A stretch of 64,000 bases of DNA, taken from assembly GCF_019232825.1 (NCBI RefSeq), contig NZ_JAFAND010000092.1, positions 30,642-94,641 of the forward strand, given 5' to 3'. Origin of the DNA: Paludibacterium sp. (GTDB lineage: Bacteria > Pseudomonadota > Gammaproteobacteria > Burkholderiales > Chromobacteriaceae). Every line of letters begins with the position of its first letter. Positions within the stretch are counted from its first letter, which is position 1. Positions 1 to 64,000 of the stretch are shown here, in pieces. The notes below the pieces were generated by a model. It was not told where the DNA came from and ran no database searches. It saw only the letters and a list, made by a program, of their open reading frames with translations. Both the position numbers and the translations under genes were made by a program.

Positions 1-221
1 GCCGACGACGAATAGTTCAGCGTGATCTCGCCCGAACGAACGCGATCGATGGCATGGGCGTCATCCAACAAGGCATTGAGCACTTGGTAGAAGCCGTCCG
101 CCAGGTGTTGCACGGTGGTCGGGAAGACCGTCCGTTTGATCAGTTGCAGATCTCGATCCCCGACCTCGAACAACGCACCCTTTGTCCAGGTGGAGCCGAT
201 ATCGATGGAGACGGTTTTCAT
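1..221 (-). CDS. glmL: Glutamate mutase-associated protein MutL/GlmL (N-terminal part, truncated by window edge)
   Basis: Reverse-strand translation begins MKTVSIDIGSTWTKGALFEVGDRDLQLIKRTVFPTT (ASKHA-like phosphate-binding start); start overlaps the glutamate mutase S-subunit stop. Confidence 0.75.
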   Translation of the reverse strand, partial: MKTVSIDIGSTWTKGALFEVGDRDLQLIKRTVFPTTVQHLADGFYQVLNALLDDAHAIDRVRSGEITLNYSSS

Positions 222-661
222 GCTGCGGCCTCGACAGCCAGATGTTCGCGGTTGTAGACGGCGATATCTTGGTGCAGGCAGTCGACGACGTGCTGCAGGT
301 CGACGTCCGGGCCGAACACGCGGTCAAAGCCCATGCCCTTGAAGATCACTTCCACATCCTTGAACTCGCGCTTGCCGATCACCAGATTGCCGCCGACGAA
401 CAGCGGGATGCCGTCCAGGCCGCGTTCGGTGCAGCGATCGCGCATGCCGATGCAGTCGATCTCGCCGTGGCCGTAGATCGACGACACCAGAATGGCGCGG
501 GCGTTGGTTTCGATCGCGGCGTCGATGTATTCGTCTTGGCTGACCATCACGCCGAGGTTGATGACGTTGAAGCCGGCGCGGGCGAAGACGTTTTCCAGAA
601 TCTTGTTGCCGACCGCATGACAATCGGAGCCGATGACGCCGATTACGATGGTTTCTTGCAT
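218..661 (-). CDS. glmS: Methylaspartate (glutamate) mutase, S subunit, cobalamin-binding
   Basis: 147 aa; B12-binding DxHxxG motif (GSDCHAVGNKIL), full-length similarity to MamA/GlmS family recognised by eye. Confidence 0.9.
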   Translation of the reverse strand: MQETIVIGVIGSDCHAVGNKILENVFARAGFNVINLGVMVSQDEYIDAAIETNARAILVSSIYGHGEIDCIGMRDRCTERGLDGIPLFVGGNLVIGKREFKDVEVIFKGMGFDRVFGPDVDLQHVVDCLHQDIAVYNREHLAVEAAA

Positions 662-942
662 GACAAATCTCCCTAGTGATATGTCTGGCTGTTACCTAAA
701 ATTCGCAGCACTCGGGTTTGCTCTATCTATGCTTAAAAAACATCGGTTAGTGCGCCGCAAGCATGAACTCTATATGAGCAAACTCGAATACTTCTGTTAC
801 GCTCATTTTTGTTAGTTCCCATCCATGAAGCAAACGATATAAAATCACTACATAGTGCATTTTTGGAATGATCTGTGCGGATTGGGTATGTTTGAAGGCA
901 CAAGTCATTCGCTGCAGAAAGTGGGCGAGGAGGGCATAAGCC

Positions 943-1905
943 ATGCGCCGCAAGATTCCCGGCACCGACGTGCTGATCGCTTTTGAAACTGCCGCGCGCC
1001 ACTTGAGCTTTACCCGGGCGGCGGCCGAGTTGTCGTTGACGCAGAGTGCCGTCTGCCGGCAGATCGCCGGGTTGGAACAATACTTGGGCGTGGCATTGTT
1101 CAACCGCATCAAGAAACGCATCAGCCTGACCGACGCCGGCCAGCAATACGCCAAGCAAGTGCGCGAACATTTGGCGCGCCTGGAACGCGACACCTTGTCC
1201 GTCATGGCCTTTCAGGGTTCGGGCGGTGTGCTGGAGTTGGCGGTGATTCCCACTTTTGCAACACGTTGGCTGATTCCGCGCCTGGGCGAGTTCAATACGC
1301 TCTATCCGGACGTCACGCTCAACCTGACCACGCGCGCCGAGCCGTTCATGTTTACCGACACGCCGTTTGATGCGGCCATCCACTTTGGCGATCCGGTATG
1401 GCCGGGTGCGGTGGCGGAATATCTATTTGGCGAGGAAATCGTGCCGGTGTGCAGCCCGAAGCTGCTGGAGAAAGAGACGCTGCCGCTCGACCCGCACGAC
1501 CTGAAGCGTTTTACGCTGCTGCACCAGTCGGCACGTCCGGATGCCTGGCACCAGTGGTTCGATATGCTGCATATCGCCGATATCAATGCCATGCGCGGCC
1601 CGCGTTATGAGCTGTTTTCCATGCTGGTGGAAGCGGCGCGTGCCAGTTTGGGGGTCGCGCTGGTGCCGCGCTTTTTCGTGCTGGACGAATTGTCATCGGG
1701 CGAACTGGTGGTGCCGTGCGCGCATACGATGAAGAGCGATCGCGGCTATTACTTGGTCTATCCGGAGCGCAAGAGCACCTCGGCGGCGCTGCAGACGTTT
1801 ATGCAGTGGCTGGTGGATAGGGCGCAGCGTTATCGCGCCGATACGCCGTGTGTCGCGGTTGCGCCCACGACCGGCGCGGCGCCGGAGGGCGTGCCGGCCT
1901 GTTGA
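943..1905 (+). CDS. LysR-family transcriptional regulator (GcvA-like)
   Basis: N-terminal HTH FETAARHLSFTRAAAELSLTQSAVCRQIAGLEQYLGVALFNR; 320 aa. Confidence 0.9.
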   Translation: MRRKIPGTDVLIAFETAARHLSFTRAAAELSLTQSAVCRQIAGLEQYLGVALFNRIKKRISLTDAGQQYAKQVREHLARLERDTLSVMAFQGSGGVLELAVIPTFATRWLIPRLGEFNTLYPDVTLNLTTRAEPFMFTDTPFDAAIHFGDPVWPGAVAEYLFGEEIVPVCSPKLLEKETLPLDPHDLKRFTLLHQSARPDAWHQWFDMLHIADINAMRGPRYELFSMLVEAARASLGVALVPRFFVLDELSSGELVVPCAHTMKSDRGYYLVYPERKSTSAALQTFMQWLVDRAQRYRADTPCVAVAPTTGAAPEGVPAC

Positions 1906-1968
1906 CGTGCCAGTGACCGGTACGGTAGAGAGGGGCTGGCGCAATGCGCGTGCATTGCGCCAAAGGTG

Positions 1969-2136
1969 TTAGTTGCCGGCGTCCACCGCCGATGCGCCGT
2001 TCGCCGAGGAGGCGTCTTGCGCTTGCGACACGGACGGGGTGTGGCGCGGCGCCGGGATATCTTTGTCATAGGCCATGGCGGTGGCGGAGACAGCCAGCAG
2101 TGCTGCCGACAGCAGGGTATTCTTGATGATGTTCAT
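1969..2136 (-). CDS. Small secreted/periplasmic protein (55 aa)
   Basis: MNIIKNTLLSAALLAVSATAMAYDKDIPAPRH...: signal peptide with AMA cleavage-like site; resembles the ORF at 3097..3294. Confidence 0.6.
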   Translation of the reverse strand: MNIIKNTLLSAALLAVSATAMAYDKDIPAPRHTPSVSQAQDASSANGASAVDAGN

Positions 2137-2276
2137 GATGAATTTCCATTCTTGATTTGAATTGATCATATTTGGCGCGTTTGTCTTTATCGCCAAAATG
2201 AAGGTTATTCCGGCTCTTTCGCAGCAGATATGAGATAAATCCTAAACGTTCCCAACGAAAACACCCTCAGCGTAGA

Positions 2277-3065
2277 TGAACTGCACCCCAAGAGTTGGAC
2301 ACCGTTCCAACCTTTGGGGTGTTTTTCACGGCAAAACATGATGAAGATTTCAAACGAGCCGTCGTTCAGGGGTATCTAGCTGGGGCAATGGGGTACAGGG
2401 TGCAGGGGGCTAAGTACAAGGTTGGCAGGACCAGTATCCGGCAGTGGGTGGCAAGCTATCGCCAGCATGGCCAAGAAGTACCGATCCTACCGGGGTGGTT
2501 GCCACGTTGACGTGCCGAACGTGCTGAATAGGCAGTTTCAGGCAGACCGACCGAACCAATGGTGGGTGACCGATGTGACCGAGTTCAATGTGCGAGGGGA
2601 AAAGCTTTACCTTTCGCCGGTGCTGGATCTCTACAACGGGGAGATCGTCGCCTACGAGATGCAAGCGCGACCGCACTTTCCCTTGGTTGGCAAAATGCTC
2701 CAAAAGGCGTTTGCTAAACTGACAAACCGTGATGCGCCATTACTGCACTCTGATCAGGGATGGCAATACCAGATGCCTGCCGGCGCCAACTCGCGTCTCA
2801 TGGCCTAACCCAGAGTATGTCGCGCAAGGGAAACTGCCTGGACAATGCCGCGATGGAGAGCTTCTTTGGCACGCTGAAATCGGAGTTCTTCTACCTGAAT
2901 CGCTTCGAGAGTATCGACGCATTACAGGCGGGCATTCGGAAATACATCCACTATTACAACCATGAGCGTATCAAGCTCAAACTAAAAGGCCTGAGTCCTG
3001 TGAGGTACAGAACTCAGGCCTTGCGAGCCTAGCTGCAAACTGTCCAACTTATTGGGGGCAGTTCA
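2277..3065 (+). mobile_element. Internally deleted IS3-family insertion sequence remnant
   Basis: Terminal inverted repeats TGAACTGCACCCCAAGAGTTGGAC (2277-2300) and TGAACTGCCCCCAATAAGTTGGAC (reverse complement of 3042-3065) enclosing orfA start and orfB fragments. Confidence 0.85.
2295..3032 (+). pseudogene. IS3-family transposase (orfA 5' part fused to orfB, plus a frameshift)
   Basis: orfA-like DEDFKRAVVQGYL...IRQWVASYRQHG joined directly to orfB rve core (KKYRSYRGG...NQWWVTDVTEF...[11 protein letters not shown]); frame changes near 2775-2785 to [36 protein letters not shown]. Confidence 0.88.
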
Positions 3066-3096
3066 CATCACGCGGGCCGTTTTCTTTTCGAAGGGC

Positions 3097-3294
3097 TTAA
3101 TGGCGGGTGTAGTTGCTATGTACCGGAACCGCTTGCGTGTTGCTCTCGGTGGTGTCGGTTGCAGCTGGCGTATTGTTCTGCGTCGCTTGTGCCTGGGCCA
3201 ATGCGGCCTGAGTCTGGCGGGGAATGTAGTGGCTCTCTGCCAGCGCGGCGGTCGAAACGGTCAACAGGGCGATCATCATGGTCAAGGTTTTCAT
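3097..3294 (-). CDS. Small secreted/periplasmic protein (65 aa)
   Basis: MKTLTMMIALLTVSTAALAESHYIPRQTQAALAQAQ...: signal peptide; shares IP-R-T-(x)n-QAQ pattern with 1969..2136. Confidence 0.6.
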   Translation of the reverse strand: MKTLTMMIALLTVSTAALAESHYIPRQTQAALAQAQATQNNTPAATDTTESNTQAVPVHSNYTRH

Positions 3295-3575
3295 TGTTTA
3301 CTCCTTCGTTGTTCGATTGGCGTCACGGGGGTGACGTTTGATACGTACTGTACTTGTACTAGTAAGAACAATAAATATGCCATTGATCGATAAATTGTTT
3401 ACCAAAAGTAAATGAACTTGATGGCGAGATATTTGTCATTTTGAACTGGGTTGTATATAACCTATTGATTATTTTGCGATTGTTGTGTGTGTGAAAATAA
3501 GAACGTTCCTCTGTGTCGGCGTGCGGGCGGTGGCTAAGCTGGAGATGGGTCGAGTGCAACCTCGGAGGACGATTC

Positions 3576-4778
3576 ATGCATACCGATACGCAGCAGGCGC
3601 GATTGACCCCGTTGCTGACGGGATGGATGGCTGCGGCCTGTGGGCTGGCCGTGGCCAGCATCTATTACGCTCAGCCGCTGTTGCCGGCGATGGCGGTTGA
3701 ATTTCACCTCGATACGGCCGGTGCCGGGGGGATCGTGACGGTGGCTCAGATCGGCTACGCGTTGGGCTTATTCTTGATCGTGCCGTTGGGCGACCTGTTG
3801 GAGCGGCGTCGACTGATTGCAGCGCTGTCGGCGCTGACCGCGCTTGGCCTGTTGATCTGCGCATTGTCGACGTCAACGACGGTTTTCCTGCTCGGCACGT
3901 TGATGAGTGGCCTCTGCTCGGCGGTGGCACAGATATTGGTGCCATTTGCCGCGACGCTGGCCGATCCGGCACGGCGCGGCAAAGCGGTCGGCACGGTGAT
4001 GAGTGGCCTTCTGCTGGGCATTTTGTTGGCACGCACCGCTGCCGGTTTACTGGCGAGCCTGTCGGGCTGGCGCACCATCTACTGGGTGGGTTTTGCCGTG
4101 TTGATGCTGATGACCGTGGTGTTGGCGCGCCAGTTGCCGCGCTACCGTTTGAGCGCCGGATTGACTTACCCCGGCTTGTTGCTTTCCGTGCTGAACTTGC
4201 TTGCCGGCGAGCGCCGCTTGCAGTTGCGCGCATCGCTCGGCATGGCGGCTTTTGGCGCTTTCAGCGTGTTTTGGACGTCGCTGGCCTTCTTGCTGTCCGC
4301 ACCGCCTTACACGATGTCGAGCGCGTCGATCGGCCTGTTCGGTCTGGTGGGCGCGGTTGGCGCCGCCTCCTCCTCATTGACCGGCCGCTTGGCGGATAAG
4401 GGCCATGGGAGCCGTGCCACCACATTGGCGCTCGCGGGTCTGGTGTTGTCGTGGCTGCCGCTAGCGTTTGCCGGCCATTCGCTGTGGGCGTTGTTGCTTG
4501 GCGTGTTGCTTCTCGATTGGGTGGTGCAGGCGGTGCACGTGAGCAATCAGAACGCGATCTATCGCTTGGCCGCCACCGCGCATAACCGGCTCAACGCCGC
4601 CTACATGACCTGCAACTTCATCGGCATGGCAGGCGGCTCGCTGCTGTCCGCCTGGGCCTTCGGCGCCGCAGGCTGGGGCGGCGTGGTGGCGGCCGGCGCC
4701 GCCGTCAGCGTGGCTGGGTTTGCCATTTGGGCGGCTGCGCGCCGTTTCGATGTGGCGCCTCGACTGGCGGAAGATTGA
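3576..4778 (+). CDS. MFS transporter
   Basis: MHTDTQQARLTPLLTGWMAAACGLAVASIYYAQPLLPAMA...; ~12 hydrophobic segments, GDLLERRRL MFS motif; RBS-like ggagga upstream. Confidence 0.85.
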   Translation: MHTDTQQARLTPLLTGWMAAACGLAVASIYYAQPLLPAMAVEFHLDTAGAGGIVTVAQIGYALGLFLIVPLGDLLERRRLIAALSALTALGLLICALSTSTTVFLLGTLMSGLCSAVAQILVPFAATLADPARRGKAVGTVMSGLLLGILLARTAAGLLASLSGWRTIYWVGFAVLMLMTVVLARQLPRYRLSAGLTYPGLLLSVLNLLAGERRLQLRASLGMAAFGAFSVFWTSLAFLLSAPPYTMSSASIGLFGLVGAVGAASSSLTGRLADKGHGSRATTLALAGLVLSWLPLAFAGHSLWALLLGVLLLDWVVQAVHVSNQNAIYRLAATAHNRLNAAYMTCNFIGMAGGSLLSAWAFGAAGWGGVVAAGAAVSVAGFAIWAAARRFDVAPRLAED

Positions 4779-4862
4779 TCCATTGCAGTACCTTGCCCGG
4801 CGCCGGCGGTAGAATGGCGGCGACACGATCCGTTGTCGCCGCTATTTTTGGAAAGTCCCAGC

Positions 4863-5087
4863 ATGAAACAACCCGTCGCCACGCCGGCCGTTCCGGCGTT
4901 CCGTCCTTATTTCATCCGCCAGAGTCTGCTGCTGTCGCTGTTGTTCATCATCCTCAATAGCATGATGGTGATGCGCGGCGCAGAGGGCGTTCAAACCATG
5001 GATTGGGTGCGTTTGGTGATTTCGTCGGTGGTCGGCGGTTGTTTCGGCGCCACGGCGATGTGGTTCCTTCGCCGTAAGAAACGCTGA
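4863..5087 (+). CDS. Small inner-membrane protein (hypothetical)
   Basis: 74 aa with two hydrophobic segments, basic C-terminus RRKKR. Confidence 0.55.
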   Translation: MKQPVATPAVPAFRPYFIRQSLLLSLLFIILNSMMVMRGAEGVQTMDWVRLVISSVVGGCFGATAMWFLRRKKR

Positions 5088-5690
5088 TCACGCCCCGTCC
5101 TGCATCAGCACGCGGCGCACCTCGGCGCGCAGCACCGGCAGCAGGTCGTCGGTAAACCACGGATGACGCTTGAGCCAAAGCTGGTTGCGTGGACTCGGGT
5201 GGGGTAGGGGAAACAGTGCCGGCGCCATGGTCCGCCAGTCGGCAATCGTGGCGGACAACGTTTCACCGGCGCGTTGCGGCAGGTGGTAGTCGCGCGCGTA
5301 CTGACCGATGACCAGCGTCAGACGAAGATCGGGCAGCATCGGCAGCAGGCGCGGGTGCCAGGTTTGGCGGCACGCCGGCCGGGGTGGGAGATCGCCGCTG
5401 CGGCCGGTTCCCGGAAAGCAAAAACCCATCGGCACGATAGCGAATCGCGACGGGTCGTAGAATATTTCCGGCGTCACGCCAAGCCACTCGCGCAAGCGCT
5501 TGCCGCTGGCATCGTTCCAGGGAATGCCGCTGTCGTGAACCTTGCGCCCCGGCGCTTGGCCGGCAATGAGAATGCGCGCGCGCCGGTCGGCGACGACCAC
5601 CGGGCGCGGCGTGTGCGGCAGCTGGTTGGCGCATAGGCGGCAGCCGGCAATCTCAGTGAGCAAAGACGGCAGCAGATCGGAATGACTCAC
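5088..5690 (-). CDS. Uracil-DNA glycosylase family protein
   Basis: GTG start; CRLCANQLPHTPRPVV...ILIAGQAPGRKVHDSGIPWNDASGKRLREWLG and HPSPRN motif typical of UDG superfamily. Confidence 0.85.
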   Translation of the reverse strand: MSHSDLLPSLLTEIAGCRLCANQLPHTPRPVVVADRRARILIAGQAPGRKVHDSGIPWNDASGKRLREWLGVTPEIFYDPSRFAIVPMGFCFPGTGRSGDLPPRPACRQTWHPRLLPMLPDLRLTLVIGQYARDYHLPQRAGETLSATIADWRTMAPALFPLPHPSPRNQLWLKRHPWFTDDLLPVLRAEVRRVLMQDGA

Positions 5691-6103
5691 TTCGTCTCCT
5701 GATTCAACGGCCGGCGTTCGGCGTATTGCGGCAGGCCGTCGGCAATGAGGTCCCACTCGGCTTTCGAATCGACAAAAGCGTGGTAGGCGTTGGCACAGGT
5801 AAACGGTGTTTCCACCGTGCCCAGGCGCAGGCGGATCACGCCGGGTAATCGGTCGTTGGCGCTGTAGATCGGGCTGCCACACTCGGAACAGAAGACCCGC
5901 GCTTTCTCTGGCACCGCGCGATAGGCCTTGAGTAGCGCCTGCCCCCGCAGGATACGAAAGCGGCCGGCTTCGATGGGGCTCACCGCCACGTAGGCCGAGC
6001 CCTGCGCCTTGCGGCACATCGAACAATGGCACAGCGAGATCTCCTCGATCTCGCCGTCATACTGGTAGCGCACCCCGCCACAAAGACAACCTCCGACGAT
6101 CAT
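5687..6103 (-). CDS. GFA family (glutathione-dependent formaldehyde-activating enzyme-like) protein
   Basis: GGCLCGGVRYQ...CHCSMCRKAQG...FCSECGSPIY Cys pattern. Confidence 0.9.
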   Translation of the reverse strand: MIVGGCLCGGVRYQYDGEIEEISLCHCSMCRKAQGSAYVAVSPIEAGRFRILRGQALLKAYRAVPEKARVFCSECGSPIYSANDRLPGVIRLRLGTVETPFTCANAYHAFVDSKAEWDLIADGLPQYAERRPLNQETK

Positions 6104-6116
6104 GCACTCTCCCCTT

Positions 6117-6959
6117 TCATTGAACGCCGACCCGCGGCGGCTGCAACAGCGCTTGAATGCGCTCGGCGTCCTCCGCGGTGGCCGGGTTGAAAATCACCAG
6201 GCACAGATCGGGCCGGCCGTTGACGGCGAAGGCCGAGTATTCCAGGCCAATGAGCCCGGCCTGCGGGTGCACGATCTGTTTGGCGCGTTCGTCGTAAACG
6301 CTGCGCACGTCATGTTCGCGCCACATGGCATCGAATTCCGGGCTCGAACGGCTCAGTTCGTCGACCAATTCACGCACTTGGCCGCCGGCGCCGGCGCGCA
6401 CCACGTCGCCGCGGAATGCCGCCACGACAAAGCGCGCCATGCTTTCCCAATCCCGTGGCTTGGTGCGGACGTGCGGGTGGCAGAACAGCAGGCGCAAGAT
6501 ATTGCGCTGCTTGGGTTCCAGTTGGCCGTAATCGGTCAGCACCAGGGCGGCGGTACGGTTCCAGGCCACCACGTCCCAGGTGTAAGTCATGATATAGGCC
6601 GGGCAGGCGCCCAGCGCGTCGAGCATGCGTTGCAGCCTCGGCGAGACGCCTTCGGCAGTCTGGTAGCGCACCTCGGGAGGACGGCCCAAGGCCAGCAGAA
6701 ACAGATGCTCGCGCTCCGCCTCGGATAGCATCAGCGCGCGGGCGATGCGCTCCAATACCTCGGCGGACGGCGCGCCGCCGCGGCCCTGTTCCAGCCAGGT
6801 GTACCAAGTGGCGCTGACGTTGGCGCGTTGCGCCACTTCCTCGCGCCTAAGCCCTGGCGTGCGCCGGCGCGACGGCGGGTAGCCGAATGCCGCAGGATCG
6901 AGTTTTTCGCGCCGGTCGCGCAGGTAGGCGCCTAGCGGGTTGTCGTCGCAATGTTCCAT
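6117..6959 (-). CDS. Helix-turn-helix (XRE/MmyB-type) transcriptional regulator
   Basis: LGAYLRDRREKLDPAAFGYP...RRTPGLRREEVAQRANVSATWYTWLEQGR; MmyB-like ligand domain. Confidence 0.88.
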   Translation of the reverse strand: MEHCDDNPLGAYLRDRREKLDPAAFGYPPSRRRTPGLRREEVAQRANVSATWYTWLEQGRGGAPSAEVLERIARALMLSEAEREHLFLLALGRPPEVRYQTAEGVSPRLQRMLDALGACPAYIMTYTWDVVAWNRTAALVLTDYGQLEPKQRNILRLLFCHPHVRTKPRDWESMARFVVAAFRGDVVRAGAGGQVRELVDELSRSSPEFDAMWREHDVRSVYDERAKQIVHPQAGLIGLEYSAFAVNGRPDLCLVIFNPATAEDAERIQALLQPPRVGVQ

Positions 6960-7056
6960 CGTCTGCCTGTTAATCATTATACCCGTATAACGTCACGGCT
7001 TTACCTGGATAGATTAGGCGCCACAATGACAGGTGTCTATACCCAAGGAGAACGTT

Positions 7057-7956
7057 ATGCGTATCTTTGTAACCGGCGCCTCCGGCTTTATCGGCACCGC
7101 CCTCGTGAAGGAATTGTTTGCCCATGGCCATCAGGTGTTGGGGCTCGCGCGCTCCGATGCGGCCGCGGCGACGGTGGCCGCCATGGGGGCCGCCGTGCTG
7201 CGCGGCTCGCTGGAAGACCTCGACAGCCTGCGCCGTGGCGCCGCCGATAGCGACGGTGTGGTGCACACCGCCTTCATCCACAATTTTGCCGATCTGGCGG
7301 CTTCCGGCGCCGCCGACCGTCACGCCATCACGGCGATCGGTGACGTGCTGGCCGGTTCGGGCCGGCCCTTGGTCATCACTTCCGGCACCGCCTTGCTCTC
7401 GCCAGGGCGCGTCAGCACTGAAGCCGACATGGCCACGCCGACCGGTGTCGCCGCCTTTCGCGCCCCGTCGGAAACCCTCGCCCTGGGCTTGGCCGAGCGT
7501 GGCGTGCGCGCCTCGGTGGTACGGCTGCCGCCCTCGGTGCATGGCGATGGCGATGTTCACGGATTCGTGCCGCGGCTGATCGCGCTGGCGCGCGACAAGG
7601 GTGCCGCGGCCTATGTCGGAGACGGGCAGAATCGTTGGGCGGCGGTACATCGCCTCGATGCCGCACGCTTGTTCCGTTTGGCGGTGGAGAAGGGTGTCGG
7701 TGGGCATTGTTACCATGGTGTGGGGGACGCGGGCGTGCCGGCGCGCGACATCGCCACGGTCATCGCCCAGAAGCTAGGCCTGCCGCTGGAGAGCAAAACC
7801 GGCGAACAGATCGACGACCATTTCGGCTGGATCGGCCACTTCTTCGCCCTCGATTGCCCCTCGTCGAGCGCGCGCACGCAGGCCGAGCTCGGTTGGCGGC
7901 CGGAAGAGGCTGGGCTACTGGACGATATGGCGCAGGGACACTACTTCATCGCGTGA
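7057..7956 (+). CDS. SDR/NAD-dependent epimerase family oxidoreductase
   Basis: MRIFVTGASGFIGTALVKELFAHGHQVLGLARS Rossmann start; divergent from the HTH regulator. Confidence 0.88.
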   Translation: MRIFVTGASGFIGTALVKELFAHGHQVLGLARSDAAAATVAAMGAAVLRGSLEDLDSLRRGAADSDGVVHTAFIHNFADLAASGAADRHAITAIGDVLAGSGRPLVITSGTALLSPGRVSTEADMATPTGVAAFRAPSETLALGLAERGVRASVVRLPPSVHGDGDVHGFVPRLIALARDKGAAAYVGDGQNRWAAVHRLDAARLFRLAVEKGVGGHCYHGVGDAGVPARDIATVIAQKLGLPLESKTGEQIDDHFGWIGHFFALDCPSSSARTQAELGWRPEEAGLLDDMAQGHYFIA

Positions 7957-8067
7957 CGGGCTTCGTTTTTTGAGCGGGTGCTGAAGACTGGCAGCTCATG
8001 GATCCCGGGGACACAGGTTTGGCCGCCTGTCTATCTGAAGCCGCGGTGCTGTGACATTGCGGGGGCA

Positions 8068-8637
8068 TTACAGGGCGATCCAATAACGGCGCTTAAGCCG
8101 TGGGCCGAAATCCGTATCGACCTCGATCTTGTTTTCCAGTACGCCGCCACAACGTTCGATGACCTTGTAGGAGCCGATATTGTCGTCGTCGCAGGTCAGC
8201 AGCACGCGGCCCAGGCCGAGTGCTCTGGCCCGCGGCAGGGTCTGCGTCAGCATGCTGCGCGCCACCCCTCGCTTGCGGTACTCGGGCAAGACGCTATAGC
8301 CGATATGCCCGCCAACCCGGTCGAACCGCGCATTGAGCCGGTGCCGGAGCGTGATGCGCCCAACGATGATCGAGCCGATAAATCCGAACAGCACGGTAAA
8401 CGGTACCAAGCTCGGCGACAAGGCCTGCCCTTTCTCTTGCGCACCCAATAGATCGAGGTATGCCCCGAAAGCGAGCGTGGGCTCGTAGCCCGGCGCGAAG
8501 GGGGCGCTGCGCGCGCCTGTCCAACGTTCAACGGCCATGAGGAACGACTGCTCGTCTTCAGGCCTTAACCTGCGAATGCTGCACCCCGCTATGTCTTCCG
8601 TCATGTCGACCCTTTCGCAAGTGATTGAGTGACACAT
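8068..8637 (-). CDS. GNAT family N-acetyltransferase
   Basis: RLNARFDRVGGHIGYSVLPEYRKRGVARSMLTQTLPRARALGLGRVLLTCDDDNIGS. Confidence 0.85.
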   Translation of the reverse strand: MCHSITCERVDMTEDIAGCSIRRLRPEDEQSFLMAVERWTGARSAPFAPGYEPTLAFGAYLDLLGAQEKGQALSPSLVPFTVLFGFIGSIIVGRITLRHRLNARFDRVGGHIGYSVLPEYRKRGVARSMLTQTLPRARALGLGRVLLTCDDDNIGSYKVIERCGGVLENKIEVDTDFGPRLKRRYWIAL

Positions 8638-8947
8638 CCGTTTGATGTTATTGATCTATAAACGCCTATTATGCATCCATCGGTCATCCATGGGGAGGGT
8701 GAGCAACTGTGATTGGCGGCAGCGAAAGGTGTGTTTGGTATGCTGTTTCATAGCATTTGCTTATGAAGTGCTGTTCTATTTTTATGTTTTGATATAATAT
8801 AAGTAAAGTGTTATTTGCTTATTGACTTGGGAAGTCATGATCACCTTGGGGGAAGGCGCGATACGGAATTAATTTATATATAAAAATTATTCGTTCAGGT
8901 ACGTTATTAATAATAAATTTTCAAGTTGCCGGTAATAGAGAAATAAA

Positions 8948-9715
8948 ATGAATTGTCGCTGTCCTGTTTGTGGTTGTTATTCTGGAAATTATCATTTATC
9001 TATTAAGAATTTTAATATTTATATATGTAACAACTGTGGCTTGGAATATACAAACCCAATGCCAAGCGATCAAGAGCTCGCTACGTTTTATCAGAAATAT
9101 TCTGATTTCAAAGCGCCGGAGGATGTTACATATTTAAATGCTAAAAAAAATGTGGAGATTCTAAGAAAATTCGATTTCTCTGAAGATGAATATACGTTGG
9201 ATTTCGGCACGGGGGGCGGCGAATTCGTCGAAGTCGCCGGAGAGAAGTGCTATGGGGTGGACTTCAAGGAAAACAGGTCCAGCCGGATCTTCAAAAGCAT
9301 GGATGCTTTGCCTATCAAGAAATTTGGTTTCATCACTTTGTGGGGCGTGCTTGAACACCTAAAGAATCCGGCCTCATTGATAGAAGAGTTATCTAAAAAA
9401 CTCAACAGTAAAGGCAAGATGGTCATTACCACCGTCGACGCCGAAAGCGTCATTCCCTATTATTATAAGCCTATTGAACATCTTACTTATTGGACAAGGA
9501 ATGCGCTCAATCAGCTGTTTAATCAGTGCGGGTTGGATGTTATCTGTCATGAGCCTTACTTTATGTATCAGCGATCGGAAATTTATCTCGATCGGCTTTT
9601 GAGCCGCACGCCCGCCGCCTATCAGGCCGCATTCTCTCATGTCACTGACAATCTTCCTGAGTACGTTAAAGTACCTACCAACGAGACTTTCGTGGTGGCA
9701 CAACTAAGGCATTGA
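8948..9715 (+). CDS. Class I SAM-dependent methyltransferase with N-terminal zinc ribbon
   Basis: CPVCG...CNNCGLEYTNP ribbon; TLDFGTGGGEFVEVAG SAM motif; LWGVLEHLKNP; AT-rich 5' half. Confidence 0.82.
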   Translation: MNCRCPVCGCYSGNYHLSIKNFNIYICNNCGLEYTNPMPSDQELATFYQKYSDFKAPEDVTYLNAKKNVEILRKFDFSEDEYTLDFGTGGGEFVEVAGEKCYGVDFKENRSSRIFKSMDALPIKKFGFITLWGVLEHLKNPASLIEELSKKLNSKGKMVITTVDAESVIPYYYKPIEHLTYWTRNALNQLFNQCGLDVICHEPYFMYQRSEIYLDRLLSRTPAAYQAAFSHVTDNLPEYVKVPTNETFVVAQLRH

Positions 9716-9758
9716 TTTGGTTTTTTGACGAGGGCGATGCCCCGCGGTGATGAGAGAG

Positions 9759-9791
9759 GCCGAGTCCCGAATGATGGGACTCGGCTTTTTT
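9759..9791 (+). terminator. Rho-independent terminator
   Basis: gccgagtccc-gaatgat-gggactcggc followed by TTTTTT. Confidence 0.8.
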
Positions 9792-9808
9792 GATGGTGTG
9801 CTTGGTGT

Positions 9809-11059
9809 TCAGCGCGACGGCGTGTCGGCGCGCAGCCACGCCTGCGCCGCCTGCCCAGCCCACTGCCCGGTCGCAAAACACGCCGTTAGCAGGTAGCCGC
9901 CGGTCGGCGCCTCCCAGTCGATCATTTCGCCGGCGACAAACACACCTGGCAGCGCGGTCAGCATGAGGTTGGCGTCGAGATCGGAGAAATCCACGCCGCC
10001 CGCGCTGCTGATCGCTTCATCGATGGGGCGTGTCGCGCGCACCGTGATCGGCAAGGCCTTGATCGCGGCCGCCAGCTTGCCCGCGTCTGCCATGCCCGCC
10101 TTGCCCAATTGCTCGTACAACAAGGCTGTCTTGATACCGCCGAGCCCTAAACGGCTTTGCAGATGACTGGAGATCGAGCGCGATCCACGCGGATGAAGGA
10201 CTTCGGCTTGCACGCGTTCTACATCGTAGCCGGGCGCCAGATCCAAGAAGAAGGTGGCGCTGCCTGTCGCCTTCAGCGTTTCGCGCAGTGGCCGCGAAAA
10301 AGCATAAATCAGGCTGCCTTCCACGCCATACGCGCTGATCACCATTTCGCCCTGGCGGCGCACGGTCTGACCATGCCGGTCGGTGAACGACAATGCCACC
10401 GATTTGAGTGGGGTGCCGGCGAATTTGTCGCGCAGATGCGCGCTCCAAGGCAGCTCGAAACCGCAATTGGCGCTTTCCAGCGTAGCGACCGCCACGCCGC
10501 GCGCTTGTAGCCAGGGCACCCAGGCGCCATCCGATCCCAGTTTCGGCCAACTGGCGCCGCCCAGCGCCAATACGGTTGCGTGCGGCTTGAGCGTCAATTC
10601 GCCGTCTGGTCCGACCAAGCGCAAAGCGCCATGCTCATCCCAGCCCAGCCAGCGATGGCGGACATGGAGACGCACGCCGCGGCTGCGCAGACGATGCAGC
10701 CAGGCCCGTAACAACGGGGCGGCTTTCATTTCGCGTGGAAACACGCGCCCCGAACTGCCGACGAAGGTTTGGATGCCCAGAGCGTGTACCCACGCGCGCA
10801 GCGCCTGCGGCCCGAAACGGTCGAGCATCGGCTGCAAAGCGGGTTGACGGTCGCCATAGCGCGCGCAGAAGGCATCGAAGCCTTCGCTGTGGGTAATGTT
10901 CAAGCCGCCGATGCCGGCTAGCAGCAATTTGCGGCCGAGCGAAGGCATCGCGTCGTAAACGTCGACCTGCACGCCGGCAAGGCTGAGCGCATCAGCCGCC
11001 ATGAGTCCGGCGGGGCCGCCGCCGATGATGACGACGGACGAGGGGGAATGATCAGACAC
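9809..11059 (-). CDS. NAD(P)/FAD-dependent oxidoreductase, HI0933/YhiN (BaiN) family
   Basis: GTG start; SSVVIIGGGPAGLMAADALSLAGVQVDVYDAMPSLGRKLLLAGIGGLNITHSE; C-term FVAGEMIDWEAPTGGYLLTACFATG. Confidence 0.9.
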   Translation of the reverse strand: MSDHSPSSVVIIGGGPAGLMAADALSLAGVQVDVYDAMPSLGRKLLLAGIGGLNITHSEGFDAFCARYGDRQPALQPMLDRFGPQALRAWVHALGIQTFVGSSGRVFPREMKAAPLLRAWLHRLRSRGVRLHVRHRWLGWDEHGALRLVGPDGELTLKPHATVLALGGASWPKLGSDGAWVPWLQARGVAVATLESANCGFELPWSAHLRDKFAGTPLKSVALSFTDRHGQTVRRQGEMVISAYGVEGSLIYAFSRPLRETLKATGSATFFLDLAPGYDVERVQAEVLHPRGSRSISSHLQSRLGLGGIKTALLYEQLGKAGMADAGKLAAAIKALPITVRATRPIDEAISSAGGVDFSDLDANLMLTALPGVFVAGEMIDWEAPTGGYLLTACFATGQWAGQAAQAWLRADTPSR

Positions 11060-11159
11060 GGGACGCGCCGAAAACGTAGTTGGGGGTGCGATTATACGCG
11101 TTCTCTGCCGATCGGGCCCATTTGGCAATGGTTGCGCGTTGCCATGCCGGGAGGCGGAG

Positions 11160-11189
11160 AAACAAAAAAGCCCTGATTTCTCAGGGCTT
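11160..11189 (-). repeat. 30-bp perfect direct repeat, copy 1 (terminator hairpin downstream of hicAB)
   Basis: aaacaaaaaagccctgatttctcagggctt, identical to 11872..11901. Confidence 0.95.
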
Positions 11190-11210
11190 GGGGACTTAGG
11201 GGGAGTAAGG

Positions 11211-11549
11211 TCATCCCGCGTGCAGTTCGTGATCGATCGCACCGCGTACCCAATCGTTCAAACTCATGCCGGACGCTGCCGCCGCTTGGGCCGATTCCGC
11301 GTGCAATTCTGGCGGGATACGTACATTGAACTTGCCCGAGTAGGCCTTGTACGGCTCGATGCCCTGTGCCTTGCAGATATCCAGGAATACTTGCAGCGAA
11401 GCGCGGCCTTCCGCTTCCAGCCCTGCCACATCGGTGGCGTAGAAGTCGGCGCCGCCGTTCAGGCCGACGAATTCACCACGGAACAGCTGAATATCCGGAT
11501 CGTAGGCAATGACGGCCTTATGGCCGTCGATGGTCATGATGTTGTTCAT
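11211..11549 (-). CDS. hicB: HicB family antitoxin
   Basis: MTIDGHKAVIAYDPDIQLFRGEFVGLNGGADFYATDVAGLEAEGRASLQVFLDICKAQGIEP...; C-term ribbon-helix-helix. Confidence 0.92.
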   Translation of the reverse strand: MNNIMTIDGHKAVIAYDPDIQLFRGEFVGLNGGADFYATDVAGLEAEGRASLQVFLDICKAQGIEPYKAYSGKFNVRIPPELHAESAQAAAASGMSLNDWVRGAIDHELHAG

Positions 11550-11800
11550 GGTCTCACTCCGTTTGCATCTAGCCATTTGCGAACGCTTTCCACTGCCCCC
11601 TTGTCGGTTTCCGGCGAGGGGTGGGGACGGTGGAACACCTTGACCTGACCAAATAAGACCACCGCGATGCGAGAACCCTCGCGCTCGATGATCTGGGCCC
11701 CTAGCTCTTGCATCAAGGCCTCGATCTCGCTCCAGCGAATGTTGCCGCTGACTGGCCGTTTGAAAAGCAGAGCGAGTGTGGCTTGGTGTTTGCGTTTCAT
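11546..11800 (-). CDS. hicA: HicA family toxin
   Basis: IRWSEIEALMQELGAQIIEREGSRIAVVLFGQVKVFHRPHP; overlaps hicB start by 4 nt. Confidence 0.9.
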   Translation of the reverse strand: MKRKHQATLALLFKRPVSGNIRWSEIEALMQELGAQIIEREGSRIAVVLFGQVKVFHRPHPSPETDKGAVESVRKWLDANGVRP

Positions 11801-11806
11801 TGTTTT

Positions 11807-11826
11807 ATGGTACTAAATAATGGTAC
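11807..11826. promoter_or_regulatory. Putative HicB operator/promoter of hicAB
   Basis: Direct repeats ATGGTAC at 11807-11813 and 11820-11826 (13-bp spacing), just upstream of the hicA start. Confidence 0.4.
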
Positions 11827-11871
11827 CACAAGCAAGCCATTGATGTGCGATGTTTTTGATTCAAAATCCAA

Positions 11872-11901
11872 AAACAAAAAAGCCCTGATTTCTCAGGGCT
11901 T
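11872..11901 (-). repeat. 30-bp perfect direct repeat, copy 2 (terminator of tRNA-Ser)
   Basis: aaacaaaaaagccctgatttctcagggctt; on minus strand hairpin plus T-tract directly downstream of tRNA-Ser. Confidence 0.95.
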
Positions 11902-11914
11902 TCATGTTGGTCAC

Positions 11915-12004
11915 TGGCGGAGAGGGTGGGATTCGAACCCACGTAGGACTTGCATCCTCCACTGATTTCGAGTCAGGGCCGTTCGGCCTCTCCGGCACCT
12001 CTCC
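11915..12004 (-). tRNA. tRNA-Ser(CGA)
   Basis: Minus strand ggagaggtgccggagaggccgaacggccctgactCGAaatcag...ggttcgaatcccaccctctccgCCA; long variable arm, encoded CCA. Confidence 0.95.
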
Positions 12005-12168
12005 GCTGCTCAGTGAGAGACGCATTCTAAGGATTGGGACATTCATTGTCAATGTGTTTTTCGCTATGAAACACCTGGGAACCGGTGTTTTGCCCCATGG
12101 CGCGTGCCGGCAGCAAAAAATGCAAATGTAATGTATTGTCAAATAAGAATAAATTAAAGGATAGAAAA

Positions 12169-12585
12169 ATGTTCGTGCCAGCGGGAAGCCAGGTATGGAG
12201 CCGCCAAAGCGGCGCGCTCGCCTGGTTGTATGTCGTGGGGCCTTGGGACGCGGAACGGGTGCGGGCGGCGCGCGAGTACTTCGAGGAGGCGCGTGCCGTG
12301 AAACCGTTACCGGAACCTTGGGGGCTGATCGTGGTGGCGTTGGCGTCCGCCGAATGCGTGCCGGAGGCGCTACTGGCGTTGCGCGCCGCCGCCTTGCGCG
12401 ATATCCGCCGCGAAGGGCGGGCGGCAACGGCTTGGGTGATGTCGCCGGAGTTGGCGGGCCGAAGCGTGATGGGCGCCGTGCTGCACAGCGTCTATCAAGA
12501 CATCGGTCCGATGGAGGTGTTCGATAACGAGGGCGCCGCCGAGACCTGGCTGCGCGCCCAGCTCTCGGGCCTCGCGCGCGGCTGA
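12169..12585 (+). CDS. Hypothetical protein, possibly SpoIIAA/STAS-like fold
   Basis: 138 aa; C-terminus MGAVLHSVYQDIGPMEVFDNEGAAETWLRAQL resembles STAS-like proteins. Confidence 0.55.
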   Translation: MFVPAGSQVWSRQSGALAWLYVVGPWDAERVRAAREYFEEARAVKPLPEPWGLIVVALASAECVPEALLALRAAALRDIRREGRAATAWVMSPELAGRSVMGAVLHSVYQDIGPMEVFDNEGAAETWLRAQLSGLARG

Positions 12586-12600
12586 GTCTGTGTCCGTTGA

Positions 12601-12760
12601 CATCCTCCCCCAGCTCTCGCTAACGCGCGCCGGTCTCGAGACCGGGAAGGAGGGGGATTCCTACGGCGCTATACGCTAGTCTGTATAGTCGCTTCGGTGG
12701 GTTCCTGGCCCGACGCCCTGACTTCAGGCGAAGTATCTGCACAGGCTAACCGGGAGTGTC
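12601..12760 (-). ncRNA. Predicted omega RNA (reRNA) overlapping tnpB 3' end and RE
   Basis: Position at tnpB 3' end; perfect palindrome ccggtctcgagaccgg (12630-12645); ends at the element boundary; 5' limit is a guess. Confidence 0.4.
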
Positions 12761-13883
12761 CCGCCCTTAGTACATTGATCGCGCCAACTATGTCGGCGTT
12801 GTTTTCGTAGCCGCATTCCACGCACTCGAACTGGGCTTGTGTCTGCCGATTATCCGCTGAGACGTGACCACAACACGGGCAGGTGCGACTGGTATTGCGG
12901 GGCGGTACCGCAATGAGATGCCCGCCACGCCATGCCAGCTTGTAGTCCAGTTGACGGCGGAACTCGAACCAGCCCTGATCGAGAATGGCTTTGTTCAGGC
13001 CAGACTTGGCCCGGACGTTCTTTCCCGGCTTCTCGGTGCTGCCTGCCGCCGACCTGGACATGTTCCGCACCTTCAAATCCTCGATACAGACAATCGCGTG
13101 GTTTTGGCTGATTGTTGTCGTGGCTTTGTGCAGGTAGTCGCGGCGGGCATTGCCGATACGGGCATGAATACGCTGGACGCGGGCTTTTGCTTTCTTCCAG
13201 TTGTTGCTGAACTTGGTCTTGCGGCTCATGGCCTGCTGCGTCTTACGCAGCGCGCTTTCGTGCCGTTTAAAACTGTTGAGCGGCACAAGATAGCTGCCGT
13301 CGCTCAGGGTGGCGAAACGGGCAATGCCCATGTCGATGCCGACCGCGCCGCCGTTGGGGATCGGCTGCGCAACCTCACGCTCGGTCTGGATGCTGACGAA
13401 CCACTTGCCGCACCACTGGCTGACGGTGATGTTCTTCGCTTCGCCCAGCACCTCGCGGCTGTTGCGATAGCGCAGCCAGCCCAACTTGGGCAGAAAGAGG
13501 CGGGAATTGACCTGATCGAGCTTGATCTGCTTCGGGTCGGGATAGCGAAAGCTGTCGGACTGGCCTTTCTTTTTGAAGCGCGGAAACTCAGCCCGCTTGG
13601 CGAAGAAGTTGGTGTAGGCCCGCGCCAAATCCTTGAGCGTCTGTTGCAGTGGATGCGTCGGCGCGTCCTTGAGCCACGGTGTTTCCGGGCCGTTGCGCCA
13701 CTCGGTGAGCAGCTTGCACAACTCGGCGTAGCCGAGCCTCTTCTCACCTTGCTCGTAGCGTTCCTTCTGCAACGCGAGTGCCTTATTGAAGACGAACCTG
13801 CACGAACCCGCGAAGCGGCGCATGTCGCGCTGCTGGTCGCCGGTCGGCATCAGTTCGTATTTGAAGGCTTGGCGGCGTTGCAT
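12669..13883 (-). CDS. tnpB: IS200/IS605 family TnpB (RNA-guided nuclease)
   Basis: RuvC motifs GIDMGIARFATLSDG, CIEDLKVRNM, NADIVGAINVLRAG; zinc finger CPCCGHVSADNRQTQAQFECVECG. Confidence 0.95.
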   Translation of the reverse strand: MQRRQAFKYELMPTGDQQRDMRRFAGSCRFVFNKALALQKERYEQGEKRLGYAELCKLLTEWRNGPETPWLKDAPTHPLQQTLKDLARAYTNFFAKRAEFPRFKKKGQSDSFRYPDPKQIKLDQVNSRLFLPKLGWLRYRNSREVLGEAKNITVSQWCGKWFVSIQTEREVAQPIPNGGAVGIDMGIARFATLSDGSYLVPLNSFKRHESALRKTQQAMSRKTKFSNNWKKAKARVQRIHARIGNARRDYLHKATTTISQNHAIVCIEDLKVRNMSRSAAGSTEKPGKNVRAKSGLNKAILDQGWFEFRRQLDYKLAWRGGHLIAVPPRNTSRTCPCCGHVSADNRQTQAQFECVECGYENNADIVGAINVLRAGHSRLACADTSPEVRASGQEPTEATIQTSV

Positions 13884-13900
13884 GCGGATAATATAGGCCT

Positions 13901-14314
13901 ATGAGCGACGACAACGATATTCGGCACGGAAGACACTGTTTCTTTATGATGCATGTCCAGTTGGTCTTCGTGACAAAATACCGCCGAGAGGTGTTCACCA
14001 AGAACATCTTGGACGACCTTCGCAGCATCTTCACCAGCGTCTGTGCCGACTTCGAGGCGGAACGGGTGGAATTCAACAGGGAAGACGATCACGTTCACCT
14101 GCGGGTGAACTATCCGCCGAAAGTGGCCGTGTCGGCGCTGGTAAACAGCCTGAAAGGCGTCTCCAGCCGCATGATCCGCAAGAAGAACTACCCGAGCCTC
14201 CGCAAGAAGCTGTGGGGTAGTGCACTGTGGTCGCCGTCCTACTCCGCCGGGCGCTGTGGCGGAGCGCCCATTGAGATCATCCGACACATCGAGCAACAGC
14301 AGACGCCACACTGA
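13901..14314 (+). CDS. tnpA: IS200/IS605 family TnpA-like Y1 transposase, likely catalytically defective
   Basis: HUH motif DDHVHLRV; C-term GGAPIEIIRHIEQQQTPH lacks the Tyr expected in the GGAP..(I/V)(I/V)(K/R)QYIE motif. Confidence 0.88.
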   Translation: MSDDNDIRHGRHCFFMMHVQLVFVTKYRREVFTKNILDDLRSIFTSVCADFEAERVEFNREDDHVHLRVNYPPKVAVSALVNSLKGVSSRMIRKKNYPSLRKKLWGSALWSPSYSAGRCGGAPIEIIRHIEQQQTPH

Positions 14315-14390
14315 CCGCCGCAAAGGACGCCTGCGGCGTCCGCGCTATCCTTCCCCCGGCCTGAAGGCCAAGGCTTGCCGCGCACCGGGT

Positions 14391-14421
14391 CAAAAAAAAC
14401 GCCATGCCCCGAGGCATGGCG
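14391..14421 (-). terminator. Rho-independent terminator of the downstream-strand symporter gene
   Basis: Minus strand cgccatgcc-tcgg-ggcatggcg followed by TTTTTTTT; the IS lies directly at the T-tract. Confidence 0.85.
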
Positions 14422-14445
14422 TATTCATGTCGGCTTGCCGAGCGA

Positions 14446-15675
14446 TCAGCTCTTGAGCTCGTTCTCCCACTTGGCCACCACGGCGGTGGCGATCGAGTTG
14501 CCCATGACGTTGGTCGCGGAGCGGCCCATGTCGAGGAAGTGGTCGATGCCGAGGATCAACAGCAGGCCGGCTTCCGGGATGTTGAACTGCGGCAGCATGG
14601 CGGCGATCACCACCAGCGAGGCGCGCGGCACGCCGGCCATGCCCTTGGAGGTCACCATGAACATCAGCAGCATGGTGATTTCCTGGGTCAGCGTCAGCGG
14701 GATGTTGAATGCTTGTGCCAGGAAGATGGTGGCAAAGGTGCAATACATCATCGAGCCGTCGAGGTTGAACGAATAGCCCACCGGCAGCACGAAGCTGGCG
14801 ATTTTGTTGGAAACGCCGAAGCGCTCCAGCTGCTCCAGGGTTTTCGGATAGGCGGCTTCCGAGCTGGCCGTGGAGAACGCGAGCAAGATCGGTTCGCGGA
14901 TCGAGCGCACCAACGTCAACACGCGCGGCCCGACGAACAGACTGCCGATCACGATCAAGACCGTCCACAACAGTAGAATCGACAGGTAGAACTCGCCCAG
15001 GAACTTGCCGTAGGTGCCGAGGATCGCCAGGCCATCCTTGGCGACGGTGGCGGCCAGCGCGGCAAACACGGCGACCGGCGCAACCATCATCACGTAGCCG
15101 GTCACTTTCAGCATCACGTGGGCGGCCACGTCCATCAGATCGACCAAGAGCTTGGCGCGCTCACCGAGTGCGGCGCAGGCGCTGCCGAAGAACAGCGAGA
15201 ACACCACGATCTGCAGGATCTCGTTGTTGGCCATGGCATCGAACACGCTCTTGGGGAAGGCGTGGGTGATGAAGTCCTTGACGCTCATGGCGCTGGCCTT
15301 GATGCCGGAATCGGCGTGCAGATCGGGCAGCGGCAGATTGACCGCTACGCCCGGCTTCAGCAGGTTGACCATGATCAGGCCGAGCGTCAGCGACAACAGC
15401 GAGGCGGAGATGAACCACATCAGCGTCTTGCCGCCGACACGGCCGACGCTCTTGGCGTCACCCATGCGAGCGATGCCGGCGACAAGCGTGGTGAAGACCA
15501 ACGGCGCGATGATCATTTTGATCAAGCGCAGGAAGATGTCGGTCAACATGCTGATGTTGTCGACGAACGATTTAAGGCCGGCGGCGTCGGAGGTGCCGGA
15601 ACGCACGATCAGGCCGGTGGCGATGCCCAGCACCATGCCGAGCAAGATGAACAGCGTGAGTTTTTTAGACTTCAT
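14446..15675 (-). CDS. Dicarboxylate/amino acid:cation symporter (GltP/DctA family)
   Basis: MKSKKLTLFILLGMVLGIATGLIV...; PVGYSFNLDGSMMY and MFMVTSKGMAGVP motifs. Confidence 0.93.
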   Translation of the reverse strand: MKSKKLTLFILLGMVLGIATGLIVRSGTSDAAGLKSFVDNISMLTDIFLRLIKMIIAPLVFTTLVAGIARMGDAKSVGRVGGKTLMWFISASLLSLTLGLIMVNLLKPGVAVNLPLPDLHADSGIKASAMSVKDFITHAFPKSVFDAMANNEILQIVVFSLFFGSACAALGERAKLLVDLMDVAAHVMLKVTGYVMMVAPVAVFAALAATVAKDGLAILGTYGKFLGEFYLSILLLWTVLIVIGSLFVGPRVLTLVRSIREPILLAFSTASSEAAYPKTLEQLERFGVSNKIASFVLPVGYSFNLDGSMMYCTFATIFLAQAFNIPLTLTQEITMLLMFMVTSKGMAGVPRASLVVIAAMLPQFNIPEAGLLLILGIDHFLDMGRSATNVMGNSIATAVVAKWENELKS

Positions 15676-16114
15676 GATAGTCGCGGGGTCCCTTGAGAAA
15701 GCGTATTCCATTTCCCGCCGTTGCCGTGATGCAGACTGTTATGGTTGTGGCGCCTGACGGCGCACGGGCAACGACGAACCGAGCCTCGCAAGTGTATTGA
15801 TCTTGTTCTGAAACGAGGCGTGGAAAACTCTGAAAGAGTTAGGGGGCGATTATAGACACCCTACTGGCGGCTGTCTTTGTTTTGGGTATGGTTGCCATAC
15901 TTTTTTGCATGACCTGCCGTTTTTTCGCCACTGCAGCATACTTTTCGGCAGAAAATTTATTTAAACGTCATTAAGCGGGCATTTTCTACCTTGCCGTTAA
16001 GGCAAGGTTTCCGCTGCTTCTTATTTAAAAGAATAGGTAAATTCGCTAGAACTCCGTTGTGTAGGGCGCAATCGACGCGCAACGCGCGGCATTGCGCCGA
16101 ACATCTGACGGATG

Positions 16115-17020
16115 TCACCGGCGGCGGCTAAACAGCGCCGGCTGATTGACCGCCAGCGCGGCCGCAATCAGCACCAGCGCGAGCCAGGCATTGACGCCGA
16201 TCTGCTCGCTGGCGATGACGGCGCCGATGAATACCCCGACCGGCGGCACCAGGTAGTTGGTCAGCGAGGTGAACACGGAGCCGGCCAATTGGATCAGACG
16301 GGCGAACATCAGGTAGACGATACCGGCGCAAAACACGCCCAGTACCAGGAGCGACCAGAGCGTATCGGCGCTGACGTGCAGCGTCCAGGGACGGTCGATC
16401 GCCGCCGCCAGCACGATCAGCGGCAGCGCGGCCAAGGCTAGTACATTGCGCACGGTAATGACCGGCGACAAACTACCCAGGCGGTTGAATAGCAGCAGGC
16501 TGATCGACACGCTGGCGGCAGCGCCGAGCACCGACAGGGCGCCAAGCAGGCTGCCGGCGCCATGGCCGCTCACGCCGGGCAGCACCAGCACCACGATGCC
16601 GGCAAAGCCGGTGGCCACGCTGAGGATGGCCGGCAATCGCCAATGCGGGCCGGTGACGAACAGCGGCGCCAGCACGATAGTGAAGATCGGAATGGTGCCC
16701 ATCAAGATCGAGGCTTCGCTGCTCTCGACCTGGGTTTGGCCCCAGCCGAGCAGCAAGAGCGGCAGCAGTGCTTCGAAGAAAGCCAGCAACAGGTAGGTCG
16801 GTAGCAGCCGGCGCCCCGCGGCGGCCGCCTGGCGCCGTTCGTCGGGCATGAATAAGCCGATCAGCGCCAGCGTGAGCGCGCCGATGCCGGCGCGGCCGGC
16901 GGCCAAGGTCAGTGGCGGCAGCTCGCGAATGACGATCTGATTGAAGATGAATTGCGCGCCCCAGATCAGAGCGATGGCCAACAACAACAGGTAATGACCG
17001 AGGGTCGGGTTTTTCTGCAT
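16115..17020 (-). CDS. DMT (EamA) family transporter
   Basis: MQKNPTLGHYLLLLAIALIWGAQFIFNQIVIRELPPLTLAAGRAGIGAL; ten hydrophobic segments. Confidence 0.88.
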   Translation of the reverse strand: MQKNPTLGHYLLLLAIALIWGAQFIFNQIVIRELPPLTLAAGRAGIGALTLALIGLFMPDERRQAAAAGRRLLPTYLLLAFFEALLPLLLLGWGQTQVESSEASILMGTIPIFTIVLAPLFVTGPHWRLPAILSVATGFAGIVVLVLPGVSGHGAGSLLGALSVLGAAASVSISLLLFNRLGSLSPVITVRNVLALAALPLIVLAAAIDRPWTLHVSADTLWSLLVLGVFCAGIVYLMFARLIQLAGSVFTSLTNYLVPPVGVFIGAVIASEQIGVNAWLALVLIAAALAVNQPALFSRRR

Positions 17021-17129
17021 GAAAGGCTTCCTTGGCAAAAAGACACATACGCCCACGCCGCCTGGCTGAGCGGGCGGTGTGGGAGCCTTCCGGTTTAGTC
17101 TGTTAGCGCCGGTTCGGGAACAGGCGCTC

Positions 17130-17897
17130 TTAGATGCCGGCGTGTTGCACCGGGTAGGGGTGTCCGATCAGAACCGGTAATACGTCGGACATAGGGGCCG
17201 TGTCGGCCGTGGTGTAAAAGCGATAGCCGTTCGGTTTTTGCGGCGCCTTGCCGGCCAACAGATCGGCGGCGCGCCGCGCGCTACCTTCGGCGGGATCGTC
17301 GAGCACGACATCAGGTCCGACGATGTCGCGAATCAGTGGCGCCAAGAACGGATAGTGGGTACAGCCGAGCACGATGTGGTCGACATTCTCTGCAAGTAAA
17401 GGTTCCACCACGGCGGCAACTTTTTCTCTGGCCTCGTCGCCGTCGATACGGCCGGCTTCGACCAGTTCAACCCAGCCGCGCCCCGGGCGCGGCAGCACTT
17501 CGACCGTACCGGCGTGCCGCTGCAGCAGCGAGTGGAAGCGGGCGCTTTGCAGCATAAACTCGGTGGCTAGCACCGCGATGCGCCCGGTGCGGCTCGCTCT
17601 AGCGGCCGGTTTGACCGCCGGCTCGATGGCCACGATCGGAATCGGCAATTCCTTGCGCATCGTGTCGACCGCGGCGCTGGTGGCGGTGTTACAGGCGACC
17701 ACCAGCAGCGACGCGCCTTGCTCATGCAAGAAGTGGCCGATGCGCAGGCTGCGCTCTATCAGTTGTTCGCGGCTCTTCGAGCCGTAGGGCACATAGGCTT
17801 GGTCAGCCAAGTAGGTGACCGGCCACTCGGGCAGCTCGCGGGTCACGGCACGCCAGACGGAGAGTCCGCCCAGGCCCGAATCGAACATGGCTATCAT
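17130..17897 (-). CDS. murI: Glutamate racemase
   Basis: MIAMFDSGLGGLSVWRAV...YVPYGSKS...VACNTATSAAV...LGCTHYPFL. Confidence 0.96.
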   Translation of the reverse strand: MIAMFDSGLGGLSVWRAVTRELPEWPVTYLADQAYVPYGSKSREQLIERSLRIGHFLHEQGASLLVVACNTATSAAVDTMRKELPIPIVAIEPAVKPAARASRTGRIAVLATEFMLQSARFHSLLQRHAGTVEVLPRPGRGWVELVEAGRIDGDEAREKVAAVVEPLLAENVDHIVLGCTHYPFLAPLIRDIVGPDVVLDDPAEGSARRAADLLAGKAPQKPNGYRFYTTADTAPMSDVLPVLIGHPYPVQHAGI

Positions 17898-17903
17898 GAT
17901 TTT

Positions 17904-18974
17904 TTAGTTGCGTTGAATGACGATTTTCGGGAATTTGCTGCTGAAATCCTGCGCCTGCTCGCCGACCTTGACGGCGACGCGCTGCGCCAGTTCGCGATAA
18001 CTGGCGGCCACGGCGCTGTCAGGCGCGCTGACCACGGTGGGACGCCCCTCGTCGGTGGCGGTGCGAATGCCGATGTCGAGCGGCAACGAACCGAGTAGTT
18101 CGACACCATACTCGGCGGCCATGCGCTCGCCGCCGCCGGCGCCGAAGATAGGCTCGGCATGGCCGCAGTTCGAACAGATGTGGATCGCCATGTTTTCAAC
18201 CAGCCCCAGGATCGGCACGCCGACCTTTTCGAACATCTTCAGACCCTTGCGGGCGTCCAGTAGCGCGATGTCCTGCGGCGTGGTGACGATGACCGCGCCG
18301 GTGACCGGCACTTTCTGCGCCAGCGTCAGCTGAATGTCGCCGGTGCCCGGCGGCAGGTCGATCACCAGATAGTCGAGGTTGTCCCATTGCGTGTCGTTGA
18401 GCAGCTGCTGCAGTGCTTGCGACACCATCGGCCCACGCCACACCATCGCTTGGTCGGTGTCGACCAAAAAGCCGATCGACATGACTTGCACGCCGTGGCT
18501 GACGATCGGTGTGATGTGCTTGCCGTCCGGCGACTCCGGCCGCTGTCCGGCCACCCCCATCATCAGCGGCTGCGACGGGCCGTAGATATCTGCGTCGAGC
18601 AGGCCGACACGCGCGCCTTCGCCGGCCAGCGCCAGGGCCAGGTTGACCGCCGTGGTCGACTTGCCGACGCCGCCCTTGCCCGAAGCCACGGCAATGATGT
18701 TTTTGACCCCGGCAATCAACGGCACGCCGCGCTGGGCCGCATGGCTGATGATCTGGCTCGCGACGCGGATGTCGAGCGCCCGTCCAGCAGCCGCGGGCGC
18801 GAGCGCCTCGGCCAGCTGTGCCCGCACCGTGTCGAGCCGGCTCTTGGCCGGATAGGGCAGCGTCACGTCCAGGCTGATGCGCGCGTCGTCGATCTGCAGG
18901 TTTTTGCAGCGGAACGGCTTTTGGGTGATGGGGTCGATCTGGGCGGCAAGCAGGGCGTCGAGTTGGCTGGTCAT
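17904..18974 (-). CDS. apbC: Iron-sulfur cluster carrier protein ApbC/Mrp
   Basis: NIIAVASGKGGVGKSTTAVNLALAL; IHICSNCGHAEPIFG. Confidence 0.95.
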   Translation of the reverse strand: MTSQLDALLAAQIDPITQKPFRCKNLQIDDARISLDVTLPYPAKSRLDTVRAQLAEALAPAAAGRALDIRVASQIISHAAQRGVPLIAGVKNIIAVASGKGGVGKSTTAVNLALALAGEGARVGLLDADIYGPSQPLMMGVAGQRPESPDGKHITPIVSHGVQVMSIGFLVDTDQAMVWRGPMVSQALQQLLNDTQWDNLDYLVIDLPPGTGDIQLTLAQKVPVTGAVIVTTPQDIALLDARKGLKMFEKVGVPILGLVENMAIHICSNCGHAEPIFGAGGGERMAAEYGVELLGSLPLDIGIRTATDEGRPTVVSAPDSAVAASYRELAQRVAVKVGEQAQDFSSKFPKIVIQRN

Positions 18975-19156
18975 AAGTGTCTGTCGGGAGGGTTGGGCCG
19001 GGCGAACCGGAATACCTGAGTATTCTACTCAAACTTTAGCGACGAATCAGACTATTTTAGCGCGAAATGATCTGACAGGAACGTTTATGCGCGTGAATGG
19101 TCCTTCTCTCCGTTCAGGCATTCGGCGACGGGGTGCCGCGAGATAGTTTTATGTGA

Positions 19157-19246
19157 TACAATTTAACCCATTGAATTTGCATGTCATGCCGTCTGTTTGG
19201 CGGGCATGGGAGGCCGGGGCAATCGCGCCCGGCCTCTTTGTTCTTT
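19157..19246 (+). promoter_or_regulatory. Promoter and leader with terminator-like hairpin upstream of the MFS efflux gene
   Basis: Extended -10-like TGTGATACAAT (TACAAT 19157-19162); hairpin gaggccggg...cccggcctc (19210-19236) followed by TTTGTTCTTT. Confidence 0.4.
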
Positions 19247-19261
19247 AGCGAAAGGTTTTTC

Positions 19262-20503
19262 ATGCAGAAGCACGCGGTACTGACGCCCGCCACCTTGTTG
19301 TTCCCCCTCGCGCTGGTGTTGTTCGAATTCTCCGTTTATATCGCCAACGACATGATCCAGCCCGGCATGCTGGACGTGGTGCGTGAATTCGGCGTCGATG
19401 CCTCCTGGGTGCCGACCTCGATGACCGGTTTCCTGTTGGGCGGCGCCATCCTGCCTTGGCTGATGGGGCCGCTGTCCGACCATATCGGCCGCCGTCCGGT
19501 CATGCTGTGGGGCGTGGCGTTTTTCATTCTGACCTGCCTCGGAACGCTTTGGTCGCATAACATCGCCAGCTTCATGATGCTGCGCGTGCTGCAAGGCATG
19601 GGGCTGTGCTTCATCTCCGCGGTCGGCTACGCCGCCATTCAGGAAGCCTTCGAGGAAAAGACCGCGGTCAAGGTGACCGCGCTGATGGCCAATGTGGCCT
19701 TGATCGCGCCGCTGGTCGGCCCGGTGGCCGGCGCGGCGTTGGCGCAAATCTGGCCGTGGCGCGGCAGTTTCATGTTGATTGCCGCCGTGGCCACGATCTC
19801 GTTCATCGGTTTGATCGTGTCGATGCCGGAAACCGTGCGCCGGGGCGAACATCCGTTGGGCCTGTCGAAACTGGCGGCCAGCTACCGCGACGTGTTTGCC
19901 AACAGCCGCTTTGTCGCCTCGGCGTTGTGCATTCCGCTGATGGCGCTGCCGCTGTTGGGCTGGATCGCGCTCTCGCCGGTGATGCTGGTGCGCGATGCCG
20001 GCATGAGCGTGCTGGCGTATGGGCTTTGGCAGGTGCCGGTGATCGGCTCGCTGATCGCGGGCAACCTGTTGCTGGTGAAATTCGCCGACCGCTGGCAGTT
20101 GGGTCACTCGGTGGCGGTTGGCCGTGTGCCGGCGCTCTTAGGCGTGCTGGTGGTGGTGGTCGGTTGCCTGTTCCCGCTGTATCGGTTCTATTTTTTGATC
20201 GCCGGCATGAGCCTCGTGTCGCTGGGCGAAGGGCTGGCGTTTGCCGTGCTGTACCGCTTCGCGCTTACCGCCAGCGATGTGGCCAAGGGCGCGGTGGCCG
20301 CCAGCATGACCATGCTGTCGATGGCGGTCTACGCGTGCGGCATCGAAGGGCTCAAGCGCGCTTATGTGGCCGGCGGCTATGCCGGCTACGCGCTGCTGGT
20401 GTTTGTGCTGACGATGATGTTCTTCTTGCTGTCGCGCCGCATGGTCGGCGTGGCCATGGCCGATCGCGCGCCAGGCGGTCGCCTGGCCCAAGAGAGCGCG
20501 TGA
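19262..20503 (+). CDS. MFS drug efflux transporter (MdfA-like)
   Basis: MQKHAVLTPATLLFPLALVLFEFSVYIANDMIQPGMLDVVREFGVDASWVPTSMTGFLLGGAILPWLMGPLSDHIGRRPVML. Confidence 0.88.
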   Translation: MQKHAVLTPATLLFPLALVLFEFSVYIANDMIQPGMLDVVREFGVDASWVPTSMTGFLLGGAILPWLMGPLSDHIGRRPVMLWGVAFFILTCLGTLWSHNIASFMMLRVLQGMGLCFISAVGYAAIQEAFEEKTAVKVTALMANVALIAPLVGPVAGAALAQIWPWRGSFMLIAAVATISFIGLIVSMPETVRRGEHPLGLSKLAASYRDVFANSRFVASALCIPLMALPLLGWIALSPVMLVRDAGMSVLAYGLWQVPVIGSLIAGNLLLVKFADRWQLGHSVAVGRVPALLGVLVVVVGCLFPLYRFYFLIAGMSLVSLGEGLAFAVLYRFALTASDVAKGAVAASMTMLSMAVYACGIEGLKRAYVAGGYAGYALLVFVLTMMFFLLSRRMVGVAMADRAPGGRLAQESA

Positions 20504-20552
20504 TCCGCGCCGCTCGCTGCTGATATACTGGGTCGCTTGAAGACGGAAAAGG

Positions 20553-22622
20553 ATGAAAACAATGACGGACAAACGCAAAATTCTGGTGACCAGCGCGCTG
20601 CCTTACGCCAACGGCGCCATCCACCTCGGCCATATGGTTGAGCATATCCAGACCGATATCTGGGTGCGGTTCCAGAAGATGCGTGGGCATACCTGTCATT
20701 ATGTTTGCGCCGACGACACCCACGGCACGCCGATCATGCTGGCGGCCGAGAAGCGGGGGGTCTCGCCCGAGGCGCTGATCGAGCGGGTGCGCGGCGAGCA
20801 TCTGGCCGATTTCACCGGCTTCCACATCGGCTACGACAACTACTACAGCACCAATTCGCCCGAGAACAAGGCGTTTGCTGAGCAGATTTATCTGTCGCTG
20901 CGCGAGAACGGCAAAATCGTCAGCCGCACCATCGAGCAGTTGTACGATCCGGAAAAGGAAATGTTCCTGCCGGACCGCTTCGTCAAGGGCGAGTGTCCGA
21001 AGTGCGGCGCGCGCGACCAGTACGGCGATAACTGCGAAGTGTGCGGCGCCACCTATGGCCCGACCGAGTTGAAGAACCCGTACTCGGTGGTGTCGGGCGC
21101 CAAGCCGGTGCTGAAGACCTCCGAGCACTACTTCTTCCGTTTGGGCGATTGCGCCGATTTCCTGAAAAAGTGGACCGCCGGCTCCTCCCGCCTGGCCGAT
21201 GGCCGCGCGCAGCCGCACTTGCAGCCCGAATCGCTCAACAAGATGAACGAGTGGATCGAGGGCGGCCTGCAAGATTGGGATATCTCGCGCGACGCGCCGT
21301 ATTTCGGCTTCGAGATCCCGGATGCGCCGGGCAAGTATTTCTATGTCTGGCTAGACGCGCCGATCGGCTACATGGCGTCGTTCAAGAACCTGTGCGATCG
21401 TGCCGGCATCGATTTCGACGAGTATTTCAAGCCGGATTCCAAGGCCGAGCTGGTGCACTTCATCGGCAAGGACATTCTGTATTTCCACGCGCTGTTCTGG
21501 CCGGCCATGCTGCAATACGCCGGTCTGCGCACGCCGACCGGGGTGTTCGCCCACGGCTTCCTCACCGTTGACGGCCAGAAGATGTCCAAGTCGCGCGGCA
21601 CGTTCATCACCGCCAAGAGCTATCTGGATTGCGGACTCAACCCGGAATGGATGCGCTATTACATCGCCGCCAAGCTTAATGCCCGTATCGAGGATATCGA
21701 TCTGTCGCTGGATGATTTCATCGCCCGCGTCAATTCCGACCTGATCGGCAAGTACGTCAACATCGCCTCGCGCGCGGCGGGTTTCATCGCCAAGCGCTTC
21801 AATGGCCGCCTGGCCGACGCCGTGTCCGAGCGCGCGCTGCTCGTTGATCTGCAGGCCGCGGCCGAGCCGATCGCCCAGGCGCTCGAGGCGCGCGAATATG
21901 CCCGCGCGCTGCGCGACATCATGGCATTGGCCGACCAGGTGAACGGCTACGTCGACGCCAACAAGCCTTGGGAACTGGCCAAGCAGGAGGGCAGCGACGC
22001 GCGCTTGCATGAAGTGTGCACGGTGCTGATCAATGCCTTCCGTCTATTGAGCATCTATCTCAAGCCGGTGCTGCCGCATCTGGCGCGTGGGGTGGAAGAT
22101 TTCCTGCAGGTGGCGGAGCTCACCTGGGCGGACGCCGGCCAGTTGCTGCTCGGCCACGGCATTCGCCCCTATCAGCATCTGATGACGCGCGTCGAGCAGA
22201 CGCAGGTCGACGCGCTGATCGCCGCCAACAAGCAGTCGATCGAGCAGGCTCCGGCCGCCAAGCCGGAAACCGCCTACGCGCCGTTGGCGCCGACCATCGG
22301 CATCGAGGATTTCGCCAAGCTCGACCTGCGCGTCGGCAAGGTGCTCGATTGCCGTTTCGTCGAAGGCTCGACCAAGCTGTTGCAATTCACCGTCGATCTG
22401 GGGTTCGAACAGCGCAATATTTTCTCCGGAATCCGCAAGAGTTATGCCGATCCGGCCAAGCTGATCGGCCGTCATGTGGTGGTGGTGGCCAATCTGGCAC
22501 CACGCAAGATGCGCTTCGGCGTGTCGGAGGGCATGATCGTCTGCGCCGGCCTGGACGAAGAGCACGATTTCTATTTGCTCGATGTCGACGCGGGAGCCGA
22601 ACCGGGTTGGCGTCTGAGCTGA
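20553..22622 (+). CDS. metG: Methionine--tRNA ligase
   Basis: [35 protein letters not shown]-terminal tRNA-binding domain. Confidence 0.98.
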
Positions 22623-22877
22623 GCCCCCTCTTCTTTACGCCCGCCGTTACGCCTGCACGGCCTTCCATTGCGGGAGTAACGGCAACACCTTAACAGCGGG
22701 AGCGGGGGAGCGCTTTTACTCCCGCCGTGAAGGTTTTGCTTCTACTCCCGCCTTGCGCGTGCGCGAGGTGGCGGGATGCTTGGTGTTGACCGCCGATTAA
22801 CCCCCGAACCCGGTATCGCCGTGCGTTGAAACGTGCGTTGCTTCGCGAACGCACGCTACATTCTACTCCCCACTCCC

Positions 22878-24464
22878 TTATTGGACGCTGACGCGGGAGA
22901 AATCCTGCCGGCCGAACGGGTTGACGCGGTAGCCGCTCACGCCCTTGCCGGTCATGGCGTACAGCGTCGGGTGCGCCAAGGGCAACCACACCGCTTGGTC
23001 GTGGATGATCTTTTGCGCCGCCAGATAGCTTTGCGTGCGCGCCTTGATATCGCCGCTGGCCTTGCCCGCGCTGATCAGCTTGTCGAGCTTGGGATCGCAA
23101 TAGCGGGCGAAATTGGTGCCGGATTTGACCGCGGCGCAGCCAAACTGCGGCGTGAGGAAATTGTCCGGATCGCCGTTGTCGCCCGCCCAGCCCATGAACA
23201 GCATGTCGTGTTCCCCCGCTTTGCCGCGGCGGATCAGCTCGCCCCAATCCAACACCAGAACCTTGGCGCGTATGCCGACACGGGCCAGGTCGGCTTGCAG
23301 CAATTCTGCGCCCGCGCGCGGGTTGGGGTTGAGCATGCTGCCGCCGGGCCGCACCCAGACGGTGGTGTCGAAGCCTTGCGGATAGCCCGCTTGGGCAAGC
23401 AGCTTCTTGGCGGCGGCGACGTCGTGCGGCCAGGGTTTGATGTTGCGCGCATAGCCCCAGGTATTGGGCGGGAAGGGTAGAACGGCCTCGGTGGCGGTGC
23501 CGTCGAATACGGCGGACAGATAGCTTGCGTGGTCGAAGGCCAGGTTGACCGCGCGTCGCACCAGCACGTTGTCGAACGGTTTCTTCTGGCTATTCATGGC
23601 CACGAAGGCGGTCATGAAGGCCGGAGAGGACAGTACTCTCAGTCCCGTGTCGCCCCGCGCGCTCAACACGTCCTGCGGCGTGGGCGACAGCGCGATCTGG
23701 CATTCGCTCGCCTTCAGCTTCTGCAGGCGCACCGCCGGCGTCGGCGTGATGGCGAAAATCAACTGACCGACCTTGGGCTTGCCGCCGAAGTAAGCCGGAT
23801 TGGCGCTGTAGCGGATGGTGCTGTCCTTGATATAGCTTTTGAACACGAACGGCCCGGTGCCGATCGGTTTGCTGTTGAGTTCCTGCGGCTTGCCGGCACT
23901 CATCAGCTGATTGGCGTATTCGGCCGAATAGATCGAGGCAAACCCCATGCTCAGCGTCGACAGGAATGTCGATTCCGGCCGGGTCAGGACGAATTGCACC
24001 GTGTGGCTGTCGAGCGCACGCACCGATTGGATCAGCGACGGCAGTTGCAGCGACGTGGCGTGCGGGAACGTGCCGGTTGAAATCTTGTACCAAGGGTTGG
24101 CCGGATTGAGCATGCGATCGAAGGAGAACGCCACGTCTTCGGCGTTGAGCTTGCGTGTCGGCTTGAAGTAGTCGGTGCTGTGGAATGCCGCGTCCGGACG
24201 CAGCGAGAAGGTATAGGCGCGGCCGTCCGGGCTCACCCGCCAGCTGGTGGCGAGCGAGGGCACGACCTTGCCGCTGTCCGGGTCGTATTCCACGAGGCGG
24301 TTCATCAGCACGTCGGCCGAGGCGTTGGTGGTGACGAGCGCGTTGTATTGCACCACGTCGAACCCGTCGGGGTTGGACTCGGTGCAAACGGTCAGGGTAT
24401 TGGCCGCCCAGGCCGAACTGACGGTCAAGGCGGCAAGCAGGAAGGCTTGGCGGATCGGGTGCAT
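22878..24464 (-). CDS. Peptide ABC transporter substrate-binding protein (DppA-like)
   Basis: Signal peptide then ANTLTVCTESNPDGFDVVQYNALVTTNASADVLMNRLVEYDPDSGKVVPSLATSW (SBP family 5). Confidence 0.93.
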   Translation of the reverse strand: MHPIRQAFLLAALTVSSAWAANTLTVCTESNPDGFDVVQYNALVTTNASADVLMNRLVEYDPDSGKVVPSLATSWRVSPDGRAYTFSLRPDAAFHSTDYFKPTRKLNAEDVAFSFDRMLNPANPWYKISTGTFPHATSLQLPSLIQSVRALDSHTVQFVLTRPESTFLSTLSMGFASIYSAEYANQLMSAGKPQELNSKPIGTGPFVFKSYIKDSTIRYSANPAYFGGKPKVGQLIFAITPTPAVRLQKLKASECQIALSPTPQDVLSARGDTGLRVLSSPAFMTAFVAMNSQKKPFDNVLVRRAVNLAFDHASYLSAVFDGTATEAVLPFPPNTWGYARNIKPWPHDVAAAKKLLAQAGYPQGFDTTVWVRPGGSMLNPNPRAGAELLQADLARVGIRAKVLVLDWGELIRRGKAGEHDMLFMGWAGDNGDPDNFLTPQFGCAAVKSGTNFARYCDPKLDKLISAGKASGDIKARTQSYLAAQKIIHDQAVWLPLAHPTLYAMTGKGVSGYRVNPFGRQDFSRVSVQ

Positions 24465-24569
24465 GGTTTGTTGTTCTCCGTCGGCTTGGACCAGTGAGTA
24501 TAAGCACTATGCTCAAGGCGTGCTAAAACAACATTCTATATGCATATTCCGCGGCGGGGATAGCACTCG

Positions 24570-25850
24570 TCAGTGCTTGGCCCCTGCTCGGAAGTATTTG
24601 CGCATCGCTTGTGCCAGCAAGTGCTTGAGGGTATCGGTCTGTGCGGCGTGGTAGTGGTCGTATAGTCGTGGGGCCATCGGCAGGAAGACGTCCAGCATGG
24701 CGGGGTCGAACTGGCGTCCGCGCGCGTCTTGCATCATCGCCAGGGTCTGCTCCAACGCAAATGGCTCCTTATAAGGGCGGCGCGAGGTCAGCGCGTCGAA
24801 TACGTCGACGATGGTGAACAAGCGCGCATTGTATGGAATGGCGTCGCCCCGCAGCCCGCGCGGGTAGCCGCTGCCGTCGTATCGCTCGTGATGGCCGCCG
24901 ACGACCTCTTCCGTCCACTCGAGCCATTTCACTTCGCCGATGATCTGCACGCCGATATCCACATGCTGTTTCATCAGCGCGAACTCCTCGTCATCGAGCG
25001 CTCCGGGCTTGAGCAGTACGCGGTCGGCGATGCCGATCTTGCCGACGTCGTGGAGGAAGGCCCCGGCCATGAGGGCGATGACGTCGCGCGGCGTGCGGCC
25101 CAGTGCTTCAGCCAAGGCCACCGCATACAGCGTAACGCGATAGTTGTGGCTGTCGGTGTCGGCGTCGCGTTTGGCGATGGCGCTGCCGAGTACGCGCAGC
25201 AGTTCGACGTTGCTGTCGAGCAGGTTGTGACTGAGACGAACCGTATCCCGGTTGAGCGACACGACGACCGGGTAGATGGCCAGCGAGCTCATCGCCACGA
25301 CCAGCAATACGCCGATCAAGGTGTCGCGGATGCGCTGGGCGATGGCTTGCGCGGTTTCGGGCGGCACGAGATAAATCGCCTGAAAATAGCCTTGTGTCTG
25401 TCCGTAGCTATTTTGCAACGCGACCAGCGACTGGACGTAGATGCGTTCGCCAATACGCACGGTGCGCTGGCTGGGCGCCCGCAGCGGCGGCCAGTCTGCG
25501 GGGCGGATGGCGGGGCCGCGCCAGCTGGCGCCGAGCGGCCGCAAGGCGGGGTCGAACAAGCTGACGCCGACGAACGGCGTGCGTGGCAGCAGCTGATCGA
25601 GGCGGGATTGCAGCGTGCCGGGCGACTGGCGCCACAGTTCCGGGACACTGGTCTGGCGGAATTGCTGCACCGCGTCGGTGGATAGATTACGTACCCATTG
25701 ATCGATGCGGCCGGTTTCGAACTGCCAAGCGGTGATGCTGGCCGCCAGCGACAGCAGCAGCCACATGGGAACCAGCCGTTTCAGCAATGCGCGATGCACG
25801 TTGAGCCGGTGTGGGTGCAGTAGGTAGTCGAGGTGGCGGTACGAGATCAT
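24570..25850 (-). CDS. HD-GYP domain protein with N-terminal transmembrane/periplasmic sensor region
   Basis: FLHDVGKIGIADRVLLKPG; HHERYDGSGYPRGLRGDAIP; two hydrophobic segments flank a ~170-aa region. Confidence 0.93.
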   Translation of the reverse strand: MISYRHLDYLLHPHRLNVHRALLKRLVPMWLLLSLAASITAWQFETGRIDQWVRNLSTDAVQQFRQTSVPELWRQSPGTLQSRLDQLLPRTPFVGVSLFDPALRPLGASWRGPAIRPADWPPLRAPSQRTVRIGERIYVQSLVALQNSYGQTQGYFQAIYLVPPETAQAIAQRIRDTLIGVLLVVAMSSLAIYPVVVSLNRDTVRLSHNLLDSNVELLRVLGSAIAKRDADTDSHNYRVTLYAVALAEALGRTPRDVIALMAGAFLHDVGKIGIADRVLLKPGALDDEEFALMKQHVDIGVQIIGEVKWLEWTEEVVGGHHERYDGSGYPRGLRGDAIPYNARLFTIVDVFDALTSRRPYKEPFALEQTLAMMQDARGRQFDPAMLDVFLPMAPRLYDHYHAAQTDTLKHLLAQAMRKYFRAGAKH

Positions 25851-25914
25851 GGCCTACACCATATGCATTGTTATGTTGATATTTTATATGTTCGCCATCG
25901 ATGGCGCGCCTGAC

Positions 25915-26388
25915 TCAGAAGCCGCGCGAACGTTGGGTGATGGAGAGCTTGGGGGGGCCGGGAAAGCGCACGTGCCATTTGCCGTCGATGAATTCGCGAA
26001 TGACGCGCAGCGTGCGCAAGGCGTTGAGGTCCGCCGGGTCGATCTGCTCGATGTCCATGATCGAGACGTCGCCCGGCAACGGATCGTTGGGCGTATCCTC
26101 GCATTTGACGAGCCCCAGGCTCCAGTTGGCGAAAATCGCCGCATCGATTTCCTGCCGCGCTAGCAGCAACAACTTGTAACGGGTCGTATCCTGGAAGACT
26201 TGGCGGTAGTAACGATCGACATCGTCATCCGGTCCCTCGATGACCTGGAGGAACTCCTGTCCCATCAGCACCATGACGCCGCTAATGCCGTCACGCTCGT
26301 TTCTGCGGCGACAGTCGGCCAAAAAGGCCGCCAGGTTCTGGGGGTCGGGCTCGGCGGCAACCGAGCCGCTGTAGATGAGGCGAATCAC
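25915..26388 (-). CDS. BLUF domain protein (flavin-site Tyr present) with C-terminal extension
   Basis: GTG start; VIRLIYSGS...RRRNERDGISGVMVLMGQEFLQVIEGP...FANWSLGL; conserved Tyr/Asn/Gln retained. Confidence 0.85.
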   Translation of the reverse strand: MIRLIYSGSVAAEPDPQNLAAFLADCRRRNERDGISGVMVLMGQEFLQVIEGPDDDVDRYYRQVFQDTTRYKLLLLARQEIDAAIFANWSLGLVKCEDTPNDPLPGDVSIMDIEQIDPADLNALRTLRVIREFIDGKWHVRFPGPPKLSITQRSRGF

Positions 26389-26443
26389 CGCATGACTCTT
26401 CTTCGAAGGGGGCGGGAAAACTCTATTTTTGCACCTCTGCTTA

Positions 26444-26464
26444 TGAAATGCAAAATGCATTTCA
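26444..26464. promoter_or_regulatory. Perfect inverted repeat upstream of BLUF gene 25915..26388
   Basis: tgaaatgca-aaa-tgcatttca. Confidence 0.5.
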
Positions 26465-26524
26465 AATGTCATTTTCTGTAATGTTTTCCTGCGGTTAGAG
26501 CGAGTGCCGTACGCCTTGGCCCAT

Positions 26525-27004
26525 CTAGAAGACGGGGCGCTGGCGGCGCAACACCACTGGCTGGGAGGGGTCGATCTGACTGCGGTGCCATTTGCCGCGA
26601 ATGAAGTCGTTGATCACTTTCAGTGTATAGCTTTCGTCGGCCGTCTTGCCGGTCATGTTCTGAACTTCCGCCATTGTCGGCGGCATGCCTTGGCCGGATT
26701 CCTCACCCGGTGGCGGTGGCTGGATCAGTCCAAGATGCCATTGGCCGAACAGGGGGGCGTTGATGAGGTGGCGCGCCACCAGCACCAGGCCATAGCGGTG
26801 GCTCTGGCTGCTGAGTTGGTCGTACATCTGTTCGACGGCGGCTTCGGGCCCCTCGATGATCTGCAGAAAATCCCGCCCCATCAGCACCATGGCGCCGCAC
26901 AGGCCGTTCCGCCGGTTGCGGGAACGGCTATCGCCCAGAAACGCATTAAGCTGGGCCGGGGAGGGAACGGCGGACAAGCTGCCGCTAAAAATCAGGCGTA
27001 TCAC
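26525..27004 (-). CDS. BLUF-like protein with Tyr to Phe change at the flavin site
   Basis: GTG start; VIRLIFSGS...RSRNRRNGLCGAMVLMGRDFLQIIEGP...FGQWHLGL; Phe codon TTT where paralog has TAC. Confidence 0.82.
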   Translation of the reverse strand: MIRLIFSGSLSAVPSPAQLNAFLGDSRSRNRRNGLCGAMVLMGRDFLQIIEGPEAAVEQMYDQLSSQSHRYGLVLVARHLINAPLFGQWHLGLIQPPPPGEESGQGMPPTMAEVQNMTGKTADESYTLKVINDFIRGKWHRSQIDPSQPVVLRRQRPVF

Positions 27005-27133
27005 GCAGGGTCCTGTGGATTGCAAAAATATGCATCTCAATTACGGTTATACATAATCTGCCAGTCAATGCCAGTTGACTCGTACGGCAAAAGTTATAAT
27101 GGCCGCTACAAATGTCGATATCAGTGAATCACT

Positions 27134-28018
27134 ATGCGTACATTAGCGATTTTTGGCGGCGGGCGTCTGGGGCAAAGCTGGGGCAGACTGGCACAGCAGT
27201 CGGGCCGCTATCGGGTGGTTGCGGTGTATTGCCGTACGGAGGCGGCGGCGCTGCGAGCCGTCGATTTCGTCGGCGCGGGGCAGGCTGCCGTGTTGTCGGC
27301 AGCGGCGACGCTGGCCGAGGTGAACCTGTTGTCGGTACCGGACGACGCGTTGGCAGGGCTCGCCCAGCAACTGGCGGCCGTCTCGCCGACGCCGGGCGCG
27401 TTGGCATTTCATGCCAGCGGCGTGCTGGATCGTGCGGTGCTGCAGCCATTGGCCGACACCGGCGTGGCCTGCGGCAGTCTGCATCCCGCCTTTTCCTTTG
27501 CCGACCCGGCGCGCGCGGTGGCCGGCTTTGCCGGCACCCTGTGCGCGCTCGAGGGCGACGCGACGGCCGAGGCGGCGTTGTCTGCATTCGCCGCGGCCAT
27601 CGGCGGTAGGCCTTTTACGTTGAAACCGGGTGGCAAGCCGGCCTATCACGCCAGTTTGGCCATTGCGTCGAATTTCCTGGTGACGCTATGCGGCTTTGCT
27701 CAGAACGTGGCGGCGCAAGCCGGCATTGAAGGCGAAGCGGCGCGCGAGTTGTTGGGCGGCTTGATGCGCCAGTCTCTCGACAACGCGCTGGCGCTTGGCG
27801 CCGCCGCTGCTTTGACCGGGCCGATCGCGCGCGGCGACGTGGCGACGGTGGAGAGGCACCTGAACGTCTTGGGCGCGCCGGCCGAGCGCATGCTCTACCG
27901 GGCGTTGGGGCGCGCCACGCTCGATTTGGCGGCGCGAGGCGCCCAGGGCGAACGTTGGTCGCGGCTCAGCCGGGTGCTGGCGGATCCGCCGGAGGCGACG
28001 ACGCCCGCGCATGACTGA
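27134..28018 (+). CDS. Rossmann-like and DUF2520 domain-containing protein
   Basis: MRTLAIFGGGRLGQSWGRLAQQSG; FHASGVLDRAVLQPLADTGVACGSLHPAFSFADP. Confidence 0.88.
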   Translation: MRTLAIFGGGRLGQSWGRLAQQSGRYRVVAVYCRTEAAALRAVDFVGAGQAAVLSAAATLAEVNLLSVPDDALAGLAQQLAAVSPTPGALAFHASGVLDRAVLQPLADTGVACGSLHPAFSFADPARAVAGFAGTLCALEGDATAEAALSAFAAAIGGRPFTLKPGGKPAYHASLAIASNFLVTLCGFAQNVAAQAGIEGEAARELLGGLMRQSLDNALALGAAAALTGPIARGDVATVERHLNVLGAPAERMLYRALGRATLDLAARGAQGERWSRLSRVLADPPEATTPAHD

Positions 28019-28250
28019 GGCTGGCTTGCACCTTGTTCAGCATGTGAGACAGCAATAGCGTTTCCAGCGTCAATTGCACGGCCGTGGCCATCAGGATGGT
28101 CATCATCTGCAGGTCGCGCGCCAGGCCGTTGCGGCCCGCGGCGAGGTAGAGCAGGACACAGATGATCAGTTCTTGCGGCAGGCGGTATAGCAGCCAGCGG
28201 CGGCAGAATCTTCTGACGCTATTCGGATCGGACAGAGTGAGGTCTTGCAT
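27966..28250 (-). CDS. Small membrane protein (hypothetical)
   Basis: MQDLTLSDPNSVRRFCRRWLLYRLPQELIICVLLYLAAGRNG; overlaps the convergent DUF2520 gene. Confidence 0.5.
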   Translation of the reverse strand: MQDLTLSDPNSVRRFCRRWLLYRLPQELIICVLLYLAAGRNGLARDLQMMTILMATAVQLTLETLLLSHMLNKVQASLSHARASSPPADPPAPG

Positions 28251-28325
28251 GGGGCGTGACGGAAAGATGGCAATGACTGACGCTCGATTGTGCGCAGGAC
28301 ATGCCCCACAAGCTTTAGGAAAAAA

Positions 28326-28358
28326 CTGAAAAAGCCTGGCGGCGGCTGCCGCCAGGCT
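28326..28358 (-). terminator. Rho-independent terminator (minus strand)
   Basis: agcctggcggc-ggct-gccgccaggct; A-rich on plus strand 5' side. Confidence 0.75.
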
Positions 28359-28363
28359 GAGTA

Positions 28364-29086
28364 TCAGCGGCTCGGTCGAGCCGGCATGGCGTGCAGCACG
28401 AAGATCGTCGGCCGCTTGTGTAGCGTTGGGGCTTGCGCCGGCCAGTCGCGCACGCGGCGGCTGATGATGGTTTGCGTCGGCAGCGTCAGATCGCACGCCA
28501 CGGCGAGCCGCGTGTCAGGCGCAAGCTGCGCGCGCAGTTGGGTGAGCAGCGCGTCGTTGCGGTAGGGCGTCTCGATGAATACCTGCGTCTCGTCTTGCTC
28601 GCGCGAGCGTGCCTCCAAGCGCTTGAGCGCCTGAGCGCGTTCACCGGCATCCACCGGCAAATAGCCATGAAAGGCAAAGCGCTGGCCGTTGGCGCCGGAG
28701 GCCATCAGCGCGAGCAGAATCGACGACGGTCCGATCAGCGGCATGACCGCGATGCCTTTCTCATGGGCGAGTGCCACCAGTTGCGCGCCGGGGTCGGCCA
28801 CCGCCGGGCAACCCGCTTCCGAGATGAGTCCGACGTCCTGACCCGCCAACAGCGGCATGAGGAGCGCTGCCACGTCTTGCGGCGGCGTGTGCTCGTTAAG
28901 CGTCTGCAGCGACAATTCTCGAATCGGCGTGGTCACGCCGAGGGCCTTGAGGTGCTTGCGCGCGGTTTTTTCCGCCTCGACGACGAAATGGGTCAGATGC
29001 CGCACGCGAAGGCGCTCCGGCTCCGGCAGCCACGGGGTGTCGGCGTCGCCCAGCGGAGCGGGGATGAGGAAGAGCGTGGCCATCAC
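28364..29086 (-). CDS. SAM-dependent methyltransferase, RsmI/tetrapyrrole methylase family
   Basis: LISEAGCPAVADPGAQLVALAHEKGIAVMPLIGPSSILLALMASGANGQRFAFHGYLP. Confidence 0.9.
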   Translation of the reverse strand: MMATLFLIPAPLGDADTPWLPEPERLRVRHLTHFVVEAEKTARKHLKALGVTTPIRELSLQTLNEHTPPQDVAALLMPLLAGQDVGLISEAGCPAVADPGAQLVALAHEKGIAVMPLIGPSSILLALMASGANGQRFAFHGYLPVDAGERAQALKRLEARSREQDETQVFIETPYRNDALLTQLRAQLAPDTRLAVACDLTLPTQTIISRRVRDWPAQAPTLHKRPTIFVLHAMPARPSR

Positions 29087-29661
29087 AGCACCGCCATGCC
29101 CTGCCGGGCGAGCATGTCAACGAGCGCGAACAACGGCAGGCCGATGAGCGCGTTGGGGTCGGTGGTCTCGATGCATTCGATCAGCGCGCCGCCCAGGCCT
29201 TCGCTCTTGGCTGCGCCGGCGCAAAAGAGCGCATCAGGTTCGCGCGTCAGATAGCGGCGGATCTGCGTCTCGTCGAGCGTGCGCAAGGTCACGCGGGTAA
29301 GGTCCACGCTTTCTTCCAGCGCGCCGGTGGCGCTGTTGTACACGGCGAGCGCCGTGTGGAACACCGTGGTGCGGCCGCTCATGAATTGCAGCATGGCCAC
29401 CGCGCCGGCCATGTCGTCCGGTTTGCCGATCTGGCGGCCGTCGAGCAAGGCCACTTGATCGGAGCCGATAATCAGGGCGTCCGCATAGCGTTCCGCCAGC
29501 GATTGCGCTTTGACGCGCGCGAGCCGGCGGGCGGTATCGAGCGCGGATTCGCCCGCGAGCGGCGTTTCGTCGCAATGTGGCGCGCAGTGAGTGAAAGGCA
29601 GGCCGAGGCGGGCGACGATTTCGCGCCGAAAGGGCGATGTGGATGCGAGAACGAGTTGCAT
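29083..29661 (-). CDS. Maf family nucleotide pyrophosphatase (YceF-like)
   Basis: LVLASTSPFRREIVARLGLPF; IIGSDQVALLDGRQIGKP. Confidence 0.93.
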   Translation of the reverse strand: MQLVLASTSPFRREIVARLGLPFTHCAPHCDETPLAGESALDTARRLARVKAQSLAERYADALIIGSDQVALLDGRQIGKPDDMAGAVAMLQFMSGRTTVFHTALAVYNSATGALEESVDLTRVTLRTLDETQIRRYLTREPDALFCAGAAKSEGLGGALIECIETTDPNALIGLPLFALVDMLARQGMAVL

Positions 29662-29721
29662 GGTGGTGTAAGTGGTAATTTTTTGACAAATCAGCGGCCT
29701 GGATTATATCATGCACGGTTT

Positions 29722-30225
29722 ATGTCTAACCCGATTTTGATTGATCCGCTCAAGCATGCCTTCGAGGGACGGCGTATCGCCGGCAAATTGCCGGTGGCCG
29801 AACTCGACGAGCGCGTGTTGTCGGAACTCGCCGAGGCCTCTGGAGAGGTTGACTGGGCGCTGACCGGCTTCATCGACGCGCTCGGTCGCCCGGCGTTGCG
29901 TATCGTGCTGTCGGTGGCTGTGTCGGTGCCCTGCGGGCGCTGCGTACAGCCTCTGGCGGTGGACCTTGCGGCCGATTCGGTTATCACGCTGTTTAACAGC
30001 GAGGATAAACTGGAAGCGGCGGTCGAGGTCGACGAGACGCTGGACGCCATCATGGCCGAGCCCGAGCTGGATGTGCTGGCGCTGATCGAAGACGAAATCA
30101 TCATGGGCTTACCGTTGTCGCCGTTGCACGACGACTGCGGGACGGAACATCTGGAACGTGCCAAGGCTGACAAGCCCAACCCGTTCGCGGTGTTGGCGGC
30201 GCTGAAGGGCCGCAAGCCCGAATGA
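29722..30225 (+). CDS. YceD/DUF177 family protein
   Basis: 168 aa incl. stop; VPCGRCVQPLAVDL; located directly upstream of rpmF. Confidence 0.9.
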   Translation: MSNPILIDPLKHAFEGRRIAGKLPVAELDERVLSELAEASGEVDWALTGFIDALGRPALRIVLSVAVSVPCGRCVQPLAVDLAADSVITLFNSEDKLEAAVEVDETLDAIMAEPELDVLALIEDEIIMGLPLSPLHDDCGTEHLERAKADKPNPFAVLAALKGRKPE

Positions 30226-30255
30226 ATCTGTAATTGAATTTTTCAGGAGTCGAAC

Positions 30256-30435
30256 ATGGCTGTTCAACAGAATAAGAAGTCCCCGTCCAAGCGCAATATG
30301 CACCGCGCCCACGATTTTCTGACCGCGCCGGGTCTGGCCAAGGACCCCGCTACCGGTGAAGTGCATCTGCGTCACCACGTCAGCCCGAACGGGATGTACC
30401 GTGGCCGCAAAGTGATGAAGGCCAAGGGCGAGTAA
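30256..30435 (+). CDS. rpmF: 50S ribosomal protein L32
   Basis: [59 protein letters not shown]; 59 aa, below the ORF-track cut-off. Confidence 0.98.
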
Positions 30436-30514
30436 TCTTTCTCTACCCGTACCTGCCTTCCCTAGGCCGGATGACCGGCGCCAAGAACAGGTAGGACAAC
30501 TACCGTATTCGTTG

Positions 30515-31555
30515 ATGACAATCACCGTAGCGGTCGATGCCATGGGCGGCGACGTTGGCCTCAAGGTCACCGTCCCGGCATCGCTCCGATTTCTTGAAGA
30601 ACACCCCGAAGCACGCCTGATCCTTGTCGGCGACAGTGATGCCATCACGGCGGAACTGTCCGGAAGGGCATCGAGCGCGCGCGGTCGTCTGGATATTCGC
30701 CACGCCACGCAAGTGGTCGGCATGGACGAGCCGCCGCCGCTGGCCCTGAAGAACAAGAAGGATTCGTCGATGCGCGTGGCGATCAACCTGGTCAAGGACG
30801 GCGAGGCTCAAGCAGCCGTGTCCGCCGGCAATACCGGGGCGTTGATGGCGACCGCTCGCTTCGTATTGAAAACCATTCCGGGCATCGACCGGCCGGCTAT
30901 CGCCAAATTGCTGCCGACGATCGAGGGACGGGATACCTGCATGCTCGACCTGGGCGCCAACGTCGACTGTTCCGCGGAACAGTTGTTGCAGTTCGGCATC
31001 ATGGGTTCCGAGCTGGTTTCCTGTATCGCCGGGCGCGAGAATCCGCGCGTCGGCCTGTTGAACATCGGCTCCGAGGACATCAAGGGCAACGAGATCGTCA
31101 AGCGCGCCTCGGTGCTCTTCAAAGACTCCGGCCTGAATTTTTACGGCAACGTCGAGGGCGATGACGTCTACCGCGGTACGGTGGACGTGGTGGTCTGCGA
31201 CGGCTTTACCGGTAACGTGGCGCTGAAAACCTCCGAGGGGGTGGCGCACATGGTCGTGACGTTCCTGCGCCGCGAGTTTTCGCGCAATTGGTGGACGCGC
31301 CTTTGCGCGTTGATGGCGATGTCGGTGCTTAGGCGGTTTGGCAACAGCCTGGATCCCCGCCGCTTCAACGGCGCGAGCTTCCTCGGCCTCAAGGGCTCCG
31401 TGGTCAAGAGCCATGGCGGCACTGACGCCCTGGGGTTCAGCTTCGCCTTGCATCAAGCATGGGAAGAGGCGCGTTCCAATGTCATTGGTCACATCACCGA
31501 CCGGGTCGTGCAGCAGATGGCGAATCTGAAGCAATCCGAGACAGAGGCGAACTGA
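30515..31555 (+). CDS. plsX: Phosphate acyltransferase PlsX
   Basis: [33 protein letters not shown]. Confidence 0.97.
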
Positions 31556-31562
31556 CAACAAC

Positions 31563-32522
31563 ATGGTCTATTCCCGCATTCTGGGTACCGGCAGCTATCT
31601 GCCGTCCAACGTGGTGACGAATGCGATGCTGGCCGAACGGGTGGATACCAGTGACGAGTGGATTGTGTCTCGCACCGGCATTCACGCGCGCCACATCGCC
31701 GCCGAAGATGAAAAGACCAGCGATCTGGCGCTTTGCGCCGCGCGCGCGGCGATTGCCGACGCGGGTCTCGTGCCTGACGATATCGATCTGATCATCGTCG
31801 CCACCACCACGCCCGACATGGTATTTCCCAGCACCGCTTGTCTATTGCAGGAAAAGTTGGGCGTGCATGGCTGTCCGGCCTTCGACGTGCAGGCGGTGTG
31901 CGCCGGCTTTATGTACGCGCTGGTGACCGCCGATAGCTACATCAAGAACGGCATGGCGAAGAAGGCGCTGGTGGTGGGCGCCGAGATCATCTCGCGCATT
32001 CTCGACTGGGATGACCGCCGTACCTGCGTGCTGTTTGGCGATGGCGCTGGCGCTGTCGTGCTTGGCGCCGCCGATACCCCGGGTATCGAGCACGCCTGTC
32101 TGGCCGCCGACGGTCGCTACAACAAGATTCTCAATACGCCGGCGCAAATCTCCGCCGGCAAAATCCAAGGCCTGCCTTTCTTGAACATGGATGGCCCGGC
32201 CGTGTTCAAATTCGCCGTCAAAGCATTGTCCGAGATCGCCACCATCACGCTGGCGCAAGCGGGCGTGGCGCAGGAGCAGGTCGATTGGCTGGTGCCGCAT
32301 CAGGCCAATTTGCGCATCATCGAGTCCACCGCCAAGCATCTCGGCTTGCCGATGGAGCGTGTGGTGGTGACGCTGCCCACGCACGGCAACACCTCGGCCG
32401 CCTCGATTCCGCTGGCGCTCGATCATGCCGTGCGCGACGGACGCATCCGCCGCGGCCAGCGCGTGCTGCTCGAAGGCATCGGTGGCGGTTTTGCCTGGGG
32501 CGCGGTGCTGCTGACGTTCTGA
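31563..32522 (+). CDS. fabH: Beta-ketoacyl-ACP synthase III
   Basis: [36 protein letters not shown]. Confidence 0.98.
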
Positions 32523-32571
32523 ACGTCGCGGCTTGCGTCATCATTGCAATCTTTTTTCCGGAGACGGATTT

Positions 32572-33501
32572 ATGGCGTTTGCCTTCCTTTTTCCCGGTCA
32601 GGGCTCGCAGAGCCTGAACATGATGGACGGGTTCGACGCGCTTCCCGTGGTGCGCGAAACCTTTGCCGAGGCGTCCGACGCCTTGGGGCAGGACCTGTGG
32701 GCCATGCTCAAGGCCGACTCGGCCGATGCCATCAACGCCACCGTCAACACGCAACCCTTGATGCTGACGGCCGGCATCGCCACCTGGCGCGCCTGGCTCG
32801 CCAGTGGCGGCGCGCACCCGTCGCGGCTTGCCGGCCATAGCTTGGGCGAGTATTCCGCGCTGGTGGCCGCCGAGGCGTTGCCGTTCGCCGATGCCGTGCG
32901 CCTGGTGCGCCTGCGCGCCGAAGCCATGCAGGCCGCCGTGCCCGAGGGCGTGGGCGCCATGGCGGCGATTCTCGGCTTGTCCGATGAAGCGATCCGCGCC
33001 GCCTGCGCGGGCGCGGCGGCGGGCGAGGTGGTTGAGCCGGTCAATTTCAATTCGCCGGGGCAGGTGGTGATCGCTGGCCATGCCGGCGCTGTCGAGCGCG
33101 CCATGGCGGCTTGTAAGGCTGCCGGCGCCAAGCGCGCGCTGCCGTTGCCAGTGTCGGTGCCGTCGCACTGCGCATTGATGAAGCCGGCCGCCGAGCGGTT
33201 GGCTGCGGCGCTTGCGCAGGTGGCGATCCAAAAACCGGCGATCGACGTGTTGCATAATGCCGACGTCGCGGCCTACGCCGACGCGGCGCAAATCCGCGAT
33301 GCGCTGGTGCGCCAGTTGTATAGCCCGGTGCGCTGGACGGAAACCGTGGCGCGCATGGCCGACGACGGCATCACGCTGATGGCCGAGTGCGGCCCGGGCA
33401 AGGTGCTGGCGGGACTTGCCAAGCGCATCGACGGTAACGTCAAGTGCTTCGCCTTGACCGATGCCGCCGCGCTCGACGCCGCGCGTACAGAATTGCTGTA
33501 A
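32572..33501 (+). CDS. fabD: Malonyl-CoA:ACP transacylase
   Basis: MAFAFLFPGQGSQ; GHSLGEYSALVAAEAL. Confidence 0.98.
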   Translation: MAFAFLFPGQGSQSLNMMDGFDALPVVRETFAEASDALGQDLWAMLKADSADAINATVNTQPLMLTAGIATWRAWLASGGAHPSRLAGHSLGEYSALVAAEALPFADAVRLVRLRAEAMQAAVPEGVGAMAAILGLSDEAIRAACAGAAAGEVVEPVNFNSPGQVVIAGHAGAVERAMAACKAAGAKRALPLPVSVPSHCALMKPAAERLAAALAQVAIQKPAIDVLHNADVAAYADAAQIRDALVRQLYSPVRWTETVARMADDGITLMAECGPGKVLAGLAKRIDGNVKCFALTDAAALDAARTELL

Positions 33502-33514
33502 GAGGAGATTGCGC

Positions 33515-34252
33515 ATGTTGTTGCAAGGTAAAGTCGCGCTGGTGACCGGCGCTTCCCGCGGCATCGGTGCCGCGATCGCCGACGCACTGGCCGCCGAGGG
33601 GGCCATCGTTATCGGTACCGCCACGTCCGAGGCGGGGGCGGAAGCCATTTCGGCCCGGTTGTCGCCGCTTGGCGGTGCCGGCCGTGTGCTGGACGTGGCT
33701 CAACCAGGCGCTATCGAGGCGCTGGTGGGTGAAATCGGTAAAACCTTCGGCGATGTGGCGATTTTGGTCAATAACGCCGGTATTACGCGCGATACGTTGT
33801 TGTTGCGCATGAGCGAAGAAGATTGGGATGCCATTATGGGCACCAATCTGAAGTCGGTGTTCATGGCGTCCAAAGCCGTGCTGCGCGGCATGATGAAGGC
33901 GCGCGTCGGCCGCATCATCAACATTGCTTCGGTGGTGGGCGCGATGGGCAATGCCGGTCAGGCCAACTACGCGGCCGCCAAGGCCGGTATCATGGGCTTC
34001 ACCAAATCGATGGCACGCGAAGTGGGCAGCCGAAACATCACTGTCAACTGCGTGGCGCCGGGTTTTATCGATACCGATATGACGCGCGCGCTGCCGGAAG
34101 CGCAACGTGCGGCCTTGGTCGATCAAATCGCACTGGGCCGCTTGGGTGAGGCGAAGGACATCGCCGATGCCGTGGTATTTCTGGCATCGGACCGCGCAGC
34201 CTATATCACGGGGCAAACGCTGCACGTCAATGGCGGTATGTTGATGCCCTAA
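33515..34252 (+). CDS. fabG: 3-oxoacyl-ACP reductase
   Basis: LVTGASRGIGAAIADAL; NNAGITRDTLLLRM; YAAAKAGIMGFTKS. Confidence 0.98.
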   Translation: MLLQGKVALVTGASRGIGAAIADALAAEGAIVIGTATSEAGAEAISARLSPLGGAGRVLDVAQPGAIEALVGEIGKTFGDVAILVNNAGITRDTLLLRMSEEDWDAIMGTNLKSVFMASKAVLRGMMKARVGRIINIASVVGAMGNAGQANYAAAKAGIMGFTKSMAREVGSRNITVNCVAPGFIDTDMTRALPEAQRAALVDQIALGRLGEAKDIADAVVFLASDRAAYITGQTLHVNGGMLMP

Positions 34253-34356
34253 GGCAGTAACAAGGTCAAGTAGAATTAGGTAGGCTACTCTAATTTTTTT
34301 TTGTAGAATAGTCGGGTTTTGTAATCCCGACATGAATGGGAAAGGATTTTTACCAA

Positions 34357-34596
34357 ATGGAAAACATCGAACAGCGTGTCAAGAAGATCGTTGCCGAACA
34401 ACTGGGCGTAAACGAAGCCGAAGTGAAGACCGAGTCTTCGTTCGTCGACGACCTGGGCGCTGACTCCCTGGATACCGTTGAATTGGTGATGGCACTGGAA
34501 GAAGAGTTCGAGTGCGAAATCCCGGACGAAGAAGCTGAAAAGATCACGACCGTTCAGCAAGCTATCGACTACGTGAGCGCTCATCTGAGCAAGTAA
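34357..34596 (+). CDS. acpP: Acyl carrier protein
   Basis: [51 protein letters not shown]. Confidence 0.99.
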
Positions 34597-34610
34597 GCAG
34601 CCGTATTCCT

Positions 34611-34656
34611 CAGACCTCTGCTCTTAGCGCCCATGCGCTTGCAGAGGTCTTTTTGC
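34611..34656 (+). terminator. Rho-independent terminator between acpP and fabF
   Basis: agacctctgc...gcagaggtct followed by TTTTTG. Confidence 0.7.
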
Positions 34657-34798
34657 TCGCGCTCCTGTTACCGTTTTTTGAACGCCGCCGCACGCGGTGG
34701 CGGGGCAGCACCAACCCTTCGGCAGGAGGAGGCGGAACGACGCGCCAACCGCGCGTGTCCGACCTGCATGGTGTTCCCGTATAACGCGGAGAAGTCCC

Positions 34799-36040
34799 GT
34801 GTCCAAGAGAAGAGTTGTCATTACCGGCCTGGGGCATGTGTCCCCGATCGGAAACGACGTCGCCACCGGTTGGGCCAACCTGATCGCCGGTAAGTCCGGC
34901 ATTGGCCGGATCACCCGTTTTGACGCCAGCGACATGGCTTGCCAAATTGCCGGGGAAGTCAAGGATTTCGACATCGGCGCCTATCTGTCGCCGAAAGAAG
35001 CACGCCGCATGGACGTGTTCATCCATTACGGCATCGCCGCCGCGCTGCAAGCGGTCAACGATGCCGGACTGGACGACGTGCCCGGGCTAGACAAGACCCG
35101 CGTTGGCGTGAATATCGGCTCCGGTATCGGCGGTCTGCCGCTGATCGAGGAAACCGGTGTCGCCCTGCAGGAAGGCGGACCGCGCAAGATCGGCCCCTTC
35201 TTCATCCCGGGCTCGCTGATCAACCTGATCGCCGGCCACGTGTCGATCATCAAGGGGTACCTGGGGCCGAGCTATGGCATCGTGTCCGCTTGTACCACGG
35301 GCGCACATTGCATTGGTGACGCCGCACGCATGATTCAGTATGGCGATGCCGACGTGATGGTGGCCGGTGGCGCCGAAGGCGCCATCACCCGGCTGGGTAT
35401 CGGCGGCTTTGCCGCCATGAAGGCGCTGTCGACGCGCAACGACGATCCCGCCACGGCGTCGCGTCCGTGGGACGCTGGCCGCGATGGTTTCGTCATGGGC
35501 GAGGGCGCCGGCGTGCTGGTGCTGGAAGAGTATGATCACGCTGTCAAACGCGGCGCCAAGATCTACGCCGAGCTGATTGGCTTCGGCATGAGCTCCGACG
35601 CGCACCACATTACCGCGCCCAACGCCGAAGGCCCGGCGCGTGGCGTAGCCAACGCGCTGCGCGACGCCGGCATCAACGGTGATGTGGTCAGCTACGTGAA
35701 CGCGCACGGGACCTCGACGCCGCTGGGCGACGCCAATGAAACCACCGCGCTCAAGCTGGCGTTCGGCGACCACGCCAAGAAGCTGGCGATCAATTCGACC
35801 AAGTCGATGACCGGCCATTTGCTGGGCGGCGCCGGCGGTGTCGAGGCGATCTACACCATCCTGGCCATTCACAACCAGGTGGCGCCGCCGACCATCAACC
35901 TCGCCGAGCAGGACTTCGAGCACGGCTGCGATCTGGATTATGTCGCCAACACCGCGCGCGACATGAAGATCGATGTGGCGATCTCCAATTCGTTCGGCTT
36001 TGGCGGCACCAACGGCACGCTGGTGTTCAAGCGCGTCTGA
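34799..36040 (+). CDS. fabF: Beta-ketoacyl-ACP synthase II
   Basis: GTG start; [49 protein letters not shown]. Confidence 0.97.
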
Positions 36041-36059
36041 CGACGATTCGCTCGTTTCG

Positions 36060-36091
36060 AAAAGCCGCTGCATACGCAGCGGCTTTTTCTT
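36060..36091 (+). terminator. Rho-independent terminator downstream of fabF
   Basis: agccgctgc-atac-gcagcggct followed by TTTTCTTT. Confidence 0.8.
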
Positions 36092-36194
36092 TAGCCGCAC
36101 GAGCAAGGCTCGTTAACAGATTGCATGGTCGGGCGGCGGATTATCCGCTAAGTTGAAAACAGCATGATCCCTGTTTTCTCGCCAGGAGTCCGCC

Positions 36195-36809
36195 ATGACT
36201 GCTGAATTCCGCCCTCTGCCGATTCACCCCCTGCCATCCATCACCACCCTGGGTAGCGCCGACCAGCGCCCGGAAACCGCGGTAACGCTGGAGAGCCCGG
36301 CGCTGTCGGTGATGACCGACCTGCGCCACGTACGCCCGGTCTGTATCGATGCGGACGCGACCGTGCGCGACGCGCATCGGTTGATGGTCTGCAGCGGCGT
36401 GCGCCTGTTGTTCGTCGAAGAGGCCGGCCCCTATTTGGCCGGCCTCGTCACCGCCGTCGATTTGCTGGGGGAACGGCCGATTCAGTGCATGCACGAGCAG
36501 GGCAAGCCGCATGCCGATATTCTGGTGCGAGATGTGATGACGCCGCGCGACCAGCTCGATGCGCTCTATCTGAACGAGGTGGCCCATGCCCGTGTCGGCG
36601 AACTGGTGGCGACCATGAAGCACTTGGGGCGGCAACATGCGCTGGTGGTGGAGATCGACCCCGACAATGGCCGCCCCCTGTTGCGCGGATTGCTCTCCAC
36701 GACGCAGATAGCGCGCAGCCTCGGCATGGCGCTATCGTTTATTCGCCTGCCGCAAACCCTGTCGGAAATCCAGCATTCGCTGGCGTTGGCCGAGCACTCT
36801 CTGGTCTGA
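36195..36809 (+). CDS. CBS domain-containing protein
   Basis: VMTDLRHVRPVCIDADATVRDAHRLMVCSGVRLLFV...VRDVMTPRDQLDAL. Confidence 0.88.
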   Translation: MTAEFRPLPIHPLPSITTLGSADQRPETAVTLESPALSVMTDLRHVRPVCIDADATVRDAHRLMVCSGVRLLFVEEAGPYLAGLVTAVDLLGERPIQCMHEQGKPHADILVRDVMTPRDQLDALYLNEVAHARVGELVATMKHLGRQHALVVEIDPDNGRPLLRGLLSTTQIARSLGMALSFIRLPQTLSEIQHSLALAEHSLV

Positions 36810-36884
36810 GGCGGGGTGCGCTGCGAGGCGCGCCGCATGTCCGGTAGAATAGGCGTTTTCCACCGCTAAGCCGGAATCTTTCTG

Positions 36885-38186
36885 ATGCACGTCGAAGCCC
36901 TCGCCGATCTGCCTGATCTGCTGGCCCTGCACGCCGCCGACCGACGGCGTTTCCCCTATCTGCTCATGTCCGACGCCCTGGCGGGTTGGGATATTCTGTT
37001 CGCGCTGCCTCGCGAGCTGCGGTTGTACGCCGAGAACGACGCGGCGCGCTGTCTGGCCGATCTGCGCGCGCTGCCGCGCCGCGCCGATATCGCCCGGCCG
37101 GCGGAAATACCGTTTGCCGGAGGCTGGTTCGTGTTCCTCGGCTATGAAATGCTGCAGGCGTTCGAGGATAAGGTGGCCGATCGCGGAGGGGACGATTTTC
37201 CGCTGGCGGCGCTGGCGCGCATTCCCGCCGCGGTGCTGGTCGAACGCGGTGCCGGCCGCGCCTGGGCGGTGGCGGAGGACGCGGAAAGCTGGGCGGAATT
37301 GAACGTCGTGTTGGCTGAGCCGCCGGCCCCGTTCTCGCCCATCCGCCCCGAGCTGTTGTCGCTTGGCGAGGATGAGCCAACACGTTATACCGATGCCGTA
37401 GTGCGACTGAAGCGCTACATCTGCGAGGGCGATGTCTTTCAGGTGAACATTTCACGCGGCTGGCGCGCGGAATTGGCGCCGGATTGCGGCGCTGCCGACT
37501 TGTTCGCCGCACTGCGCCGCGCCAATCCGGCGCCTTTTTCCGCATTGGCCGATTTTGGTCAGACGCAGATTGTCAGCTCCTCCCCCGAACGCCTGGTCGA
37601 GGCGCGCGATGGCTGGGTGCAAACGCGGCCGATCGCCGGTACCCATCCCCGTTCGACCGATCCGCGTGAGGACGAGGCGCTCAAGGCGCGATTGATCGGC
37701 AGCGTCAAAGAGCGCGCCGAGCATGTGATGTTGATCGATCTGGAGCGCAACGACTTGGGACGGATATGCGTGCCGGGCACCGTCGAGGTTAACGAGCTGA
37801 TGGCTGTCGCCAGTTATGCCTATGTGCACCACATCGAGTCGAACGTGCGCGGCAGGTTGCGGCCGGGCGTGCAGCCGGCGGACATATTGCGCGCGCTGTT
37901 CCCCGGCGGCACCATCACCGGCTGCCCCAAGGTGCGCACCATGCAGATTATCCGTGAGCTGGAGGACGGAGCGCGTCGGGCTTATACCGGCAGCCTTGGC
38001 TATATCAATCACGACGGCAGCCTTGATTTCAATATTCTGATCCGCACTTTCATGCGCCAAGGTCCCGTGCTGCGTTTTCGCGCGGGCGGCGGCATTGTGG
38101 CGGACTCGGACCCGGAACGAGAGCTGATGGAGACGCGTCACAAGGCGCGCGGCTTGCTGCGCGCGCTGGGGGTGGCAGACCAATGA
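36885..38186 (+). CDS. pabB: Aminodeoxychorismate synthase component I
   Basis: FQVNISRGW; LIGSVKERAEHVMLIDLERNDLGRIC; PGGTITGCPKVRTMQII. Confidence 0.94.
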   Translation: MHVEALADLPDLLALHAADRRRFPYLLMSDALAGWDILFALPRELRLYAENDAARCLADLRALPRRADIARPAEIPFAGGWFVFLGYEMLQAFEDKVADRGGDDFPLAALARIPAAVLVERGAGRAWAVAEDAESWAELNVVLAEPPAPFSPIRPELLSLGEDEPTRYTDAVVRLKRYICEGDVFQVNISRGWRAELAPDCGAADLFAALRRANPAPFSALADFGQTQIVSSSPERLVEARDGWVQTRPIAGTHPRSTDPREDEALKARLIGSVKERAEHVMLIDLERNDLGRICVPGTVEVNELMAVASYAYVHHIESNVRGRLRPGVQPADILRALFPGGTITGCPKVRTMQIIRELEDGARRAYTGSLGYINHDGSLDFNILIRTFMRQGPVLRFRAGGGIVADSDPERELMETRHKARGLLRALGVADQ

Positions 38187-39001
38187 TGCTGATCAACGGC
38201 GCCGCGGATGATCGTCTAGAGGCGGGTGACCGCGGCTTGGCATTCGGCGATGGCGTGTTCCGCACGCTCGCGTGCGTCGATGGCGCACCCCGCCTGTGGC
38301 CCTGGCAGTATGCCTGCTTGGCGCGCGATGCGACGCGTCTGGGTTTGCCGGTGCCCGGCGAGGCGTTGCTGCTGGCTGAGTTGCGTCAAGCGTGCACCGG
38401 GCTGCCGCGCGCCGTCGCCAAAATCACGCTCACCCGCGGCAGCGGTTTGCGCGGCTATGCCATTCCGGCGGATGCGACCGCGACGCGCATCGTGGCGGCG
38501 CATGCTTGGCCCGGTTATCCCGAACACTACGCGCAAGACGGGGTGGCGCTGACCTGGTGCACGCTGCGGCTGGGATTGCAGCCGCGCCTGGCGGGCATCA
38601 AGCACTTGAACCGGCTGGAAAACGTACTGGCAAGAAGCGATCTGAGCGATACATGCGTCGAGGGGTTGCTTTGCGATAGCGATGGCTTGGTGATCGAGGG
38701 CACGCTCTCCAATCTGTTCGTCCTGCGCGACGGCCAGTGGCGCACGCCGCAGCTCGACCGTTGTGGCGTGGCGGGGGCGATGCGCGCCTGGGTGATGGCG
38801 CGATTGCCGGTGGAGGAGGCGAGGCTGCGGCCGGCGGACGTGACGGAGGCCGATCTGCTGTTCGTCTGCAATAGCCTGGCCGGCATCTGGCCGGTGGCGG
38901 ATCTGGATGGACGGCGCTGGCGCGACTTTCAGCCGTTGCGTCCGCTGCAATGGGCGTTGGCGCAAGAATACGCCGTGGCGGCGACACAAAATCGCTTATG
39001 A
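38183..39001 (+). CDS. pabC: Aminodeoxychorismate lyase
   Basis: LINGAADDRLEAGDRGLAFGDGVFRTL; GIKHLNRLENVLAR; 4-nt overlap with pabB. Confidence 0.93.
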   Translation: MMLINGAADDRLEAGDRGLAFGDGVFRTLACVDGAPRLWPWQYACLARDATRLGLPVPGEALLLAELRQACTGLPRAVAKITLTRGSGLRGYAIPADATATRIVAAHAWPGYPEHYAQDGVALTWCTLRLGLQPRLAGIKHLNRLENVLARSDLSDTCVEGLLCDSDGLVIEGTLSNLFVLRDGQWRTPQLDRCGVAGAMRAWVMARLPVEEARLRPADVTEADLLFVCNSLAGIWPVADLDGRRWRDFQPLRPLQWALAQEYAVAATQNRL

Positions 39002-39042
39002 TGTGCTCTGGTTCATGCAATTGTGCTGAAGCGGAGGAGGAC

Positions 39043-39927
39043 ATGGGACGGCAAGGCATCCGGACCTTGGTGGTGGTCGGCGTCGGCTTGATCGGCGGGT
39101 CGTTCGCGCTGGCGCTCAAGCGCGCCGGTCTGGTTGAACGCGTCATCGGTGTCGATCGCTCGGCGGACAACCTGCGGTGCGCGCAGGAGCTCGGCGTGGT
39201 GGATGTGGCCTGCGACGCGTTGGCCTTGGCCGCGGCCGAGGCGGATTTGGTGCTGCTCGCCACGCCGGTGGGGCAGATGGCCGCCTGCCTGAGCGCCATG
39301 GCGCCGACGCTGCCGCCGCACGCGCTGATAACGGATGTTGGCAGCACCAAGGGCAATGTGGTGCGGATCATGCGCGAAACCTTGCCGGATCGGCTCGCCC
39401 GCTGTGTGCCGGCTCATCCGATCGCAGGCTCCGAGCTGTCCGGCGCCGCCGCCGCGCAGTATGGCCTCTATGAAAACCGTGATGTCGTCTTGACGCCGAT
39501 GGCGGAAACCGATCCGTCCGCTGTCGAGACGCTGGCCGCGCTGTGGCGCGCCTGTGGCGCTCATATCGCCGTGCTGGACCCGGATGAGCACGACCGCGTT
39601 TTTGCCGCGGTCAGCCATCTTCCACACCTTTTGGCGTTCAGTTACGTCAACCTGGTTGCGGACAGAGACAATGCCGAGCGCTGCCTGGACTTCGCCTCCA
39701 CGGGCTTTCGCGATTTCACCCGCATTGCCGGCAGCTCGCCGGAGATGTGGCGCGACGTGGCTCTGGCCAATCGTCCGGCGCTCTTGGCCGCGTTGCATGA
39801 TTACCGAGCGGAGTTGGACCGACTGATCGGCGAGGTGGAGGGAGAGGATGGAACGGCGCTGACCAACCGCTTTGGGCGGGCGCGCCAGGTGCGCACGGCG
39901 TGGTATCAGAAATTCCTGCGTAAATGA
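39043..39927 (+). CDS. tyrA: Prephenate dehydrogenase
   Basis: LVVVGVGLIGGSFALALKRAGLVERVIGVDRS; HPIAGSELSGAAAA; HDRVFAAVSHLPHLLAF. Confidence 0.93.
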   Translation: MGRQGIRTLVVVGVGLIGGSFALALKRAGLVERVIGVDRSADNLRCAQELGVVDVACDALALAAAEADLVLLATPVGQMAACLSAMAPTLPPHALITDVGSTKGNVVRIMRETLPDRLARCVPAHPIAGSELSGAAAAQYGLYENRDVVLTPMAETDPSAVETLAALWRACGAHIAVLDPDEHDRVFAAVSHLPHLLAFSYVNLVADRDNAERCLDFASTGFRDFTRIAGSSPEMWRDVALANRPALLAALHDYRAELDRLIGEVEGEDGTALTNRFGRARQVRTAWYQKFLRK

Positions 39928-39951
39928 CAAGGAGGCTTGCGCCCCCATCGT

Positions 39952-40374
39952 TCAATCTTGTCTTGCCTGGCGGATCACCTTCTCCTTGTCGGCCGGCTGC
40001 CAGCCTGGCGGCTTCAACACCTTGCCGTCGGCACGGCGCACCACATGGCCATCGACGCATTTCTTCAGATTGGCCTCATGGATGGCGCGGGTCATCGCCT
40101 CGATCGGCAGGCCCTGCGACAGCAACAGGCCGACTAGTACGTTGAGCACGTCGACGCCCTCGGCGGTTAGTTCTGCCATCAGTCGCGTGCTCATCGCCGT
40201 GTCGGCCGGATCGTGCGCCTTATAGTCCGCGAGCGCTTGCTGAAACTCCTGCCACTCTTCGCCGAGCATGGTTTCCCACATCGTCAGATTTTCCGGCGTG
40301 AAGCGCGGCGCGGTTGGCGCCGGGATGTCGAAGCGGGCGATGAATTCGCGCCGCATGGCGAACAGGTCGCTCAT
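39952..40374 (-). CDS. Nucleotide pyrophosphohydrolase-like (HisE/MazG-type fold) protein
   Basis: [20 protein letters not shown]...[26 protein letters not shown]...IHEANLKK. Confidence 0.75.
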
Positions 40375-41666
40375 GCCACGCGCTCCGCCAATGCCGCCAG
40401 GTGCTCGAAATAGTCGGGGAAGGTTTTGGCGACGCATTGGGGGTCGTTGATCACCACTGGCACGCCCATCAATGCAACCAGCGAGAAGCACATCGCCATG
40501 CGGTGGTCGTCGTAGGTGTCGATGACGGCGTTCGGCGTGAGCGCCGCGGGCGGCGTGATGACGATGAAATCGGCCCCTTCCTCCACCACGGCGCCGACTT
40601 TGCGCAGTTCGGCGGCCATGGCGGCAAGCCGGTCGGTTTCCTTGACGCGCCAGCTGCCGATGTTGCGTAGCCTGCTCGTACCGTCGGCGGCCAGCGCCAG
40701 CATCGCCACCGTCATGGCGGCATCGGGAATGTGGTTGAGATCGATGTCCACGGCGCGAATCGCGCCGATTGCGCGCGCCTCGATCCAGTTGTCGCCGTAC
40801 GAGACTTCGGCGCCCATCTGTGCAAGCACTTCTGCGAAGCGCACATCGCCTTGAATGCTGTTGGCGCCGACGCCCTCGACGCGGACAGGGCCTCCCGCCA
40901 GCACCCCGGCGGCTAGAAAATACGAAGCGCTGGAAGCGTCTCCCTCGACCACGATCTCCCCCGGCGACAGGTAGTGCCGCCCTGCCGGAACGGTAAAGGT
41001 TTCCCAGCCACGCTGCTCCACCGTCACGCCGAAGCGACGCATCAGATTGAGGGTGATGTCGATATAGGGCTTGGAAATCAACTCGCCATCCACGCGAATC
41101 GTCGCCTCGTGTCCGGTAATCGGCAGTGCCATTAACAATGCGGTCAGGAACTGACTGGATACCGAACCCTTGATCACGATCTCGCGTCCCGTGTCGATCT
41201 GAGCCGGCGCGATCTCCAGCGGCGGATAGCCGCGGGCGTTGAGGTAGCGGATGTCGGCGCCGGCCTGAGCGAGCGCGTCGACCAGGTCGCCGATCGGCCG
41301 TTCGTGCATGCGCGGCACGCCGGAGAGCCGGTAATGGCCTTGCATCAGCGCCAGCGTTGCCGTGAGCGGTCGGAAGGCGGTGCCGGCATTACCGAGAAAA
41401 AGGTCGGCTGCTTTGACCGGGAAGGTTCCGCCCGTGCCGTCGACGGAAAAATCGCGCGTTTGGCCGATCTGGGCAACCCGCACGCCCAGCAGCTGCAGCG
41501 CGTTGAGCATGTGGTGGATGTCGTCGGAGTCGAGCAAGTCGCGTACCAGGGTTTCGCCCTCGGCCAGCGCCGCCAGAAGCAGGGTCCGGTTGGAGATGCT
41601 TTTCGAGCCCGGCAGTTTAAGGTGCCCGGCTAGACGGGGGATCGGTGCAAGAGACAACTGTTCCAT
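40371..41666 (-). CDS. aroA: 3-phosphoshikimate 1-carboxyvinyltransferase (EPSP synthase)
   Basis: [37 protein letters not shown]. Confidence 0.98.
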
Positions 41667-41737
41667 CGGTGTGAATTCGAGGTAAACATGACAATGTGGT
41701 CGTCCACTCTAACCCGTCAGCCCGCTGATCGCAAATG

Positions 41738-42517
41738 TCACACGCATTGTGTTTTGATTCGCCCATCCCGCCATCGTTTGCGCAACCGGTTGCCCAGCAG
41801 CCTGCCGACCGCCGAGAACAGGTTGGCGAGCGATACCGGCGCCAGCGTGACGAGTCCCTGGCCGTCGCCATAACCGGGGTTGTGGCGCAGGAAGAACCGC
41901 ACCGACGGATGGTCCGACGCCTGCCAGAAAGCGTGGTCGTCTTCCCGGTCCAGTGTGCGCCAGCCGACCGGTACCACCTGTGGCGCGGCCTCGGGGGGCG
42001 CCGGATGGCCGAAATGCGCCAGGCAGCGCTGCAAAAAGTGCCAGCCATCGCTGGAGAGATGGTGTGACGGGCGTGGCCACAGCTTGCGCGCGTACTTGTC
42101 GAATACCAGGTAGCTGGACGGGTGAACCAGCGTGGCGAAGAAATACATGCGGCGCCAGGGGTGGCGCAGACGGTAGGCGAGGAGGGTGCGCAACATGAAC
42201 GGCGCCGTGCGATTGCCGCGCCGGTATTCCGGCAGGAAGCCGGCCTGCGCGCGCATGACGCTGGCCGGCCGGTCGGCGTAGTCGATCGGGAAGAAGTGCA
42301 CGGCGCAGTAGCCGATCACCTGCCCCAACCGGTTGAAGCGCACCTGCAACCGACTGTGCTCGGCGCGGTTTCTCAGTACCTGCTGTTTGAATAGCGGCGG
42401 ATCGGTGCCGTCGAAGATGCGTTGATGCACGGGGAATAGCAGCTCGACCAGCCGATCGGCTTCTTCGTCGGTCAGCGTTTTGACGTCGAGTGTCAGATAG
42501 GGGGATGAGGCATGCAT
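41738..42517 (-). CDS. Hypothetical protein (possible acyltransferase-like)
   Basis: 259-aa ORF with coding character; VIGYCAVHFFPIDYADRPASVMRAQAGFLPEYRRGNRTAPFMLRTLL. Confidence 0.6.
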   Translation of the reverse strand: MHASSPYLTLDVKTLTDEEADRLVELLFPVHQRIFDGTDPPLFKQQVLRNRAEHSRLQVRFNRLGQVIGYCAVHFFPIDYADRPASVMRAQAGFLPEYRRGNRTAPFMLRTLLAYRLRHPWRRMYFFATLVHPSSYLVFDKYARKLWPRPSHHLSSDGWHFLQRCLAHFGHPAPPEAAPQVVPVGWRTLDREDDHAFWQASDHPSVRFFLRHNPGYGDGQGLVTLAPVSLANLFSAVGRLLGNRLRKRWRDGRIKTQCV

Positions 42518-42686
42518 GGCGGTTCCTTGAGTAAGGTTAAGGCCCGCATTGTGACCGGGGGGACGCGGTTCATCTCATGACAAATGTATTGATTGACATG
42601 GTGAAATATTATTTATGTAGATAGGCGAGCCTCGCTGTCGCGGCGGGCTGTCTGTATAATGTCGCGCTTTATTTGGAGCCGCCCGT

Positions 42687-43352
42687 ATGAAAGTTCCCGT
42701 CATCACCATCGATGGTCCGTCCGCTTCCGGCAAGGGAACGGTGGCGGCGTGCGTGGCCTCCCGTCTCGGCTTCCACTACCTCGATTCCGGCAGTCTTTAC
42801 CGTCTGGTGGCGCTTTACGCCGACCGGGTTGGCATCGACTGGGACGACGAGCCGGCGCTCGCGCGCGCCGCGTTGACCTTGCCGGTCGCGTTTTGCGACG
42901 GCGGTGTGTTGCTCGATGGCAACGAGGCGACTGAAGCGATTCGCGCCGAACATATTGGTATCGGCGCCTCTCGCGTCGGCGCCCTGCCGGCGGTGCGGAC
43001 CGCGCTCATGCAGCGCCAGCGGGATTTTCGCGTTGCGCCTGGCTTGGTGACCGATGGGCGGGACATGGGCTCGGTGGTGTTTCCGGATGCCGATCTGAAG
43101 ATATTTCTGACGGCCAGTGCCGACGAACGGGCGACTAGGCGTTATAAGCAGTTGATCGACAAGGGAGAATCTGCTAACCTCCCGCAGATTCGGCAGGATA
43201 TCATCGACCGTGACCAGCGTGATGCCGCGCGACCGGTGGCCCCGCTCCGACAGGAGCCGGATGCCTTGTTGCTCGACACCACCGCACTGACGATCGACCA
43301 AGCCGTCGAAGCGGTGCTGTCATGGTTCGCCGCCAAGTCCTCCGATTGCTGA
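42687..43352 (+). CDS. cmk: Cytidylate kinase
   Basis: VITIDGPSASGKGTVAACVASRLGFHYLDSGSLYR; DGRDMGSVVFPDADLKIFLTAS. Confidence 0.97.
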   Translation: MKVPVITIDGPSASGKGTVAACVASRLGFHYLDSGSLYRLVALYADRVGIDWDDEPALARAALTLPVAFCDGGVLLDGNEATEAIRAEHIGIGASRVGALPAVRTALMQRQRDFRVAPGLVTDGRDMGSVVFPDADLKIFLTASADERATRRYKQLIDKGESANLPQIRQDIIDRDQRDAARPVAPLRQEPDALLLDTTALTIDQAVEAVLSWFAAKSSDC

Positions 43353-43454
43353 TGATTGCTGTTTTGTTGCAGGCCGCGCCGCGCATGTCGCGACGGCGTT
43401 TGTGTTGAACCCTAACCCGCATGCCGTGAGGCATGCAAATGTGAGTATCTGTTA

Positions 43455-45152
43455 ATGACCACCCTCTCCATGGAAAACTTTGCCCAGCTGTTCGAAGAAA
43501 GCCTTTCTCTTCACGACATGCGCGTAGGCGAAGTGATCACCGCCGAAGTGGTTGCGGTTGACGGCAACTTCGTCACCGTGAACGCCGGCCTGAAGTCCGA
43601 ATCCCTGATCCCCGTTGACGAATTCAAGAACGACAAGGGTGATGTCGAAGTCGCTGTCGGCGATTTCGTCACCGTCGCGATCGACGCGCTGGAAAACGGT
43701 TTCGGCGAAACCAAGCTGTCGCGTGAGAAGGCCAAGCGCCTGGCGGCCTGGGTTGAACTGGAAGAAGCGTTGGAAGCCGGCACTATCCTGGCCGGCCTGA
43801 TCAGCGGCAAGGTCAAGGGTGGCCTGACCGTCATGGTCAATGGCATCCGTGCCTTCCTGCCGGGCTCCCTGGTGGACGTTCGCCCGGTGAAGGACACCAC
43901 CCCGTACGAAAACAAGCAAATCGAATTCAAGGTCATCAAGCTCGACCGCAAGCGCAACAACGTGGTTGTATCGCGCCGCGCCGTGCTGGAAGCGACGCTG
44001 GGCGAAGAGCGCAAGGCGCTGCTGGAAACGCTGAAGGAAGGCGCTGTCGTCAAGGGTATCGTCAAGAACATCACCGACTACGGTGCGTTCGTCGACCTGG
44101 GCGGCATCGATGGCCTGCTGCACATCACCGACCTGGCTTGGCGTCGTGTGAAGCACCCGTCCGAAGTTCTGGCCGTGGGCGACGAAGTCGAAGCCAAGGT
44201 ATTGAAGTTCGATCAAGAGAAGAACCGCGTTTCGCTGGGTCTGAAGCAACTGGGCGAAGATCCTTGGGTCGGCCTCTCCCGCCGCTACCCGGCTGGCACC
44301 CGCCTGTTCGGCAAGGTGACCAACCTGACCGACTACGGTGCGTTCGTTGAAATCGAGCAAGGCATCGAAGGCCTGGTACACGTGTCCGAAATGGACTGGA
44401 CCAACAAGAACGTTCATCCGTCCAAGGTGGTTCAAGTTGGCGACGAAGTCGAAGTGATGATCCTCGAGATCGACGAAGACCGCCGCCGCATCAGCCTGGG
44501 CATGAAGCAGTGCATGGCCAATCCGTGGGACGAATTCGCTCAGAACTTCAAGAAGGGCGACAAACTGAAGGGCGCGATCAAGTCGATCACCGACTTCGGC
44601 GTGTTCGTCGGCCTGCCGGGCGGCATCGACGGCCTGGTTCACCTGTCCGACCTGTCTTGGACCGATACCGGCGAAGAAGCCGTCCGTCGCTTCAAGAAGG
44701 GTGACGAAGTCGAAGCGGTTGTTCTGTCCATCGACGTTGAAAAGGAACGCATCTCGCTGGGCATCAAGCAGCTGGAAGGCGATCCGTTCAACAACTACGT
44801 TGCCATGAACGACAAGGGCGCGCTGGTTAAGGGCTCCGTGAAGTCGATCGACGCCAAGGGCGCAGTGATTGCTCTGGATGAAGACGTCGAAGGCTACCTG
44901 CGCGCTTCCGAAGTGTCGCGTGACCGCGTTGAAGACATTCGCACCCACCTGAAGGAAGGTGACGAACTCGAAGCGCTGATCATCGCCGTGGATCGCAAGA
45001 ACCGCTCGATCAGCCTGTCGATCAAAGCGAAGGACGCTCAGGACGAAAGCGTTGCCCTGAAGGGTCTGCAGTCCGAAAACGTGACTGCCGGCACCACCAA
45101 CTTGGGCGCGCTTCTGAAGGCTAAGCTGTCTTCCGGTAACAACGCGGAGTAA
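43455..45152 (+). CDS. rpsA: 30S ribosomal protein S1
   Basis: Repeated S1 motifs ([40 protein letters not shown]...). Confidence 0.99.
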
Positions 45153-45160
45153 GCGGCAAA

Positions 45161-45487
45161 ATGACCAAGTCTGAGCTGATTGCGAGACTGGCAGAACGCC
45201 TGGCTGAGCGCAATTCTCAGTTGGTCTACAAAGACGCTGAGCTGGCTGTCAAAACCATCCTGGATGCGATGGCCAGCAACTTGTCACAGGGAGAGCGCAT
45301 TGAGATTCGTGGTTTCGGTAGCTTCGACCTGAACTACCGTCCGCCGCGTGTCGGGCGCAACCCCAAGTCGGGAAGTAGCGTCTCGGTTCCTGAGAAGTAT
45401 GTCCCGCATTTCAAGGCGGGCAAGGAACTGCGGGAACGCGTCGACCTGTCGCTGGAATTGCAAACGCCGGTTCGGGAATCCACCTAG
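45161..45487 (+). CDS. ihfB: Integration host factor subunit beta
   Basis: [21 protein letters not shown]...[26 protein letters not shown]. Confidence 0.98.
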
Positions 45488-45520
45488 GATTGCCACAACC
45501 GATCCGGAAGGATCGAAATA

Positions 45521-45545
45521 CAAACCCCGCCTCGCGCGGGGTTTG
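45521..45545 (+). terminator. Rho-independent terminator downstream of ihfB
   Basis: caaaccccgc...gcggggtttg hairpin. Confidence 0.7.
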
Positions 45546-45657
45546 TCATTCCGGGGCTGGCGGCGCGTCTTTGGCATGTTCTTTGATTAGATGGACTTGG
45601 GTCTCGTCACACGATCGTTTACACTTGCGGTCTAGTCTCTTTCCGCAAAGGAAAAGC

Positions 45658-45948
45658 ATGCGCTATTTACTTCGAATCGTCGAATTGGCCTTGCTGGTGT
45701 TGCTGATCGCCATCACCGTGCAAAACAGCCATATCGTCGAATTCAAATTGTTCTTCGGCCAAAGTTGGCATGCGCCGTTGATCGTTTATCTGCTGGGCTT
45801 CTTCATTGCGGGCGCCGCCGTAGGTCTTTTGGCGACCTTTACCTATTACTTGCGGATGCGGCGCGAACTGTCGCATCTGAAAAAAGAACTGCGCCAACGG
45901 CCGCAAAGCCAGGTCGAGTCGGACCCGAGCGACGCGCTGGTGGAATAA
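45658..45948 (+). CDS. lapA: LapA family protein
   Basis: MRYLLRIVELALLVLLIAITVQNSHIVEFKLFFGQSWHAPLIVYLLGFFIAGAAVGLLA; directly upstream of lapB. Confidence 0.88.
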   Translation: MRYLLRIVELALLVLLIAITVQNSHIVEFKLFFGQSWHAPLIVYLLGFFIAGAAVGLLATFTYYLRMRRELSHLKKELRQRPQSQVESDPSDALVE

Positions 45949-45993
45949 TCCCCGTATTCCGGCGCGACTCCCCGCATTAGGAAAGGAAGCTGT

Positions 45994-47154
45994 TTGGAAC
46001 TCGATCTCTGGTGGCTGCTGCTGCTGCCTGTCTTTTTCTCCTTGGGATGGCTGGCCGCCCGTGTGGACATGCGTACGGTGCTGAAACAAGCGCGGCAGGT
46101 GCCCGTCGGTTTTTTCCGTGGGGTCGACGCGCTGGTGGAGGATCGCACCGATGCCGCCGCGCGCGCGCTGACCGAAGTCGCGCGCGAACAACCCGCGGCG
46201 CTGGAGCTGCAGCTGACGCTGGGCAAGTTGTATCGCAAGCGGGGTGAAAACGACCGTGCCATCCGCCTGCATCAGCGGCTGCTCGACGCGGCCGATTTAC
46301 CGGCCGATCAGCGTGATCCCGTGCGTTTCGAATTGGCGCAGGATTTTCGCAAGGCGGGCTTGGTCGACCGCGCCGAGGAAATTCTGCTGAAACTGTTGCC
46401 AGGCAATATGGGGCGTGCCGCCCGCCGCCAACTGCTCGACATCTATCAGCAGGACCGGGATTGGGAAAAAGCGATCGCTACCGCGCACGAGTTGCAGAGC
46501 GATCTGCACTCTTTCCAGCACGAGGTGGCGCAGTTCCACTGCGAGATGGCGCAAGGGGAGTTGTTCAAATCCAACTATGCCGCAGCCCGAGCGCATGTGC
46601 TCGAAGCGCAGAAGGTCAACCGCAAGTGCGTGCGCGCAAGTCTGCTCTTGGGCGATGTCGAGTTCGCCGAGGGCCGGACCGAGGCGGCGATCGCGGCTTG
46701 GCAGAGCATCGAAAAACAGAATTACGAATATCTGACGATGGCGGCGGAACGGCTGTTCGACGCCTATGAAAAACTCGGACGGCCGTTGGAGGGGATTTCG
46801 CTGCTGCGCGGTTATCAGAAGACCTTCCCCCAGCTGGACATGACCGATCTGCTTTATCAGAAGTTATGCAATTACGAAGGCGATCAGCAGGCGCTGGATG
46901 CCGTGCGCGACGCGGTTCAGGCGCGGCCTTCGCTGTCGGGCGTGTATCGCTTGATCGAGGCGCAAATGGATGCCTTGTCGCCGGAAGGTCGCATGGACGC
47001 GGAACTCGCGCGTGCGTTGATCGCCAAGCACGCGCAACGGCTGTCCGTCCACCGCTGCAAGTGCTGCAACTTCCGCTCGCGCGCCTTCTTCTGGCATTGC
47101 CCCGCCTGCGGTGAATGGGAGAGCTTTACGCCCAACCGTTCCGAGGCGCAATAA
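45994..47154 (+). CDS. lapB: Lipopolysaccharide assembly protein LapB
   Basis: TTG start; TPR repeats; C-terminal rubredoxin-like YRCKCCNF-type motif (HRCKCCNFRSRAFFWHCPACGEW). Confidence 0.94.
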   Translation: MELDLWWLLLLPVFFSLGWLAARVDMRTVLKQARQVPVGFFRGVDALVEDRTDAAARALTEVAREQPAALELQLTLGKLYRKRGENDRAIRLHQRLLDAADLPADQRDPVRFELAQDFRKAGLVDRAEEILLKLLPGNMGRAARRQLLDIYQQDRDWEKAIATAHELQSDLHSFQHEVAQFHCEMAQGELFKSNYAAARAHVLEAQKVNRKCVRASLLLGDVEFAEGRTEAAIAAWQSIEKQNYEYLTMAAERLFDAYEKLGRPLEGISLLRGYQKTFPQLDMTDLLYQKLCNYEGDQQALDAVRDAVQARPSLSGVYRLIEAQMDALSPEGRMDAELARALIAKHAQRLSVHRCKCCNFRSRAFFWHCPACGEWESFTPNRSEAQ

Positions 47155-47169
47155 CATCACGGAGACGAT

Positions 47170-47916
47170 ATGAACCCACTGCTGTCCGCCGAACTCGCGT
47201 TGGAAACCCGCTCGCCGGTGATCGTCGCGCTCGATTTCCAGGATGCGCACGGGGCGCTCGACTTCGCTGCCCGGCTGGATCCGGCCGAGTGCCGGGTTAA
47301 AGTCGGCAAGGAACTCTTTACCGCCTCAGGGCGGGATTTGGTCGAGAGCTTGGTGCTGCGCGGATTCCAGGTCTTCCTCGATCTGAAGTTCCACGATATC
47401 CCCAACACCGTGGCGCAAGCTTGCGTCAGAGCGGCGGATGCCGGCGTATGGATGGTCAACGTCCACGCCAGCGGCGGCCGGCGCATGATGGCGGCCGCGC
47501 GCGAAGCGTTGGCCAATCTGAGCCAGCGTCCCCTGTTGATCGCGGTCACCGTGCTGACCAGCATGGAAGCCGCCGATCTCGCCGATATCGGCATCGAGAC
47601 CGCGCCGGAGGAGCACGTGCTGCGCTTGGCGCGTCTGAGCCGCGACTGCGGTCTGGACGGCGTGGTCTGTTCCGCGCAGGAAGCCATGCTGCTCAAGCGC
47701 GAATTGGGCGCCGCCTTTAAGCTGGTGACCCCGGGCATTCGCCTTTCCGACAGCGCCGCCGACGACCAGCGCCGCGTCATGACGCCGACGGCCGCGCTGG
47801 CCGCCGGCGCGGATTACCTGGTGATCGGCCGACCGATCACCCGTGCCGACCATCCGCAGGATGTGTTGCACAAGATCAATCACGACATTGAGCTTTTCCG
47901 AAAGAAACAATCATGA
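47170..47916 (+). CDS. pyrF: Orotidine 5'-phosphate decarboxylase
   Basis: [51 protein letters not shown]. Confidence 0.97.
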
Positions 47917-49232
47917 AAATCACAGTTATCGGTTCCGGTTATGTGGGTCTAGTGACGGGCACCTGTCTGGCAGAAGTCGGCAACCATGTCTGCTGCCTGG
48001 ATCTGGACGCCAAGAAGATCGACACGCTCAAGAAGGGGGGCATCCCCATCTTCGAACCGGGCCTGGAAGACATGGTGCGCCGCAACGTCGAAGCCGGGCG
48101 TCTGATCTTCACCACCGACGTGGTCGAGTCGGTGGCCTTTGGTGAAGTACAGTTCATCGCCGTGGGCACGCCGCCGGATGAAGACGGTTCGGCCGACCTG
48201 CAATACGTGCTGTCCGCCGCGCGCAACATCGGTCGCCACATGACCGACTATAAGGTCGTGGTCGACAAGTCGACCGTGCCGGTCGGTACCGCCGACAAGG
48301 TTAAAGCCGTGCTGGCGGAGGAACTGGCCGCGCGTGGGCAGACCGTGCCGTTCAGCGTGGTGTCCAACCCCGAGTTTCTGAAGGAAGGGGCCGCGATCGA
48401 GGACTTCATGAAGCCGGACCGTATCGTGGTCGGCGCCGAAGACGATCGCGCCATCGACACCATGCGCCGTCTGTATGCGCCGTTCCAGCGCAATCATGAG
48501 CGCTTGTACTTCATGGACGTGCGCTCGGCCGAACTGACCAAGTATGCCGCCAACGCCATGCTGGCCACGCGTATTTCCTTTATGAACGAGCTGGCCAATC
48601 TGGCCGAGACACTGGGCGCCGACATTGAACTCGTGCGTAAGGGCATCGGCTCCGACCCGCGCATCGGCTACCACTTCCTTTACCCCGGCACCGGCTACGG
48701 CGGGTCCTGCTTCCCCAAGGACGTCAAGGCATTGATCCGCACCGGGCAGGACAACGGCCATACGCTGCGCGTACTCGAAGCGGTGGAGGAAGCGAACGAC
48801 ATTCAGAAGCACCGCCTGGTAGAGAAGGTGGCCAAACGCTTTGGCGACGATCTGACCGGTCGCCGATTCGCCATTTGGGGGCTGGCGTTCAAGCCCAATA
48901 CCGACGACATGCGTGAGGCCGCTTCGCGCGTCATCATTCACGAGCTGGCCGCACGTGGCGCCGAGGTCGTCGCCTACGATCCGGTGGCCATGGAGGAAGC
49001 GCGCCGCGTGATCGGCGACAATCCGCGCCTGCATTTCGCGCCCGATATGATGAGCGCGCTCGCCGGCGCCGACGCCTTGCTGATCGTGACCGAATGGAAA
49101 ATGTTCCGTAGCCCGGACTTTGACCAGATCAAGGCGGCGCTCAAGACGCCGTCCATTTTCGACGGCCGAAACATGTACGATCCGGAATGGGTGCGGCAGC
49201 AAGGTTTCGACTATCAGGCCATCGGCCGGTAA
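47913..49232 (+). CDS. ugd: UDP-glucose 6-dehydrogenase
   Basis: [48 protein letters not shown]. Confidence 0.96.
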
Positions 49233-49241
49233 GAGGGCGCC

Positions 49242-50207
49242 ATGAGTTTGTTGCAGCAATTGTCTCTGGATGCCGACGACTTGGTCGCGCGGCTCACGCG
49301 CGCCCGCGTGCTGGTGGTTGGCGATGTCATGCTCGACCGCTATTGGTTCGGCGACGTTTCGCGCATTTCGCCCGAGGCGCCGGTGCCGGTGGCGCGCATC
49401 TCCCGCATGGAGGAGCGTGCCGGCGGCGCTGCCAACGTGGCGCGCAACATCGTAAGTCTCGGCGGCCAGTCGACCATCTTGTCGGTGGTGGGCGATGACG
49501 AGGCGGCGAGCGCTTTGGAGCGGTTGCTGGTCGAGAAAGGCGTTCAGACCTCGTTTCAACGCGACGCCAGCATCGCCACCACCATCAAACTGCGCGTGGT
49601 GGCACGCCAGCAGCAACTGATCCGCCTCGATTTCGAAGACATGCCCAGCCATGAAATTCTGGCGGCCAAGTTCGACGAGTATGAAAGGATCATCGATAGC
49701 CACGACGTGGTCATCCTGTCGGACTATGGCAAAGGGGGGTTGACCCACGTTGCCAAGATGATCGAATGCGCGCGCGCGCATGGCAAGCCGGTGCTGATCG
49801 ACCCTAAGGGCGACGACTATAGCAAATATGCCGGCGCCACCTTGCTCACGCCCAACCGCAGCGAATTCCGCCAAGTGGCGGGCAGCTGGCGCGATGACGC
49901 CGAGCTGGCCGAGAAGGCCGAGACATTGCGCAGCGGGCTCCATCTCGACGCGCTGCTCGTGACCTTGAGCGAAGCCGGCATGACGCTGTTCACGCAGGCG
50001 GGCGCCTTGCACCAACCGACGTTGGCGCGCGAGGTGTACGACGTCTCCGGCGCCGGCGACACGGTCATCGGCACTCTGGGCCTGATGCTGGCCGCGGGCC
50101 TGCCCTTGCCGCACGCCATGTCGCTGGCCAATGCCGCAGCCGGCATCGTCGTCGGCAAACTCGGCACCGCCGTGTGCCGTCAGGAAGAACTTTTTGCGCA
50201 AGCATAA
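49242..50207 (+). CDS. hldE1/rfaE1: D-glycero-beta-D-manno-heptose-7-phosphate kinase
   Basis: VLVVGDVMLDRYWFGDVSRISPEAPVPV; DVSGAGDTVIGTLGLMLAAG; kinase domain only. Confidence 0.93.
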   Translation: MSLLQQLSLDADDLVARLTRARVLVVGDVMLDRYWFGDVSRISPEAPVPVARISRMEERAGGAANVARNIVSLGGQSTILSVVGDDEAASALERLLVEKGVQTSFQRDASIATTIKLRVVARQQQLIRLDFEDMPSHEILAAKFDEYERIIDSHDVVILSDYGKGGLTHVAKMIECARAHGKPVLIDPKGDDYSKYAGATLLTPNRSEFRQVAGSWRDDAELAEKAETLRSGLHLDALLVTLSEAGMTLFTQAGALHQPTLAREVYDVSGAGDTVIGTLGLMLAAGLPLPHAMSLANAAAGIVVGKLGTAVCRQEELFAQA

Positions 50208-50216
50208 GGAGCAGCT

Positions 50217-51215
50217 ATGACCATCGTGGTCACCGGCGCCGCCGGTTTCATCGGTTCTAACCTCGTCAAGGCGCTCAACGCGCGGGGCGAACGCGACATC
50301 ATCGCCGTGGACGACCTGACCCATGGCGATCAATTTCGCAATATGGTCGATTGCGATGTCGCGCATTATCTCGACAAGCACGATTTCCTGCTGATGTTGG
50401 CGGAGGGCGAGCTGGATGGCGAGCTGCGCGCCGTACTGCATCAAGGCGCCTGTTCCGACACCATGAATCACGACGGCAAGTACATGATGGAGAACAACTA
50501 TCAGTACACGCTATCGTTGTTCAACCATTGCCAGAGCGAAGCTATTCCCTTTCTCTATGCGTCCAGCGCCGCCGTCTACGGCGCGGGCACCACGTTCGTC
50601 GAACAGCGTGAGCACGAGTCGCCGCTGAACGTCTACGGCTATTCGAAATTTCTGTTCGACCAGGTGCTGCGCCGGCGCATGGCAGAAGGCTTGAGCGCTC
50701 AGGTCGCCGGTTTCCGCTATTTCAACGTCTACGGCCCGCGCGAGCAGCACAAGGAGCGCATGGCCTCGGTGGCTTTCCACAATTTCAACCAGTACCGCAA
50801 AGAGGGCAAGGTCAAACTGTTCGGCGGTTGGGATGGCTGGGGTGACGGCATGCAGAGCCGTGACTTCATCTCGGTCGAAGACGTGGTCAAGGTCAACCTG
50901 CATTTCCTCGATCATCCAGAGCTGTCCGGCATCTTCAACCTGGGCACCGGCCGCGCGCAGCCGTTCAACGATGTGGCGCACGCCACCGTCAATGCCTGCC
51001 GGCGCCACGAGGGCAAGCCGGTCTTGTCGCTGGAAGAAATGGTGCGTCAGGGTATTTTGGAGTACGTGCCGTTTCCGGATGCGCTCAAGGGCAAATACCA
51101 GAGCTTTACCCAGGGGGATATCGGCAAATTGCGCGCCGCGGGCTACGACGCGCCGATGCTGACCGTGGAAGAGGGCGTGTCGCGTTACGTCGATTGGCTG
51201 ATGTCGCGCGCCTGA
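50217..51215 (+). CDS. hldD/rfaD: ADP-glyceromanno-heptose 6-epimerase
   Basis: [54 protein letters not shown]. Confidence 0.97.
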
Positions 51216-51222
51216 GGAGCCG

Positions 51223-52110
51223 ATGTTGTTCAAGCATCTCGAAGACTATGTCGGCCATACCCCGCTCGTGCGGCTCAAACGCCTGCCTTCCGGACGCGGC
51301 AATGTCGTGCTGGTCAAGCTGGAAGGCAACAACCCGGCCGGTTCGGTCAAGGACCGGCCGGCGTTGTCGATGATCCGCCATGCGCAAGCGCGTGGCGATA
51401 TCCGTCCGGGCGATACGCTGATCGAGCCCACCAGCGGCAACACCGGCATCGCGTTGGCGATGGCGGCGGCGATGATGGGGTACCGCCTGATCCTGGTCAT
51501 GCCGGAAAACTCGAGTGCCGAACGGGTGCAGACCATGCGCGCCTACGGCGCGGAGGTGGTGCTGACCCCGGCAGCCCAGTCGATGCCCGGCTCGATCGAC
51601 TGTGCGCGGCAAATGGAGCGCGACGGCCAGGGGGTGATTCTCGATCAGTTCGCCAACCCGGATAATCCGTTGGCGCACTATGAGGGCACTGGGCCGGAGA
51701 TCTGGCAAGACACCGACGGGCGGGTTACCCATTTCGTCTCCAGTATGGGCACCACCGGCACCATCATGGGGGTGAGCCGCTATCTGAAAGAGCAAAACCC
51801 CGCAATCCAGATCGTTGGCGTGCAGCCTGAGCCCGGCAGCCAGATTCCAGGCATTCGCCGCTGGGAAGACGAGTATCTGCCGAAGATCTGCGACTTCACG
51901 CGCATTGATCGCCTCATGCTGGTGAACCAGGCCCTGGCCGAAGACACTGCGCGCCGGTTGGCGCGGGAGGAGGGCATCCTCGCCGGGCCGTCCTCCGGCG
52001 GCGCGCTGGCCGTAGCGCTGCAGCTCGACGCCGAGCTGGAAAATGCCGTCATCGTCAGCATCGTCTGCGACCGGGGCGACCGCTATCTATCGACCGGCTT
52101 GTTCGCCTAA
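51223..52110 (+). CDS. cysM: Cysteine synthase B
   Basis: VKLEGNNPAGSVKDRPALSMI; EPTSGNTGIALAMAAAMMGY. Confidence 0.95.
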   Translation: MLFKHLEDYVGHTPLVRLKRLPSGRGNVVLVKLEGNNPAGSVKDRPALSMIRHAQARGDIRPGDTLIEPTSGNTGIALAMAAAMMGYRLILVMPENSSAERVQTMRAYGAEVVLTPAAQSMPGSIDCARQMERDGQGVILDQFANPDNPLAHYEGTGPEIWQDTDGRVTHFVSSMGTTGTIMGVSRYLKEQNPAIQIVGVQPEPGSQIPGIRRWEDEYLPKICDFTRIDRLMLVNQALAEDTARRLAREEGILAGPSSGGALAVALQLDAELENAVIVSIVCDRGDRYLSTGLFA

Positions 52111-52120
52111 AGGACCGCGC

Positions 52121-53278
52121 GTGGCTCAGCACACCTATTCGCCGGCCGAAAGCGGGCAAAGCCCGCAAGCCTGGTACGAAGCCGCATTGCAGCGCGACGG
52201 CTTCTTTCACGATCCGGCCCAGGCGGCTGCCATCGCGCGCTTGACCGACCTGTGGCAGCGGCTGCTTGACTTCAAAACCCGGCGCGACCGTTTTCTCGGC
52301 CGCAGCTTGCGCAATCCGCCGGTGCCGAAGGGGCTTTACCTGTGGGGCGGCGTCGGCCGCGGCAAGAGCTTCCTGATGGACGCGTTCTATCAGTGCGTGC
52401 CCTACCGGCGCAAGCGCAGGGTGCATTTCCATCATTTCATGGCTGAAGTGCATCGCCAGCTGCAAAGCCTGGCGCACGAAGCCGATCCGCTTTTGACGGT
52501 CGCCGACCGGATTGCCCAGACTACCCGGTTGTTGTGTTTCGATGAGTTTCACGTCAGCGACATCGCCGACGCCATGATTCTGTACCGGCTGCTGGGCGCG
52601 ATGTTCGAACGTGGCGTCGTGCTGGTTGCGACTTCCAACTATCCGCCCTCCGGGCTATACCCCAACGGCCTGCAGCGCGATCGCTTCCTGCCGGCCATTG
52701 CCCTGATGGAACAATGGCTGGAAGTCATTTCGGTTGACGGCGGCAACGATTACCGTTTGCGCGAACTTGCCCGCGCCGACCTGTTCAAGGTGCCGGCCAA
52801 TGCCGAAAGCGAAGCGCAGATGGCCGACATGTTCCACCGGCTGACGCTTGAGGCGGCGGCGCTGCCGCCGGAGATCGAACTGTTCGGCCGGCGCATCGCG
52901 CTTAAACGTCATGCGCCGGGGGTTATTTGGTTCGATTTCGCCGAGCTGTGCGGCGGCCCGCGCGCGCAGACCGACTATCTGGAAATTGCGCGCGACTATC
53001 ACACGGTGTTTCTGTCGGGCATTCCGGCGCTGACCGCCGCGCAAGCATCGGAAGCGCGCCGGTTTACTTGGCTGATCGACGTGCTGTACGACCACCGCGT
53101 CAAACTGGTGGCTTCGTGCGCCGTGCCGCCTGAACAGATCTACGTCGATGGCGTGCACGCGGGCGAATTTTTCCGTACCGCGAGCCGCTTGACCGAGATG
53201 CAATCGGAAAGCTATTTGGAGCTGCCGCACCTGGTGGACGAGTTCCAGCTCGATCCCTCGCGCAGCGTGGCGTTGTAG
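52121..53278 (+). CDS. zapE: Cell division protein ZapE (AFG1 family ATPase)
   Basis: GTG start; KGLYLWGGVGRGKSFLMDAFY; LLCFDEFHVSDIADAMIL. Confidence 0.94.
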   Translation: MAQHTYSPAESGQSPQAWYEAALQRDGFFHDPAQAAAIARLTDLWQRLLDFKTRRDRFLGRSLRNPPVPKGLYLWGGVGRGKSFLMDAFYQCVPYRRKRRVHFHHFMAEVHRQLQSLAHEADPLLTVADRIAQTTRLLCFDEFHVSDIADAMILYRLLGAMFERGVVLVATSNYPPSGLYPNGLQRDRFLPAIALMEQWLEVISVDGGNDYRLRELARADLFKVPANAESEAQMADMFHRLTLEAAALPPEIELFGRRIALKRHAPGVIWFDFAELCGGPRAQTDYLEIARDYHTVFLSGIPALTAAQASEARRFTWLIDVLYDHRVKLVASCAVPPEQIYVDGVHAGEFFRTASRLTEMQSESYLELPHLVDEFQLDPSRSVAL

Positions 53279-53353
53279 GGGCGGGAGTAGCGTGTACGGG
53301 ATCGGGGAGCCGACGCTCCCCGCCTCCGTTAGCGCCTTAGTCGGCGGTTAAGA

Positions 53354-53593
53354 TCACGCAACCCGCCACCCGTCTCGTGCGTACGGCCTCCGGAAAATAG
53401 AGCCAAGATCGCTCCGAATCGACCCGCAGCGACGACCACGGCAGCGGCTATCGACGATGAGCCGGCACACGTTGGGGTCGGCTTGGCCCGCGCGCGGCGC
53501 GCAGAGTGCCGAGATTAGAGAGAACAGCGGCAGTTGTTGGAGGTCGCGGTTTGAAACGATGGAGTGGGTTGCAGTACGATGGCCAGTAGCCAT
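53354..53593 (-). CDS. Hypothetical small protein (79 aa)
   Basis: aaggag RBS upstream of ATG; MATGHRTATHSIVSNRDLQQLPLFSLISALCAPRAG...; no family recognised. Confidence 0.35.
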   Translation of the reverse strand: MATGHRTATHSIVSNRDLQQLPLFSLISALCAPRAGQADPNVCRLIVDSRCRGRRCGSIRSDLGSIFRRPYARDGWRVA

Positions 53594-53844
53594 ATCAATT
53601 CTCCTTGCGTAAAGGGTAGCAGAGTTGGTGTGGTCAGCGGCGCCGGGGTCGTCACACCTCGGCGCCGCGCCTCTTGCGGTCATTGCCGCACCCCCCACCT
53701 TATCCAGCAAAAGCCCACTCGACAAGATCCGATGACTGTCAGTAAAGTCTGAAGTTTTGAACGCCCACGACAGCGTGCCACGCTGCCTGGACGACCTGAC
53801 GGCGGTTGCCGACAATGCGAGTTTTTGACTGTCGAGCCCCGCTC

Positions 53845-54891
53845 ATGCCCAAAAAACCATCGCCAACCGATCCGAGCCAACCTGCCTTGATCATCGAACT
53901 GCGGCAGCTGATCGACGATGCCCGCCACCACGCAGCCGTGACGGTTAATACCACACTTACCCAGCTCTATTGGCAAATCGGCGATCGTATCCACCGCGAA
54001 ACGCTTGGAGGCCAACGCGCTGCTTATGGCGAAGAGATTGTCGTCATGCTCGGGAGGCAATTAAGCGCCGAGTACGGGCGCGGCTTTTCTGCCGCCAACC
54101 TGCGTCATATGGTGCGTTTAGTACTGACCTTTCCAGACAAACAGATTATCTACTCACTGAGTAGACAATTGAGTTGGACGCATCTGCGTACATTGATGTA
54201 TCTCGACGACCCGCTAAAACGCGATTTCTACACCGAGCTTTGCCAGACAGAACAGTGGAGTGTGCGCCAATTACAGGAGCGCATGCAGTCGATGTTGTTT
54301 GAGCGCAGCGCCATCTCCTCGCAGCCGGGGGACACTATCCGCCGCGCTTTGCAGGCGCTGCGGCAAGAAACGCCGCCCAGCCCCGCGTTACTCCTGAAAG
54401 ACCCCTACCTACTTGATTTCCTTGGACTCAACGACCGCTATCTGGAAAAAGACCTTGAGGACGCCATCCTACGCGAAATTGAGCAATTTCTGCTTGAGCT
54501 GGGGGCCGGCTTCACCTTCGTGGCGCGGCAGAAGCGCATCCAGATCGATGACGACGACTTCTACATTGATCTGTTGTGCTATAACCGCAAGCTCAGACGG
54601 TTGGTCGCAATCGAATTGAAGATCGGCGACTTTCGTGCCGAGTACAAAGGCCAGATGGAGCTCTATCTACGCTGGCTGGCCCGTCACGAACAAGAAGCCG
54701 AGGAAAATCCGCCATTGGGCATCATCCTATGTACTGGCAAGAAGCAAGAGCAGATCGAGTTACTGGAGTTGGATCAAAGCGGTATTCACGTCGCCGAATA
54801 CCTGACTGTCTTGCCGCCGCGCGAGGCGCTACAGGCGAAGTTACAACAATCCATCTCGGCAGCACGGCAGCGGTTGGTAGGCGATGCCTAA
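53845..54891 (+). CDS. YhcG/DUF1016 family PDDEXK nuclease domain protein
   Basis: LTQLYWQIGDRIHRE...GRGFSAANLRHMVRL...FYIDLLCYNRKLRRLVAIELKIGDFRAEYKGQMELYLRWL. Confidence 0.93.
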   Translation: MPKKPSPTDPSQPALIIELRQLIDDARHHAAVTVNTTLTQLYWQIGDRIHRETLGGQRAAYGEEIVVMLGRQLSAEYGRGFSAANLRHMVRLVLTFPDKQIIYSLSRQLSWTHLRTLMYLDDPLKRDFYTELCQTEQWSVRQLQERMQSMLFERSAISSQPGDTIRRALQALRQETPPSPALLLKDPYLLDFLGLNDRYLEKDLEDAILREIEQFLLELGAGFTFVARQKRIQIDDDDFYIDLLCYNRKLRRLVAIELKIGDFRAEYKGQMELYLRWLARHEQEAEENPPLGIILCTGKKQEQIELLELDQSGIHVAEYLTVLPPREALQAKLQQSISAARQRLVGDA

Positions 54892-54910
54892 GCGTTAGCC
54901 TAGACATCGC

Positions 54911-55327
54911 TCAATGATCCGGCTCGGTCAGAAAACTCAGCCGCGATAGCCCACTTTTCTGCGCCAACGCCATCACCGTCATCACATGCTGATATTCGAC
55001 GCGCCGGTCGCCGCGGATGCGTACTTCGGCGTCGGGATGCGCGCGCGCGAGTGCGCTCAGACGTTGGCTCAGCACCGATTGGGGCAGCGGCGTTTGGTCC
55101 CAATACACTTGGCCCGCGCGATCGATCGACAGGGTGGTGGTGTGGGCATCCGGCGAGGCCGGCGCGGCGCTGGCGCGCGGCAAATCGAGCCGCACCGCGT
55201 GCGTCAGCACCGGCACCGTCAGCATGAACACGATCAGCAGCACCAGCATGACGTCGACCAGCGGCGTCATGTTGATTTCGCTCAGTATGCCGTCCGGCGG
55301 CGTTTGCAAGCCGTTCTTGAATGCCAT
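54911..55327 (-). CDS. exbD: Biopolymer transporter ExbD
   Basis: ILSEINMTPLVDVMLVLLIVFMLTVPVLTHAVRLDLP. Confidence 0.94.
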   Translation of the reverse strand: MAFKNGLQTPPDGILSEINMTPLVDVMLVLLIVFMLTVPVLTHAVRLDLPRASAAPASPDAHTTTLSIDRAGQVYWDQTPLPQSVLSQRLSALARAHPDAEVRIRGDRRVEYQHVMTVMALAQKSGLSRLSFLTEPDH

Positions 55328-55329
55328 GG

Positions 55330-56034
55330 TCAATCCTCCCGCGCCGTCAGCGGCTGCGTGGCCGAGCCCGTCAACGAGTAAGCATGCAGCTGGCGCGCGA
55401 AGCGCTGCATGCGGCTGATCACACGGCGGTTGGCGCGCGTGAGCGCGTTGTAGCCCAGCACCGCCGGTATCGCCACGGCCAGTCCGAATGCCGTCATGAT
55501 CAGCGCTTCGCCGACGGGCCCGGCGACTTTGTCCAATGTGCTTTGCCCTGCCACGCCCAGGTTCACCAGCGCGTGATAGATACCCCATACTGTTCCGAAC
55601 AGACCAATGAACGGCGCCGTCGAGCCGACCGACGCCAACATCGACAAGCCGCTTTGCAGTTGTTCGGCGCACTCGTCGATCGCGCCGCTCAAACTCTCCG
55701 ACAGCCAGTCGGCCAAACTGAGCTGGCCATGCAGGTCCTGCTGATTGTCGCGGTGGTGTTGCACCGCCTGACGGCATGCCAGCGCCAGCAGCCGGTAAGG
55801 ATTGGCGATGCCGCCACCGGCGGCGTCGAGCGTCGCCAGCCCCTGTTCGAAGCTGGCCGCGTGCCAGAAGCCGTCCATGGCCGCCGCCGCGCGCCGTAGA
55901 CGCCATTGCCGCCTGCCGTGCAGCACGATCAGATACCAGCACGCCACGGACATCGCCATGAGGCCGAGCGCCACCGCGCGGATGGCCAGATCGCTTTGTT
56001 GCCAGAACATCCCAAGTTGAAAAGCCGAAGTCAT
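55330..56034 (-). CDS. exbB: MotA/TolQ/ExbB proton channel family protein
   Basis: LSMLASVGSTAPFIGLFGTVWGIYHAL; GEALIMTAFGLAVAIPAVLGYNAL. Confidence 0.95.
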   Translation of the reverse strand: MTSAFQLGMFWQQSDLAIRAVALGLMAMSVACWYLIVLHGRRQWRLRRAAAAMDGFWHAASFEQGLATLDAAGGGIANPYRLLALACRQAVQHHRDNQQDLHGQLSLADWLSESLSGAIDECAEQLQSGLSMLASVGSTAPFIGLFGTVWGIYHALVNLGVAGQSTLDKVAGPVGEALIMTAFGLAVAIPAVLGYNALTRANRRVISRMQRFARQLHAYSLTGSATQPLTARED

Positions 56035-56052
56035 GCCTTGCCTCGTTATGAA

Positions 56053-56712
56053 TCACTCGTCATTGATGGAAAATGCCACCGGCTGCAGATAGCGGTAATC
56101 GATGGCGACGCCGCCCCGGCGCGCCGGGCGGTAATGCCAGTGCCGCACCGCCGCCAGTGCCGCGGCGTCCAAGCGCGGGTAGCCGCTTGTGCGCGCCAGC
56201 GCCACCTCGGTGACTTGGCCGTCGGCCAGAATCAGCAGCGATACCAGTACCACGCCTTCCTCTCCCAGGCGTTTCGATAACGCCGGATAAACCGGTTTGG
56301 GATTGTCGAGGCCGTCCGCTTTGTTGACGGGCGGCGTCACCGGCGCTTCCTCCATGGCGGTTGGCGCGTTTGCGCGCGGCGCATCCGCCGGCGCGGCGGC
56401 GGGAGAGAGGGGCGTCATGAGGCGCTCGGTCGCGCGCTGCCCCGGTGCTGCGCGCTGGCGCGGCGTCGGCCGTGACACAGGGGACGAGACGCGTGGTTTG
56501 GCCGTTGGCCGGTGGGGCGGCGAGGGCGCCGCTGCCGGCATCTCGGCAACCAGCCGTCCCGTCACGATCGGTGGCGTCACCGGCGCGGGCGCTGCGGCGC
56601 GGCCGGCGGCGAGCCAGGCCAGACCGGCGGCATGCGCGGCGCAGACCCACAGTAAGACCGGCCAGCGGCGTTCATGCGGATCGCGCGGAGGAAACTCAGC
56701 GGCGGCAGCCAT
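56053..56712 (-). CDS. tonB: Energy transducer TonB
   Basis: Pro-rich linker; NPKPVYPALSKRLGEEGVVLVSLLILADGQVTEVALARTSGYPRLDAAALAAVRHWHYRPAR. Confidence 0.94.
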   Translation of the reverse strand: MAAAAEFPPRDPHERRWPVLLWVCAAHAAGLAWLAAGRAAAPAPVTPPIVTGRLVAEMPAAAPSPPHRPTAKPRVSSPVSRPTPRQRAAPGQRATERLMTPLSPAAAPADAPRANAPTAMEEAPVTPPVNKADGLDNPKPVYPALSKRLGEEGVVLVSLLILADGQVTEVALARTSGYPRLDAAALAAVRHWHYRPARRGGVAIDYRYLQPVAFSINDE

Positions 56713-56731
56713 GTGCTTTGCGCTCCCTTCT

Positions 56732-58888
56732 TTACCACTGATAGCCGAATAGGGCCGACAGTGTGCGATGGTTGCCGTCGTAGCAATAGGTCTGGCTATC
56801 GTAGCAACTGGCCACATAGGCGCGGTTGAACAAGTTGTTGGCCGAGAGCCGCGCGCTGGCGCCCTTCAGGCTGCCGTCGAGGCGGCCAAGGTCGTAGCGC
56901 AGCGACAGGTCGATGAGCGTGACCGACGGCAGCCGCAGCGTATTGGCGCTATCCACCCATTGCGGCCCGATATAGCGCGCTCCGGCGCCGACGCCCAAAC
57001 CGGACGCGAAGGCATAGTCGGCCCAGACCGATGCCAGACGCGAAGGCGAGGCAAACGGCGTATTGCCTTGGTTGGCGCCCTCGACGATGCGCATCGTGTT
57101 GACGGTCAGGCTGGCCATCAGACTCAAGCGTTTGTCGACGCGCGTCTTGGCCTCCAATTCCAGACCGCGCGAACGTACCACGCCAACGGGTACGTAGGCG
57201 TTGGTCGCCGCGTTGAAGTAGGCGACATTTTCTTGGCGCAGATCGTAGAGGGCGGCCGACAGCAACGTTTGGCTGTTGCGGGGCTGGAATTTCACCCCCG
57301 CTTCCTTCTGCTTGCTTTGCTGCGGTGCCAGAATGTCGCCGCTGCTGTCTTTGTAGTACGAGGCGCTTGGATCAAAACCCTCGCTATAGCTGACGTAGGG
57401 GGTCAGGCCGCTGTCGGCGACATACGAGAGCCCCGCGCGCCGCGTGACCTTGTCGCCGTTCCACTGCGCCTGGCTGCCGCCGATGGGGTCGCGGTTGAGG
57501 ATTTCGGCATGGTCGCGGCGCGCGCCCAGATTGAGCCGCCATTGCCGCAGCGCCAGCGTGTCGTTGAGGTAGAGACCGGTCTGGTCAACGCGGTGGCGGA
57601 AATAGCCTGGCGCGCCGAAGACGATATGCTCGTCGGCGTACGACGGCGCAAACGGGTCGATGCTCGATGCGGTGCCGTACTGGTTGTAGCCGTCATTGGT
57701 CATGCGGTAGGCATCAAGCCCGGCCAATAGCGTGTGTTGCAGCATCCCCGTGGTGAAACGTCCCGATAGTTGATTATCGACCGCGTAACCGTCGCCGTTT
57801 TCTTGGCTGTTGACCGCCGCGCGCTGCAGTAGGCCGCCGTTCCACCCCGTCTGATAAACCTGCTGCGAGTGCGTTCGGCTTTTCTGATAGCGCAGGTTTT
57901 GCCGCAGCTGCCAGTTGTCGTCGATGTCGTGCTCGAACTGATAGCCGAACAATTGCTGTTGGCGGCGCATGCCGTCGGAGGGGGAGCCATCGTCGAACGA
58001 TACCGGCAGCGTCCGGCCGTTATACGCGGTTGCCGACCCGGCGTATGGCACCGAGCCGTGGTAGCCGGTGGCCGGATCGTTTTGCAAATAGGCCTGCAAC
58101 AGCAAGCGGTTGCGGCTATCGATGCGCCATGCCAGCGACGGCGCGAGCAAATAGCGTTCGGTTGACGCGAACGTCTGCTGCGTGCCGCCGGACAGGCCCT
58201 TGGCCAATAGCCGGTAGCTCAGATCCGGCCGGTCGGCCAAGGGGCCGGTGAGGTCAAGGCCCAGCCAGCGTTGGCGATCGCTGTCAAACCCGACTTCGAC
58301 CTGATGCAGCGGGGTATCCAGCGGCCGCTTGCCGGTCAACGCCACGAGTCCGCCCGGCGACGACTGACCGTAGAACACCGAATCCGGCCCGCGTACCACG
58401 TCGATGCGTTCCACCGCCCAAGGGTCGATCTGCGGGGCATTATTGCCTTCTGCATCGCCCAGCAGACGCAGCCCGTCCAGCCACTCGTTGAGGTTGACGT
58501 GACCGTTGAAGCCGCGCAGCACGATGTAGTCATAGCGCGTGCTCGATCCGATCGACGCGCTATAAACGCCGGGGGTGTAGTTGAGCGCTTGCGACAGTGT
58601 GCGTGGGCTCTGATCCTCGATCTGCTGCCGTGTGATCACCGACACGGACTGATCGATTTCGGCGAGCGGCGTGTCGGTCTTGTTCGCCGCCTGGCTCGTG
58701 CGCGCCGCATAGCCACTGGTTGGCGCAAGCGCCCCCGGAGGGGATGCCGTGACGGTCACGGTCGGCAGCACGGCGTCGTCCGCCTGCGCCGCCGGAGCAA
58801 TGCTCCAGCTCATCAGGCAAAGCGCCAGTGCCAGCGGTTTGCGCGTGTTGATTCCTTTGAGGGCTGACACCCTTGTCTTGCTCGACAT
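56732..58888 (-). CDS. TonB-dependent siderophore receptor
   Basis: Signal peptide; plug domain SVSVITRQQIEDQSPRTLSQALNYTPGVY; C-terminal aromatic YDGNHRTLSALFGYQW. Confidence 0.96.
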   Translation of the reverse strand: MSSKTRVSALKGINTRKPLALALCLMSWSIAPAAQADDAVLPTVTVTASPPGALAPTSGYAARTSQAANKTDTPLAEIDQSVSVITRQQIEDQSPRTLSQALNYTPGVYSASIGSSTRYDYIVLRGFNGHVNLNEWLDGLRLLGDAEGNNAPQIDPWAVERIDVVRGPDSVFYGQSSPGGLVALTGKRPLDTPLHQVEVGFDSDRQRWLGLDLTGPLADRPDLSYRLLAKGLSGGTQQTFASTERYLLAPSLAWRIDSRNRLLLQAYLQNDPATGYHGSVPYAGSATAYNGRTLPVSFDDGSPSDGMRRQQQLFGYQFEHDIDDNWQLRQNLRYQKSRTHSQQVYQTGWNGGLLQRAAVNSQENGDGYAVDNQLSGRFTTGMLQHTLLAGLDAYRMTNDGYNQYGTASSIDPFAPSYADEHIVFGAPGYFRHRVDQTGLYLNDTLALRQWRLNLGARRDHAEILNRDPIGGSQAQWNGDKVTRRAGLSYVADSGLTPYVSYSEGFDPSASYYKDSSGDILAPQQSKQKEAGVKFQPRNSQTLLSAALYDLRQENVAYFNAATNAYVPVGVVRSRGLELEAKTRVDKRLSLMASLTVNTMRIVEGANQGNTPFASPSRLASVWADYAFASGLGVGAGARYIGPQWVDSANTLRLPSVTLIDLSLRYDLGRLDGSLKGASARLSANNLFNRAYVASCYDSQTYCYDGNHRTLSALFGYQW

Positions 58889-58947
58889 ACCTGCCTTTCT
58901 TCATCAATAGCCTCGGCTGGGCGAGGAGTGGTTTTGCGTTGGATTGT

Positions 58948-58968
58948 ATTGATAATCATTCTCATTTA
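58948..58968. promoter_or_regulatory. Putative Fur box between receptor and biosynthesis genes
   Basis: attGATAATCATTCTCATTTac, close to GATAATGATAATCATTATC consensus. Confidence 0.7.
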
Positions 58969-59128
58969 CAATGGTATGCACATCGCGACTCACACAACAA
59001 TGGAGCATGCAACGTGTTCGGCGCCTCGATTCCCCATTCCTGTCTCATGCCGCCACGGCCCCCGCGCCGCGGCGGTTTCCGAGTAAACGCAGCCGGCCTT
59101 TGGCGCCGGCAGGAAAAGGGATTTCGCG

Positions 59129-60436
59129 ATGCGGCAAACCGTACACGACTTCATTGCCATTGGGCTCGGGCCCTTCAATCTGAGCCTGGCATGTCTTGCC
59201 GAGCCGGTGGATGGGCTCGACGGGGTGTTTCTCGAACAGCGCGCCGGCTTTGACTGGCATCCGGGCATGCTGCTCGAAGGCGCCGGCATGCAGACCCCGT
59301 TTTTGGCCGATCTGGTCACGTTGGCCGACCCGACCAGCCGCTTCAGCTTTCTCAACTACCTGAAACAGCAAGGACGGCTCTACCCGTTCTATATCCGCGA
59401 GAATTTCTTTGCGTTGCGCGCGGAGTTCAACGACTACTGCCAATGGGCGGCGCGGCAGTTGCCGACGCTCTATTTCCACCGCCGCGTCGAACGCGTGCGC
59501 TGGCACAACGGCGTCTATCGCCTGAGCGTGCGCCATGGCGAGGAAAGCGAAACGTGGCAAGCGCGCCGTCTGGTGCTCGGCACCGGCACGCAGCCCGCTT
59601 TGCCGCCTTGCTGCGAGGGGCAGGGCGAGCGGGTGGTGCATAGCGCCGACTACCTGGCCAATAAACTACGGCTGCAGATGCAGCCATCGATCACCGTCCT
59701 CGGCAGCGGGCAAAGCGCCGCCGAGATCTATCTCGACCTGTTGCGCGACATCGACCGCTACGGCTACCGGCTCGACTGGATCACGCGCTCGCCGCGCTTT
59801 TTCCCGCTCGAGTACACCAAGCTGACGCTGGAGATGACTTCGCCGGACTACATCGATTATTTCCACGCGTTGACAGGCTCGCGGCGCGACCGGCTGATCG
59901 ACAGCCAGGACGGCCTGTACAAGGGCATCAATCGCGCGTTGATCGACCGGATTTACGAGGTGCTGTACCAGAAGCGCCTGCAGGGCATCGACCGTATCCG
60001 GCTGCTGACCAATACCTCGCTGAATGATTGCCGCGCCGGGCGGGACGGACTGACGCTGACATTGACCCAGACCGAGCAGCAACAGACCTTCCGCCTGGAC
60101 ACCGCCAGCCTGGTTGCCGCCACCGGCTATGCCTACCGCCCGCCCGCCTGGCTATCGGGCATCGAGCGCCGGCTGCGGCGCGACGACCGTGGCCGGCTCG
60201 ACCTCACGCGTGATTACGCGGTGGATGTCACGGGACGGGAAGTCTTCGTGCAGAACGTCGGGCTGCATACCCATGGTCTGGCGACGCCGGACCTGGGCAT
60301 GGCCTGCTATCGCAACACCTGCCTGTTGCGCGCGCTGACCGGACGCGAGATCTATCCGGTCGAAACCCGCATCGCCTTCCAGACCTTTGGTGTGCCAAGC
60401 GAGCTACTGCCGCAAGGCCACGCCTGCCCAGTATGA
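59129..60436 (+). CDS. Lysine/ornithine/diamine N-monooxygenase (IucD/AlcA family)
   Basis: VHDFIAIGLGPFNLSLACLAEP...LEQRAGFDWHPGMLLEGAGMQTPFLADLVTLADPTSRFSFLNYLK. Confidence 0.95.
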   Translation: MRQTVHDFIAIGLGPFNLSLACLAEPVDGLDGVFLEQRAGFDWHPGMLLEGAGMQTPFLADLVTLADPTSRFSFLNYLKQQGRLYPFYIRENFFALRAEFNDYCQWAARQLPTLYFHRRVERVRWHNGVYRLSVRHGEESETWQARRLVLGTGTQPALPPCCEGQGERVVHSADYLANKLRLQMQPSITVLGSGQSAAEIYLDLLRDIDRYGYRLDWITRSPRFFPLEYTKLTLEMTSPDYIDYFHALTGSRRDRLIDSQDGLYKGINRALIDRIYEVLYQKRLQGIDRIRLLTNTSLNDCRAGRDGLTLTLTQTEQQQTFRLDTASLVAATGYAYRPPAWLSGIERRLRRDDRGRLDLTRDYAVDVTGREVFVQNVGLHTHGLATPDLGMACYRNTCLLRALTGREIYPVETRIAFQTFGVPSELLPQGHACPV

Positions 60437-60446
60437 GGAGTCCACC

Positions 60447-61037
60447 ATGAAACCTGACGATCTGCCGTCCGCCGGCACGGTGTTTGTCCATGACGTGCCG
60501 GGTATCGGCCGCTTTTCTCTGCGCCAGCTCGACTTGATGCGCGACGTGACCTTGCTTCACCGCTGGCTGACCGGCGCGCACGCGGTCTTTTGGGGCATGC
60601 AGACCGCCACGCCGGAGGCGGTGGCGGATTATTTCCGGCGGCTGGACGAGAACCGGCACGCGCAGGCGCTGATCGGCTGCTGCGCCGGCCTGCCGGTTTT
60701 CTTGCTGGAAACCTATGATCCGCGCCACGACCCGCTCGCCGCGCATTACGAGGCGCAGCCTGGCGACAAGGGCATGCATTTCTTGACCGCGCCGCCCGAG
60801 CGGCCGGTGCATGGGTTTACCCGTGCCGTGATGGGCGTCATTCAGGCTTGGCTGTTCAGCGACCCGGGCGTGCGCCGCATCGTGGTCGAGCCTGCGGTCG
60901 CCAACGACAAGATCCACCCGATCAATCTCGATGCCGGCTTCGTCTACCAATGCCAGATCGACCTGCCCGGCAAACGCGCCTGGCTCGCCTTCTGCCGCCG
61001 TGAAGACTTTGCCGCGCAGGCGGAGGCCCGCCGATGA
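60447..61037 (+). CDS. Siderophore biosynthesis acyltransferase (GNAT; IucB/AlcB family)
   Basis: FSLRQLDLMRDVTLLHRWLTGAHAVFWGMQ; VVEPAVANDKIHPINLDAGFVYQCQIDLPGKRAWLAFCRREDF. Confidence 0.93.
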   Translation: MKPDDLPSAGTVFVHDVPGIGRFSLRQLDLMRDVTLLHRWLTGAHAVFWGMQTATPEAVADYFRRLDENRHAQALIGCCAGLPVFLLETYDPRHDPLAAHYEAQPGDKGMHFLTAPPERPVHGFTRAVMGVIQAWLFSDPGVRRIVVEPAVANDKIHPINLDAGFVYQCQIDLPGKRAWLAFCRREDFAAQAEARR

Positions 61038-62842
61038 ATTTTCCTCTCCACCGATCGAGCGCGCCGCTGGCGCACCTGACCCCCGCGCTATGGCGGCGCG
61101 CCAATCGCCACCTGCTTGCCAAAGCGATTGCCGAATTCAGCCACGAACTGCTGCTTGCCCCGCAGGCGGTCAGCCGCGGCGAAGGCTGGGCCCTGTACCG
61201 GCTGGAGACGCCGCAAAGCGAATACCGTTTTCCGGCACGCCGGCTGGCGCTGGATCATTGGCTGATCGACGCCGCGCGCATCGAGCGCCGGGTCGGCGAC
61301 GCGCCGGCTGAGCCTGACGCGCTGGCTTTCATTGTCGAATGCCGCGACCTGCTGGGTTTGTCGCAAGACGTGCTGCCGGTCTATCTCGATGAAATCAGCA
61401 GTACGCTTTATGGCGCCGCCTTCAAGCTACAGCGCGAACGTTTGCCGGCGCCGGCGCTGGCGCTGGCCGATTATCAGGCGCTGGAAAGCGGCATGACCGA
61501 AGGCCACCCGGTGTTCGTCGCCAACAACGGCCGCATCGGCTTTAGCGACCGCGACTATGCCGCGTGGGCGCCCGAGTGCGGCAAGGCCACGCCGATCATC
61601 TGGCTCGCCGCCACGAAGCGCTTGGCCGAATTTAGTCATGTCGACGGCTTGGACCACGCGCGCCTTATGCGCGAGGAACTGGGCGAGGGGACCGTGGCGC
61701 GCTTCGAAGCGGTGCTGGCCGCACAAGGCCTCGACCCGGCGGACTATTGGTTCCTGCCCGTTCACCCGTGGCAATGGCATCACCGCCTGGCGATGGCGTT
61801 CGCCGCCGATCTTGCCGAGGCGCGGCTGGTGTTCCTGGGGCAGAGCGAGGACCTGTACGCGCCGCAACAATCGGTGCGTACGCTGTATAACTTGAGCCGT
61901 CCCGACCGGCGCTACGTCAAAACCGCGCTGTCGATCCTCAATATGGGCTTCATGCGCGGCTTGTCGCCGTACTACATGTCCGGCACGCCGGCGATCAATC
62001 AGTGGCTCCATGCGCTGATTCACAACGACGCCACGCTGTGCGCCTGCGGTTTCGACATCCTGCGCGAGGAGGCGGCCATCGGCTATCGCCAGCCGTACTA
62101 CGAGGCGGCACTGGCCGGCAACGGTCCGCACAAAAAACAGCTTGCCGCCCTGTGGCGCGAAAGTCCCGCCAGCCGGCTCGGGCCCGGCGAGCGGCTGATG
62201 ACGATGGCGGCGTTGCTGCACATCGACGCCGATGGCCTGGCATTGTTGCCCTCGCTGATCTACGCCTCGGGCTTGTCCACCGAGGCCTGGCTGCGCCGCT
62301 ATCTGGAGGCCTACCTGCGTCCTTTGCTGCATTGCTTCTATCAATACGATCTGGTGTTCATGCCGCACGGCGAGAACTTGATTTTGATCCTCGACCGCCA
62401 TATGCCGGCGCGGGTGTTGATGAAGGACATCGCCGAGGAGATCGGCCTGGTCGACCGCGCCAACGCGCCGCCCGGCGCCATGGAGCGCATCTACACCCAT
62501 GTGCCCGACGAACTGCGTACCTTGTGGCTGTTGACCGACGTGTTCGATTGCTTCTTTCGCTTCTTGGCCGCCATCTTGCACGAGCAGGGGCATTTCCCCG
62601 AGACGCTGTTCTGGGCCGAGGTCGCCGGCTGCGTGCAGCGCTATCAGGCGGACACGCCGCACTTGGCGGACAAGTTCGCCCGCTACGACTTGTTCGCGCC
62701 GACCTTCACCCGCTCGTGCCTCAACCGGCTGCAACTGGCCAACAACCGTCAAATGGTCAACCTGGCCGATCCGTCGCAGGGCCTGCAATTCCACGGCACG
62801 CTCGAGAATCCGATCGCGCGTTTTCGGCCGGGCGCCGCGTGA
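61034..62842 (+). CDS. IucA/IucC family NRPS-independent siderophore synthetase (AlcC-like)
   Basis: EGHPVFVANNGRIGFSDRDYAAWAPE; FLPVHPWQWHHRL; LVFMPHGENLILIL. Confidence 0.96.
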   Translation: MNFPLHRSSAPLAHLTPALWRRANRHLLAKAIAEFSHELLLAPQAVSRGEGWALYRLETPQSEYRFPARRLALDHWLIDAARIERRVGDAPAEPDALAFIVECRDLLGLSQDVLPVYLDEISSTLYGAAFKLQRERLPAPALALADYQALESGMTEGHPVFVANNGRIGFSDRDYAAWAPECGKATPIIWLAATKRLAEFSHVDGLDHARLMREELGEGTVARFEAVLAAQGLDPADYWFLPVHPWQWHHRLAMAFAADLAEARLVFLGQSEDLYAPQQSVRTLYNLSRPDRRYVKTALSILNMGFMRGLSPYYMSGTPAINQWLHALIHNDATLCACGFDILREEAAIGYRQPYYEAALAGNGPHKKQLAALWRESPASRLGPGERLMTMAALLHIDADGLALLPSLIYASGLSTEAWLRRYLEAYLRPLLHCFYQYDLVFMPHGENLILILDRHMPARVLMKDIAEEIGLVDRANAPPGAMERIYTHVPDELRTLWLLTDVFDCFFRFLAAILHEQGHFPETLFWAEVAGCVQRYQADTPHLADKFARYDLFAPTFTRSCLNRLQLANNRQMVNLADPSQGLQFHGTLENPIARFRPGAA

Positions 62843-63579
62843 TGCGCCTGGGCTATCTGCTGCGCGAGGTGGCCAACGCGCAGCCCGGGCTGGTCGGGCA
62901 GGTCGGCGCGCCGTCGCCGGAACTGATCGTCGCCGGCGGCGCGCCGGCGACGCTCTCGCGGCTTGTCGGCTATTGGCGCGAGGCGCACCCCGAGGCTGGC
63001 CCGCTGTACTGGGCCAGCCGCAGCTGGACCATGCTGATCTGGCAGCCGCTCTATCTGTTGGTCTGGGCCACGCACCGCTGCAAGGCAGTGCCACGGCTTG
63101 CCGGCATGGCGCAGCGTGTCGACGGCGGGCGGGTGTCGGGTTTCGTGCTCGGCGCGCATCATCCGCTGGACGAGGCGCGGCTCGATGCCCGCATCATGGC
63201 CGCCGGCGTCGAGGCGCGCGCGTTGTGTCCGCAACTGTTGGCCGATCTCGGCCTGCAGATTCGGCTTCATCCGAAGATGGCCGGTCGGCTGCAGGCCGAC
63301 TGCTTGTTGGCCGCGCTGCTGGCGGTGGCGCGCAGCCGGCCAGAATGGACGCCGGAATACGTGTGCGGATTGGCCGGCGACTGGCTCGCGGCCGCCGGCC
63401 TGGCCGGGCAGAGCGGTCTTTGCCGGTTCGGCCTGCCGGGTGGCGGCCTGGGCCTGGGCTTGGAACGCCGGGTGTGTTGTCAGCATTTCCGCCGCGCCGA
63501 TGGCGTACTGTGCAGCAGCTGCCCTAGATGGACGGCGCCGGAACGCGAGGCGCGCTTGCGCGAGGAGTGGCTATGTTGA
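62842..63579 (+). CDS. Siderophore-iron reductase, FhuF-like [2Fe-2S] protein
   Basis: C-terminal VCCQHFRRADGVLCSSCPR (C-C-x10-C-x2-C); starts in overlap with synthetase stop. Confidence 0.85.
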   Translation: MRLGYLLREVANAQPGLVGQVGAPSPELIVAGGAPATLSRLVGYWREAHPEAGPLYWASRSWTMLIWQPLYLLVWATHRCKAVPRLAGMAQRVDGGRVSGFVLGAHHPLDEARLDARIMAAGVEARALCPQLLADLGLQIRLHPKMAGRLQADCLLAALLAVARSRPEWTPEYVCGLAGDWLAAAGLAGQSGLCRFGLPGGGLGLGLERRVCCQHFRRADGVLCSSCPRWTAPEREARLREEWLC

Positions 63580-64000
63580 CGCTTGACGCCGTGCGGGTTG
63601 CCCACGGCCGGCGCATGGTGCTCGACGTGCCCGCGCTGGCCATCGATCCGTGCCGGCTGACGGTGATCCTGGGTCATAACGGCTCCGGCAAGTCGACTTT
63701 GTTGCGGCTCCTGGCGCGCCAGGCCACGCCGACCCGCGGCCGGATCGTGCTCGACGGCAAGCTGTTGGCTAGCTATGGCGCGCGCGAATTGGCGCGCCGG
63801 CTCGCGTTTCTGCCGCAGCAACTGCCTGCGGCCCAAGGCTTGACCGTGCGCGAGCTCGCCGCACTCGGGCGTTATCCTTGGCGTGGCCTGCTCGGCCGCT
63901 GGCGGTCCGCCGACCTCGCCGCGGTCGACGCCGCCATGCGGGCGGTGGATATCGCGCATCTGGCCGATTGCGACAGCGACACTTTGTCTGGCGGCGAGCG
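63573..64000 (+). CDS. Iron-siderophore ABC transporter ATP-binding protein (FhuC/FepC-like; truncated at window edge)
   Basis: MLTLDAVRVAHGRRMVLDVPALAIDPCRLTVILGHNGSGKSTLLRLLARQATPTRGRIVLDG...LSGGE (Walker A, ABC signature). Confidence 0.93.
   Translation, partial: MLTLDAVRVAHGRRMVLDVPALAIDPCRLTVILGHNGSGKSTLLRLLARQATPTRGRIVLDGKLLASYGARELARRLAFLPQQLPAAQGLTVRELAALGRYPWRGLLGRWRSADLAAVDAAMRAVDIAHLADCDSDTLSGGE

Follow-up and report, generated by a model that had tools for sequence, protein, structure and literature searches.

A naturally occurring Tyr-to-Phe BLUF paralogue, conserved beside a Tyr-type copy in Paludibacterium, that is probably a fixed partner or decoy rather than a light sensor

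What might a BLUF protein be doing if it has lost the tyrosine by whose reactivity its family is usually defined? The question is raised by a locus from the genus Paludibacterium, lying in a stretch of 64,000 nucleotides (referred to here as the window), for which the original prediction proposed two adjoining BLUF genes on the minus strand. Both open reading frames were found: the upstream one (26525..27004, minus strand) encodes a short BLUF protein of 159 amino acids with a GTG start and has Phe6 at the catalytic Tyr position, while the downstream one (25915..26388, minus strand) encodes a short BLUF protein of 157 amino acids, also with a GTG start, that has Tyr6. These are called here the Phe copy and the Tyr copy. 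The two are 45% identical, and a third BLUF gene of the ordinary type is present on a separate contig of the same genome; the closest named loci are those of P. purpuratum CECT 8976 and P. yongneupense DSM 18731. A paralogue of this kind, natural and conserved next to a Tyr copy, offers a ready-made test of whether a BLUF protein can signal without light.

Membership of the family is clear for both proteins. Their scores against the Pfam BLUF model PF04940 are 50.5 bits (Phe copy) and 65 bits (Tyr copy), both above the curated cut-off of 25 bits, and the remaining flavin-site residues, Asn30, Gln48 and Trp89, are present in each, so that the predicted retention of Gln and Asn in the Phe copy holds and extends to the Trp. 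The two flavin contacts, Asn30 and Gln48, also occur in the orthologues of both copies in two other Paludibacterium genomes (G002 and G003). A structure model of the Phe copy (mean pLDDT 69.7, with 74-91 in the core and poor values for the linker at residues 97-118 and for the final 19 residues) gave matches of probability 1.00 to the structures of AppA, Slr1694/PixD and TePixD Y8F, all with the BLUF fold, and the weak model of the Tyr copy (pLDDT 55.8) gave the same matches; both models were built on six sequences and are silent on the state of the switch. Among the NCBIfam models none matches these BLUF proteins. By profile, fold and the Asn/Gln pair the Phe copy is therefore a member of the BLUF family, and what it lacks is the Tyr that marks photoactive members.

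The location of the substitution is equally well defined. As had been proposed, the Phe stands at the catalytic Tyr position: Phe6 corresponds to position 8 of PixD/Slr1694 from Synechocystis. A phmmer search pairs it with Phe8 of PDB entry 3MZI, which according to its record title is the crystallised Y8F mutant of PixD, and in a profile alignment (using a profile built from eight relatives) the same column holds both Tyr8 of wild-type Slr1694 (2HFN, RLIYSS) and the corresponding Phe of 3MZI (RLIFSS).

Laboratory mutants give some idea of what such a change may do. In the Tyr-to-Phe (YnF) mutants of AppA, PixD and OaPAC the normal photoreaction is lost and there is no photoactivation; instead, the excited flavin receives an electron from a Trp, accompanied by proton rocking via the Gln (PMC10799861). 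The original prediction that a Tyr-to-Phe BLUF protein is photoinactive stands as regards the normal photoreaction, but it needs refining: the PixD mutant, far from being simply blind, was reported to be locked, in darkness too, in the conformation that signals light (PMC5899715), and the record title of 3MZI includes the words “pseudo-Signaling State”. For the Phe copy, “blind” may therefore mean permanently “on”, although the same substitution may yield different states in different BLUF proteins. A harsher change, Y7A in BlsA, gave a protein that was insoluble on overexpression (PMC6695109). PixD Y8F (3MZI) and TePixD Y8F (8I98) resemble the Phe copy in having a BLUF fold and in carrying Phe for Tyr while retaining Gln and Asn, but they are laboratory mutants, whereas in the Phe copy the substitution is a natural one, has become fixed in three species and occurs next to a Tyr-type partner gene.

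It had been suggested that relatives be surveyed for such a Y/F pair, and the pair does recur in two other Paludibacterium species, G002 and G003, with the Phe copy followed by the Tyr copy in the same order and at the same location. At the catalytic site each of the three upstream copies has Phe (i.e. the Tyr expected of a photoactive BLUF protein is replaced in three of three species) and each of the three downstream copies has Tyr. The Phe copies of the two other species share 76% and 61% identity with that of the window, yet Asn30, Phe46, Gln48 and Trp89 are retained despite this divergence, and the Tyr-copy orthologues are about 82% identical to the window's Tyr copy. In P. yongneupense there is a tandem BLUF pair with Tyr in both copies, and a single Tyr-BLUF gene lies near the DUF2520 gene in another two genomes of Paludibacterium, as it does in two more genera of the family. 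Separately, the second copy of the P. yongneupense pair (L065:4717-5157) was seen to have lost the flavin-contact Asn, with Tyr and Gln retained.

As to how the pair arose, the three Phe copies form one clade in the tree (support 100/99), which joins the Tyr copies at 100/98, and this topology is most simply explained by a single duplication and a single Tyr-to-Phe change, both within part of Paludibacterium; the three species with a Phe copy represent one evolutionary event. The duplication is young, since other genera of the family have one Tyr-BLUF at the corresponding place. An alternative tree, in which the Phe copies are orthologues of the upstream gene of P. yongneupense, was rejected by the AU test (p 0.001), a result to be read with caution because of long branches. 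Evolution is faster among the Phe copies than among the Tyr copies, and at 23 positions the two sets show fixed differences. Values of dN/dS (NG86) were 0.19-0.32 for the Phe copies and 0.05-0.15 for the Tyr copies, as compared with 0.15-0.20 for the neighbouring HD-GYP gene and 0.22 (one pair) for DUF2520; judged from these, the Phe copy is under purifying selection, about as strong as that on neighbouring genes and weaker than that on the Tyr copy.

Conserved elements were also found upstream of each gene. The block GATTATGTATAAC (27046..27058, minus strand), which precedes the Phe copy, may represent a -10 region (TATAAC) with a promoter role, and GATTATGTATAA is identical in the three species within an otherwise poorly conserved spacer. 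The Tyr copy is preceded, at a distance of about 56 nt, by the palindrome TGAAATGCATTTTGCATTTCA (26444..26464, minus strand), a possible operator and the sole such site in the genome at up to 2 mismatches; it is strongly conserved, with a 16-base block, AAATGCATTTTGCATT, again identical in the three species. The blocks before the two copies look like separate control elements, suggesting that transcription may not be solely as one unit and that the two genes need not be expressed together. The idea that the two BLUF genes and the HD-GYP gene form a strict operon was not supported, given the upstream block possessed by each BLUF gene and the variable spacers (394 bp between the two BLUF genes in G002).

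The gene downstream of the Tyr copy (24570..25850, minus strand) encodes a protein of the HD-GYP c-di-GMP phosphodiesterase type (HD_5, 115 bits), the N-terminal part of which looks membrane-anchored. The order of Phe copy, Tyr copy and HD-GYP gene is retained in the three species, and in P. yongneupense the HD-GYP orthologue is unlinked. Gene position suggests the HD-GYP protein as a candidate output partner of the pair. BLUF-EAL proteins such as BlrP1 and YcgF are comparable in that a BLUF protein is tied to c-di-GMP signalling (PMC4844311), but in Paludibacterium the enzyme is a separate neighbouring protein and the link is one suggested by its position. A small cupredoxin-like gene was read by eye between the Tyr-BLUF and HD-GYP genes of G002 (L064, between 4658 and 5354).

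The proteins also have a conserved C-terminal tail: none of the 20 subfamily members compared, including a protein from another genus (G014), departs from Phe134, Gly137, Trp139 or Arg154, while Tyr6 and Asn30 vary, and a tail motif F-I/V/L-x-G-K/Q-W is shared with Chromobacteriaceae relatives. Loss of light-site residues recurs in the subfamily, other members having lost other flavin-site residues while retaining the tail. This pattern suggests a function in the tail that persists after the light switch is lost. PixD, BlrB and BlsA are likewise stand-alone BLUF domains with a short C-terminal extension, but the tail motif sets the Paludibacterium pair and its Chromobacteriaceae relatives apart; of these known proteins, PixD acts via a partner protein, PixE (PMC5899715), as does BlsA via Fur (PMC5955987). 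The G014 protein (L131:4868-5323) is a single BLUF at the place corresponding to that of the pair, without Tyr, Asn and Gln and with the C-terminal tail; it comes from a draft genome of 80% completeness in which the adjacent DUF2520 gene has a disrupted reading frame, so the triple loss calls for caution.

Taking sequence conservation together with the analogy to the PixD mutant, the Phe copy is probably not a light sensor but a partner or decoy that stays in one fixed state; on balance it is favoured, by a modest degree of belief, that it is a functional, photochemically locked, constitutive paralogue that works by means of the common fold or the tail, as partner or competitor of the Tyr copy. 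On this reading, a tandem duplication inside Paludibacterium would have given rise to the Phe copy, which would then have lost the Tyr-Gln-flavin switch and be held in one state regardless of light, and by analogy with PixD Y8F this state may well be “lit-like”. Flavin would presumably still be bound, and a normal photocycle would be absent. The protein could act on the Tyr copy by forming mixed oligomers with it, or by competing for a shared target via the conserved tail, so that the Phe copy would set a baseline to which the Tyr copy would add light control, perhaps of c-di-GMP via the neighbouring HD-GYP protein.

Several other explanations need to be weighed against this. The most mundane is that the Phe codon reflects an error of sequencing or assembly, which was a natural concern as long as the finding was based on a single genome, but which is refuted by the orthologues with Phe in two independently sequenced species, P. 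purpuratum CECT 8976 included; given the recurrence of the pair, the Phe copy is not a fresh pseudogene either, and the chance that such an error is responsible can be treated as negligible. A more serious contender, though still a rather unlikely one, is that the Phe copy is simply a redundant duplicate, losing its light function by drift and having no special role. One would then expect the faster evolution seen in the tree, the dN/dS values two to three times those of the Tyr copy, and the loss of other flavin-site residues in other members of the subfamily. However, three species still have an intact Phe copy although its sequence has diverged to 61-76% identity among them, its dN/dS is well below 1, its single substitution is kept alongside intact Asn, Gln and Trp, and its upstream block is conserved.

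The boldest reading, unlikely but worth keeping in mind, is a two-subunit photoreceptor: the Phe copy, as a natural pseudo-lit BLUF protein, would be an indispensable part of mixed oligomers that also contain the photoactive BLUF protein, the one being permanently “on” and the other switched by light. If the invariance of Phe134, Gly137 and Trp139 in all 20 subfamily members (the G014 protein too) is given most weight, the protein might be a flavin-free scaffold that works through its fold and tail only; this seems improbable, as the Asn30, Phe46, Gln48 and Trp89 that the Phe copies have kept would be needless without flavin. Slightly harder still to accept is a flavin-based redox or radical sensor, in which, without the Tyr, Trp89 and Gln48 would relay electrons to the flavin in its excited or reduced form, so that the protein would report redox state or high light instead of undergoing the usual BLUF switch. 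All the Phe copies have the Trp and Gln, and Trp does act as electron donor in the AppA, PixD and OaPAC YnF mutants (PMC10799861), but the chemistry of those mutants is not reported to yield a stable signalling state, and there is nothing redox-specific in the neighbourhood. Among known systems, a further likeness is seen in LOV proteins that lack their photoactive Cys or Gln: these relatives of flavin photoreceptors can signal without a supposedly essential residue (PMC5645311, PMC9098866), although LOV and BLUF proteins differ in both fold and chemistry.

The BLUF family and its engineered Y8F mutants were already known; what is new here is a natural, conserved Tyr-to-Phe BLUF protein next to a Tyr copy, and such a pair also allows one to ask what a “locked” state of the PixD Y8F type might be good for in a living cell. 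A literature search, in which subscription journals were thinly covered, found no published description of a natural Tyr-less BLUF protein. In a large census of the family the search pattern, Y-x(21,27)-[NG]...Q, required Tyr (PMC4844311), so that these Phe proteins would have been missed. A DNA pattern for the BLUF core allowing either Tyr or Phe, applied to class, order and phylum samples, gave Phe in 2 of 136 distinct matches (counted by hand from three lists), these being the window's copy and one from G801; as the pattern demands Asn and Gln, more degenerate members would escape it. A second set, aligned by HMM and weighted towards relatives, comprised 108 distinct BLUF sequences, 103 with Tyr and 5 with Phe (those of G801 and G014 and the three from Paludibacterium). 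Phages and viral contigs yielded no Phe-BLUF by the DNA pattern, and the protein was unmatched in phage records; matches in plasmids were limited to distant BLUF proteins, 27-31% identical. Phe as a conserved trait of other genera was considered and rejected, the G801 protein being treated as sporadic because a search of its genus gave no close orthologue. That protein (L130:4564-5061) is an unrelated natural Phe-BLUF with Asn, Gln and Trp retained, and its gene lies beside that of a PAS hybrid histidine kinase of 1139 amino acids.
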